From IMG/VR virus record IMGVR_UViG_3300050119_000417, positions 1 to 42,320 of that record: 42,320 nt of DNA. The stretch is one strand, 5' to 3'. Of the stretch, positions 1 to 42,320 are shown in pieces (positions within the stretch are counted from its first letter, which is position 1; every line of letters begins with the position of its first letter). The DNA is from a virus. Made by a program: the position numbers and the translations under genes. Under the pieces are notes generated by a model. The model ran no database searches and was not told the origin of the DNA. It saw nothing but the letters and a program-made list of their open reading frames with translations.

Positions 1-729
1 GTAATTGGGATAATTTCCCTCGATGAGTTTGGAATAAAGGAAGGTGTTGCCGAGGTCGAAGGAGACCTGGTTTTCCGCGAAGCTGATGGTGAGCGGTTCC
101 TCGTCGCGGAGGATGCGCTGCAATTCCTGCACGGCCTTGGTGGGGAGGATGGCTTCGACTTCGCTGCCTTTGGGGAATTCGATGTCCTGTTCGACCAGCG
201 CGAGACGGCGGCCGTCCGTGGCGACCAGGGAAAGCTTGTTTTCCTTGAAGCTGAGCAGGACGCCGTTGAGGACGTACCGGCTTTCGTCGGTGGAGATGGC
301 GTAAGCGGTGCGCTTGAGCATGTCGCGAAAGACGCCCTGGGTCAGCTTGAAGGTCTTGGCGCCGTCGCCCTTGGGGAAGGGCGGGAAATCTTCCTCGGGC
401 AGGCCCATGATGCGGAAGAAAGAGGAGCCGGAGGTGATGGTCGCGATCTGCTTCGAATCGACTTCGAGCGTGAGTTCCGCCGCGGGCAATTCACGGATGA
501 TGCTGAAGAGCCGGCGCGCGGGGAGCGTGGTGGCCCCGCCTTTGACGATCTCGGCATCGACCGAGACGCGAATGCCGGTGTCAAGGTCGGTGGTGGAAAT
601 GATAAGCTTTCCGTCCGCGGCTTGCACGAGGGCATTGCCGAGAATGGGAAGCGTGGTGCGAGTGCTCACCACGTTTTGGACGATTTGAAGACCGGAGAGG
701 AGCGCTTCCCGCGAGATAACACATTTCAT
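1..729 (-). CDS. dnaN: DNA polymerase III beta sliding clamp, N-terminal part (cut by window edge)
   Basis: The ring-shaped clamp tethers the replicative polymerase to DNA. Reading back from the ATG at 729, the protein starts MKCVISREALLSGLQIVQNV and continues with clamp hallmarks: TLPILGNALV, a TDLDTGI segment, LPARRLFSIIREL, the middle-domain DGRRLALVE and FPKGSEVEAILPTKAVQEL. 243 residues are visible of about 370 usual, so domains I and II are present and the C-terminal domain lies beyond base 1. No strong Shine-Dalgarno is visible before the ATG. The gene reads away from a 239-base gap that carries three DnaA-box-like nonamers. Identity is secure. Confidence 0.96.
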   Translation of the reverse strand, partial: MKCVISREALLSGLQIVQNVVSTRTTLPILGNALVQAADGKLIISTTDLDTGIRVSVDAEIVKGGATTLPARRLFSIIRELPAAELTLEVDSKQIATITSGSSFFRIMGLPEEDFPPFPKGDGAKTFKLTQGVFRDMLKRTAYAISTDESRYVLNGVLLSFKENKLSLVATDGRRLALVEQDIEFPKGSEVEAILPTKAVQELQRILRDEEPLTISFAENQVSFDLGNTFLYSKLIEGNYPNY

Positions 730-791
730 AACGAGACTGTATTAAGAAGGTTTGGAGGAAAAAAACAATGGTTTATTCTCCGTCTTATAGC

Positions 792-941
792 TGTGAATAA
801 GCACGAGGTTTGTTGAAAGTAGCGTAAGGGGAACGAACTGCATGCGAAGCAGTGTGTGAATAGAGCGACGAGAAACCAAGACAAACTTGGCTAAAGTCGA
901 AGTTATCGGGGTTACGGGCAGGAAACGGAAAGTTATTCACA
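792..941. promoter_or_regulatory. Cluster of three DnaA-box-like nonamers upstream of dnaN
   Basis: The 730-968 gap between the dnaN start and the stop of the next gene holds TTATTCACA at 933-941, its reverse complement TGTGAATAA at 792-800, and TGTGAATAG (reverse of CTATTCACA) at 855-863. Each is one or two bases from the DnaA consensus TTATCCACA. Seen: the three motifs. Inferred: DnaA control of dnaN, or part of a chromosomal origin, since dnaN often lies near oriC. No clear AT-rich unwinding element or terminator was seen, and dnaA is not in view. Confidence 0.5.
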
Positions 942-968
942 GGCTATTGGTTGAGATCGCGGGAAAGG

Positions 969-3770
969 TCAGCGCTCTCCTCTGGATTTACCGCTTTCCG
1001 CCGGTGCGGCCAAGCGGAGCATGGCGTAACCAAGACCGAGCGTGACAAGGGTGAGGACAAGGAAAGTGATCACGCGATAGCCGTTGGATAGACCCCAAAA
1101 ATCGATGCAAAAGACGCGGAGAATCGCCGCACACAGGATGACCAGCCCGCACCAGCGCAGGCGGCGCCCCACGACGAGCAGACCGAACAGGAAGAGGAAC
1201 AGGGCGTAAAGCGCCCAGCCCATGGTGAGATAGCTGGGGCTGACATGACTCAATATCCACAAACCGACCAGAAGCCAGCCCGTGCCGACCGAAAGGAGGA
1301 TGAGAATCCAGGTTTCCACGGCGGTTACGAGCGCCTTACCTTCATGGCGAAGAAGCGCCGGTTGAGTGAGAAAAAGGAGCAGGGCGAGAATATCAAGGAA
1401 CGTCGGCGCAGGTGCGGGAGAGATGAAATTCCGGACGTAGACCCACGCGCCGATGACGCTGAGGAAAAAGCTGCAGCGCACGCCAAAGGAATTACGGCGT
1501 CGGACAGACGTCGATAGAACCAGCGTGCCGAGAAAGAGAAAGGCGGCCATCTGGTCGAGCGCCGGAACGATCGCGAAGACCCAGCGAACCAGCCCGGCGA
1601 GCGCCAGGAGCTGATAGCCGTAGGCGAGCCGGCGAAGGGGCCCGCGCCACGATTCGGGGATGTCCGTAAAGAGGCGAAGCCATTCATGCGCGGCGCGCGC
1701 GGTGGCGAAGACGACCATCCCGGGCACGGCCGCGGCCCACCAGGTCCAGGGAAAGACGTCCCTGTCGGGCGGAAAGAAAAAGTGGTAGAGGGCAAGTCCA
1801 AGAAGAATCTGGCCCGTGGCGGCGACCGACCAGACGCGGGTGAAAGCGCCGTAGACCAGGAAGACAACGGAGAGAAGGCTGGCGGCGATCATCCAGCTTT
1901 GCGCGCCGAGGTAGGGATGCACGGCCTGGACGACGAGGCCGACGAGGGCCAGCGCATAGACGAAGGTCAGCGGGATGGCCCAGGTACCGGACCGGACGAT
2001 GTGTTGGCGCGACCACCAGGTGACGAGCAGGAGGGTGACGGCGGCGACCCATCCCGTGCTCCACCAGGGAAGCTCCTCCCCGGTCTCGGCGGGGAAGAGG
2101 ACGAGCACCTGCGCGGCCAGCAGGAGCATCTGGGCCAGAGGCGGCAATTCGAAAATCGAGATGTAATAGATGGAGAAGGTGAGCGCCAGCGCGGCCAGGG
2201 CGAGGGCGGGGGGGAAGGTGCTGTCGCTCAGTTCGGTGCTCAGCGCGGTGAAGATCAAGCCGAGCGCGAACAGGCAATAGCAGGAGGTGGAGACGACGAT
2301 GGTGCTGCGGGCCCGGGGACTATGCCGGATCTCGCCCCGGGACGACCAGGCGTTGATCACCATGACGACCGCGCCGCCCAAGGCGAGCAGCCACGGATGG
2401 TGCGCATAGACGGCGATTTCCCAGATCAAAAAGACCGTGGCGAAAAACGCCGCGACGTAGGTGCTGATGGTGAGGATGCGGTCGCCGGAAAAGGCGCCGG
2501 CCACGCCGAGCAAGAACGTCTCCGCCAGCAGCACGATGCCGCGCGTCATTCCCGTGAAGACGACGATGATGCCGGCGGTGACGAGCGCGAGCCCCTGCGC
2601 GGCGTAGGCGCCCATGAGGTCCACCGGCTCGATGCCGGCAAAACCGGCGAAGCGGGAGGTGATCAGGAAGACGAATCCGGTGTCGAGCAAAGTCGAGCCG
2701 ATGGCCCGGGCGCCGTAGCCGGCGATATAGGCGGTCAGCATCAACAGCCCGGCCAGGACGCCGTTGTTCAAGCTGACGAAGGCGAGCCGCTTGCCGCCGC
2801 GAAAGGTGGGCGCGGTGGTGAGGATGATCGCCAGCGTGAAGATGAGCCACGCGCAGACGAGATAAACGGCGTAGGGCCAATAGTGGAGCGTGCGGCTGGT
2901 ATCGAGAACGAGATCGCCGTTTTCGTCGATGACGAGTCGATGCAGCAGGGCGAGGTAGGCGCCGATGAGGCTGAAGGTGGCGAGCGCGGCCCAGCCGTTG
3001 CGCAAGAGGAAGGCCGCCGCCGTGGCGGCGAGAATCAGGTCGGTGAACATCGTGAACGAGCCGACCGGATTGATGGCGGTGCTAAAATAAGCGAGCGTGA
3101 TGGCGAAAAGCGCAAGGCCCTGCGATTTTTTTCGCTCGGCGAGAAGAAGGACGTAAATCGACCAGAGCAGCAGGAGAACGCCGGCGACGAGAGGGCTGCC
3201 GATGATGCGCAGCGACGGGACATAAGACGCCGCGTAACAGGTGGCGTAGAGACCGCCCAGGCCTGCGACCAGGAGGGTCCGTCCGAATAAAAGGAGGTTT
3301 GGCTTCCTGCGCTCGAGGCGCTGGCCGAGCGTGAATGCGAGGGAGCTCGCCAGGCCCATGATCCCGAGCTTTCCAAACGGCCCAAGCCGCTCGTGGAGGT
3401 GATAGATGACGTCGATCCAGGTTGCGAAAAAGACGAGCGAAAGGACAAAAAAGAGCACGCTCATCCGGGTGAGCCAGCGTCCGAATTGAGATTCAAACGA
3501 CGGCGCGGGCTCCGGTATCGCGGGGCTGACGGAGACCGCGGGAATCGGAGGGAGCGCGACCCCGCCCGCCAAGGGCGCCGGGATGGGGGGGAGCGCGGGT
3601 TCCAACGGCAGCGGCGGCAGGGGCGGGAAAATTTCCGGGGCCTCCGGAGTCATGAGGCCCGCACGGGTTTCCAACGCGCCGAGTTGGGCGTTGAGCCTTT
3701 CCAGGGTTTGCTGAAGTTCCCCTTGCTGGCGTCGCAGCGAGAGGAGGAGATCGCGATCTTCGGGAGTCAT
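969..3770 (-). CDS. DUF2339 family polytopic membrane protein
   Basis: A 933-residue protein. It has a short N-terminal coiled coil (about residues 5-40), a proline-rich linker (about 42-90) and then a long run of hydrophobic helices from the FGRWLTRMSVLFFVLSLVFF segment to the C terminus, more than 20 in all. This coiled coil, linker, GRWLTRxxV entry and many-helix body is the DUF2339 pattern. The biochemical role of the family is not established. The protein ends with charged residues (ESGKSRGER). It is followed on the same strand by dnaN after 239 bases and is divergent from the gene at 3882. Confidence 0.85.
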   Translation of the reverse strand: MTPEDRDLLLSLRRQQGELQQTLERLNAQLGALETRAGLMTPEAPEIFPPLPPLPLEPALPPIPAPLAGGVALPPIPAVSVSPAIPEPAPSFESQFGRWLTRMSVLFFVLSLVFFATWIDVIYHLHERLGPFGKLGIMGLASSLAFTLGQRLERRKPNLLLFGRTLLVAGLGGLYATCYAASYVPSLRIIGSPLVAGVLLLLWSIYVLLLAERKKSQGLALFAITLAYFSTAINPVGSFTMFTDLILAATAAAFLLRNGWAALATFSLIGAYLALLHRLVIDENGDLVLDTSRTLHYWPYAVYLVCAWLIFTLAIILTTAPTFRGGKRLAFVSLNNGVLAGLLMLTAYIAGYGARAIGSTLLDTGFVFLITSRFAGFAGIEPVDLMGAYAAQGLALVTAGIIVVFTGMTRGIVLLAETFLLGVAGAFSGDRILTISTYVAAFFATVFLIWEIAVYAHHPWLLALGGAVVMVINAWSSRGEIRHSPRARSTIVVSTSCYCLFALGLIFTALSTELSDSTFPPALALAALALTFSIYYISIFELPPLAQMLLLAAQVLVLFPAETGEELPWWSTGWVAAVTLLLVTWWSRQHIVRSGTWAIPLTFVYALALVGLVVQAVHPYLGAQSWMIAASLLSVVFLVYGAFTRVWSVAATGQILLGLALYHFFFPPDRDVFPWTWWAAAVPGMVVFATARAAHEWLRLFTDIPESWRGPLRRLAYGYQLLALAGLVRWVFAIVPALDQMAAFLFLGTLVLSTSVRRRNSFGVRCSFFLSVIGAWVYVRNFISPAPAPTFLDILALLLFLTQPALLRHEGKALVTAVETWILILLSVGTGWLLVGLWILSHVSPSYLTMGWALYALFLFLFGLLVVGRRLRWCGLVILCAAILRVFCIDFWGLSNGYRVITFLVLTLVTLGLGYAMLRLAAPAESGKSRGER

Positions 3771-3881
3771 TGCGTCCCGGTACTATGTCGCCTCCCGTGC
3801 CCGGCACAAGTGCGGATGGTTCTGGCGAAAACATTTCTGATTTGGACTCAGGCTGCCCGACCGGCTAGGGTGGCTTGACTT

Positions 3882-4709
3882 ATGGCCAGCGAACCCGAGA
3901 AATCCGTATCGACTTCGTCCCCTTCCCCCGATCGCCTTTGGGCGGAGCAACTGGCCGCGGGCATGGCTCTCCTGATCGGGATCATGATTTTCATGGCGTT
4001 GTTCCATCCGAAAAGGCTCTCGGCCGGGGCCCAGGTTCTCGGGCCGAATTACATCGACGCCTACGGCTGGATGTCGGCGCTTGGCATTTTCCTGCTCGTG
4101 GTCCTGCACGAGGCGGGCACGCTGCTGGTCGCCTGGCGGCTGAAGCTGCCGTTGCGGTTTCGCTTTTTTGGCTTTGGCGCGAATGCCACCGCGATTCTGG
4201 AGAATCTGCCGCGGCGAGTGAGGACCGACGCCGCGTTGGGGTTCGCGGGCCCCCTCACCGGGACGGCGGTGTCCCTCGCGTTTCACGGGATTTATGAGAT
4301 CACGAAATATCAGGACGCCTCCATGCATGTGGGCAATCCGCTTTTTCTCGGCATGGCCTGCGTGGGTTACTTTTATAATCTCTTCACGCTGATTCCCATT
4401 CTTGATCTGGAAGGCGGCTGGATCGCGCCGGCCATCGCGCCCCAGGCGTGGCTTTTCGGTTTGGTCGCCACGGTTCTGGAGCTGACGAGCGCGTTCAACC
4501 TGGTCCTGCTCTGCGTGTTTTCTTTCGCGGTTCCCCGGTTTATCCTTCTCATCCGGGCGCGGGCGCCGCGGACCGATCTTGGCTGCACGACGGCGCAGCG
4601 CGTCCTCATCGGCATCGGGTATTTTATTTTGGTCGTGGGGCTGGCGCGGCTGGCCAGCAAGACGTTCGACGTGCTGCCCACTCTCGTTCGCGCGGCGATG
4701 GGGGATTAG
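3882..4709 (+). CDS. Site-2-protease-like (M50-type) membrane protein with degenerate zinc site
   Basis: A 275-residue integral membrane protein with about five to six hydrophobic helices. Two segments resemble intramembrane metalloproteases of the M50 family: VVLHEAGTLLVAW (H76, E77), where HExxH is expected but T80 replaces the second histidine, and NLFTLIPILDLEGGWI (N166, P172, D175, GG178-179), resembling the NxxP...LDGG motif. A FAGPLTG loop (about 121-127) is also typical of the fold. With one histidine ligand lost it is probably not an ordinary zinc protease. It precedes the aminotransferase gene by 86 bases on the same strand. The M50 assignment is inference from motif order. Confidence 0.55.
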   Translation: MASEPEKSVSTSSPSPDRLWAEQLAAGMALLIGIMIFMALFHPKRLSAGAQVLGPNYIDAYGWMSALGIFLLVVLHEAGTLLVAWRLKLPLRFRFFGFGANATAILENLPRRVRTDAALGFAGPLTGTAVSLAFHGIYEITKYQDASMHVGNPLFLGMACVGYFYNLFTLIPILDLEGGWIAPAIAPQAWLFGLVATVLELTSAFNLVLLCVFSFAVPRFILLIRARAPRTDLGCTTAQRVLIGIGYFILVVGLARLASKTFDVLPTLVRAAMGD

Positions 4710-4795
4710 GCGCTGCGCCCGGCGGTTTCTGATTTTCAGTGGAATTCCTGGCGGAAGAAACTTTTATCCGCGCGCGCTTCGCGCATGATCGGGAG

Positions 4796-5977
4796 ATGAA
4801 CGTGAACCTGCTCGATCTCAAGGCGCAGAATGCGGCGCTGGAGCCGGAACTGCAGGAGGCTTTCCTGCGCGTGCTGCGCTCGGGTCACTTTATCCTCGGG
4901 CCGGAAGTCGACCGGTTCGAGCGCGCGCTGGCCGAGTACACCGGCGCGAAGCACGCCCTCGGCGTCAGTTCGGGCACGGACGCGATTCTCGTCGCGCTGA
5001 TGGCGCTGGAGATCGGCCCGGGCGACGAGGTGCTCTGCCCGAGCTTCACTTTTTTCGCCACGGCGGGCTGTGTGGCGCGGGTCGGTGCGACGCCGGTTTT
5101 CGTCGATTCGTGCCCGGTCTGTTTTAATCTCGATGTCCGGGACGCGGCCCGTCGGATCACGCCGCGCACCAAGGCGATCCTGCCGGTGCATCTCTTCGGC
5201 CAGGCGGCGGAGATGAACGGAGTGTTCGACCTGGCCCGGCAGCACGGCCTGCGCGTGATCGAGGATGCGGCCCAGGCCATGGGCGCGACCTATCGCGGGA
5301 AGCAGGTCGGCACGCTGGGGGATTTCGGCACGGTCAGTTTCTTTCCCACAAAAAATCTCGGCGCGCTGGGCGATGCCGGGGCGTTGCTGACCAACGACAC
5401 GGCGCTATTCGAGCGGGCGAAGATTCTCCGCATGCACGGGATGGACCCCAAATATTATCATCAGGTGGTGGGTGGCAATTTCCGGCTCGATGCGCTCCAG
5501 GCTGCGATGCTTTCGGTGAAGCTGCCCCACTTTAACGGCTACACTGCCGGACGCCGCCGCAATGCCGCGCTTTATACGGAGCGGTTATCCCGATTGCCCG
5601 GCGTGCAGGAGGCGCGGTCCGAGGATTTCGGCTGCGCGATCGCCGGCGACGTGGAGACGGCCGCGCGCTTGATTTTACCGGTGGCTTATTCCCACAACGG
5701 CCATATCTGGAATCAGTACACGCTGCGGGTGATCGGCGCGGGTCAACGGGATGCTCTTCGCGCGCATCTGACCGCGCGGGGTGTCGGCTCGGAAATCTAT
5801 TATCCGCTGCCCCTGCATGAACAGGCTTGTTTCGCGTATCTCGGTTGCAAGCCGGAGGACTTTCCCTGGGCGCATCGCCTGGCCGGTGAGGTGATCAGTC
5901 TGCCGATCTATCCGGAGATCCCGGCGGAGCAGATCGAACAGGTCTGCGCGGGGATCGGGGAATTTCCACGGGCCTGA
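4796..5977 (+). CDS. DegT/DnrJ/EryC1/StrS family PLP-dependent aminotransferase
   Basis: A 393-residue enzyme of the sugar-aminotransferase family, which transfers an amino group to keto-sugars used in surface polysaccharides. Motifs in order: NLLDLKAQNAAL at the N terminus, SGHFILGPEV, GVSSGTDAILVALMALEIGPGDEV, PSFTFFATA, PVHLFGQAAEM, VIEDAAQAMGA, and SFFPTKNLGALGD with the PLP-binding lysine at about K186. I chose the ATG at 4796 because the family begins close to this MNVNLLDLK sequence. An in-frame GTG at 4739 would add 19 unusual residues. It is the last host gene before the prophage, whose end lies 82 bases past the stop codon. The substrate cannot be told from sequence. Confidence 0.92.
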   Translation: MNVNLLDLKAQNAALEPELQEAFLRVLRSGHFILGPEVDRFERALAEYTGAKHALGVSSGTDAILVALMALEIGPGDEVLCPSFTFFATAGCVARVGATPVFVDSCPVCFNLDVRDAARRITPRTKAILPVHLFGQAAEMNGVFDLARQHGLRVIEDAAQAMGATYRGKQVGTLGDFGTVSFFPTKNLGALGDAGALLTNDTALFERAKILRMHGMDPKYYHQVVGGNFRLDALQAAMLSVKLPHFNGYTAGRRRNAALYTERLSRLPGVQEARSEDFGCAIAGDVETAARLILPVAYSHNGHIWNQYTLRVIGAGQRDALRAHLTARGVGSEIYYPLPLHEQACFAYLGCKPEDFPWAHRLAGEVISLPIYPEIPAEQIEQVCAGIGEFPRA

Positions 5978-6020
5978 ACCTGTGGCATTTTAAAATGTCG
6001 TGCGCCTAAGGCTTGGTGGC

Positions 6021-6040
6021 CCGGACAACTTGTTGTCCGG
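6021..6040 (+). terminator. Perfect hairpin after the aminotransferase gene
   Basis: CCGGACAAC-TT-GTTGTCCGG is a perfect 9-bp inverted repeat starting 43 bases past the aminotransferase stop. In practice it is an 8-bp stem with a 4-base loop. No T-run follows; instead there is a GC-rich GCGCGCGCAGCGCGC stretch. A separate perfect palindrome, CATTTTAAAATG, lies at 5986-5997. These are the only structures in the host gap before the prophage end at 6060. A role as terminator is plausible but unproven. Confidence 0.4.
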
Positions 6041-6059
6041 GCGCGCGCAGCGCGCAGGA

Positions 6060-6110
6060 TGTAGCGGCGCAGCCGAGTTTCGCGATTGGCGCACGAAGTT
6101 TCGCAATTTG
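6060..6110 (+). repeat. Prophage left (late-gene) end with two contiguous transposase-binding sites
   Basis: Site 1 spans about 6060-6087 and carries GAGTTTCGCGATT. Site 2 spans 6087-6110, and its 24 bases match the reverse complement of 42145-42168 at 23 of 24 positions. The GTTTCGC cores are 21 bases apart (6077 and 6098), so the sites are in phase and adjacent, as R1 and R2 are in phage Mu. No convincing third copy was seen before the first gene ends at 6164. Confidence 0.8.
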
Positions 6111-6163
6111 GCCGGTTTGATGCGTCATTTAAACTGGGATGCAGGGCCCTTGCAAGGCGCGTC

Positions 6164-6883
6164 TCATGGCATCCAAAAGCTGTTGAAATTGAGGACGATT
6201 GTTCCGGTAACAGTGCGAGACGTGATCCCAGAGCCTGGGATAATGTAGAGCGGGTAGACGATGTCAGGGTAACCATCCACCTTCAAGGTGAAGGTCACGC
6301 CGGACAGACCATCGGTGCCGACCGTGCTATCGGGGGTTAATGTGTCCGTCACGGCACCGCCGTAAACAAACTGCGCCTGCATCCGCGTGAAGTAGTCGGT
6401 GCCGGTCCTGGTGACGAGGGCTCCCCCGTTCAGTGCGGGATCGAATTGTGCGAAAAACCAGGCTGGGGCCGTGACTGGCTTCACCTCGGAATAGGGCGTG
6501 GGAGTGGATGGCGGGACGGTATCGTAGGCGCCGGTCGCCGTGGGATTCCAATAGCCCGTGCCGGAACCGGACGGCAGATTGTCGAAATAGATACTCGCAA
6601 CGACTCTCTCTCCCGGGAGCGCGCCCGTACCGCGCGAGGCGGAGAAATTAGTCTCGACCAAAACCGTGCCCGAACCCGCGACCTCGCCGGAGTCGGAATT
6701 GGCGCTATTGGCGATCGTGTAATGAATGTCCACCGACCAGTCGTAACTCTTGGCGTGCCAGAAGAGCTTCGTGAGCTGCGCGAGGCCGGGGGCCTTGATC
6801 TTGAACCCCTGCGGAACGGTGATGACGGCATCGTCCACAATGGGCGCATTGGCAAAGAAATCTTCATCGTAAACAAGGCTCAT
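6164..6883 (-). CDS. Phage structural protein, last gene of the tail operon (unknown)
   Basis: A 239-residue protein rich in G, T, S, P and aromatic residues with no signal peptide or membrane segment, beta-rich in appearance (for example TVTGTIVLNFNSFWMP at the C terminus). I do not recognise a family. Its start overlaps the stop of the upstream tail-hub gene by 4 bases (6880-6883), so it is translationally coupled to the tail genes. It ends about 100 bases from the prophage terminus. A distal tail or virion decoration protein is the likeliest role by position. Confidence 0.75.
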   Translation of the reverse strand: MSLVYDEDFFANAPIVDDAVITVPQGFKIKAPGLAQLTKLFWHAKSYDWSVDIHYTIANSANSDSGEVAGSGTVLVETNFSASRGTGALPGERVVASIYFDNLPSGSGTGYWNPTATGAYDTVPPSTPTPYSEVKPVTAPAWFFAQFDPALNGGALVTRTGTDYFTRMQAQFVYGGAVTDTLTPDSTVGTDGLSGVTFTLKVDGYPDIVYPLYIIPGSGITSRTVTGTIVLNFNSFWMP

Positions 6884-9105
6884 AAGGGCATGGGATAGAT
6901 CGCCGGAAGTTCGGCAATGGGGGTGTTTTTCGTGACGAGGTCCGTCCAGGTCTTTTGGGTGATGACCGGTTGACCGTTGCTGTCCGGGACGGAAGTGAAA
7001 ATAACGCGTCGAAAAAGAGTCTGGTTGGGAGGCGTGGCACTGTCGTTTTCAACAATGCCGCCCGCCGTCCAGGGCAGCGCAGCGGGGTCGTAATCGGTGT
7101 GCCCCTGGCCGAAACTGTGGATGGTCGGCCCGCTGGCCACGAGGGCCGTCACGGTACCGAGCAGCCAACCCGTGTCGTTGGCGTCGAGCGGGAACCAGGT
7201 GTTGAGACCGGTGACGGCGATAGTGTCGTAAAGATTCTGCGATTTGAGCAGGTTGCTGTTAAGTAGTACCATCGCTTGAAAAGTGAAGCCCGGCCCGAGG
7301 CTTCCCGGCGTGATCCGCGAGACGACCTGGAAGGGAAACGCCTGGGGAAGCATGGGCGGTCCGTCAATGGTCCCCTGCGGCGCGTGGTTGCTGCCCTGGA
7401 CCTTCACGCCTGGCGTGATGGCGTCGGTCCGGCTGTTAAGCTTGAAACTGGGCAGGAGGCCCCGCAGGGCGCGGAGCAGCTCGACGCGCTCGTGCAGGTT
7501 GAGCGTCCGGGGCGGCCCCAGCTTCACCTTGGTGATGCCCGTGTCGATATTCTCCGTGATCGAATAAAGGGCCGCGTTCATCGTCCGCCACTCGGGCCGT
7601 CCGTCCGTGGTATTGAAGGTGTTGCCCAGGTTGATCCACCGGCTGCACTCCACTTCGGTCGTTTCGATGTGCCCGTCGAAGTGCAAAACGCTCAGCTCCG
7701 ATTGCATCGCCTGCGCCATGCCGACCGGCACCGGCTCGCTCAGGGACCAGTCGGTCAGTTCCTCGTAGGTCTGCGTGGCCGCGTTCGTCGCCTTGATCTT
7801 GAAATATTTGACGATGGAGCCGCCGCTGAAATAAGCCGCCGTGCCCGGTGCCGTCCCTGCGTAGCTCAGCGTCACCGCCATCAGGATCGTGGCGGCGAAA
7901 ACGCCGTCGTTGGTGGCCATCCAATCGCTCACCGTGCCGCTGATCAGTTCCTGGGTCAGCGCGCCGAGGCTGAAACCGGCCGGTGGCGCGGTGGCGGCCG
8001 GATCGTCCGGGTCGAGCGAGATGACGATATTATCGACGCTGATGTGCGCCGTATCCAGCCCCAGGTCGGTCATCCATTTCAGGCGCTTGATCACCCAGGG
8101 CGCGGCGATAACGGAGGCGGCGCTAGTGGGAATCTCCTTCACCGTCACCGGCTGCTTCTGGAAGGCCTCGCGACCGCCAACCAGGTCCACTGTCGTGACC
8201 AGGCTGTCGAAGCCGTTGTCGGGAGCGGTGAGCGGGAATTTATCGACGGTCAAGCAATCGAGCGACACGCCGTCGATGACATTGGTTTCCTCGTATTTGG
8301 CGATGACGGCGGTGACCAGCAAATCGTCGCGCGAGTCGATGTCCCAATCGGTCACCTCGATGGGCAGCCCGGAGGTGGCGAGGATCGGGAGCGCGACGGC
8401 CACGTGGCCCGCCCGTTGCGAAAAATGCATGGTCGGCGGCGTCGTCCTATAGTCCACCCGCTGGATCAGGCTCGGCACGAACTTGGCCATGCTCTTGATC
8501 AGCTGGTCGCAGAACATGTCCTTGACCTCGATGAACGGGACGATGGTGTCGGGCGTCATCAGCCCGATCTGGAAGGGAACGAACGGGGCGGGCAGGCCGC
8601 TGACCGGGTCCACGTAGGCCGCCGCCGCCGCCAGCAGATAATTGAGGACCGTCGTCATCATCTGGCCGAGGTGCATCTTGGTGCCGTCGATGTTCTGCCC
8701 GACGATGATCCGGCTCTTGGTCGTGGTGATGAGCACGGAGACGATCCCGTTGGTCGAGTACCACTGCATCTGGAACGGCAACCGCGTCAGCCAGCACCAT
8801 GGGCCCCAAATCTCGTATTGCACCGACTCGGCCTTGCCGCTGGCCCGGCGCGGCGTCTTACCCACGATGCCGCGAAAATAAATGGACCCGTCCGGGTGGG
8901 TGATCACGACCCACGCCTTCTTGGCGAAGAGGAGATCGGCATCGACCGGCTGGGCGGGCGCGGTGAAGGTGCATTTGTCGGTAGTGAACGTCTCGAACTC
9001 GCCCACGAGCTGCGACAGCCCCCACGCCTCGAAATCCTTCACCACCGGCGCGGGCGCGGGAACCGCCACCGTGGGCGGCGGGAAATAAGTCAGCGTCCAG
9101 CTCAT
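6880..9105 (-). CDS. Phage tail hub / tail-associated protein candidate
   Basis: A 741-residue protein directly downstream of the tape measure gene, with 4-base overlaps on both sides (9102-9105 and 6880-6883). The N-terminal part has a barrel-like pattern seen in tail hub proteins: DKCTFTAPAQPVDADLLFAKK, then VVITHPDGSIYFRGIVGKTPR and SVQYEIWGPW. The middle has long beta-rich segments, including an ITDLGLDTAHISVDNIVISL-like stretch. No peptidoglycan hydrolase motif was seen. Function is inferred from gene order (tape measure, then hub) and from the hub-like N terminus, not from a firm family match. Confidence 0.65.
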   Translation of the reverse strand: MSWTLTYFPPPTVAVPAPAPVVKDFEAWGLSQLVGEFETFTTDKCTFTAPAQPVDADLLFAKKAWVVITHPDGSIYFRGIVGKTPRRASGKAESVQYEIWGPWCWLTRLPFQMQWYSTNGIVSVLITTTKSRIIVGQNIDGTKMHLGQMMTTVLNYLLAAAAAYVDPVSGLPAPFVPFQIGLMTPDTIVPFIEVKDMFCDQLIKSMAKFVPSLIQRVDYRTTPPTMHFSQRAGHVAVALPILATSGLPIEVTDWDIDSRDDLLVTAVIAKYEETNVIDGVSLDCLTVDKFPLTAPDNGFDSLVTTVDLVGGREAFQKQPVTVKEIPTSAASVIAAPWVIKRLKWMTDLGLDTAHISVDNIVISLDPDDPAATAPPAGFSLGALTQELISGTVSDWMATNDGVFAATILMAVTLSYAGTAPGTAAYFSGGSIVKYFKIKATNAATQTYEELTDWSLSEPVPVGMAQAMQSELSVLHFDGHIETTEVECSRWINLGNTFNTTDGRPEWRTMNAALYSITENIDTGITKVKLGPPRTLNLHERVELLRALRGLLPSFKLNSRTDAITPGVKVQGSNHAPQGTIDGPPMLPQAFPFQVVSRITPGSLGPGFTFQAMVLLNSNLLKSQNLYDTIAVTGLNTWFPLDANDTGWLLGTVTALVASGPTIHSFGQGHTDYDPAALPWTAGGIVENDSATPPNQTLFRRVIFTSVPDSNGQPVITQKTWTDLVTKNTPIAELPAIYPMPL

Positions 9106-10934
9106 GGATGATTGAGGTTTTGCAGCCCATGCCCGTGCTCTTGCTGCTTTGCCTTAATTTGAGTCAGCTGCTGGGCGACGCCGGAATTGATCTGGGTCTG
9201 GGTCGAGATATGCTGTCCCATCAAAGCCAGGAGATCGGTCAGCAGCTTGGAGGTGTGGCCCTGGTCCTTCTCGATCAGGAGATGCATCGCCTTGATCGTG
9301 TCCTTGTTGCCGCTCGCCTCGATGGTCCCCTTGGCCTTGTCGATTTGCTCGGTGTCCGACTTTTTCCCCGTCGAGTCCGATTTCCTTTTGTCCTCCGAGC
9401 CGATCTGACCGGCTTTGCCCCGAGCGTCGACCCGCGCTTTTTCGGCGTCGGAAATCAGCTCGTCTCTTTTGTCCTGCGAGAGATTGCCGGGGCCAGCGGC
9501 CGCGCCTTCCCTGGCCTTGCGTTCGAAGCCCTGGGCGATGAGTTCGCCGATGGCCAGCTCCGCCTTTTCCCGGGCGGCCGGCTTGGTCTTGTCGTCGGCG
9601 ATGTCCTGCTGAGCGTTGATCTTGGTCTTGTTTCGGGCCGTGAAATCATCATCGCCTATCGTCTGATTCTCCGTCTTGTTTTTCTCGGCCAAACCCGCCT
9701 TGGCATTCGCAGCGGCCAGCGAAAGGTTGTCCCGCTCGCGGCGCAGATTCTCGATGACCTCCGACTGCTCCTTGATCTGGTCGGCCAGGCCGTCCAGCTT
9801 CGCCTGGTTCTTGTCGATGTCCGCCTTCAGGGTATCAACCGGCCTCGTCATGGCTTTCGCCTGCGCCCCTTCCGTGGCCAGATCGAGCAGATGCTGCGCG
9901 TAGGACACTTCCCCTTTGTCTTTTTTGGTCAAACTATCAATTTCATCTTCTGTGGACGTGCCGCTGCCTTCAAGCCCACTTCGGTGGAAATTATAGGCGT
10001 CCGTGGCGTTTTTGAGCTGCTCGGTCAGCGCGGCGATGGCCTCCTTGAAGTCGTCGTCCTTGCCGGGATCGATGCCGGCCGCCTTTCTTTCGATCTCCGC
10101 CTTGTGTGCTGCATCCTGTAGGCGATCGTACTCGGCCTGCCGCTTTTTCAGGGTGTCCTGGGTCGAGCTGTACTCGGCGCTCTCGCGCTGTTGCACGCCG
10201 TAGGCATGCGCCTGGTCCAGCATGTTTTTCTGTTCGTCGGAGATGGCCGCGTTCTGCCCTGAAAGCCCGGCGTACTTCTGTTTGATCGCGGCCTCGCCCG
10301 CCGCGCCGCCCGTGTTTTTGGCCAGCTCCTCCAGCTCCTGTCCCTTCAGGATTTCATCCGTCCGTTTTTTTTGCAGGTCGATGGCCGCGTTGAGCAGGGA
10401 AAGGACCTTGCCGCCGTATTCCTCCATCCGCTTGAAATTGGCTTCGATGGGGGCCAGGGCCGCGTCCTCCTTGGCCAGCGCGTCTTCCGCAGCCTTTCCC
10501 TGCGCCACGATGGAGGCCGTGAGCTTGTCCGCCGAATCCTTGGTGTCGTCGATTTTCGCTTGGCTGGCCGAAAACCTCTCGAACATGGGAATGCCCAGCG
10601 AAACGATCAACGTCAGCGCCATGGCGATGGGAGCCAGGGGCCCGAGCATGCCCTCGAACATTTCCGTGGCGACAAAGCCCTCTGCGGCGACACCGCCAAT
10701 GGCTTCCGTGCCGCCCTGCCCCAGCCGCATGAGGCCTTCGAGCAAATGCGTGACCGAGCGCCGGTTGCTCAGCACCGAGGCATCGACCTTCGCTCCCGCC
10801 GCGGCGGCGGTGGCCGCGCCGGCCTCGGTCTGTTTCTCGACCTGCTTCAGGCCGTCGACGGTTTTGTCGACGCCCGGCTGCACGCCCGAGGCGTCGATGC
10901 TGGTGACGATTTTGAATTGATCCAGGTAGGCCAT
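9102..10934 (-). CDS. Tail tape measure protein
   Basis: A 610-residue, mostly helical protein. The N terminus has VDKTVDGLKQVEKQTEAGAA-type helices, then a hydrophobic stretch near residues 95-115 (MLGPLAPIAMALTLIVSLGI), and a long charged, Ala/Lys/Glu-rich coiled-coil region (about 130-560). This is the usual make-up of tape measure proteins, which span the tail lumen and fix tail length. At about 1.5 angstrom per residue the tail would be near 90 nm. The start overlaps nothing upstream (gap of 3 bases), while its stop overlaps the hub gene by 4 bases. Confidence 0.8.
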   Translation of the reverse strand: MAYLDQFKIVTSIDASGVQPGVDKTVDGLKQVEKQTEAGAATAAAAGAKVDASVLSNRRSVTHLLEGLMRLGQGGTEAIGGVAAEGFVATEMFEGMLGPLAPIAMALTLIVSLGIPMFERFSASQAKIDDTKDSADKLTASIVAQGKAAEDALAKEDAALAPIEANFKRMEEYGGKVLSLLNAAIDLQKKRTDEILKGQELEELAKNTGGAAGEAAIKQKYAGLSGQNAAISDEQKNMLDQAHAYGVQQRESAEYSSTQDTLKKRQAEYDRLQDAAHKAEIERKAAGIDPGKDDDFKEAIAALTEQLKNATDAYNFHRSGLEGSGTSTEDEIDSLTKKDKGEVSYAQHLLDLATEGAQAKAMTRPVDTLKADIDKNQAKLDGLADQIKEQSEVIENLRRERDNLSLAAANAKAGLAEKNKTENQTIGDDDFTARNKTKINAQQDIADDKTKPAAREKAELAIGELIAQGFERKAREGAAAGPGNLSQDKRDELISDAEKARVDARGKAGQIGSEDKRKSDSTGKKSDTEQIDKAKGTIEASGNKDTIKAMHLLIEKDQGHTSKLLTDLLALMGQHISTQTQINSGVAQQLTQIKAKQQEHGHGLQNLNHP

Positions 10935-10937
10935 GGA

Positions 10938-11171
10938 TTATTTTTTGTGAATGAGCCAGCGCCGGTAATCGGCGATTAATTTCAGCGTCCCGATCTCCAT
11001 CTCCTCAATGTGCGCGTAGCGTTTGGCCAGCAGCCCCTCGATCAGCGCCCGCACTTTAGCGATCGCCTTTTCCGTGTTCTCCGGCCCGCGCCACCGTTCC
11101 TTCATCGTCTCTTCCATCAGGTAGGCCACGTCCGCCGCTTCCTCCGGCGTCAGGGCGACAATCGATTTCAT
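10938..11171 (-). CDS. Small helical phage protein upstream of the tape measure gene
   Basis: 77 residues, MKSIVALTPEEAADVAYLME to RRWLIHKK, predicted all-helical and charged. The start codon overlaps the stop of the tail-fibre gene by one base (TAATG at 11171). Small proteins just before a tape measure gene are often tail assembly chaperones, but there is no family match and no visible frameshift site, so this is only a positional guess. Confidence 0.7.
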   Translation of the reverse strand: MKSIVALTPEEAADVAYLMEETMKERWRGPENTEKAIAKVRALIEGLLAKRYAHIEEMEIGTLKLIADYRRWLIHKK

Positions 11172-13804
11172 TACGGCGCTGGCTCGAAGATTTCCCAGGC
11201 GACGACGCTGGTGTCGGTGGCGTCGGCGCTGGTGATGGTGAAGGAGGTGGCCGCCGTCCGGGCCGTGACCGCGATTTCCTTCGGCACGGTCACCGTGCCC
11301 AGGCTTTGCGTGGTGAGGAAAATCCGGCTATTCGCGGTGACCGCCGTGTCGCTCACCGTCACGGTGCCGGCCACGAGCGTGGCCGTGCCCTGCTTGGCGT
11401 TGGAGCCCTCGGCGACGCCCAGGCCGCCGTAGACCGAGAGGTGCCCGGTCGGATCAAGCGACGCCTGCTTGGTGTCGCTGTTGAGATTGCAAAAATAGAG
11501 TGTGTTGTTGTAGGAGACGACCGCCGAGTTCGCCGGATTTCCAAAGGAAGTGTCGGTGCGATAACTCAAGGCCAATTGGAGCGCGCCCGAGGCGTTCGTG
11601 GCCCGGATGCGAACCTCCGGGTTGGTGGCCGCGCCCAGATACAGGTAGCCTTGGAAACTCAGCTTGAAGAACGTATCCGAAACAAGGCCGGTGTCCGCGA
11701 CAAACACATTTCCGGCGTTCGTGACGTTGTTAAAGTTGAAATTCTGATCGCCCGCCATGGAGCCGTAAGTATTGCCCTGGTCCCCGTAGATCGTGGCGAC
11801 GGGCAGGCTTGTCTTGGCGATGCCGTAGCGCAGGAAGGGCCGCGTATTGCCCTGCATGGACGAGGCGTATTGCAGCGCGAACTGCGAGTTGATGTAGCTC
11901 GCCCAGACGGCATAGCCCTGGTTGGTGAAGTGGGGCTGCGCGGCCTGGTTGCGATAGATCGCCCCGGAGATCGCGAACTGCGGGCAATTGGCTAGGTCGA
12001 AAAACGTCACCCCCGCCGTTGCGCCGTTGGCGTAGGTGGACTGGATCCACTGGTTAAGCAGCAACCGGTTCTCGTCGTACTGCTGCTGGTTGTAACCGGG
12101 CGTGGTGTAGATGCAGTGGACCACGGAAAAAACGGCTACGCTGTCGCCGTCGGTCAGGGCGGCGTTGACCGTGCTAGTGATGTTGCTTTCGATGGTGGTC
12201 AACGGCGGCGTGAACTTGAACGTGGTCATGGCCGCGTTGACGAGCGCGCCGGTGTTGAGCGTGACGCTGGAGGAGGTCGCGGATGAAACCGTGCCGAGCA
12301 AGATGCCGTTGCTCCAGGCGTTGTAGCCGGTCGTTGCGGTCAGGGCCGCGCTGCCCACGCTCACGCCGGTGTTGATCGTCATGGCGGAAATCGTGGCGTT
12401 GCCCGTCACCGCCGTGCCGCTCGACGTGACGCCGCCGACATAAATATCGTTGCTGCCGTAGGCCATGGCGAACCAGGTCGGCACGCCGGTCACGGCTTCC
12501 GACAACAGATGCGCCGAGGTGGCGAACGCCGTGTTCGTGCCGTAGGTGGTCGAGGCCGCGAAAATGATCGTCTGGCCCGCGTGCGACCCCGTCGCCGCCT
12601 GCGAGAGCGTCACGGTCGAGCCGGAGATCGTGCCGGTCGTCCCCGGCTTGATGTCGCCGCTGGAACTGGCGAGGACCATCGTGCCCGTCATGCCCGTGGT
12701 CGAGCCGGTGATGGTCAGGGTCGTCGAGGAGGCCGTGGTGCCCGTGGTCGAGCCGCCGCTCTGGTTGTACTGAGTGAGGCCGTTGGCGGTCGTCTGGCCG
12801 CTGATGCCCAGGTTGTAGACGGTCATATTTTGACCGGCTGAACTCGTCGCGAAATAACCAGGCCACGAGGTCAGGCACCCCGTGAAGTTTCCAGTTGAGG
12901 TGACAGGCGGATTGGCCCCCACGCCGGACGTGAACGAATCGCCGTACGCGATCAGGTTGCCGGCCGGGCCGTTCGGCAGCACCACGTTGGGCGCATAGAA
13001 ACTGCCGGGAGCCGTGACATTGAAATCGGCCACCGTGCCGCCCGCGCCGTTGTTCATCAGCGCGCCGCCGATGGTCAGGAATCCGCCCGAGGTGTTCACG
13101 GCCTGCGCGCCCGCCGTGAGGACGCCCGTGCCCGCGCCGGTGAGGTTAGCGTAGGGGAACGATCCACTCGTCACCGTGCCGAGCGTGGTGATGCTCGACG
13201 CGCCGGTCCACGTCCCGCCCGAAATGGCCGCGAGGTTCGCGTTGAAGGTCTGCACCGTGCTGCCGATATAATTGGCGAGAAGGCCCGCTGGCAGAGCGCC
13301 GCCGCCATCGAGCTTGACCAGGCCGTTGGCCGTGTTCGTGGCATGGGAAAAATCGAGCACGCCGGAAGAGATGGTCAGGTTTCCGGAAGCGTTCGAGCCG
13401 ATAGTGATCCCGCCGCCGCCCGTCGCGCTGATGGTGATGGCGGGCCAGCTGCCACTGAAAGCCACGCCCGATCCGGCGATGAAGGGATTCGATGTGGCCA
13501 GGGTTCCGAGCGCCGCGCTATAGCCCTGCACGGTGGAACCGATGGCGGCGGACTTGAGGATCGTCGCGTCGTAGCCTTCCACGGTCGAACCGATGGCGCT
13601 CGAGGGTATCATGCCGGTCTGGCAGTAGGTTTTCCACTGCGCGGCGGTGAGCTTGACCGACACGCCGCCCTGCACGGCGGGCGCGAAATCGGCGTCGCCG
13701 ATGGTCGTGCCGGCCGGAAGCGCCGAGGTCTTGATGATGGTTTGCGCCGACGCGGGCAACGCGAGCGCGGCGATGAAGAGAAGAGTGAAGAGGCTGTTTT
13801 TCAT
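11171..13804 (-). CDS. Tail fibre-like protein with Sec signal peptide and SGNH/GDSL hydrolase domain
   Basis: 877 residues from the ATG at 13804; longer readings upstream are out-of-frame overlap with neighbouring genes. Layout: signal peptide MKNSLFTLLFIAALALPASA, cleaved after about residue 20-21; tail-fibre-like repeats (IGSTVEGYDA, IGSTVQGYSA, IGSTVQTFNA, residues 71-190); an SGNH hydrolase domain from about 283 to 640 with block I GDSF (S290), block II G about 333, block III GSND (N452, D453) and block V H625; then a C-terminal beta domain (about 790-877, TATLVAGTVTVSDTAVTA to AWEIFEPAP) typical of virion fibres. Two beta-rich inserts (about 355-420 and 460-530) split the hydrolase. It lies between tail tube and tape measure genes. 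A signal peptide on a virion tail protein is very unusual. Likely role is deacetylation or ester cleavage of host surface glycan. Confidence 0.8.
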   Translation of the reverse strand: MKNSLFTLLFIAALALPASAQTIIKTSALPAGTTIGDADFAPAVQGGVSVKLTAAQWKTYCQTGMIPSSAIGSTVEGYDATILKSAAIGSTVQGYSAALGTLATSNPFIAGSGVAFSGSWPAITISATGGGGITIGSNASGNLTISSGVLDFSHATNTANGLVKLDGGGALPAGLLANYIGSTVQTFNANLAAISGGTWTGASSITTLGTVTSGSFPYANLTGAGTGVLTAGAQAVNTSGGFLTIGGALMNNGAGGTVADFNVTAPGSFYAPNVVLPNGPAGNLIAYGDSFTSGVGANPPVTSTGNFTGCLTSWPGYFATSSAGQNMTVYNLGISGQTTANGLTQYNQSGGSTTGTTASSTTLTITGSTTGMTGTMVLASSSGDIKPGTTGTISGSTVTLSQAATGSHAGQTIIFAASTTYGTNTAFATSAHLLSEAVTGVPTWFAMAYGSNDIYVGGVTSSGTAVTGNATISAMTINTGVSVGSAALTATTGYNAWSNGILLGTVSSATSSSVTLNTGALVNAAMTTFKFTPPLTTIESNITSTVNAALTDGDSVAVFSVVHCIYTTPGYNQQQYDENRLLLNQWIQSTYANGATAGVTFFDLANCPQFAISGAIYRNQAAQPHFTNQGYAVWASYINSQFALQYASSMQGNTRPFLRYGIAKTSLPVATIYGDQGNTYGSMAGDQNFNFNNVTNAGNVFVADTGLVSDTFFKLSFQGYLYLGAATNPEVRIRATNASGALQLALSYRTDTSFGNPANSAVVSYNNTLYFCNLNSDTKQASLDPTGHLSVYGGLGVAEGSNAKQGTATLVAGTVTVSDTAVTANSRIFLTTQSLGTVTVPKEIAVTARTAATSFTITSADATDTSVVAWEIFEPAP

Positions 13805-13806
13805 AG

Positions 13807-14283
13807 TTAAGTTTCCGTTCCAAATGAGTCGCCCGATTCCGTTCCCAGGCTGACGCCCGGTTCCGTTCCGAGGGTTCCTCCCGGCGAATCCGCCGAGGGT
13901 TGTCCCACGAAGAAGGTCAGGCGAAAGCCGTAGCTCACGCCGTTGAAATCCTCCAGCACCTCGAAGGGGCCGAGGACCGCACCCGGATAGGTGACCGAGC
14001 TGCCGTTGATCGTCTTGACCAGGTCGCCCGAATCGGGCAGCGATCCGTACATCGTTTCCGCCGCGATCAGGGCGGCTTCCAACGTGGGTCCGGGGGTGGG
14101 AGCGATCACACCGGTCAGCGTCACCAGACGGTTGCCGCGCGGGATCGTCGTGGCATAGCGGGCGCGGATCGGCTCCGACTTCTGCGTGAGGGGCACGCCC
14201 TTGGGTTTGAAGCCCGTCACGGCGTCGGTTCCCCCGTCCGGGGGTTCCGCCGCGATGACAACGCCGTTGTAGGTGAGCTTCAT
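13807..14283 (-). CDS. Phage tail-region protein with C-terminal octapeptide repeats (unknown)
   Basis: A 158-residue protein starting MKLTYNGVVIAAEPPDGG. The middle (IPRGNRLVTLTGVIAPTPGP, then VLEDFNGVSYGFRLTFFV) looks like a small beta-barrel tail protein. The C terminus, from about residue 137, carries an eight-residue repeat GTExGxx(L/F): GTEPGVSL, GTESGDSF, GTET. The same repeat occurs in the protein at 15513-16274. It lies between the tail-tube candidate and the tail-fibre gene, so a tail assembly or tail-tip role is likely, but no family is recognised. Confidence 0.75.
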   Translation of the reverse strand: MKLTYNGVVIAAEPPDGGTDAVTGFKPKGVPLTQKSEPIRARYATTIPRGNRLVTLTGVIAPTPGPTLEAALIAAETMYGSLPDSGDLVKTINGSSVTYPGAVLGPFEVLEDFNGVSYGFRLTFFVGQPSADSPGGTLGTEPGVSLGTESGDSFGTET

Positions 14284-14304
14284 GGTTCATGACGGGTCGT
14301 CGGG

Positions 14305-15501
14305 TTAGGGAGCGGTGGTCCCGACGTAGAAGACCGGCTGCGCCACGCCCGCTGTGAATCCGCGCTTGGTCTTGAAATTCAGAACGCCTACCGGATCGTC
14401 CTGGGAGGTGGCCTTTCCGGGGCCGTTGAGCAGCATGGCGGTGTAGAGGGCGACGTAGGGATTGTTCATCTCCGAGAAGATGTCGAGTTCCGCCGTGGGC
14501 AGGCTCGCGCCGCGCGCCGCCCCTGCGCCCTGGATATTGATTTCGCCGAGCACGTCCATCCACGTGGCGTTGAGCGGAAGCAGTTTGGCCATCGCCGTGA
14601 CGCCGTTGACCTGACGGCAGACCGTGCCGCCGCTGTCGCTCGGAATTTCCTTCAATTCCATGTTGAAGTCGAGCTGGACGCCATCGCGCGAGTCCATGTC
14701 GCTGAACGGGGCGGCATTCCCAAACTTCGCGGTATAGGGCACCGTGGGGATCATCGCCGGATCGAACGAGGCATCGGCGAATGCGCTGTTAAAGCCCGCC
14801 ACAAAGAGGCTGTTGTCGTCACCCCAATTCAGGCCGCAGGAGGTGTAGCCCTCAAGCTCCCACGCTCCGAAGGGTGCCCTCACCGCGCTGAGGTTCAGCG
14901 AAGGCATCTTCGTGGTGGCAACATTCAGAAGAGTCAGATAATTCCCGTCGAAATACTGGATCGTGAGCGGTGAATTTTGGACGAGCACGAGGTTGCCGGA
15001 GCCCGCGCCCGTAATGGCGATCATCCCCGTCCCACCGCCCGCGATGGCATGCGCCTCGGTGTCATAAAGCGTCAGCGTATTGACTCCCGTTACGGCAAGA
15101 AAGTAGGTCGTGTTCGCCACCGTTCCGGTCGGCTGAGTACCCGTGGCGAGAAGACAAACGCCGGTGCCGGTGATCTGACGATGATTGGCTACCGTGGTGA
15201 TGACGCTCGTGCCCGTGTTGATCGAGGCCACCGGCATCCGGGGCGTGTTGTACTCGCCCATCACATATTGCTGCCAGGGGTAATAGACCGGGAGAGCAGC
15301 GGCGGTGAACATCTGCGGCGTGCCCGAGACTTTCATCGTGCGTCCGCTGAAGCGGGAATCGACCACGCCATATTGATCGCTCTTCACGTCGAAGGGATTG
15401 ATCTCCGGATCGAAGGCGATGGCATCCGCCGTGTAGGTTTTGATACCCCGATAGCTGATCAGGGCCGGGACGCGCGCGCGCCGTAGTAGGGATGAGGGCA
15501 T
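14305..15501 (-). CDS. Major tail (tube) protein candidate
   Basis: A 398-residue beta-rich protein with an AAGGAAAACACC ribosome site before the ATG at 15501. It begins MPSSLLRRARVPALISYRGIK. A segment at about 95-170 (SINTGTSVITTVANHRQITG to AGSGNLVLVQ) looks like an Ig-like or fibronectin-like insert, common in tube proteins. The C terminus has ELDIFSEMNNPYVALYTAML and NFKTKRGF. It lies after the tail-completion genes and before the tape measure, where the tube gene is expected. No sheath gene is recognised beside it. The call rests mainly on position and composition. Confidence 0.6.
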   Translation of the reverse strand: MPSSLLRRARVPALISYRGIKTYTADAIAFDPEINPFDVKSDQYGVVDSRFSGRTMKVSGTPQMFTAAALPVYYPWQQYVMGEYNTPRMPVASINTGTSVITTVANHRQITGTGVCLLATGTQPTGTVANTTYFLAVTGVNTLTLYDTEAHAIAGGGTGMIAITGAGSGNLVLVQNSPLTIQYFDGNYLTLLNVATTKMPSLNLSAVRAPFGAWELEGYTSCGLNWGDDNSLFVAGFNSAFADASFDPAMIPTVPYTAKFGNAAPFSDMDSRDGVQLDFNMELKEIPSDSGGTVCRQVNGVTAMAKLLPLNATWMDVLGEINIQGAGAARGASLPTAELDIFSEMNNPYVALYTAMLLNGPGKATSQDDPVGVLNFKTKRGFTAGVAQPVFYVGTTAP

Positions 15502-15512
15502 GGTGTTTTCCT

Positions 15513-16274
15513 TTAGGAGATGATTTGAAAGGCCAGGTCACTGGCCACGTGGGTGGGTTGGTTGAAGGCCACGGCGCGCAGACATGCGCCCAGGGCAAAG
15601 GGGGTGGATTCGGTGCCGATCTCGCCGCCGCCTTCGGTGCCGAGGCCGTCGCCCGATTCGGTGCCGACAACCGCGCCGAAAATCTTGGCGGCGGGATTGC
15701 CGGGGCAGGGATAGCTGCCGTCCGTCGTGTAATAAATCGTCGCGCCAGGGGTCGCGCAGGTGAGGGTCACGCCCTCGGTCGAATTGCCCGCGATGAACGG
15801 GAAGGCGCATTTCGGCAGGGGCTTGAGCTTGATCGAGCACTTGACCGTGACCGTCCGTTCGCGCTCGCCGCTGGTCCAGATGATCGGGTCGCCCTTGTGC
15901 GCGGTGATCGTGGTGTTGATGTCCTGCATGACGTAGTTGTGCAGGAGCTGCAGGACGGAAAGTTCGAGCCGCTGGACGCTGATGCCGGTGCCGCCCGTGC
16001 CGTCGTTGACCATGGGCTTGGTGATGCAGCGGATATAGATTTGCGGGTCGAGCATGGGGCCGACCGCGCCGGGATGCTCGATGTCGTAGAACGGTTCGCA
16101 GATCAAAATGACCGCGCCTTTCTTGCCGCCCTTTTTCGTGACAGTGCCGAGGGCCTGCGCCAGGTCGGCGTCGGTGACGCCCTTCTTTTCCTGAAGCACG
16201 ACGACCGTGGCGGTGGAGAGATCGTTGTCGATCCGGTCGAAGATATTTTGCTCGAGCTGTTCCAGCGGCGTCAT
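15513..16274 (-). CDS. Tail terminator/completion-type protein with chitobiase-like beta domain
   Basis: 253 residues. The N-terminal part (MTPLEQLEQNIFDRIDNDL, about 1-140) resembles Gp37-type minor tail proteins. The C-terminal part, from about 165, resembles the small domain found at the end of chitobiases: CATPGATIYYTTDGSYPCPG, then ACLRAVAFN. Between its strands is an octapeptide repeat, GTESGDGL-GTEGGGEI-GTEST (about 203-222). The start overlaps the upstream lipoprotein gene by 4 bases (16271-16274). Role in closing the tail or joining it to the head is inferred from order. Confidence 0.65.
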   Translation of the reverse strand: MTPLEQLEQNIFDRIDNDLSTATVVVLQEKKGVTDADLAQALGTVTKKGGKKGAVILICEPFYDIEHPGAVGPMLDPQIYIRCITKPMVNDGTGGTGISVQRLELSVLQLLHNYVMQDINTTITAHKGDPIIWTSGERERTVTVKCSIKLKPLPKCAFPFIAGNSTEGVTLTCATPGATIYYTTDGSYPCPGNPAAKIFGAVVGTESGDGLGTEGGGEIGTESTPFALGACLRAVAFNQPTHVASDLAFQIIS

Positions 16275-16522
16275 TGGCTTAGCTCCCTCGCATCGGACTG
16301 CATTTCCCTGACGATGGATTTCGCGCGAACGGGATCGGTGCAGGTGTCCAGCTCCTTGCCCAATTCGTTGATCCGGTCCTCTAGATTATCGTGACGAATA
16401 GCCTCTTGCTCCAGAGGAGACTCGACCGCGTTTTCATATTCTTGAGTCCAGCGCTCACGGGTCGCTTCGCTGGCGCATGCGCAAAGAAAGGAGCATATGA
16501 GAAGGAGCGCCATGGATTTCAT
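16271..16522 (-). CDS. Small phage lipoprotein within the tail operon
   Basis: An 83-residue protein from the ATG at 16522, beginning MKSMALLLICSFLCACAS. The hydrophobic stretch followed by LCAC is a lipobox with candidate lipidated Cys at 14 or 16, so the product should sit in a membrane facing the periplasm. The rest is a charged helix (ERWTQEYENAVESPLEQEAI). It overlaps both neighbours by 4 bases (16519-16522 and 16271-16274), so it is translated with head-tail completion genes, an odd place for a lipoprotein. It may act in superinfection exclusion, but that is a guess. Confidence 0.75.
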   Translation of the reverse strand: MKSMALLLICSFLCACASEATRERWTQEYENAVESPLEQEAIRHDNLEDRINELGKELDTCTDPVRAKSIVREMQSDARELSQ

Positions 16523-17052
16523 TGGGCTCCTCCAAGCGCAGCGACCACGGCCTTGCTTAGCGCCGAGTTGTATTTCGGCAGGCGCTCGTTGATGGAGGAC
16601 CGGACGAAGGAGCGCTCCGGCAGGTGCATGTGGCGCGTGAACGCCTTGACGAAGCTGATGCCGTTGGCGGAGAGCTTCTTTTTCTTCACGCTGAATAAAT
16701 CCTGTCGGCGGTTGCGGCGCACGAAGCCTTTCACCTGGACGTCGCCGTCGAAGCCGTACTCGTGCACGCCCGCGTAGGCGACGTTGCTGCCGATGGCCCC
16801 GGCTATGAGCGGTCCGCTGACGACGGCGTCGGTGCGGTGCAGGCTCCGGCGCAGCAGGCCGGTGCGCACGCCCAGCGTCGTCGGACCCGACCCGCTGAGC
16901 TTGTTGCGCTGGGCGTAACCGATGGTCAGTTCGTTCTGGAGATCGAGCGCCCTGGCCATGGCCTGCTCGGCGCGGACCGGCGCGTCGGGCAGGCCGCGCA
17001 AAAGCGCCAGCGCCTCCGGCTTGAGTTCCAGGCGCAGATAATAATCGCTCAT
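16519..17052 (-). CDS. HK97 gp10-like / phage virion morphogenesis protein
   Basis: 177 residues. The central VAYAGVHEYGFDG motif (about 92-104) followed by MHLPERSFVRSSINERL (about 142-158) is typical of the HK97 gp10 / phage tail completion family, whose members plug or complete the head-tail junction. A basic KKKK stretch lies between. It overlaps the connector gene upstream and the lipoprotein gene downstream by 4 bases each, in the usual completion-protein position. Confidence 0.75.
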   Translation of the reverse strand: MSDYYLRLELKPEALALLRGLPDAPVRAEQAMARALDLQNELTIGYAQRNKLSGSGPTTLGVRTGLLRRSLHRTDAVVSGPLIAGAIGSNVAYAGVHEYGFDGDVQVKGFVRRNRRQDLFSVKKKKLSANGISFVKAFTRHMHLPERSFVRSSINERLPKYNSALSKAVVAALGGAQ

Positions 17053-17705
17053 AGCATCGAGTACCTTCTATAGGTGTCGAGGGCGTTCTGGACCTCCGGC
17101 AAAAGCTGCATCTGCTCGAAGCGGAGATCGCTCCGGCTCTTGGTCGCATCGACCAGGCCGACCGGCAGGAGCCGGTCCTTGCATTGGAATTCGTGGAGCG
17201 TCTGCATGAGCCACGCGCCTTTCAAGTCGGGCGGCACCGGGAACGATCCGGCCGGCGCGGCGGTGGGATAAGCCGGATTGGCCGTCACGCCATCGGCGAG
17301 GAGAGGCTCCTGCGCCTCATAGAAGAAGCCGCCCGTGTAGGTGCAGCGGACCAGGCAGATCGGATCGCCGATGAAGCACCCGAAATAAATCCAGCCGATG
17401 GCCGGGTCGGACTGCACGATCGCGGTCGTGATGTCGTCCCACGCGTCGGTCGTCGTGGCCCTGATCTCCAGCTTGGTGATGACCTCGAAGGGAAAGCGGG
17501 GGACCAGGTAAAAGGTCCGCATCGCGTCGAAGGTCACCAGCTCGTCCACCACGCGGGAAAACTTGCGGTTGCAATATTTGCTGAACCGCTCGGCGATCCC
17601 GCTGGCGATGACCTGAAGGACGGCGTCGTACTGCATGTCGGCCCGGATGGCCTCCGGCAGGACAAAGCCCTTCACGTCCGCGAGATTGCCGAGGCCCAGG
17701 TCCAT
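17049..17705 (-). CDS. Head-tail connector protein
   Basis: 218 residues. The arrangement fits gp6-like adaptor proteins that form the ring under the portal: an N-terminal helical region (AVLQVIASGIAERFSKYCNR), a TFYLVPRFPFEVITKLEI strand, CLVRCTYTGGFFY, and a final helix (LLPEVQNALDTYRRYSML). It begins immediately after the stop of the gene at 17706 and overlaps the gp10-like gene by 4 bases. Position between capsid and completion genes supports the call. Confidence 0.7.
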   Translation of the reverse strand: MDLGLGNLADVKGFVLPEAIRADMQYDAVLQVIASGIAERFSKYCNRKFSRVVDELVTFDAMRTFYLVPRFPFEVITKLEIRATTTDAWDDITTAIVQSDPAIGWIYFGCFIGDPICLVRCTYTGGFFYEAQEPLLADGVTANPAYPTAAPAGSFPVPPDLKGAWLMQTLHEFQCKDRLLPVGLVDATKSRSDLRFEQMQLLPEVQNALDTYRRYSML

Positions 17706-17987
17706 TTATTTCGCGATGACGCCAGCGGCGGGTTTGATGACAGTCGGCACCGGCTGCGGCGCGGGCGCGGGTTTGACCGCGACGAAGTCGCCCAGGGCGG
17801 CGGCGCGGGCGGCGGTGATCCGGATCGTCTGGCCCTTGAGGTAATAGCGGCCCCCTTCGAGGACCGGCTGCTGCACCACGATGCGCTCGACCAGCACGGG
17901 GGCCGGGACGGACGCCGCGGCGGGCGCGACCGCAGCCACCGGGATGGAGGGCGGAGGAGGAGGCGGGGGAACGGAGTTGGTTTCCAT
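17706..17987 (-). CDS. Small head-region protein, paralogue of the next upstream gene
   Basis: 93 residues. A proline-rich N terminus (PPPPPPPSIP) and an Ala/Pro linker lead to a compact domain, VVQQPVLEGGRYYLKGQTIR then ARAAALGDFVAV, with a Pro/Ala tail. The domain aligns with that of the neighbour at 18052-18240. Short proteins of this kind (a strand pair, a KGxT turn, then an AxxLG helix) are common next to capsid genes and may coat the head or help at the connector. Function is unknown. Confidence 0.65.
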   Translation of the reverse strand: METNSVPPPPPPPSIPVAAVAPAAASVPAPVLVERIVVQQPVLEGGRYYLKGQTIRITAARAAALGDFVAVKPAPAPQPVPTVIKPAAGVIAK

Positions 17988-18051
17988 AAGATTTTAAAAG
18001 GGGTGCGCCGGCCCGGACAAATTCCGGGACGGCGACTTTTGGTTTCGGGGT

Positions 18052-18240
18052 TTAGACCTCGTGGGGAACGATGAGTTCGCCCAGGGCTTCCGCGCGCTCC
18101 GCGTCAATGTCGAAGGTTTCGCCCTTGACGTAGGTGCGTCCGTCTTCGTGGACGGGCTGTTTGACGACGCGCACTTTCACCTTCGCCTTGGCGGCGGGTT
18201 TGCCCTTCGTCTCGGATTCGGATTTTTCTTTATCGGCCAT
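18052..18240 (-). CDS. Small head-region protein (paralogue of 17706-17987)
   Basis: 62 residues from the ATG at 18240, chosen because GAGAAAATT stands before it; a longer reading from 18300 lacks this support. A Lys/Glu-rich N terminus (MADKEKSESETKGKPAAKAK) is followed by VRVVKQPVHEDGRTYVKGET and RAEALGELIVPHEV. Aligned with 17706-17987 the shared pattern is V-(V/K)QPV-E-GR-Y-KG-T-I-A-RA-ALG, pointing to a tandem duplication. Confidence 0.65.
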   Translation of the reverse strand: MADKEKSESETKGKPAAKAKVKVRVVKQPVHEDGRTYVKGETFDIDAERAEALGELIVPHEV

Positions 18241-18326
18241 AATTTTCTCTTTCGTTTTTGGATGGTTGGTGGGGAGGTGAGCCGGTGAAGATCGCTTCAC
18301 CGGCTCGGGGATTTCTTATCGGCGGC

Positions 18327-19652
18327 TTAACTCGCGGGCGTGGTGAGGACCGCGAAGGCTTGCGCCCGGCGCGTCTGGACACCGGCCCGACCGAAGGCCC
18401 GGAACGAGCGCTGGAGATTCGCCCACTTGTAGTGGTCGGAATACTCGAACGTGAAGTCCTGGCGCGGCCCGACGATGTGGCCCTGGGGATCGCCGAAGAC
18501 GGCGGTGGCCGTGCTGGCGTTGACCCCGATGGTCTTGGGCGCGGCATTGGCCAGCGTGACGGGCGAACCGAGGATCGAGCCCAGCGCGCCGGGCGTGGGA
18601 GCTTCCAGCGCGGTGAGGAAGATCGGGCGACCGTTCAGGTCCTTGATCGAGAGCATCTGGATCAGGTTGAACGGATGCATCCACCAGCGCGTCTCGCGGT
18701 CCAGCACGCCCTCGTCCACCGTGAGCATGCACTTGGTGATGTCCTCGAACGACATGGTGGCGATGGAGGTGTGGCCGGTGGCCGCGACCGCCGCGACGCC
18801 GGTGTTGAACACGCCGGTCTGCGCGCCGTTGGTGGCATCGTTCGTGCCGTTGCCCTGGAAGGTCAGGTAGTCGAGCCGGTAATTGAACGCCTCATAAAAG
18901 TCGTTCAGGATGTTCCCGGTCACGTCGAACTCGGCGTCCTGGAGCAGCTGGAAGGCGACCGACAGGATCACCGCGATGGGAACGACGGTGAGCGTCGCGG
19001 TCGTGCCGGCCTTGGCCGTGTCCTCGGCGATGGTCGCGCCTTCGGAAGTCAGGCAGTAGGCGACGGGACGAACGGTCTCAATCGGCATCTGCGTGATCTT
19101 GGTGCCCATGGGCCGGACGCCGAACGTGCTCCACTTCCCGTATTTCGCCAGCGTGTCGTACATCTCGTGCAGAAGCTGTGGAACGAGCAGGGTGGAACCG
19201 GGGCTGGTGTCTTCCCCGATGCCCTTGGTGATCGCGTCGGCCACGCTCCTCAGGTCGCCATTGGTGCTGGCGAAATTGCGCACGCAGGCGTTGAGGCTGG
19301 CCTTCATCAACGGATCGGAAGTGATGCGTTGCAGCGAGGTCGAGCCCTGGGCCAGCCGCTTCTCGCGGTTGAGCTGGAGGCTGACCTGCTGGAAGGATTT
19401 GTGGAGCGATTCCACATCCGCGCCGACGTTCTTGAGCTTGGTGAACTCCTCCATCGCCGACTTGGTTTCCTTCTGCCAGTTCTCGACCTTGACCGTGATC
19501 TCGGAGAGGTCGTCGGCGTTTTTCTTCTGGGCCCCCAGCACGCGCTGCTGGAATTGGGCCTCGGGGAGAACGGCGGTTCCGCCGCCGCCCTCGTCTTCTT
19601 TCGCGCGCAGGATCATCGCCGACGCGCCCATTAATCCGATCATCTTTTTCAT
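18327..19652 (-). CDS. Major capsid protein, HK97 fold
   Basis: 441 residues from the ATG at 19652 (MKKMIGLMGASAMI), with AAGAAAG upstream. Residues about 35-110 form a charged coiled-coil delta (scaffold) region of the type removed by the prohead protease encoded next to it. The capsid body starts about TSLQRITSDPLMKA. A PGSTLLVPQLLHEMYDTL segment, MPIETVRPVAYCLTSEGATI, VAFQLLQDAEFDVTGNILND, and a C-terminal DHYKWANLQRSFRAFGRAGV region match HK97-type capsids. The neighbouring protease gene ends 26 bases before its start, the normal protease-capsid pair. Confidence 0.88.
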   Translation of the reverse strand: MKKMIGLMGASAMILRAKEDEGGGGTAVLPEAQFQQRVLGAQKKNADDLSEITVKVENWQKETKSAMEEFTKLKNVGADVESLHKSFQQVSLQLNREKRLAQGSTSLQRITSDPLMKASLNACVRNFASTNGDLRSVADAITKGIGEDTSPGSTLLVPQLLHEMYDTLAKYGKWSTFGVRPMGTKITQMPIETVRPVAYCLTSEGATIAEDTAKAGTTATLTVVPIAVILSVAFQLLQDAEFDVTGNILNDFYEAFNYRLDYLTFQGNGTNDATNGAQTGVFNTGVAAVAATGHTSIATMSFEDITKCMLTVDEGVLDRETRWWMHPFNLIQMLSIKDLNGRPIFLTALEAPTPGALGSILGSPVTLANAAPKTIGVNASTATAVFGDPQGHIVGPRQDFTFEYSDHYKWANLQRSFRAFGRAGVQTRRAQAFAVLTTPAS

Positions 19653-19678
19653 AGGTGTGCTTTCTTTTTTGTGCGCGT

Positions 19679-20407
19679 CTAAGCGCGTTCGAGTTCTTCC
19701 AAAAACCATTTGCGACGTCGGACCATTGAAGCCGCCGCAGCGCGTCCGACCGCTGTTGCTGGGGTGGCTGGTTTATCGTTCGGTTCGTGGAAAAGTTGGA
19801 GGACCTGGCTGTCGGTCACGACGCCGTCGCGCAGCGCCTTCTTCAGGGCGTTGGGATTCGCGCCGATGATGCAGCCGGAGAGTTCGATCTGCTCCTGCTT
19901 GGTGTAGATGGTGCGGACCTTCGTCGGGTCGACGCCCATCTGCGCGCACAAGCCCTGGAATGGCGCGGAGTTGCCGTCGTAACAGCTCACGCCCGCGATG
20001 GGAAAGAAGCCGACGCTCACGGCCTTGAGATAACCGCCAGCGGTCATTTTCCATCCGAGCTGCGCCAGCGCGTTCTCGGGCACGTCGATGGCCCACTGGA
20101 CCGTCTCCACCAGGCGCTTGTTGGCGACGGTGAAGTCGAGGACCTTGCCGAGCAGCTTGCCGATGGTGGAATAATCGTGGGAGTCCACGAATGGCGCGTT
20201 CTTCTGGAAGAGGTTGAACTGCCAGCCATCGGCGCGGACGATCTCGCCGTAACTGTCGATAGTCTCATCGCTGGCGATGTACTCGACGATGCCGTTGGCT
20301 TCGTCGATGACCCGCATCTCGGGATGGATGATCCGGCGCAGCTTGTTCTCGGTCTCGCCCATCTGGCGAAGGTGCGCGTTCAGCTCGGGGGAAAGTTCGT
20401 TTTTCAT
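19679..20407 (-). CDS. HK97-type prohead protease (peptidase S78/U35)
   Basis: 242 residues. It matures the capsid by removing the scaffold region. Visible motifs are IASDETIDSYGEIVRADGW, then the catalytic histidine in APFVDSHDYS (H77) and the catalytic serine in LKAVSVGFFP (S131). Both are in the right order and spacing for the family, and the length is normal. The start overlaps the upstream Tad1/Acb2-like gene by 4 bases (20404-20407), and the gene is followed by the capsid gene. Confidence 0.9.
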   Translation of the reverse strand: MKNELSPELNAHLRQMGETENKLRRIIHPEMRVIDEANGIVEYIASDETIDSYGEIVRADGWQFNLFQKNAPFVDSHDYSTIGKLLGKVLDFTVANKRLVETVQWAIDVPENALAQLGWKMTAGGYLKAVSVGFFPIAGVSCYDGNSAPFQGLCAQMGVDPTKVRTIYTKQEQIELSGCIIGANPNALKKALRDGVVTDSQVLQLFHEPNDKPATPATAVGRAAAASMVRRRKWFLEELERA

Positions 20408-20802
20408 TTCTCAGAAGTCCCTTCTACGCCGCGCTTGAGGCGGTCGTTGGTTCGCTTCTGCAACCACATCAGAGCCTCCTCCATTTTCGTCAGCGCAACC
20501 GCGTTTTCGCGGCAGGCAAAAGGTCCGGCTTGGAAAGAGCGAAGGCGATCGATGCAGACAGCGAGCAATGCCTCTTGCGTAATTCCATTTACTCCATGCT
20601 CATTGATCGGACCGTTCTGGAAATTGATGTCGCACGCGGCCCTGGCGCGCTGGGATGAGCCGATGGGATCGGTCTCCGTAAGAGCACGCGCAGGCCGAAT
20701 CGCATAGCGATGATTAGCGCCGCCGGAGCCAGGGGCATCGATTACCTGAATTTTTAGATGCTCGTTGCACCCATTAAGCTTGTGATCGGTAAGTGTTCTC
20801 AT
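20404..20802 (-). CDS. Acb2/Tad1-like signalling-nucleotide sponge candidate (anti-CBASS/anti-Thoeris)
   Basis: 132 residues from the ATG at 20802, with GGAG seven bases upstream. The N-terminal part has NGCNEHLKIQVIDAPGSGGA then NHRY (about 10-33). The C-terminal part is a helical hairpin: FQNGPINEHGVNGITQEALL (61-80), then GPFACRENAVALTKMEEALM (93-112) and KRTNDRLKRGVEGT. I recognise this as the Acb2/Tad1 hairpin-domain type. Known members bind cyclic signalling nucleotides and starve CBASS or Thoeris effectors. The match is from memory of the pattern, not a search. Overlaps of 4 bases on both sides place it inside the head operon between portal and protease. Confidence 0.68.
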   Translation of the reverse strand: MRTLTDHKLNGCNEHLKIQVIDAPGSGGANHRYAIRPARALTETDPIGSSQRARAACDINFQNGPINEHGVNGITQEALLAVCIDRLRSFQAGPFACRENAVALTKMEEALMWLQKRTNDRLKRGVEGTSEK

Positions 20803-20975
20803 GTGTTTTCTCCGTCGTCTTCTATCCAAAGCACGATGGGTTCACCGGTGACGGGGCACGTTGCCCACGCGCTGAAATTTTCGGCGGGCCGCAGAAGCTG
20901 CTTGAAGACGAGCTGATCGTGATGCTGTTCGCAGCGCGCACAGAACCTCACGTCGAACGGAAATTCTTTCTTCAT
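20799..20975 (-). CDS. Small zinc-ribbon-like phage protein
   Basis: 58 residues from the ATG at 20975 (AGGAGAGGATAC upstream). Sequence MKKEFPFDVRFCARCEQHHD, then ATCPVTGEPIVLWIEDDGEN. Two cysteines (12 and 15), two histidines (18, 19) and a later Cys could bind zinc. It overlaps the portal gene by 4 bases upstream and the next gene by 4 bases downstream. No family is recognised. Confidence 0.65.
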   Translation of the reverse strand: MKKEFPFDVRFCARCEQHHDQLVFKQLLRPAENFSAWATCPVTGEPIVLWIEDDGENT

Positions 20976-23149
20976 GTATCCTCTCCTTCGGCCTCGGGGA
21001 TCGAGACGCAGTGGCAATTGATGACGTTTTCGGGCGAGCCTTCCGGGTCGCCGGGGAAATCGATTTCTTCGCCGTCCACGTCGAAGGGCTCGTCGATGGA
21101 ACGGATCTGGCCCTCGGCCTCGGCGTGGGCCGGGCGCACGTTGACGTTGCCGCTGGTCAGCCAGCTTTTGTATTGCACGCCCGCCGAGGTCATGGAGGCC
21201 TGCCGGGCGTCGCCGTAGGCCGCGCCGGTTTCCGTCATGGCGATGGTGCGCGCGCGGCCTTGCTTGATCGTGTCGAACTCCCCGGAGACGCGGGCGGCGA
21301 GGTCCTTGATCGATTCGCCCGAGCTGATGCCCTCGTCGAGCTGGCGCTTGACCTGGTCGAAGACTTCCTGGGGAACGTCCTTGAGCCTGTTTTCGCGCTG
21401 GGCCAGGAACTCCTTCACCTTGGCGGGCGGGGCCGTCCAGGGATCGTCCTTGCCCAGCTCGTCGTAAACCTGCTGGCCCGCTTCGTCGTAGGCGGCGCGG
21501 CCCGCGACATCCATCGAGCTTTTAAATTCACCGGCCAGGTCGTGCAGGTTGAACATGAACGCCGCGCCCGCCCCGGCCTTGGCGACCACGGACCGTCCGG
21601 TCATGTTGTGATGCGCGGCGAGCTTGGCCAGCATGTCGCTCCGGGCATGGTCCAGGCACTTATTGATTCCCGCCTGGTAACGGCGCACGGCGGGCTGGCG
21701 CTGGGCCATGTGCTTGCGCCAAAGCCGGGCGTCGGCGTCGGCCCCGGCCTTTTGATTGACGGCGGCAACGACCGACGCGGATCGTCGCGCGAAAAGCTTT
21801 TGCAAACCTTCGACGGAGGCGTCGGCGTCGCCCGGCTGGGCCGCGCCCTCCGCCAGGGCCGGATCGGTCACCGGATCGGGCGCTTCCTCGCCGACCGGCG
21901 TGACGTTGAAGGGAATGTAGCCCTGGTCCCAGCCGTCGAACTCGGGCAGTTGCAGGCCGAGATAATCGTTGCAGGTCTTCATCGGCACGCCCTTGGCCCA
22001 GAGCTTGTCCGCCGCGCCGAGCATCTCCAGGCGCGCCTGGATGATCACCGAGTGCTTCGAAAAATTGAACGAGCAGGTCAGCGGCGTTTCCGGCGCGAAC
22101 CGCAGCAGCCGCTTGCTGATCTGGGCGAAGGGCTTGGTGAATTTCTTCGAGGTCGGGATGCAGGTGTCCTCGATCAGGACGTACCGGTCGCTGGCCGATC
22201 CGATGGAATAGCTGGCCACCACATCGGCCATGCTCGGAGGCACGCCGAAGGCGATGTAGATTTCGTGCCGGTTCTCCAGCCGCTGCGCGACATAGTCGGC
22301 GTCCGGCGTTTGGATCTTCGGGTCCTCGATGGAAATGTCGCCCGCGAGAAAGACGGGGCGCAGGATGCCCTTGAGCGCCTCCTCCTTTTTCATGCGCAGC
22401 GACATGACGATCTGGCGTTGCTGTTCCTCGGTGGGCATGTTGCCCTTGGCCACGACGTAGACGCCCTGGTCACCGTTGTTGCGGGCGAGGTTGCCCGCGA
22501 ACTTGCCCTGGAGGAAATCGGACTCGGCGGCGATCATCGCCGCCTTCATCTTGGAAAGGCCGCGCCACTTGTTGTACGGATTCCAGCGCTTGATCTGGAC
22601 GACGCGGTCGGGGATGAGTTCGGTGCGCTGGCCGTTGGCCTGCATCCATTCCCAGCCGACGATCTCGTCGGTCTCGCGGTCGATGACCTCGCGCATCGAG
22701 CTGGGCCTGGCCATCACCATCGGGCCGCGCTTGATGCTCTTCATCATCCAGGCGTCGTCCAGGATGAAGAAGACCTCGCCTTCGAGATTGTACCAGCCGA
22801 CCGACGCCTGGATCACTTCCTCCAGGGAGGCCAGCCCCTTGACCGGACGTTCCCAGAACGCGGCCAGCTCGGGATTCTTGTAGGGCTTTTCCGAGCCGTC
22901 CTGGTCCATGAGCGAAAATTCCAGCGGCACGGCGCAGATCGGCTCGGCGATCTTTTCAATCGCGCTCATGACCCAGACGCTTTGCGCCATCGGATGCTGG
23001 AGGGGATGCGCCTCGCCGGAGGCCTGGCCGATGAGACGGTTGAACGGCTCCACGCCGCCGCCGCTGTTCTTCTGCTGGAGGTTCGGGGGCAGCGGCGGCG
23101 GGAGAGCCGGGGCCTTCGCGCCGAAGGAAAGGCTCAGGTTAAACGCCAT
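20972..23149 (-). CDS. Portal protein fused to Mu F / SPP1 gp7-type head morphogenesis domain
   Basis: 725 residues from the ATG at 23149, with GGAGGGCGTC upstream. The N-terminal two thirds (to about 440) is an HK97-type portal: GEAHPLQHPMAQSVWVMSAI, the EGEVFFILDD strand, VVQIKRWNPYNKWRGLSKMK, KFAGNLARNNG, and GVPPSMADVVASYSIGSASD. The C-terminal third (about 480-725) is a minor head protein: RARTIAMTETGAAYGDARQA, KSWLTSGN, DGEEIDFPGDPEGSPENVIN and the terminal NCHC. In Mu these are separate genes (29 and 30/F). The fusion is known elsewhere. The portal is the DNA gate and joins head to tail. Confidence 0.88.
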   Translation of the reverse strand: MAFNLSLSFGAKAPALPPPLPPNLQQKNSGGGVEPFNRLIGQASGEAHPLQHPMAQSVWVMSAIEKIAEPICAVPLEFSLMDQDGSEKPYKNPELAAFWERPVKGLASLEEVIQASVGWYNLEGEVFFILDDAWMMKSIKRGPMVMARPSSMREVIDRETDEIVGWEWMQANGQRTELIPDRVVQIKRWNPYNKWRGLSKMKAAMIAAESDFLQGKFAGNLARNNGDQGVYVVAKGNMPTEEQQRQIVMSLRMKKEEALKGILRPVFLAGDISIEDPKIQTPDADYVAQRLENRHEIYIAFGVPPSMADVVASYSIGSASDRYVLIEDTCIPTSKKFTKPFAQISKRLLRFAPETPLTCSFNFSKHSVIIQARLEMLGAADKLWAKGVPMKTCNDYLGLQLPEFDGWDQGYIPFNVTPVGEEAPDPVTDPALAEGAAQPGDADASVEGLQKLFARRSASVVAAVNQKAGADADARLWRKHMAQRQPAVRRYQAGINKCLDHARSDMLAKLAAHHNMTGRSVVAKAGAGAAFMFNLHDLAGEFKSSMDVAGRAAYDEAGQQVYDELGKDDPWTAPPAKVKEFLAQRENRLKDVPQEVFDQVKRQLDEGISSGESIKDLAARVSGEFDTIKQGRARTIAMTETGAAYGDARQASMTSAGVQYKSWLTSGNVNVRPAHAEAEGQIRSIDEPFDVDGEEIDFPGDPEGSPENVINCHCVSIPEAEGEDT

Positions 23150-23369
23150 GACGCCCTCCGCGCGGTAGCCGTCGCAGGCCCTTGCGACGGGCATTCCCGC
23201 CGAAAGTGTAAAAAAAAACAGAGAGCAGCCGCCAGAAGCGCGAAATTCGCGCCGTGCAACGCCCCTGCAATGGCCTCTGGACGCCGACGTGGGGGCTGAG
23301 ACACCCTAAACGCGCCTGAGGCCATTTGCGGGCCAAAGGGGAGTACCGGGCGAAGGGGCGTCAGGTACA
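23150..23369. other. 220-bp noncoding gap between terminase and portal genes, near the prophage midpoint
   Basis: The only sizeable gap in the head operon. It contains a perfect 8-bp-stem hairpin (CCGTCGCA-6-TGCGACGG, 23169-23190) just before the portal ribosome site, a 9-T run on the minus strand (about 23211-23219), and a 15-base palindrome GCGCGAAATTCGCGC at 23238-23252 whose arm contains TTTCGCG, the core seen at the prophage ends. The midpoint of 6060-42320 is 24190, so this gap is about 0.9 kb off-centre. No convincing small gene was seen: the minus-strand reading frames start without a ribosome site. A central gyrase-type site like that of Mu is possible. Confidence 0.45.
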
Positions 23370-24875
23370 TCATATGAGCACCGCCGAGTAACCCGTCTTG
23401 GCCTGGGTGGAAGCGCGGGTGGATAGAGCCCCGGCCCACGCGATGTCGCAATGGCTATGAGGATTGAGTTGGTTGCCCGCCTCGGAGAAACGCACCTTGC
23501 CGTTGTGGGGCAGCTTGCGCAGGGCGAAGAAATCGGTCGCGATGTCTTTCTCTTCCGCTGGCCACTGCTTTTGCGACAGCTGCAATTGATTCATGAGCGC
23601 GAAGCCCATGTCGTGCTTTTCCGTGGCGAAGTTCACCGCTTCGAACCGGCCCGAAAACTTCTTGGTCGCGTTCCAGCAAATCTGCCGACCAAGACCGGTT
23701 TCGTCGCCCGCACCCTGCACCGATGAAGTGTGATCCATCATCCAGTACAGGCAGGTCTGGATGAAGTCCCAATCCTCGGTGCGGAAAGTGAGGAGGGCGC
23801 TCAGGCGTTGTGCATCGCCTTCCGCCCGGTCGATGTAAATGGCCGCAAGATCGCCCTCTCCGCTGGCCGCGATGTCGAAGCCAAGCGTGTGCCTCGCTGT
23901 GCGAGCCGCATGTTCCGTGTAATGCGCCGAGAGCCAGTTGTGAATTTGGCGACGGCGCTGATCGGCATTGTCCTCGAGAAACTCGCCGAACTTTTCTTTG
24001 AGCTGCTCCTCTTCGATGTGGGCGCGCTCGTAAGTCGAGTAGTCTCGCGAGCACAATTGGATCGCCGTCCAGGGCACGATGGCCGACGTGCTTCCACGCG
24101 GCTGGCAGTCATAGGACTGATCATAAATCTCCTGCGAGCCTGCGCGGTTCAAGCAATCCTGGAGGAATTCCTCCTTGGTCCAGCGCCTGCCGGTCCGCTC
24201 GAATACCTTGTCGAGAAATCCCATGTCGATGGCATCTGCCATCGTGACCTTGTAATGGGACCAGCCGCGCTTGCCCGCCGCCGCTTCCTGGCAGAAGACG
24301 TTGAACTGCGTGTCCGGCCCGTTGTGCGAGGACCAGACGCCGATGTCATAGCCCCAGGTGATGCGGCCCTGGGCCGTTTCCCAAAGCGCCGCGGCGTTGG
24401 GATGCCGCGCGTATTCATCCAGACCGACATCACCGCCGTAGACCTGCATCGCATAGGGATTCGCGCTGAAGGCGATGATGCGGCTGCCATTGTCGAACTT
24501 GATGTAACCGATCTTCACTTCTTCCGTGAGGCCCTTGTCCTTCTTCAGGTCGGAAACCGGCACCCGAATCGTGTCGGTGCCATGGTCGAGAATCGACTTC
24601 GTCAGCTTATAGATTTCGCAAAACTTTTTGCAGGTATCGACATACTCGAAGGCGCTCGGAGCATCCTTGGTCGCGAAGAGGTAGTCGCGGTTTTTATGAT
24701 GCAGCCGCTTGCGCACGTTTTTGAAAGCGTCCGCGTAGGTCCAACCGATGCGCACCGACTTTTCGGCGAGCCGCATGCGCGAGTCGTCGTTGATCCAGGT
24801 GAGCTGGTGGCGCATGAAGTACCGCGACGTTTGCGCGTCGGAATCGATCTTCATGGACGGGAGAATCGCGGTCAT
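23370..24875 (-). CDS. Terminase large subunit (Mu gp28-like)
   Basis: 501 residues from the ATG at 24875 (MTAILPSMKIDSDAQTSRYF). A longer frame upstream is overlap with the preceding gene and is not real. ATPase part: AEKSVRIGWTYAD (about 37-49, the loose Walker A typical of this family), KFDNGSRIIAFSANP, and GGDVGLDEYARHP with D153-E154 as Walker B and the catalytic Glu. Nuclease part: LGFDIAASGEGDLAA (about D333, D341) and final HCDIAWAG (about D476), the acidic set of an RNase H-like fold. The stop codon is at 23370. The start overlaps the upstream gene by 4 bases. Confidence 0.88.
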   Translation of the reverse strand: MTAILPSMKIDSDAQTSRYFMRHQLTWINDDSRMRLAEKSVRIGWTYADAFKNVRKRLHHKNRDYLFATKDAPSAFEYVDTCKKFCEIYKLTKSILDHGTDTIRVPVSDLKKDKGLTEEVKIGYIKFDNGSRIIAFSANPYAMQVYGGDVGLDEYARHPNAAALWETAQGRITWGYDIGVWSSHNGPDTQFNVFCQEAAAGKRGWSHYKVTMADAIDMGFLDKVFERTGRRWTKEEFLQDCLNRAGSQEIYDQSYDCQPRGSTSAIVPWTAIQLCSRDYSTYERAHIEEEQLKEKFGEFLEDNADQRRRQIHNWLSAHYTEHAARTARHTLGFDIAASGEGDLAAIYIDRAEGDAQRLSALLTFRTEDWDFIQTCLYWMMDHTSSVQGAGDETGLGRQICWNATKKFSGRFEAVNFATEKHDMGFALMNQLQLSQKQWPAEEKDIATDFFALRKLPHNGKVRFSEAGNQLNPHSHCDIAWAGALSTRASTQAKTGYSAVLI

Positions 24876-25408
24876 TTTTTCGTAGCGATGCCCATCAATT
24901 CGTCCACCCGGTCGAGAATCAACTGGCGCGCGGCGGGATCGTCCGCTGTCTTCGGATCGCGCAGCTCCTGCAATTTCGTGCTGGCCTGATCCATCTTGGT
25001 TTCGAGGATCGCGATGCGCCGCAGATCGACCTTCAGCTTTTCCATCGCGAGCTGGACTTTTAAAAATCCGATCAGCGCCTTCTCCGTGAGCGCGGGCGAG
25101 GTCAGGAACTCGAACATGCGTTGCGACCCCACTTTCTGCGCCTCCAGGTCGAAGGTCGAAAGTTGCGCCGTGGAGTCCGCCATGCGTGAGGCAAAGGACA
25201 AACGCCACAACGGCAGGAAGAGCGCGTAACCCACGGCCAGCGCGGTCTTGGAGGTCTTGAAGCCCCATGTTCCCGTGACCAGCTCCGCCGCCTTGCCGAA
25301 CCGGTCCCCTTCCGTTTCGCCGAGGAAGAGCATGAGATCGGACACGTAGGTCGTGCCCGTGTCCAGGTCGATCTTCTCCAGCTTGCGGTAAATGGAATCG
25401 GTTCTCAT
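24872..25408 (-). CDS. Terminase small-subunit position protein (unknown family)
   Basis: 178 residues, helical, starting MRTDSIYRKLEKIDLDTGTT. It has a middle helix pair (about 80-150) and ends ILDRVDELMGIATKK. It immediately precedes the terminase large gene with a 4-base overlap (24872-24875), the normal place for the small subunit that recognises DNA for packaging. I see no clear Mu gp27 match, so the call is by position only. Confidence 0.6.
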   Translation of the reverse strand: MRTDSIYRKLEKIDLDTGTTYVSDLMLFLGETEGDRFGKAAELVTGTWGFKTSKTALAVGYALFLPLWRLSFASRMADSTAQLSTFDLEAQKVGSQRMFEFLTSPALTEKALIGFLKVQLAMEKLKVDLRRIAILETKMDQASTKLQELRDPKTADDPAARQLILDRVDELMGIATKK

Positions 25409-25422
25409 TCATCGGCGGTCCG

Positions 25423-25671
25423 TTAGTGTTTGCGGACGTAGGCCTCGCCCTTGTCCTTGAGGAAGAAGTGGCGCTCTTCGCTGACCTCGTCGTTCTTGAA
25501 TCCGATCAGGTCGCGCTGGAGGAGCAGCGTGAACGAGTCGGTGAAGTCGTTCCGCTCGGCGGGCGGGGCGACCATGGGGGTGAGCGTGGTGACGAGCGTC
25601 GTCTCGGGCAGCGTGTGGCCGTCCGCGCGCTTGAGCGACTCCAGGATTAATTTTCCAAGTGCATTTTTCAT
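25423..25671 (-). CDS. Small phage protein before the terminase genes (unknown)
   Basis: 82 residues, MKNALGKLILESLKRADGHT to GEAYVRKH. A helix, a TLPETTLVTTL segment and a final LKDKGEAYVRKH beta-hairpin look like a winged-helix layout. It sits in the place where Mu carries small DNA- or terminase-associated genes (26, 27). Spaced 14 bases from the next gene and 17 from the previous one. Confidence 0.6.
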   Translation of the reverse strand: MKNALGKLILESLKRADGHTLPETTLVTTLTPMVAPPAERNDFTDSFTLLLQRDLIGFKNDEVSEERHFFLKDKGEAYVRKH

Positions 25672-25688
25672 AGGTTGTTTTTGGGGGG

Positions 25689-26099
25689 TTACTTGTTGCT
25701 GATCCGCCTGACTTCGCCGCGCAGCTCGCCGACGCTGTTGGTGATCTCCAGCGAAAAGTCTCCGAGCTTGTCGCCGATCCGCTCGACCACGTGGGCGATG
25801 TCCTTGTGGAGCAGGCGTCGTCCCTCGATGGCCTCGACGCGCGACTTCTCCATCTCGTCTTTATTCTCGATGCGGGCCGCCTCGATCTTGCTTTCGACGT
25901 GCTTGAAGCGCCGGTCCGTTTCGGCCTTGTCGGCGTAGCTGGCCTGCGGCGCGACGACCAGAGGCTGGACGATGCCCTTCTTCTGGAAGTGCTCGATGAT
26001 CTTGAGGAAGATCAGGACCATCGCTCCCAGTGCGGCCAGGGGCACGATGAAATCGGTCAGCTGCGTGGAGGTGGGCGCGGCGAACTCGGCGAAGATCAT
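25689..26099 (-). CDS. Membrane-anchored coiled-coil protein (i-spanin or DUF2730-like candidate)
   Basis: 136 residues: one membrane helix near residues 19-35 (IVPLAALGAMVLIFLKIIE), then a long charged coiled coil (about 50-136) ending GELRGEVRRISNK. This is the shape of an inner-membrane spanin (Rz) and also of Mu gp25 (DUF2730). It overlaps the endolysin-like gene by 4 bases (26096-26099), placing it in the lysis block. Outer partner candidates are the lipoproteins at 26853 and 27453. Confidence 0.6.
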   Translation of the reverse strand: MIFAEFAAPTSTQLTDFIVPLAALGAMVLIFLKIIEHFQKKGIVQPLVVAPQASYADKAETDRRFKHVESKIEAARIENKDEMEKSRVEAIEGRRLLHKDIAHVVERIGDKLGDFSLEITNSVGELRGEVRRISNK

Positions 26100-26659
26100 G
26101 ACGCCTCCTTACTGCCCGGTGCGGCCGCCTGGCCGCTCGGTTGGACGCCGGGCGCGCCCTGCTCGCCTTTCGACCCGATGTCCTGCGGACGGCTGTTGGC
26201 GGAAACGCCGTCCGGTAAAATCGCGTCCACGCTGACCAGGTCGTTGGTGGCGAGATCGAGCGCGGCCATCGCGCCGGGGGAAAGATCGATCAGCCGGTCG
26301 GTGTCCGGGTTCGGGCCCCAATCGACGGCCTGGACGAAAATCGTTTTGCCTTCCGCGTTGGTGACGGCGAGGAGCGCGCGGCGCACGGAGCTGCGGCTGA
26401 CTCCGGGCAGGATTTCGCCGGGCTGGCCCTCGAAGGTTCCGTAGGCCCAGCGCATGGCACAGTAGAACGAGGCGGGCTTGAGCGTGCGGGCCAAGCCGAA
26501 GCCGGTGGAGATGGGACCGAAGCAGCGCCCGAACCAGTCCTCGGAAAGGTCGCCGAGGCCGACGCAGGAGAGCGGTTCCAGCCGTCCGACGCCGTCGTCG
26601 TTGGGACCGCCGAATTCGCTGCACTTGCCGCTGCCGAGCGGGATGACCTTGACGCTCAT
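26096..26659 (-). CDS. Double-psi beta-barrel (RlpA-like) endolysin candidate
   Basis: 187 residues from the ATG at 26659. The middle contains TIFVQAVDWGPNPDTDRLID (D113), followed by LSPGAMAALDLATNDLVSVD, matching the RlpA-type barrel pattern (D-x-GP ... R-x-IDLS-x-AA ... V). RlpA cleaves bare glycan strands in peptidoglycan. The N-terminal part (GKCSEFGGPNDDGV) is also typical, as its H/Y-type partner residues lie there. The C terminus (about 150-187) is a Gly/Pro/Gln tail, GSKGEQGAPGVQPSGQ. No signal peptide, so export would need the holins. It overlaps the holin gene at 26656-26659 and the spanin candidate at 26096-26099. Confidence 0.6.
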   Translation of the reverse strand: MSVKVIPLGSGKCSEFGGPNDDGVGRLEPLSCVGLGDLSEDWFGRCFGPISTGFGLARTLKPASFYCAMRWAYGTFEGQPGEILPGVSRSSVRRALLAVTNAEGKTIFVQAVDWGPNPDTDRLIDLSPGAMAALDLATNDLVSVDAILPDGVSANSRPQDIGSKGEQGAPGVQPSGQAAAPGSKEAS

Positions 26660-26856
26660 CGGTCGCTCTCCTCTCCGAAAATCATGAGGATGGCCAGGAC
26701 CGGCCAGAGCACGACGCCCAGGCCCAGCGCGAAAACGACCTCCAGCAAATCGGGCGGCGGCGGCAACTTGCCCTCCCTGATCTGGCGGTAGACCTGGCAC
26801 GACTTGACGGCGGCGACGGCCAGGCCCAGCGCGAAATAAAGTTCGAGCAGGATCAC
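26656..26856 (-). CDS. Two-helix membrane protein, holin candidate
   Basis: 66 residues with two hydrophobic helices: ILLELYFALGLAVAAV (2-18) and VVFALGLGVVLWPVLAILMI (about 41-59), separated by a polar loop with KLPPPPD. The tail is short and charged (FGEESDR). Size and topology fit a class II holin. It sits directly upstream of the endolysin candidate with a 4-base overlap on both sides. Confidence 0.55.
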   Translation of the reverse strand: MILLELYFALGLAVAAVKSCQVYRQIREGKLPPPPDLLEVVFALGLGVVLWPVLAILMIFGEESDR

Positions 26857-27239
26857 AAACCCGCCTTCTGCAACAGCGTCGGCGCGGGGTGCTCCGCCGA
26901 TCTGGACCAGGTCGCCATCAAACCCCAGTTATCGACAGCCTCTTCGGTGAGGTCGTACTCCGAGCCGTTGATCGTGACGCCGAAATCTTTTCCGCGCGGC
27001 GGCATCAGGTCCTGGCCGTGCTGGCTGAGTTCCCAATTGTAAGTGTCGTGGCCTTCGGAGGTGAAGGCCGCGCCGATATGCGTCTTGCCGTCCGCCGCAT
27101 AGAGCCAGTGAACGAAGCCGACCGTGGCGTGGGGCAGCGCACTTCCGGGAACATCCTTCTCGATTACTGTTCCGGTGGAACAGCCCATCAGGAAGCAGGC
27201 CAGGGCGCTGAGAGCCAATTGAGCGAGGGCGGTTTTCAC
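26853..27239 (-). CDS. Phage lipoprotein (o-spanin or immunity candidate)
   Basis: 128 residues starting MKTALAQLALSALACFLMGC, a signal peptide with lipobox LMGC (Cys about 20). The mature part has a VGFVHWLYAADGKTHIGAAF segment and a WELSQHGQDLMPPRGKDFGV segment. It lies between a small protein gene and a holin candidate, overlapping both by 4 bases. An outer-membrane spanin partner is possible by position, but the folded-looking mature part is longer than most o-spanins. Confidence 0.6.
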   Translation of the reverse strand: MKTALAQLALSALACFLMGCSTGTVIEKDVPGSALPHATVGFVHWLYAADGKTHIGAAFTSEGHDTYNWELSQHGQDLMPPRGKDFGVTINGSEYDLTEEAVDNWGLMATWSRSAEHPAPTLLQKAGL

Positions 27240-27445
27240 GGCTCCAAATCTCCTTCCAGGTTCGTCGGGTCCGGCTTTTGAAAATCCGTTTCCACCTTCT
27301 GCTTGGTGGTCTCGTCCCGCTGGGCGATGGCGTTGTCCTTCATCGCCGCACGGTTGTTGAGACCGAGCTTGGCCAGGGACCAGGAGTAGGCTCCCGAGAT
27401 GGCGGAGCCGATCCCCGAAAGCCCGGCCATGATGGAATCGAACAT
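27236..27445 (-). CDS. Small lysis-block protein (unknown)
   Basis: 69 residues, MFDSIMAGLSGIGSAISGAY, then a helical NNRAAMKDNAIAQRDETTKQ region and an acidic end. A weakly hydrophobic Gly/Ser/Ala helix near the N terminus could touch membranes. Coupled by a 4-base overlap to the lipoprotein gene. No family recognised. Confidence 0.55.
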   Translation of the reverse strand: MFDSIMAGLSGIGSAISGAYSWSLAKLGLNNRAAMKDNAIAQRDETTKQKVETDFQKPDPTNLEGDLEP

Positions 27446-27452
27446 GGATGGG

Positions 27453-27923
27453 CTACGGGTTGTTGGGAACCGCCGCCAGGGTGGAGAGAGCGCCGACCGG
27501 CACGGCCAGGGCGGGTGCCGCGGCGGCGGCCGTTGCGATGACGCCGGGATCGCTCAGGGCTGCGGTTTGCGCCGCTTGGATTCCAGCGGGGCTGGCTCCA
27601 TTCGCCGCCGCCGTGTTACCCGCAGCCACGACGGACGCGGCCAGCTTATTGGCCACGGCTGCCGCCTGCGTCTTGATCGCCGCATCGGCGGACGCGCCCA
27701 AGGCATCCACGACGGCTTCATCGGGCGTGTTGTGCGTTGCCACGAGCCCCGCATTCAGAAGCGATTTGGTGATCGCGCCGCCTGTGGCCGCGTTCGCCGT
27801 CTCGTAACCACCGGCAAAGGTCCACGCCAGTGATTCGGCCTCCGTCATGGTTTCCTGAAATTGGGTCGAAGAGCAGCCGGTGAAGGCGACGATGAGGAGG
27901 AGGGACAGGATTTTCTTTTTCAT
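27453..27923 (-). CDS. Ala-rich phage lipoprotein
   Basis: 156 residues beginning MKKKILSLLLIVAFTGCSST: signal peptide with lipobox FTGC (Cys 17). The mature part is low-complexity, Ala-rich and helical (AAVANKLAASVVAAGNTAAA), ending VPNNP. Overlaps the second holin candidate by 4 bases (27920-27923). Possible o-spanin or envelope protein. Confidence 0.65.
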   Translation of the reverse strand: MKKKILSLLLIVAFTGCSSTQFQETMTEAESLAWTFAGGYETANAATGGAITKSLLNAGLVATHNTPDEAVVDALGASADAAIKTQAAAVANKLAASVVAAGNTAAANGASPAGIQAAQTAALSDPGVIATAAAAAPALAVPVGALSTLAAVPNNP

Positions 27924-28288
27924 TTGGTCTGGAGATCGGTCAGGGGTTTAGCGGCGGCGGTGGAAGATGCGGAGGCGGACGCGCTCGCGGGAGCGGTCAG
28001 CGCCTGGGAAAGGTTTGCGGCTTTGTTCCGGGCCGCGACGAGAAGGGACGTGGCCACGTCCGCCTGGTCCTGCGTGCCAACCAGCACGCGGTCGGCGTCG
28101 ATGCGGCCCTTGATGGCGTGATACATGACGATCAGCGCGATGGCCGCGTTGACCACCTGCCCGAGGGTGTCTGTGATCATCGGCACGAGATCGTGCAGAT
28201 TGACGTGAAAGAGATTGAGGAAAGAGACGAGGGCGGCTACCAGCGTGGCAACAATTGTCCTCGAACAGAACCAGGGCTTCGTTTGCAT
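27920..28288 (-). CDS. Holin-like protein, first gene after the 28289-28371 regulatory gap
   Basis: 122 residues: MQTKPWFCSRTIVATLVAAL, a first membrane helix at about 11-25, and a second helix VVNAAIALIVMYHAIKGRI (about 45-63). The WFxSRTI...YHAIKGRI layout is common in phage holin families. A helical soluble tail follows. The ATG at 28288 has no clear Shine-Dalgarno; instead a perfect hairpin (28291-28307) abuts it. Confidence 0.65.
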   Translation of the reverse strand: MQTKPWFCSRTIVATLVAALVSFLNLFHVNLHDLVPMITDTLGQVVNAAIALIVMYHAIKGRIDADRVLVGTQDQADVATSLLVAARNKAANLSQALTAPASASASASSTAAAKPLTDLQTK

Positions 28289-28371
28289 GCCCGTGATGAA
28301 ATCACGGCAGGAGCCCGATCATGAAATCACCGTCCCGACCGTCGCGACCGTTCCGGGTTTTTTAACGGAAA
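28289..28371. promoter_or_regulatory. Repeat-rich regulatory gap upstream of the lysis/late genes
   Basis: Within 83 bases there are three tandem 9-base units (ACCGTCCCG, ACCGTCGCG, ACCGTTCCG, 28329-28355) and two copies of ATGAAATCAC (28296-28305 and 28321-28330, 25 bases apart). The first of these is part of a perfect hairpin CCGTGAT-GAA-ATCACGG (28291-28307). The hairpin ends three bases before the ATG at 28288 and overlaps where a ribosome site should be. No good sigma-70 -10/-35 pair is visible on the minus strand, which fits an activator-dependent late promoter. This is inference. Confidence 0.5.
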
Positions 28372-28863
28372 TCAGTCGATCTTGCGGAGAGAGGCGTCCG
28401 CGATGTCGAGCAGGACGCCGAGGATGAGCGTCGAGAAAATCGATCCGAGCGCACCTGCAATACCTGCCATGGCGAGCGCTTTTAAATTAGGGTCGGACAA
28501 TGCCAGAACCGAAAGAGCCAAAGCGATACCAGACAAAACGAGAAGAACGATGAGGCACATGCGCAGGATCGGGTAGGCGGTTTGCGAACGAAGTTTTTCG
28601 CGGACCGCTTCCAACTCGCTCGGGGGTCGGGTCGGTCCTTCTTCGTATTGCGCCAGCCGTTCCTTTTCGGACTTGGCCTTTCGGGCGTCCTCTTCGGTCT
28701 TGAGAATTTGCACAGCCTTCCATGTCGACCACTCGGATTTGTCGGAATAGCGAACGTAGGTTTCGTCGGTAATCGTGCCAACGCTGGCATAGGAAAGGAG
28801 TGCCTCGAAATCGATGGGGCCGCATTCCTTGTCGTTGAGGTAGGCGATGTATTGGGCGCTCAT
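28372..28863 (-). CDS. GYF_2 (DUF4339) membrane protein
   Basis: 163 residues. Residues about 4-52 (YIAYLNDKECGPIDFEALLS, then ITDETYVRYSDKSEWSTW) match the GYF_2 pattern: short strand, GP, then V..D...W. After a charged linker come two membrane helices, MCLIVLLVLSGIALALSVLA (about 100-120) and GALGSIFSTLILGVLLDIAD (about 135-155). It is the second gene of the minus-strand arm, coupled by a 4-base overlap to the RHH regulator, so it may be expressed in the lysogen. A superinfection-exclusion or host-altering role is a guess. Confidence 0.7.
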   Translation of the reverse strand: MSAQYIAYLNDKECGPIDFEALLSYASVGTITDETYVRYSDKSEWSTWKAVQILKTEEDARKAKSEKERLAQYEEGPTRPPSELEAVREKLRSQTAYPILRMCLIVLLVLSGIALALSVLALSDPNLKALAMAGIAGALGSIFSTLILGVLLDIADASLRKID

Positions 28864-29081
28864 GTTTTTTTCTTCGAGGATTGGGACTGTGAGGAATAGG
28901 ACGTGTTTTGCTCCTTCAGGCGAATTGTAATCGATCCGCTTTTTTCGGCTTCATCGAGGTATTTATCGGTGGCGCGGCGGATAAGTTCTGCCTCCGACAT
29001 TCCCGATGCGAGAGCGACACGGCTTAGCCGATCTTTCTGACTCTGATTGAATCGTACCGCGACGGCATCGGTTAAGGCCAT
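28860..29081 (-). CDS. Ribbon-helix-helix regulator (minus arm)
   Basis: 73 residues. The VAVRFNQSQKDRLSRVALAS strand-helix then GMSEAELIRRATDKYLDE helix is the CopG/Arc-type RHH fold, which binds DNA as a dimer through the N-terminal strand. The C terminus is Ser/Gln/Lys-rich. It is first in the minus-strand arm and shares about half its core residues with the divergent protein at 29168-29368. A dyad in the shared promoter gap is a likely target. Candidate phage repressor or switch component. Confidence 0.8.
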   Translation of the reverse strand: MALTDAVAVRFNQSQKDRLSRVALASGMSEAELIRRATDKYLDEAEKSGSITIRLKEQNTSYSSQSQSSKKKT

Positions 29082-29167
29082 TTGTCACGTATAGCAACGT
29101 AGACAAATGAGAATCAATGTTCTTTTCCGTTGACGTGTGTAGTCGCTTGCTCTACCAACGGCATCAC
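29082..29167. promoter_or_regulatory. Divergent promoter and operator region of the early/late switch
   Basis: Between two divergent, paralogous RHH genes. On the minus strand a TTGATT -35 (29112-29117 as AATCAA) lies 17 bases before CTATAC (29089-29094 as GTATAG), leaving a leader of about 10 bases. The imperfect dyad TTGTC-ACG...CGT-A-GACAA (29082-29106) covers this -10 box and includes the direct repeat ACGTA-5-ACGTA, fitting autoregulation by an RHH protein. For the plus arm, TTGACG at 29130-29135 is a candidate -35, but no good -10 is visible. Confidence 0.55.
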
Positions 29168-29368
29168 ATGGACTCCACGCCTCTCCTCGATCCGGTTCCC
29201 GTCCGGTTCACTCCCGAATCAAAACAGCGATTGGTTCGCATCGCCAAAAGCATGGGGCTTAAACCCTGCGAGCTGGTCCGGCGCGCGGTGGACAAGAACC
29301 TTACCGAATGGGAAAGCACGGGCGTCCTGATCATTCGCGGAGGACAGGTGCTCGGAGCGGTCAAATGA
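29168..29368 (+). CDS. Ribbon-helix-helix regulator (plus arm)
   Basis: 66 residues from the ATG at 29168; an upstream ATG at 29117 would add 17 residues without a ribosome site. PVRFTPESKQRLVRIAKSMG, then LKPCELVRRAVDKNLTEWES match the RHH fold. Identical or similar residues to the minus-arm protein include VRF, LRIA/LSRVA, GL/GM, ELxRRAxDKxL and the TG/SG VLIIRG/ITIRL end. First gene of the early arm; likely a Cro-like or Ner-like partner of the other RHH protein. Confidence 0.78.
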   Translation: MDSTPLLDPVPVRFTPESKQRLVRIAKSMGLKPCELVRRAVDKNLTEWESTGVLIIRGGQVLGAVK

Positions 29369-29523
29369 TTACGCTGCCCACCCTTCTGACCTACGAGGAC
29401 TTCCGCATGAAGCACCTGGCGGTTTTCCCGACCGATCCCGAGAAGCGGATCAAGGCTTCGTATCGCCGGTGCGTCCGGGCTTTTAAAAAAGTGTTTCCCG
29501 CGGCGGAGGGCAACGCCCGATGA
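29365..29523 (+). CDS. Small early protein (unknown)
   Basis: 52 residues: MITLPTLLTYEDFRMKHLAV, then DPEKRIKASYRRCVRAFKKV. Basic and helical. The start overlaps the RHH gene stop and its stop overlaps the next gene (ATGA, 4 bases each), which supports it as real. Possibly DNA-binding. Confidence 0.65.
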   Translation: MITLPTLLTYEDFRMKHLAVFPTDPEKRIKASYRRCVRAFKKVFPAAEGNAR

Positions 29524-29768
29524 GCGTCGTGGCCGGAGGCCAGGGGGAGTTCGACTTCGAGCACGAGCTGCCGGCGGGCAAGGAGTTCTTCACCGTGCCG
29601 TTTCTCGCCGCCCTGTGGGACTGCGACGCGAAGCACGTCCACAACCTGATCGACAAGGGGGCCATCAAACTTTCCGCCAGTCTCCATTCCCCGGAGGCGA
29701 CCAAGTCGATGCGACGCGTGCCCCGCAGCGCCGTGATCGAGTTCCTCAACCGCAGGCGCGACCAATGA
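29520..29768 (+). CDS. Excisionase/HTH_17-like small DNA-binding protein
   Basis: 82 residues. FFTVPFLAALWDCDAKHVHN then LIDKGAIKL and MRRVPRSAVIEFLNRRR match the winged-helix layout of excisionase-type HTH proteins (helix-turn-helix, a wing, and an R-x-AVxEFL end). Coupled by 4-base overlaps to its neighbours. In a transposable phage such a protein may be a Ner-like regulator. Confidence 0.65.
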   Translation: MSVVAGGQGEFDFEHELPAGKEFFTVPFLAALWDCDAKHVHNLIDKGAIKLSASLHSPEATKSMRRVPRSAVIEFLNRRRDQ

Positions 29769-29893
29769 ACCCTTTGAACGCATGGAGCCACGCGGAGCCA
29801 GCGGCGGGAAGGATGCCCCGACATGGCATCTCCACTAAGGCCAAGAACAACAACCCCGCCGACCCCGCGCCATGCGTTCAATTCCTTTTATGA
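29765..29893 (+). CDS. Very small early gene (unknown)
   Basis: 42 residues, MNPLNAWSHAEPAAGRMPRH to APCVQFLL. It is supported mainly by exact coupling: its start overlaps the upstream stop by 4 bases (29765-29768), and its own stop overlaps the ATG of the next gene at 29890 by 4 bases. It may be a coupling leader more than a functional protein. Confidence 0.45.
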   Translation: MNPLNAWSHAEPAAGRMPRHGISTKAKNNNPADPAPCVQFLL

Positions 29894-30663
29894 ATGAAAT
29901 CCTCCTTGATTGTCCGGCCTGCGGTCGGAAGAACTTCACCAAAGCCGGGATGCGGGCGCACCGCTGCAAGGGCGCGGGCAAGGCCCTGGCCGTCGTCCCT
30001 TCGTTCGATGTGAACATCGCCCACATCCGCGACTATCACCGGCTGGCGATGAATTCCGCCGCGCAGACGACCTGCGCCGCCGCCATGGTCGGCCTGGAAC
30101 TCCAGAAGGTGAAAGTTGCCCTGAAGAAAAGTGCCACTGGTGGCACTTTTGATGATTGGCTTGAGCAGCACGAGGAGCAGATCGGGTTCTCCAGGCGGAC
30201 GGCTTTTCGCTACACGGCCCTCGCGGAAAACCTGAAAAGCAAGCTGCTGAAATCGCAGGACCATTCGGTGGTGGTGCTGATCGGAAAAGCGCCGAGCGAC
30301 CTGAACGACCGGCAGGTGAAGACGCTGCTGCTGGCCATGCACAAGAGCGTGGACGGGCAGTCGCTCTCCGAACTCTACGAGGATTTCGGGATCACGCGCA
30401 AGGCGCACGGCGCGTCGCTGAAAGACAAGGGCTCGTCCTCCGGCGCGGGCGACGCGCCGCCTCCGGTGACGACGGAGGAGAAGATCCAAATGCAACTCGA
30501 TCTTTTCGGCAGCTACTCGCTCTCGCTGGACGAGACGGTGATGGAGCACGGGGCGAAAATCCTGCTGATCACGAAGTGGCCGAAGCCGCGCCTGGACGAG
30601 GCGATCCGGATCGCCAAGCGCAACCTCACGCTCCTGGTCAAGGTGCGGGGAGCGGTGAAATGA
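29890..30663 (+). CDS. Zinc-finger plus DUF3102-like DNA-binding protein
   Basis: 257 residues from the ATG at 29890, chosen because it overlaps the upstream stop by 4 bases (an ATG at 29872 is also in frame). N terminus: CPACGRKNFTKAGMRAHRC, a C2HC-type zinc finger. The middle, GTFDDWLEQHEEQIGFSRRT then AFRYTALAENLKSKLL, matches the DUF3102-like pattern seen in phage and plasmid replication or partition regulators. The C-terminal half contains NDRQVKTLLLAMHKSVDGQS. Likely binds phage DNA; it sits two genes before the transposase. Confidence 0.7.
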   Translation: MNEILLDCPACGRKNFTKAGMRAHRCKGAGKALAVVPSFDVNIAHIRDYHRLAMNSAAQTTCAAAMVGLELQKVKVALKKSATGGTFDDWLEQHEEQIGFSRRTAFRYTALAENLKSKLLKSQDHSVVVLIGKAPSDLNDRQVKTLLLAMHKSVDGQSLSELYEDFGITRKAHGASLKDKGSSSGAGDAPPPVTTEEKIQMQLDLFGSYSLSLDETVMEHGAKILLITKWPKPRLDEAIRIAKRNLTLLVKVRGAVK

Positions 30664-30848
30664 GCCCGGCCCTGCAAGCCCTGGTCGGCGATCCTGGCGT
30701 GCAGCGGCGGCTGGCCGCGATGCGGGGCGAGGCGCTGCTCGCGGAGCGCGGCACCGCGACGATCCGCCAGCCGATCTCGAAAACGCGCAAGCCGTGGAAT
30801 CATAACGAGCGCGAGATCGTCGCCTCGCTGGCGAGGTTGCGCCCATGA
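30660..30848 (+). CDS. Small early protein immediately before the transposase (unknown)
   Basis: 62 residues, MSPALQALVGDPGVQRRLAA to REIVASLARLRP. Helical and basic, with a TRKPWNHNEREIV segment. It overlaps its upstream neighbour and the transposase by 4 bases each (30660-30663, 30845-30848), so translation of the transposase is coupled to it. Confidence 0.6.
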   Translation: MSPALQALVGDPGVQRRLAAMRGEALLAERGTATIRQPISKTRKPWNHNEREIVASLARLRP

Positions 30849-32923
30849 CCGCGATGCCGCTGGCCCTGGCCGACTCGATCAAATCGATCAGCCTGCCCGC
30901 CGAGGTGCGGAAGGAGACCGGCCTGCTGGCCGCGCTACTCAAGGAGGCGCTGGCCGCGCCGCACGGGGCCAAGGGCCGGGCCTACGAGTCCGCCGCGAGG
31001 CAGATGTGCGCCGCCGGTCATTCGATCACCGCCGATGGCATTCGCGCCCTGCTGCCCCACTTCAAGCGCGAAGGCTGGCACGCCCTGATCGACGGACGCA
31101 AAGTCCCGCACGACGACAACAAGCTGCCGCGCGGTTTCGTCAAGGAGGTGAAGCGGCGCTTCGACCGCCAGCCGCGCTCGCGGAAGGACGCCTGGGAAAC
31201 GCTGGTCAACGAATGGCGCGCGGGCAAAACCATCCCCGGCTACCGGGGCGCGAGCTACGTCACGCAGGACGATCCGAAGGGCGAGAAGGCTTTTCCCGAG
31301 GCCGATCCGTACCAGCCCTATCCCTCGGGCTGGTCCTACAAGCATCTCTGCCGGGTCTGCCGGTCCTCCGCCTTTGAGCGGGTGGCCATGACCATCGGCC
31401 TGGGCCGGGCCAAGGCGCTGCACGGCCCGAAGAAATTCACCACACGGGCCGGGCTGCACCTCTTTTCGCATCTGGCCTGGGACGACGTGGAGCACGACCA
31501 GATCGTTCACCTCCTGGACCGGACCATGCGCCAGCAATGCCGGGCGGTGGACATCGGCGTGCTCGATGTTCTCTCCGCCGACCGGTTCGATTGGGGCACG
31601 CGGCCCATGATCAAGAAGTTCGACCCGGACCAGGACCGGATGGTGAAGCAGAAGTTGAAGGAGGAAAACGTCCGGTTCCTCTATGCCAAGACACTCCATC
31701 AATACGGGTTCAATCCGCGCGGAACCTGTCACGTCATAGAGCGGGGCACGTCCACCTTTCGCGACCGGGTCATGCAGATCACCCGCGACCGGATGAAGGA
31801 AATTTACGGGGAACCGGACGGCAAGCCGATCATCACCTTCGACCTGGGCGGATGGACGGGCAAGGAACAGGTCGTGGCCGGAATGTTCCAGGGCAAGGGC
31901 GGCGGAAATCCCCGGCACAAGCCGTGGCTCGAATCGATCCACAACCTGATCCACAACCGGCTGGCGTCGCTGCCCGCGCAGACCGGGCCGGACGTGGACC
32001 GCCGCCCCGAATTTCTCAACGGCATCCAGGACGAGACGGGCGTGCTGCTGGCGATCTGTCCGAACCTGACCGACCACCAGATCAGGCAGCTGCAATTCCC
32101 GACGCTCGAATATTATTCCGAGTTCCTTCCGCTGCTGCGCCACGTCTACGACGCCATCGCGCGCCGCACGGACCATGCCCTGGAAGGCTGGGCCGACTGC
32201 AAATTCTTCACGCGGGATTTCCGCTTCCATCGCGGCAGCCAGGAATGGCTGAGCGAGAACCAGTACCTGGCGCTGCCGCCCGCCGACCGCTCCATGCTGG
32301 CCCAGGCGGTGAAGCGGGACGGCGCGTGCGAGCGGCCCCGCAGGCTCTCGCCCCGCGAGGTGCGGCTGGCCCGGATGCACGAGCTGGTCAAGCCGCCCGA
32401 GTCGCTCATCGCCGAAATTCTTTACGAGGACCTGGCTCGGGAGCAGAAGGTCAAAAACCACTACTTCAAAATCCAGGACCAGGAGATTTCGCCGGAGCCG
32501 GTTTATTACGATTCGAGCATCCGCACCCTGGAAGGCAACCAGATCGAGCTGACGGACGGGGAGCATTTCGAGGTGGTCGTCAATCCCTTCGACCTGGACC
32601 GGCTTTGGGTTTACGCGGGAGGCAAGCGGGGCAAGGGCGCGTATCTCGGCCTGGCCTCGCGCACCTACACGCCGTGCCGCGGCGACGAAGCCGGTAACAA
32701 GCGCGCCCTGGGCATCAACGAAAGCCGTTACGCGGCGATTCGCGCCCCGCTGGTGGACCGTCATTCCAACCTGGCCGTGGAGGAAGCGGCCCGCGCGCAG
32801 CACAACGCCGACGTGATGGCCGGGCCGCGCAGCGAAATCGAAGCGCAGGTCGAAGAGGACCGCGCGCTGCGCACCGCCGACCTGGCCGCGCCCGCTCAAG
32901 CGCCCGATTTTGACGCCCTTTAA
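30845..32923 (+). CDS. Mu A-type transposase (DDE, rve fold)
   Basis: 692 residues; Mu A has 663. The enzyme cuts and joins the phage ends to target DNA. N-terminal DNA-binding part (about 1-200): helical, with RAYESAARQMCAAGHSITAD, resembling Mu-type end-binding domains. Catalytic core: WDDVEHDQIVHLLDRT (first acid probably D218), PIITFDLGGWTGKEQV (D333), and RHKPWLESIHNLIHNRL (E363). The C-terminal beta-barrel domain has VVVNPFDLDRLWVYAGG then GAYLGLASRTYTP (about 570-620). It is followed 3 bases later by the Mu B-like ATPase. D333-E363 is 30 residues, shorter than in Mu A. Confidence 0.88.
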   Translation: MTAMPLALADSIKSISLPAEVRKETGLLAALLKEALAAPHGAKGRAYESAARQMCAAGHSITADGIRALLPHFKREGWHALIDGRKVPHDDNKLPRGFVKEVKRRFDRQPRSRKDAWETLVNEWRAGKTIPGYRGASYVTQDDPKGEKAFPEADPYQPYPSGWSYKHLCRVCRSSAFERVAMTIGLGRAKALHGPKKFTTRAGLHLFSHLAWDDVEHDQIVHLLDRTMRQQCRAVDIGVLDVLSADRFDWGTRPMIKKFDPDQDRMVKQKLKEENVRFLYAKTLHQYGFNPRGTCHVIERGTSTFRDRVMQITRDRMKEIYGEPDGKPIITFDLGGWTGKEQVVAGMFQGKGGGNPRHKPWLESIHNLIHNRLASLPAQTGPDVDRRPEFLNGIQDETGVLLAICPNLTDHQIRQLQFPTLEYYSEFLPLLRHVYDAIARRTDHALEGWADCKFFTRDFRFHRGSQEWLSENQYLALPPADRSMLAQAVKRDGACERPRRLSPREVRLARMHELVKPPESLIAEILYEDLAREQKVKNHYFKIQDQEISPEPVYYDSSIRTLEGNQIELTDGEHFEVVVNPFDLDRLWVYAGGKRGKGAYLGLASRTYTPCRGDEAGNKRALGINESRYAAIRAPLVDRHSNLAVEEAARAQHNADVMAGPRSEIEAQVEEDRALRTADLAAPAQAPDFDAL

Positions 32924-32926
32924 TTT

Positions 32927-34066
32927 ATGAACACCGCACTCGCCGAACGAACCCCTCTCAACCTCACCGTCGTCAACCCGCCGCAGGAACCGGCCGCTGG
33001 AGCCCCTGCGTCTGTCCACGCCACGCGCTGGAGCGTGCGCATGGCGGATGTCTACGCGGCCACGAAAGAACTGCCGGAGGACCATCGGGGCGAGATTCGC
33101 TGGCTCGATCATCACGCGCGGTCGAAGAACATGACCCTGCGCGAGATCGCGGCGCTGTTGAAGGACGCGCGGGGCGAGGCCTACAGCGACAACACGGTCT
33201 ACAAGGCGATGACCGGTCGGCACGAGGCGAAGCTGGACAACTTCGTGCGCGCCATCGCCCGTTACCGGCTGCCGTTTGCCGCGCGGCCCTCGGAGGAAAA
33301 GATTCCCTACGTGCCGATCTCGCAATCGACCAGCATCATTTCCTACGTCGAGAAGTGCGAGAAGTACCAGCGGATGGGCCTGGTCTTCGGCCGCAACCAG
33401 ATCGGCAAGACGACGGCGTTCAAGCAGCTGCGCATCAGCCGTCCCTTCGGCCAGGTGCAGATTTTCCTCGTTCCCGCCAACGGTTATTTGTCGCAGCTCG
33501 TTTCCTCGATGTGCATGGAGAAGAAGATCGCCACGGGCGACTCGACCGGCGAGCAGAAGGAGCGGCTGATGCGCACCTTCGACGCGTCGATGATCCTGGT
33601 CTTCGACGAGATGGACCAGTGCTACATGGGCGCGCCGGGCAAGAAGCCGCGCACCGACACCTTCGAGTTCGTGCGCCAGATCCACGAGCGGACCGGCGCG
33701 ACGGTGATCGAGTGCGCCACGCCGGCCGTCCACAACGAGATGATCACCGGGGTGGACCGGGTCCTCTTCGAGCGGACGATCCACCGTTCGCTGCCGCCCT
33801 ACATCATCGGCGAAACGATCCCGGAGAGCGACCTGAACGCCTTCGCGGAAATCCTCGGGCTGGACCCAGCGGACGGCACGGCGCTGACCTTGCAGACGAA
33901 GGTGATCGACAAGGAAGGGCTCGGCTACTGGCTGATGTACCTCCAGTGCGCGCGGGGCATCGCCGCGAAGAAAAGCCGTCCCGTGATCTGGGGCGACGTG
34001 ATCCATGCCGACGACGAATTTCTCAAGATGGTCAGCGGCGGCAAGAAGAAGGGCGGGGGCAAGTGA
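32927..34066 (+). CDS. Mu B-type AAA+ ATPase, transposition target protein
   Basis: 379 residues. The N-terminal HTH-like part (about 65-100) has NMTLREIAALLKDA and SDNTVYKAMTGRHEA. AAA core: Walker A GLVFGRNQIGKTTAFKQL (K161, T162), Walker B MILVFDEMD (D227, E228), then a TGATVIECATP strand (about 250) and a C-terminal helical bundle. Such proteins coat target DNA and bring it to the transposase, also giving target immunity. Directly follows the transposase gene; its stop overlaps the GTG of the next gene by 4 bases. Confidence 0.88.
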   Translation: MNTALAERTPLNLTVVNPPQEPAAGAPASVHATRWSVRMADVYAATKELPEDHRGEIRWLDHHARSKNMTLREIAALLKDARGEAYSDNTVYKAMTGRHEAKLDNFVRAIARYRLPFAARPSEEKIPYVPISQSTSIISYVEKCEKYQRMGLVFGRNQIGKTTAFKQLRISRPFGQVQIFLVPANGYLSQLVSSMCMEKKIATGDSTGEQKERLMRTFDASMILVFDEMDQCYMGAPGKKPRTDTFEFVRQIHERTGATVIECATPAVHNEMITGVDRVLFERTIHRSLPPYIIGETIPESDLNAFAEILGLDPADGTALTLQTKVIDKEGLGYWLMYLQCARGIAAKKSRPVIWGDVIHADDEFLKMVSGGKKKGGGK

Positions 34067-34431
34067 GCCTCTTCAATTTCGCTCCGGGCGGCTTTGTCCA
34101 GACGTGCAAGAAGTGCGGCTGCACCGACGACGATTGCTCCGGCTGCATCAAGAAAACCGGTTCGCCTTGTTATTGGGTGAAGCCGGGCCTATGCAGCGCC
34201 TGCCACCAAGAAGCGCTCAATTCCGACAAGCCCTGGGGCTTCGACGTGGAAATCGAATTGCGCGTCGGCATGGTCGCGACGGAAATAAAGGCATTTCATA
34301 AACAGGGCACCGAAGCCGCCGTTCGCCGGTGGGCGCGCCTGAAGTCCGGTTACGTCTCGGTCGTGAAGATGACGCCCTATACCCGGAAGCGCTGGAACGA
34401 AGCCTATGGCCATGGCGATCAACGGATGTAA
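34063..34431 (+). CDS. Cysteine-cluster (zinc) phage protein
   Basis: 122 residues starting at GTG 34063 (GTGA overlap with the Mu B-like stop). CKKCGCTDDDCSGCIKKTG then SPCYWVKPGLCSAC holds eight cysteines in a pattern seen in small phage proteins that follow early DNA genes. The rest is helical with RKRWNEAYGHGDQRM. Probably zinc-binding; function unknown. Confidence 0.7.
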   Translation: MSLFNFAPGGFVQTCKKCGCTDDDCSGCIKKTGSPCYWVKPGLCSACHQEALNSDKPWGFDVEIELRVGMVATEIKAFHKQGTEAAVRRWARLKSGYVSVVKMTPYTRKRWNEAYGHGDQRM

Positions 34432-34435
34432 CCCC

Positions 34436-34630
34436 ATGCGCGCCGAACTCCCCTACCACTTTTGCGAAGCGCCCGGCTGCACCGAGATGGTCCAGCCGGG
34501 GCATCTCCTCTGCCTGCGCCATTTCCGCGCCACGGTCGTCGATGACGGCGATCTCTTTTTCCCCGCCCTTGAATCCCTCGAAGTACCCACACCTATTCAC
34601 ACCAACCCGAAGGAAATCCATCATGAGTAA
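34436..34630 (+). CDS. Small zinc-finger-like protein
   Basis: 64 residues from the ATG at 34436, starting MRAELPYHFCEAPGCTEMVQ then PGHLLCLRHF. C-x4-C-x10-C-x2-H could make a treble-clef zinc site. An in-frame ATG at 34406 would overlap the previous gene by 26 bases. The stop overlaps the Gam gene start by 8 bases. Confidence 0.6.
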   Translation: MRAELPYHFCEAPGCTEMVQPGHLLCLRHFRATVVDDGDLFFPALESLEVPTPIHTNPKEIHHE

Positions 34631-35162
34631 AAATCGAATCAAAGCCGCCGCCATCGTCATTCAAAGCCGCGACGAAATGGAGCAGCTCGTCGGCCAGATC
34701 GCCTCGTTGATCTCGCAACAGCAGGCCATCACGGCACAGCAGAACACCGAGCAGACGTTGCTCACGTCCCGATATGCCGACTTGACCAAGCCCATCGTCG
34801 ACAGCCTCAAGGGCAAGATCGCTCTCGCCCAGGATTGGGCGGAGAGGAATCCCGGAGCGTTCGGCGATGCACGTTCGATTGCCATGGCCCACGGCACGGT
34901 CGGGTGGCGCAAAGGCAATCCGACTTTGCGGCTGCTCAACAAGAAATGGAATTGGGAGAAAGTCCTCGAAGTTCTTCAGGCTGGCGGCAACGCCTATGTG
35001 CGGAACAAGCCGGAGGTGAACAAGGAACTTCTCCTGTCTGATCGGGCCACGCTCGGAGAAGAGGGCCTCAAACAATTCGGGGTGAAGGTCTCGCAGGACG
35101 ATGATTTTTTCATCGATACAAAGGCTGCCACCACCGAAACCCGGATCACGGAGGCCGCATGA
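34623..35162 (+). CDS. gam: Mu Gam-like host-nuclease inhibitor
   Basis: 179 residues from the ATG at 34623 (CAACCCGAAGGAAATCC upstream). It starts MSKNRIKAAAIVIQSRDEME; EQLVGQIASLISQQQAITAQ forms the helical arm, ALAQDWAERNPGAFGDARS follows, and GTVGWRKGNPTLRLLNKKWN and the ending LKQFGVKVSQDDDFFIDTKA match Mu Gam. Gam binds DNA ends and shields phage DNA from RecBCD-type exonucleases; it is the ancestor-like relative of Ku. Stop overlaps next gene by 4 bases. Confidence 0.9.
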   Translation: MSKNRIKAAAIVIQSRDEMEQLVGQIASLISQQQAITAQQNTEQTLLTSRYADLTKPIVDSLKGKIALAQDWAERNPGAFGDARSIAMAHGTVGWRKGNPTLRLLNKKWNWEKVLEVLQAGGNAYVRNKPEVNKELLLSDRATLGEEGLKQFGVKVSQDDDFFIDTKAATTETRITEAA

Positions 35163-35602
35163 ACGTGAGCTTCCTTTCCTTTGAAAAGGCGCTGGCGGGC
35201 GTGCCCGCGTTGTTGTCGCTGGGCCACACCGGAGCCTACATCGAAAGCACGGCGACGGACATCCCCTGGGCGCTGGCCACCAGTTACAAAGCCGGCGGAC
35301 TGCACCGGATGGATTGTTGCGTCAGCGGCTGGTTCCATTATCAGAAGGACGGGATCGATTTCCAGTGGACCTTCGACCTGGAGGAGCGCAACGCCAACGG
35401 CAAGTCGGAGTACCGGTTCGACCTGAACGCCATACGCGCCGTCGCGCAATGGACCCAGGGCGAGGCCCGCAAGCAGTTCATCGCCCACGTGAAGGAATGT
35501 GCCGCGAAGGTGCGGGCCAAGGGCGACGAGTGGCAGCAAATCGTGCTGCGCCAATACCGGGACGCCGCTTCGCTGGAAGCGCTTTTCACGGAGGGCATGT
35601 GA
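35159..35602 (+). CDS. Early phage protein (unknown)
   Basis: 147 residues. MNVSFLSFEKALAGVPALLS, MDCCVSGWFHYQKDGIDFQW, then TFDLEERNANGKSEYRFDLN and a helical C-terminal half (QGEARKQFIAHVKECAAKVR). Not recognised. Coupled by overlap to Gam upstream and to the next gene by one base (TGATG). Confidence 0.65.
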   Translation: MNVSFLSFEKALAGVPALLSLGHTGAYIESTATDIPWALATSYKAGGLHRMDCCVSGWFHYQKDGIDFQWTFDLEERNANGKSEYRFDLNAIRAVAQWTQGEARKQFIAHVKECAAKVRAKGDEWQQIVLRQYRDAASLEALFTEGM

Positions 35603-35781
35603 TGCGCTCCAAGCAACAATTCTTCGCGGATAAAAAGCGGGAACGGAAGGCCGGGCTTCTCATGGAACGGCTGCATTTGGAGAAGCACCTCGACGATGTC
35701 GAGGCCCATATCGGCATCGCCTGCGCGGAGTTCGGCCTCACCCGCGAGCAGATTTACGCGGCAGTGCGGAGGGCTAAATGA
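35602..35781 (+). CDS. Small basic early protein (unknown)
   Basis: 59 residues, MRSKQQFFADKKRERKAGLL, then EKHLDDVEAHIGIACAEFGL and TREQIYAAVRRAK. Basic N terminus and two helices. Coupled to neighbours by one-base (35602) and 4-base (35778-35781) overlaps. Confidence 0.6.
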   Translation: MRSKQQFFADKKRERKAGLLMERLHLEKHLDDVEAHIGIACAEFGLTREQIYAAVRRAK

Positions 35782-35867
35782 GCCTGCGCGTCGATTTCAT
35801 TCTCCTTGTCACGGCAGGCCTTTGTTACGAGCTGATCAACGTCGCCCTGGAGCTGGGCTGGCTATGA
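35778..35867 (+). CDS. 29-residue membrane peptide
   Basis: MSLRVDFILLVTAGLCYELI then NVALELGWL, one hydrophobic helix. Its start overlaps the upstream stop by 4 bases and its stop overlaps the ATG at 35864 by 4 bases. The double coupling argues that it is translated. Too short for family assignment; a small membrane modulator is possible. Confidence 0.5.
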   Translation: MSLRVDFILLVTAGLCYELINVALELGWL

Positions 35868-36286
35868 GCGGCTACGCGCCTCCTGGAGGCAAGCTGCGCC
35901 ACAACCTGGCCGCGATGTTCCAACGACGCGCGCCCGACGCGGCGAAGCTGGCGCAGGATATTGCCGCCGATCCCAGGGAGCGGGCGCGGCTGGAGTCGAT
36001 GAAACCGGCCACGAGCGAAAACGCCGCGGCGCTGGCCGAGGCGGTGAAGGACGAGCTGGACCGCATCCCGCGCGAGCCAGCTCCAATTCGGCGCGAGCCA
36101 TTTCGAAGAGGTGACGAGGCCTATAAAGCGCGTTGCCGTGAATCCGCGCTCAAGCGCTGGTCGAAAGAAAGCGAGCGCAAAAAGCAGAGCGTTCGAGCCC
36201 AGCGGCGTTCTGCCACGCCCGAAGGACAAGCCACTCTCGATAAAGCCCGCGCCAGGTCCATTCTCGCTCGGAGGAGCCAATCATGA
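35864..36286 (+). CDS. Basic early protein (unknown)
   Basis: 140 residues, MSGYAPPGGKLRHNLAAMFQ, an acidic/Ala-rich middle (about 35-75), then a strongly basic tail (GRDEAYKARC-like, KRWSKESERKKQSVRAQRRS). Likely binds nucleic acid. Overlaps the 29-residue gene and the next gene by 4 bases each. Confidence 0.6.
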   Translation: MSGYAPPGGKLRHNLAAMFQRRAPDAAKLAQDIAADPRERARLESMKPATSENAAALAEAVKDELDRIPREPAPIRREPFRRGDEAYKARCRESALKRWSKESERKKQSVRAQRRSATPEGQATLDKARARSILARRSQS

Positions 36287-36840
36287 AAGGCGGCCTGACC
36301 AAAAAGCAGCGGGACAGTTTTTTCGGCACCTGGTGGCCGGACTGCTGCGAGGTCCAGGGCTGGGACTCGAAGAGCGAGGCGGTGCGCCGCGCGCACGTTC
36401 TGGAAGCGACCAAAGGCGCGACGGACCGGATGTCGCTTTGCTCGCAGGCCCAGCTCAGCGCGATCTTCCAGCTGACCTGGTTCAAGACCAACCCCAACAG
36501 CCTCGATGCCGCGCTGCCGGTGGCCAATCCGGAGCAGGCCCGCGAGGACGATGACCGCCGCCGCGCCGTCGTCGCGCTGTCCCGCAAGGGGCTTATGCTC
36601 GAAGAGATCGCGCGCATCGCCGCGCCGTTTTGCCGGAAGCACCACGTCAGCGACTGGCAGCGGCTGCCGTCCTCCGTCCTCAAATCGATGATGCACTGGA
36701 AACAGTTTCAGCCCAAGCAGCGCGCGGCCCGGACCGTCACCACGATGCCGCTGGGACAGGCCGCGGCCGACACGCCGGTCATTTACAACCTTCGTCCGTC
36801 TCCCAAAACCCCCAAGCCGGTTTGCGCCGGTCCTTACTAA
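36283..36840 (+). CDS. Early regulatory-position protein (unknown, GemA-like place)
   Basis: 185 residues. MKGGLTKKQRDSFFGTWWPD, then KGATDRMSLCSQAQLSAIFQ, a helical region (AREDDDRRRAVVALSRKGLM, EEIARIAAPF) resembling a DNA-binding bundle, and a Pro-rich end. In Mu the gemA/mor genes lie in this stretch after Gam, but I do not see a clear GemA match. Confidence 0.55.
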   Translation: MKGGLTKKQRDSFFGTWWPDCCEVQGWDSKSEAVRRAHVLEATKGATDRMSLCSQAQLSAIFQLTWFKTNPNSLDAALPVANPEQAREDDDRRRAVVALSRKGLMLEEIARIAAPFCRKHHVSDWQRLPSSVLKSMMHWKQFQPKQRAARTVTTMPLGQAAADTPVIYNLRPSPKTPKPVCAGPY

Positions 36841-36862
36841 ACCAACAAAGGAAACCTCATCC

Positions 36863-37591
36863 ATGAAAACCGCAGCTCCTCTCAAAACTCATCGCCTTCT
36901 CGACCTCAAAAAACTCACCCTGGCCCACGGCTCGCATAAAAGCGCCGACGACGGCATGTGCATCCTGGAGGCCGTCTCCTTCATGGCCGGGGAAACTTTC
37001 GGCGACCATCCGAAGTGCGCCTGCCCGGTGATCAGCGCCATGCTGCGGAGCTGGAATGATCGTCTCAACACTGAGGACCGCCAACAACTGAAGCGCTACA
37101 TTCTGCCGTTGGTCGGCAGCAAGAGCACGCGGGCCGTCGAGATCAAACGCGGCTATCTCGCCGCCGACTGGGCGATCCGCATCGCGACGCCGATTGCGCT
37201 GCGCGCGGCCAAGCTCGATACCCACGCCGAGGCGTTGGAAAAACTCCCCGAGATCATTGACGTGAAAACCCGCGATTTCGCCTGGCCGGTGATTGTCGCA
37301 GCCCGTGACGCGGCGCGCAAAGCGCGCCGCAATTTAGGATGGCCATGGTACAGGGTGGAGGCGGCGGCGGTGGTGGCGGCGGCGGCGGTGGCGGCGGTGG
37401 CGGTGGCGGTGGCGGCGGTGGAGGCGGAGGCGGTGGAGGCGGAGGCGGTGGTGGCGGCGGTGGCGGTGGCGGCGGTGGAGGCGGTGGAGGCGGTGGAGGC
37501 GGAGGCGGTGGAGGCGGTGGAAAAAATACGCGCTGACCTGACGGTCAGCGCTCATGACCTCGCGGCCCGCATGCTTGCGGTGAAGGAGTAA
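36863..37591 (+). CDS. Phage protein with a V/A/E low-complexity tract
   Basis: 242 residues with AAAGGAAACC before the ATG. The N-terminal part (about 1-160) is a normal-looking helical domain: DLKKLTLAHGSHKSADDGMC, SFMAGETFGDHPKCACPVIS, AMLRSWNDRLNTEDRQQLKR, WAIRIATPIALRAAKLDTHA. Residues about 165-220 are a run of Val, Ala and Glu encoded by an uninterrupted GGN tract (37354-37521) read one base out of phase as GTG/GCG/GAG. The end (KIRADLTVSAHDLAARMLAV) is again normal. Function unknown; similar phage proteins have Ala-rich repeats at this place. Confidence 0.65.
   Translation: MKTAAPLKTHRLLDLKKLTLAHGSHKSADDGMCILEAVSFMAGETFGDHPKCACPVISAMLRSWNDRLNTEDRQQLKRYILPLVGSKSTRAVEIKRGYLAADWAIRIATPIALRAAKLDTHAEALEKLPEIIDVKTRDFAWPVIVAARDAARKARRNLGWPWYRVEAAAVVAAAAVAAVAVAVAAVEAEAVEAEAVVAAVAVAAVEAVEAVEAEAVEAVEKIRADLTVSAHDLAARMLAVKE
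37354..37521 (+). repeat. Uninterrupted 56-unit GGN trinucleotide tract
   Basis: Every triplet from GGT at 37354 to GGA at 37521 is GGC, GGT or GGA, 168 bases in all, with no break. Read in the gene frame it codes Val/Ala/Glu; in the next frame it is poly-glycine, which opens the reading 37339-37536. It could form G-rich structures and is prone to slippage in steps of three bases. Confidence 0.9.
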
Positions 37592-37595
37592 TGCC

Positions 37596-38516
37596 ATGCT
37601 CGACACTCTTATCGAATGGGCCCACCACACCCTCAACTGGTGGTGGGGCTGCAACAGGGTCAGCGAGGGTTGCGCTCACTGCTATGCGGAGGTCCTGGCC
37701 AAGTTGTTCAGTAAGGGCCGCTGCGTCTGGGGCAAGCACGGCGTACGCTGGATTCGGGAAAACGCCAAGCGCGACGCGAGGAAGATTCTCGCACGCGCGG
37801 CCACGGCCACCGAGCGGCAGAGGGTCTTCGTCAACTCGATGTCGGATACCTTCGAGGATCATCCTGGTCTGGTCGCCGCGCGTTACGATGCCTTTGGCTT
37901 CATGGAAGCGCACGACGAGGTCGATTGGTTGTTGCTCACGAAGCGCCCGGAGAATATCCGGCGCTTGTCGCCTTCGCTCTGGCTGGAGAATTGGCCCGCG
38001 CACATTTGGATCGGGACGACGGTGGAGAACCAGCAATGCGCGGACCATCGCGTCCCGGAGCTGCTTTCCATTCCCGCCAAGGTTCGGTTCCTGTCGTGCG
38101 AACCGCTACTCGAAGGCGTTGATATTTCCGCCTACCTCCCGAATTATGTCGGAGATTTTCCTCAACGCATGGATGGCATTCATTGGGTCATCTGCGGTGG
38201 CGAGAGCGGCGCACGCGCGCGACCCATGCATCCCAATTGGGCGGCCCGTCTCCGCGATCAGTGCCAGGAAGCTGGCGTGCCGTTCCACTTCAAGCAGTGG
38301 GGCGAGTACGCGCCCGGCGCGTCCGATTGGGGCGACCATGGCGCGGAATTTCTTCCTCAAGAAGAGGACGTTGCCGACCGGATGGGCGAGCGAAAGTTTA
38401 GCGCCCCGGCGGAAATCGGCGATCAGGAATTTCTCAAGGTCGGCAAGCACATCGCTGGCCGTCTGCTCGATGGCCGCGAGTGGAACGAGTTTCCGAAGGC
38501 CGGGGTGCCCGCGTGA
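37596..38516 (+). CDS. Phage Gp37/Gp68 family (DUF5131) protein
   Basis: 306 residues with AAGGAG before the ATG. Hallmarks: IEWAHHTLNWWWGCNRVSEG then CAHCYAEVLAKLF (C19, C25, C28, a three-Cys motif like radical SAM proteins), VFVNSMSDTFEDH, DWLLLTKRPENIRRL, WIGTTVENQQCADHRVPELL, RFLSCEPLLEGVDI, HWVICGGESGARARPMHP and PFHFKQWGEYAPG. This is the DUF5131 family, common in phages of soil bacteria. The reaction is unknown. Stop overlaps the GTG of the next gene. Confidence 0.9.
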   Translation: MLDTLIEWAHHTLNWWWGCNRVSEGCAHCYAEVLAKLFSKGRCVWGKHGVRWIRENAKRDARKILARAATATERQRVFVNSMSDTFEDHPGLVAARYDAFGFMEAHDEVDWLLLTKRPENIRRLSPSLWLENWPAHIWIGTTVENQQCADHRVPELLSIPAKVRFLSCEPLLEGVDISAYLPNYVGDFPQRMDGIHWVICGGESGARARPMHPNWAARLRDQCQEAGVPFHFKQWGEYAPGASDWGDHGAEFLPQEEDVADRMGERKFSAPAEIGDQEFLKVGKHIAGRLLDGREWNEFPKAGVPA

Positions 38517-39358
38517 GTGGCGACTTCATCAACGCGATCTTTGAGGCGGGAACGGCCTTCGCGATCAGCCGCAATGTGCGGGCGGTGCTGAAGGACCGCG
38601 AGGTGAAGGGCGTCCGTCCGTCGAACACGCTTTTCTTCCTGGCATGGGGAATCTGGAACGTCTGGTTTTATCCGGCCAATGGTTTCACCTGGAGCTGGCT
38701 GGCCGGGATGCTCGTGGTCGCGGCGAACGTTGTCTGGCTCGCCCAGGTCATTCGCTTCGCGCCCATCGGGACCCGGAGCGTGCTCTATGGCGTCCACGCC
38801 TTCTGGCTGCATCCGTTCCTGATCACCATCGGCTGGTGGCGGCTCTACGGCTTTCCCTGGGACCCGCGCCTGTGGGTCGCGTTCTTCGTTCACGACCTCG
38901 GCTATTGGGGAAAGCCGAACATGGACGGCCCCGAGGGCGAATCGCACCCGGAGCTGGGCGCGGCGATCATGCGGCGCTGGTTCGGCGAAGAGTGGGGCGA
39001 CTTCTGCCTTTGCCATTCCCGGTGCTACGCGAAGCGGATCAACAAGCCCGTCTCCCGTCTCTGTCACGCGGACAAGTACGTCATCATCCTGGAGCCGACC
39101 TGGCTTTATCTGCCGCGCACGATGGCGACCGGCGAGGTGTGGGAATTTATCGAGGTGGCGCGAAAACGCGCCGACGTAATCCACGGCCCCAGCGATCCGC
39201 TCAACGCCGCCGAGCGCGCCGACTTCGCCAGCGGCGAGCCACGCCGGTGGCATCGCTCCGTGAAGAGCTACATGCGGCGCTGGTTGACCGAGCACAAGGA
39301 TGGCGCTGCCGATACCTGGACGCGCGTGCGGCACAAAGGGGAGGCGTTCAGTCAATGA
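38513..39358 (+). CDS. Membrane protein fused to an HD-like phosphohydrolase domain
   Basis: 281 residues from GTG 38513 (GTGA overlap). N-terminal part: SGDFINAIFEAGTAFAISRN, then membrane segments SNTLFFLAWGIWNVWFYPAN and SWLAGMLVVAANVVWLAQVI (about 36-80), like a PQ-loop/SemiSWEET fragment. C-terminal part: HAFWLHPFLIT, VAFFVHDLGYWGKPNMDGPE, ESHPELGAAIMRRWFGEEWG, CLCHSR and RLCHADKYVI give H...HD...H...H...D, an HD-domain order. HD proteins cleave phosphoester bonds in nucleotides and signal molecules. Membrane anchoring of a phage HD protein is unusual. Substrate unknown. Confidence 0.65.
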   Translation: MSGDFINAIFEAGTAFAISRNVRAVLKDREVKGVRPSNTLFFLAWGIWNVWFYPANGFTWSWLAGMLVVAANVVWLAQVIRFAPIGTRSVLYGVHAFWLHPFLITIGWWRLYGFPWDPRLWVAFFVHDLGYWGKPNMDGPEGESHPELGAAIMRRWFGEEWGDFCLCHSRCYAKRINKPVSRLCHADKYVIILEPTWLYLPRTMATGEVWEFIEVARKRADVIHGPSDPLNAAERADFASGEPRRWHRSVKSYMRRWLTEHKDGAADTWTRVRHKGEAFSQ

Positions 39359-39705
39359 TCGACCTCGCGCCACAGATCGAGCAATGGCTGCTCACCCAGG
39401 ACTCCTGGGTGAGCGGGGCCACGCTGTGCGCGCGGTTCGGGATCGCGGACGACCGCGATCTGCGCTGCTGGGGCGAGACGCCGGGCCTGATCAGCGCGTT
39501 CGCCATTTCCCACACGCGGAAGGGCTACCGGCACGTCCGCAAGGCCAGCACGCTCGAATGGCTGGCCTTCAAGTTCACACTCATGCGCCACGCCATCTCC
39601 GTGATCCGGCGCGTCCGGGGCCTGGCCCGCGTCCGCCACAACGTCTTCCTCCCCACCCTGCCGCCGACCGAAAAGGACAGCGGCCAGACCGTAATGACCC
39701 TATGA
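39355..39705 (+). CDS. Early-arm protein with winged-helix look (unknown)
   Basis: 116 residues. QIEQWLLTQDSWVSGATLCA, RFGIADDRDLRCWGETPGLI, then SHTRKGYRHVRKAS and a basic helical end (RRVRGLARVRHNVFLP). The first 75 residues look like an HTH/wing. Coupled by ATGA overlap on both sides. Confidence 0.6.
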   Translation: MIDLAPQIEQWLLTQDSWVSGATLCARFGIADDRDLRCWGETPGLISAFAISHTRKGYRHVRKASTLEWLAFKFTLMRHAISVIRRVRGLARVRHNVFLPTLPPTEKDSGQTVMTL

Positions 39706-39911
39706 ACTCGCTCCTCAAACTCCGCCGCTTCGCCATCAGGCGCGGCAATGACTTCCTCGCCGCAGCCGATGGCGTCCAGCCCGGCTCGCCTGCCAGAATC
39801 GCCTTCGTCTCCAAAGCCGTGGCCTTCAATACCGTTGTCCAACACATCGACCGCACTCTCAAATCGCAGCACGACCGCAGGCACGACCGGAGGAAAAGAA
39901 GTGGCTCGTGA
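39702..39911 (+). CDS. Small basic protein (unknown)
   Basis: 69 residues: MNSLLKLRRFAIRRGNDFLA, then AVAFNTVVQHIDRTLKSQHD and a basic HDRRHDRRKRSGS end. Coupled by a 4-base overlap upstream. Its last 11 bases overlap the GTG start of the next gene. Confidence 0.55.
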   Translation: MNSLLKLRRFAIRRGNDFLAAADGVQPGSPARIAFVSKAVAFNTVVQHIDRTLKSQHDRRHDRRKRSGS

Positions 39912-40098
39912 AATAAGAGATGGAGGCTTGGACGCGGGCCTCATCGCTATTCGCGCATGGATGGCCGAGCATCCCGGCCACGTCCTTAGTCATCGCCAGA
40001 GAGCCTATATCTGCGGTTGCTCTCGCAGCTTGCTCGTGCTTATGGAGCAAAACGCCCTCAAGCGCATCCGTAAATTTCGAGCCAAAACCCTTTCTTGA
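39901..40098 (+). CDS. Small protein starting at GTG (unknown)
   Basis: 65 residues from GTG 39901, chosen for the strong GGAGGAAAAGAA site just upstream. Sequence VAREIRDGGLDAGLIAIRAW, then HPGHVLSHRQRAYICGCSRS and LLVLMEQNALKRIRKFRAKT. The RQRAYICGCSRSLLVLMEQ stretch resembles a sigma-like HTH. Function unknown. Confidence 0.6.
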   Translation: MAREIRDGGLDAGLIAIRAWMAEHPGHVLSHRQRAYICGCSRSLLVLMEQNALKRIRKFRAKTLS

Positions 40099-40105
40099 AT
40101 AGACT

Positions 40106-40597
40106 ATGAAACCTACTCCTTTTCCAGGTCGCCCGGCGACGTTCAGCTTTTGTTTTAAATATCGATTCTCTCTCTGGCGTTCGTGGCTCGGAGGCGATGG
40201 CGTTCTCATGGTGATCGGACTCAATCCCTCTACTGCTGACGATATTTACGACGATCCTACCATCCGCCGCTGCATCGGGTTCGCCCAGGTCCTCGGGTAT
40301 CATGAGCTTTGCATGACGAACCTTTTTGCGTTTCGGGCCACCTATCCCAGCGAGATGAAGCGTCAGAATGATCCGGTGGGTTACGGAAATAACGGCGAGC
40401 TCCGCTATTGCGCAGCCGGCGCGAAATTGATTGTTGCGGCCTGGGGGACCAAGGGCACCCATCTCGGACGCGACAAGACCGTTAGGGCGATGCTTCCCCC
40501 CATGCATTGCTTCCGTCTCACCCCAAAGAGCGGACAGCCGGAACACCCGCTCTATCTCCCCAGTGATCTCATCCCGATTCCTTTATGTCAGCCCTAA
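40106..40597 (+). CDS. DUF1643 family protein
   Basis: 163 residues. FCFKYRFSLWRSWLGGDGVL, MVIGLNPSTADDIYDDPTIR, RCIGFAQVLGYHELCMTNLF, AFRATYP, NDPVGYGNNGELRYC, VAAWGTKGTHLGRDKTVRAM and PKSGQPEHPLYLPSDLIPIP match DUF1643 very well. The family is widespread in phages and mobile elements; function is unknown. It overlaps the methylase gene by 13 bases. Confidence 0.9.
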   Translation: MKPTPFPGRPATFSFCFKYRFSLWRSWLGGDGVLMVIGLNPSTADDIYDDPTIRRCIGFAQVLGYHELCMTNLFAFRATYPSEMKRQNDPVGYGNNGELRYCAAGAKLIVAAWGTKGTHLGRDKTVRAMLPPMHCFRLTPKSGQPEHPLYLPSDLIPIPLCQP

Positions 40598-41409
40598 CCA
40601 CCAACCCGCGCCGGAGGCGCAGCGTCCAAGTAATTAAGCAACCCCGTCCGTTTCGTACCAAGCCCGCCGTTTCCTGGCCCGGTGGCAAGTCCCGCCTGCT
40701 CGATGCCATCCTTCCCCTGATTCCCAAGCACGAATGTTATTGCGAACCTTTCGCCGGTGGGCTGGCGGTCCTGCTGGCCAAGCCCCGCTCGCAGAACGAG
40801 GTGATCAACGATGTCCATACCGACCTGGTCACCTTTTACCGGTGCGTCCGGTTTCACCGCGACGAGCTTTTAACCGAGCTGGAGTTTGTCCTTAATTCCC
40901 GGCAGGAGTTTCACGACTTCCGCGCCCAGCCCGGCCTGACCGATATCCAGCGCGCGGCCCGGTGGTACACGCGGAACAAGATTGGTTTTGGAGGGAGCGA
41001 CGACAGCTTCGGCGTGCGGGTGCAGTCGTCGGTCTCTTCTCGAGTGAACCGGATGGAGACGATCCGGCAGCTGAACCTGCGGCTCGACACGGTGACCATC
41101 GAGCATCTCGACTGGCAGCGGTGCATGGACCTTTACGACCGACCGGCGACGTTCTTCTTTCTCGATCCGCCCTACACGGATTGCAACGCCAAGACGTATG
41201 GCTCGTGGAAGGAATCGGACATCCTCTTCCTCCGGAAAAAGCTGGACCGGCTCCAGGGGAAATGGCTGCTGACCCTCAACGACTCGCCCGCGATTCGGTC
41301 GATCTTCCATGATTGCAAACTGACCGCGATCAGCCGCCCGCGCGGGATCGCCAACAAGACGGCGAAGGCTGCCGTCTATAAGGAGCTGATCATTGCGCCT
41401 ACTCCCTGA
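40585..41409 (+). CDS. DNA adenine N6-methyltransferase, Dam/D12 class
   Basis: 274 residues. Motif order of class D12: WPGGKSRLLDAILPLIP (PGGK 32-35, AdoMet loop), ECYCEPFAGGLAVLL (E54-G59), ND at the INDVHTDLV acidic turn, and FFLDPPYTDCNAKTYG with DPPY at 194-197. Methylates adenine, as Dam does at GATC, though the target here cannot be read from sequence. In Mu, DNA modification (Mom) protects phage DNA, and Dam controls mom, so an own methylase in this cargo block fits restriction evasion. Confidence 0.9.
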   Translation: MSALTTNPRRRRSVQVIKQPRPFRTKPAVSWPGGKSRLLDAILPLIPKHECYCEPFAGGLAVLLAKPRSQNEVINDVHTDLVTFYRCVRFHRDELLTELEFVLNSRQEFHDFRAQPGLTDIQRAARWYTRNKIGFGGSDDSFGVRVQSSVSSRVNRMETIRQLNLRLDTVTIEHLDWQRCMDLYDRPATFFFLDPPYTDCNAKTYGSWKESDILFLRKKLDRLQGKWLLTLNDSPAIRSIFHDCKLTAISRPRGIANKTAKAAVYKELIIAPTP

Positions 41410-41623
41410 TGGCATCGGGCACGTCGGGCAGCCAGGCCTTGGCTCCCCGTTTCTCGATGATGCGCCTGGCCGCGCGGACGACCATGGCGCGGAAGCCCAG
41501 GGGCGGAGGGATCAGTTCGAGCTTGTCGTGGAGGTCGAAGTGTCGGCCCTTGATGTTCCCGTGCGGGACACCGCAGGCGTCGAGCCATCGCTGGGCTTCC
41601 CTTTGTGCTTCTTCCCAACTCAT
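41399..41623 (-). CDS. Lone minus-strand gene in the early arm (unknown)
   Basis: 74 residues, MSWEEAQREAQRWLDACGVP, then HGNIKGRHFDLHDKLELIPP and VRAARRIIEKRGAKAWLPDV. The composition (amphipathic helices, no low complexity) is more protein-like than either plus-strand reading across the same bases. It ends 11 bases inside the methylase gene and is divergent from the gene at 41659. No family is recognised. Confidence 0.6.
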   Translation of the reverse strand: MSWEEAQREAQRWLDACGVPHGNIKGRHFDLHDKLELIPPPLGFRAMVVRAARRIIEKRGAKAWLPDVPDAIRE

Positions 41624-41658
41624 TCCGAGAGATTGGGCATCGCGGCGAAAGGGGCAAG

Positions 41659-42237
41659 ATGAAAGCGCCGGAGACTGTGATTGAGGAGCTGCTCGCCAAG
41701 ACCAGGAACATTCTTTATAAGGGGCTGCCGGACCGCGCCTGGTTCACCCAGCAGGTCCGCGTTAAATTTGCCCTCACGCTCCCCGCCAAATGGCTTGATG
41801 AGCGGAAGGTCGAACTGTCCGGAGAGAGGTACCAGGCCATCGTGGAGAGCATCCTGGATACGATTAAGGCCAATGGCCGTCGCGACCTGGGGGCTTTCCC
41901 CTGCGCTTATCTGCATTCGTGCGTCGAGTCGCACCTGCGGCATCACGGCGACGATTACTACACGGAAGGCAAGTCCCTCCGCAACACGATGGACCGCGTC
42001 CTGACTCACGCCGCTCGCGTTCGTCCTGTCGTCGCCATCTTCGCTCAAGTGCATGCCTCACTCGAAGTCGGGAAGAGGAAGGCCAAAATAAAGCCCGCTG
42101 CAGCCGGTTTGCAGCCCGACTTATTCGGCGGTGCAAAGCCGGATCAAATTGCGAAACTTCATGCGCCATCGGCCTCATCCGTTCCAAAATGCGAAACTCC
42201 ATCCCTGACTCCGGTGCGCCGTCCGCGCCGTTTGTAA
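41659..42237 (+). CDS. Last gene before the right end (unknown)
   Basis: 192 residues. MKAPETVIEELLAKTRNILY, WFTQQVRVKFALTLPAKWLD, ERYQAIVESILDTIKANGRR, AYLHSCVESHLRHHGDDYYT, then a Lys-rich KRKAKIKPAAAGLQPDLFGG end. The C-terminal codons overlap the two inner transposase-binding sites of the right end (42145-42168 and about 42184-42212). GAAAGGGGCAAG stands before the ATG. No family is recognised. Confidence 0.6.
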   Translation: MKAPETVIEELLAKTRNILYKGLPDRAWFTQQVRVKFALTLPAKWLDERKVELSGERYQAIVESILDTIKANGRRDLGAFPCAYLHSCVESHLRHHGDDYYTEGKSLRNTMDRVLTHAARVRPVVAIFAQVHASLEVGKRKAKIKPAAAGLQPDLFGGAKPDQIAKLHAPSASSVPKCETPSLTPVRRPRRL

Positions 42238-42320
42238 CCCCCGCAAATTCAGGATACTCCGGGGCTGGTTCAGGCTATTCGGCCTAATTCAGGATCGCGA
42301 AATTCGACTGCTCTGGGGCA
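42145..42320 (-). repeat. Prophage right (early-gene) end with three transposase-binding sites
   Basis: Sites read on the reverse strand: terminal site 42320 to about 42293 with TTTCGCGAT 18 bases in; second site with GAGTTTCGCATTTTG (core 42191-42197); third site 42168-42145 with GAAGTTTCGCAATTTG (core 42151-42157). Core gaps are about 105 and 40 bases. One isolated terminal site and a pair further in is the layout of the Mu L end (L1, then L2-L3), whereas the other end has contiguous sites like Mu R1-R2. Confidence 0.8.

Follow-up and report, generated by a model that had tools for sequence, protein, structure and literature searches.

A Sec signal peptide ahead of the N-terminal tag of a tail fiber-like phage protein

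Tail fibers are generally taken to be cytoplasmic proteins, and an export signal on one of them is odd, since the assembly of virus particles takes place within the cell. Such a signal is found in the IMG/VR virus record IMGVR_UViG_3300050119_000417, of which positions 1 to 42,320 were analyzed (hereafter the window, meaning this whole stretch of 42,320 nucleotides). A reading of the sequence alone had described here a fiber-like protein with a signal peptide and an interrupted SGNH hydrolase, an observation which is confirmed below, and had offered two explanations: either the product is exported, or the signal-like helix has a role in the virion. The locus thus raises the question of whether the signal peptide is used and, if so, whether the exported protein still belongs to the particle.

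The fiber-like gene, its operon and its domains

The gene extends on the minus strand from an ATG at 13804 to a stop at 11171 and encodes, as judged from its translation, Pfam matches and operon position, an 877-aa tail fiber- or tailspike-like protein with a Sec signal peptide and an SGNH hydrolase. The coordinates given in the sequence-only reading (11171-13804) were right, and the strand is added here. The gene lies in a tail module alongside structural genes, all on the same strand: a 158-aa protein (13807..14283) is encoded directly upstream in the operon, across a gap of 2 nt, and a 77-aa protein (10938..11171) directly downstream, its start overlapping the fiber stop (TAATG), while the portal, capsid and connector genes belong to the same run. 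No promoter above chance was found before the fiber gene. This tight arrangement and the lack of such a promoter mark it, by position, as a late structural gene and not as an independently expressed lysogeny gene. Its original placement between tail tube and tape measure is plausible from the context, although no profile confirmed either neighbor; the putative tape measure protein (610 aa, 9102..10934, minus strand) is named from position and composition only and had no profile match.

The element as a whole is a transposable phage, as indicated by a Mu-like pair of transposase and transposition protein (30845..34066, plus strand; PHROGs phrog_310, E 1.2e-5, and phrog_296, E 3e-6). Host genes occupy the left end of the window, and the dnaN found there is 96% identical to dnaN of a Verrucomicrobia genome.

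Three further features accompany the structural run. A repeat with 24-nt spacing is common to two nearby structural genes (window positions 13813-13869 and 15607-15678) and reads as G-T-E-x-G-x-x-L/F units (LGTEPGVSLGTESGDSFGTET and GTESGDGLGTEGGGEIGTES). The protein encoded at 15513-16274 (minus strand) contains a partial chitobiase C-terminal/Fn3-associated motif (PGATIYYTTDGSYP, E 1e-7). A small ORF in the head-tail connector region (16271-16525, minus strand) is lipoprotein-like (MKSMALLLICSFLCACASEATRERWTQ...); it lies within the terminal part of a longer frame and adjoins the tail completion gene (16519-17052).

The fiber-like protein has virion-type modules at both ends. Its N-terminal fiber tag (KTSALPAGTTIGDADFAPAVQGGVSVKL, residues about 25-52, 13649..13732, minus strand) aligns with a signal-less fiber from another locus, L294 (MADVKISALPSASTLSGTEELPVVQ..., E 2e-5), and the fiber repeats that follow (AIGSTVEGYDATIL / AIGSTVQGYSAAL, residues about 70-98, 13511..13597, minus strand) have DATILKSAAIG-TVQGY in common with the same protein; the alignment of tag and repeat (DATILKSAAIGSTVQGY) begins just behind the L294 start. 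The C terminus (residues 802-877, 11174..11401, minus strand) is a K1-lyase_C tailspike domain, with a Pfam match over 802-873 (E 6e-24) and likeness to PDB 7eea (E 6.6e-6) and to Streptomyces phage tailspikes. Both the fiber repeats and the virion-type C-terminal domain proposed at first sight are thereby borne out. In the sets examined K1-lyase_C is essentially a phage domain, since all 14 control genomes lacked it and a single one of the 388 Verrucomicrobiota genomes contained it. The K1-lyase_C tailspikes of Streptomyces phages and of a cyanophage (7eea) resemble the window protein in this domain and in being modular fibers with an enzymatic middle. They differ in that the middle of the window protein is an SGNH hydrolase, and a signal peptide was seen on inspection in only three of the 80 K1-lyase_C loci examined; in one of these (L339) it precedes a different fiber N-terminal domain, and in the others (L322 and L366) the K1-lyase_C proteins bear a signal peptide and no tag.

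The SGNH hydrolase domain covers residues about 281-645 (11870..12964, minus strand), with inserts at about 347-424 and 457-536. The Ser, Gly, Asn and His of SGNH/GDSL blocks I, II, III and V, all four of which had been claimed, were located in the translation (GDS 288-290 with S290, G333, GSN 450-452 with N452, and H625). In the intact protein the Lipase_GDSL_2 profile matches residues 286-346 only (blocks I-II, E 6e-8), yet removal of the two inserts, glycine/serine/threonine-rich stretches with boundaries picked by eye, yields a core matching positions 1-177 of the 178 in the profile (E 7.5e-13), as expected of a hydrolase split by inserts. There is no support for the inserts as copies of each other (score 63 versus 52 +/- 7.5 in shuffles), and an AlphaFold2 model of the SGNH region (376 aa) had a pLDDT of 31.6, too low for use. 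No full-length relative of the protein was found in the viral contigs or the 388 Verrucomicrobiota genomes, and none of the SGNH region in the viral contigs; a search by way of the neighbors, which looked for the tail tube in viral contigs and for a 741-aa tail gene in phages as well as genome contigs, also returned none.

The signal peptide and its recurrence before the tag

The protein starts with MKNSLFTLLFIAALALPASA, followed across the predicted cleavage point by QTIIKTSALPAGTTIGDADFAPAVQGGVSVK. The signal peptide (residues 1-20, 13745..13804, minus strand) has K2 in its n-region, an uninterrupted hydrophobic core at residues 5-16 and the cleavage site ASA before Q21, and the tag (KTSALPAGTTIGDADFAPAVQGGVSVK) stands directly after the predicted cleavage region. 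With n-, h- and c-regions, an AxA site and a core hydropathy of 3.1, it passes the rule for signal peptides used here and deserves the description of textbook example that it had received. This rule was devised for the present analysis and is not SignalP; the frequencies of signal-bearing genes given below depend on it and on pattern-limited scans. In 233 viral loci the rule let through 1.7% of the phage genes with 100 aa or more, a share that fell to 1.0% at 300 aa or more, and 127 out of 5000 shuffles of window residues 2-41 passed. The absence of an export signal is a usual, if not strictly defining, trait of fibers, from which the window protein departs. This lowers the claim that it is an ordinary member of the tail fibers, not the claim that it is built like one.

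The tag is common in viral contigs, where its consensus (KISxLPxATxxxGxExxPVVQGGVTKK) usually occurs at the very start of fibers and spikes of many architectures, e.g. MADVKISALP... or MANTKISELP...; its pattern also had three matches in the Verrucomicrobiota genomes. A signal peptide precedes it in three of 176 non-redundant tag genes from the samples, whereas about 98% have none and carry the tag a few residues from the start. A share of ~2% is not clearly above the signal-peptide rate of 1.0% in large phage genes, and the argument for a signal in use is one of exact placement and shared gene slots, not of enrichment.

Two targeted pattern scans and the samples together gave 24 loci in which the tag stands directly after the cleavage region of a signal peptide, namely the window and 23 others (L056, L079, L138, L146, L148, L149, L152, L161, L162, L168, L169, L171, L177, L179, L277, L288, L388, L403, L407, L412, L429, L438 and L444). 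This number is a lower bound, the looser motif used for counting having missed other spacings (L079, L161, L177), and the presence of the tag in 24 of 24 reflects searches that required it. The loci range in GC from 0.32 to 0.65, so that their hosts are probably diverse. A small-residue cleavage site follows the hydrophobic core in nearly all of them, and the signal peptides of close relatives (L169/L179, L138/L168) differ in sequence yet remain signal peptides. Recurrence at an exact junction, and sequence change with retention of character, favor the export option of the sequence-only reading. Since the signal recurs exactly before the same fiber start in other uncultured phages, it is probably used.

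The gene slots in which these fibers reside point the same way. In L056, L171 and L407 the signal-bearing fiber follows a gp25-like and a LysM-like gene, and relatives of the same two genes precede a signal-less tag fiber in L040, L301, L025, L254 and L322 (the flanks were matched by BLAST for L056 and L171, and by eye in the case of L407; the labels gp25-like and LysM-like come from reading the sequences, PHROGs having no match for these genes). Residues 17-80 of the signal-bearing L056 protein align with residues 1-64 of its signal-less counterpart in L254 (E 4e-8). The L177 protein, in turn, matches gp67 of Bdellovibrio phage phi1422, an annotated tail fiber, from query residue 22 onward, and both genes lie behind a baseplate wedge gene and the gene for a structural protein. 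Like other fibers tagged with KISxLP, gp67 shares the N-terminal tag with the window protein, and with L177 also the slot, but it lacks a signal peptide (MGIKISQMDVML...). Two further signal-bearing fibers (L412, L403) lie in or beside baseplate wedge genes. Given the occupation of slots of signal-less sister fibers, together with the L056/L254 and window/L294 alignments, the signal peptide looks like a module repeatedly gained by tail-fiber genes.

At least two signal-peptide genes are present in or near the fiber locus at L277:7222-10705, L366:2035-10186, L148:5815-9908 and L403:7649-12009; they include tagged fiber, collagen-like and beta-helix-like proteins, which suggests a whole exported module. 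Oxidative folding or disulfides as the reason for export found no support, the cysteine content of the signal-bearing proteins being no different (no enrichment, p = 0.78). Among the structural genes inspected in the cultured Bacteroidota phages B40-8, P2559Y and SJC25, there was no signal-bearing fiber.

The proposed export of the fiber and its possible place in the particle

The explanation considered best, though its probability is put slightly short of even, is that the gene specifies an exported tail fiber or tailspike, which matures in the periplasm and is joined to the particles when the cell lyses or later, the phage being transposable (Mu-like) and its host a member of the Verrucomicrobiota. 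A cleavable Sec signal peptide would have been placed exactly before a standard phage fiber N terminus. Expressed late alongside the other genes of the tail, the fiber would pass through Sec and be cut after ASA, leaving an N terminus like that of ordinary fibers; it would then fold in the periplasm and attach to tails during lysis or afterwards, and there its SGNH esterase may modify the surface polysaccharide of the host. The position of the tag suggests that it docks fibers to the particle. If it does, the exported fiber is still destined for the particle, and periplasmic maturation with joining at or after lysis is the simplest course, since a fiber sent to the periplasm would meet virions only after lysis. 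An exported protein may also be a virion component: the tag kept at the N terminus, the tailspike domain at the C terminus and the gene slot all indicate a tail fiber.

As a more general proposition, held with slightly less confidence, a minority of tailed phages may export their fibers via Sec, so that assembly is split across the inner membrane, the particle body forming in the cytoplasm and the fibers in the periplasm, the two being joined when the cell lyses. The papers searched contained no example of fiber assembly onto particles after lysis by a periplasmic route, and no description of a tail fiber with a Sec signal peptide was met in the open-licence papers searched, which is weak evidence of absence. 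Phage proteins sent through Sec before lysis are known from Lys44 of fOg44, a Sec-exported endolysin, and from the SAR endolysins (PMC6116005), which are like the proposed fiber in this respect and unlike it in being lysis enzymes with no fiber tag. A few unidentified signal peptides have been noted in two Bacteroides phages (PMC5723332), and the lack of signal peptides in phage hypervariable proteins has been put forward in favor of their origin in phages (PMC6199706).

The main rival, less probable but serious, is a secreted enzyme or adhesin built from fiber parts and lying outside the virion, which would modify the surface glycans of the phage's own host (for receptor removal, superinfection exclusion or progeny release) or bind outside the cell. 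Such a role would suit the clear signal peptide and the intact SGNH residues, and it has a precedent in WceF of Pantoea stewartii, a bacterial enzyme that is exported, resembles tailspikes in its fold and acts on the bacterium's own exopolysaccharide (PMC7949094); WceF differs, however, in being encoded in an exopolysaccharide cluster, outside any phage late operon, and in its Tat signal. The side-by-side occurrence of a signal-less tag fiber and a signal-bearing neighbor in L322, and of several signal-bearing genes in a row in L277 and L366, also fits secretion. On the other hand, it is hard to see what a retained fiber tag would do in a protein outside the virion, and signal-bearing genes occupy the slot of signal-less fibers; in L056 and L407 the signal-bearing gene is the only fiber candidate there, with no other between the baseplate genes and the endolysin. 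The window gene, moreover, belongs to a compact late operon and has no promoter of its own above chance.

An uncleaved hydrophobic segment with a virion or membrane role, acting for instance as an envelope-inserting anchor during infection or as a membrane tether during assembly, is improbable. The domains and the slot do lead one to expect a virion location, and hydrophobic N termini can serve as signal anchors, the SAR endolysins being an example (PMC6116005), but the small-residue cleavage site behind the core in nearly all examples argues for removal of the segment. The virion role first considered for the signal-like helix is weakened further by the signal-less relatives of the same gene slot, which have nothing equivalent. 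Least likely by far, and largely refuted, is a gene-start artefact in which translation begins downstream and leaves the hydrophobic stretch untranslated: the Shine-Dalgarno at ATG1 is weak (GGAA at -12), but the sole alternative ahead of the tag, TTG16, falls within the core and has no visible Shine-Dalgarno, the next (GTG44 and GTG48) lie inside the tag, the conserved alternative start after the hydrophobic part that would have spoken against a signal peptide is missing from L056, L148, L171 and L177, which have no start codon between the first ATG and the tag, and 24 signal peptides at one junction are not expected by chance.

Signal peptides at one exact junction, in the slots of signal-less sister fibers, contradict the cytoplasmic location of fibers as a rule. 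The choice is between phages able to assemble particles across the envelope and phages that repeatedly turn fibers into secreted enzymes, and either outcome matters for the annotation of prophage genes and for the way in which infected cells meet further phages.

Features outside the structural run

Two further lipoprotein-like genes (26853-27239 and 27453-27923, minus strand), with the lipobox-like motifs MGCSTG and TGCSST, belong to the presumed lysis region; close to them is encoded a protein (26096-26800) that matches RlpA weakly. A gene on the plus strand (36863-37591) contains a long low-complexity repeat of GGC/GGT/GGA at 37354-37512, which reads as an Ala/Val/Glu-rich tract and is possibly variable in length.
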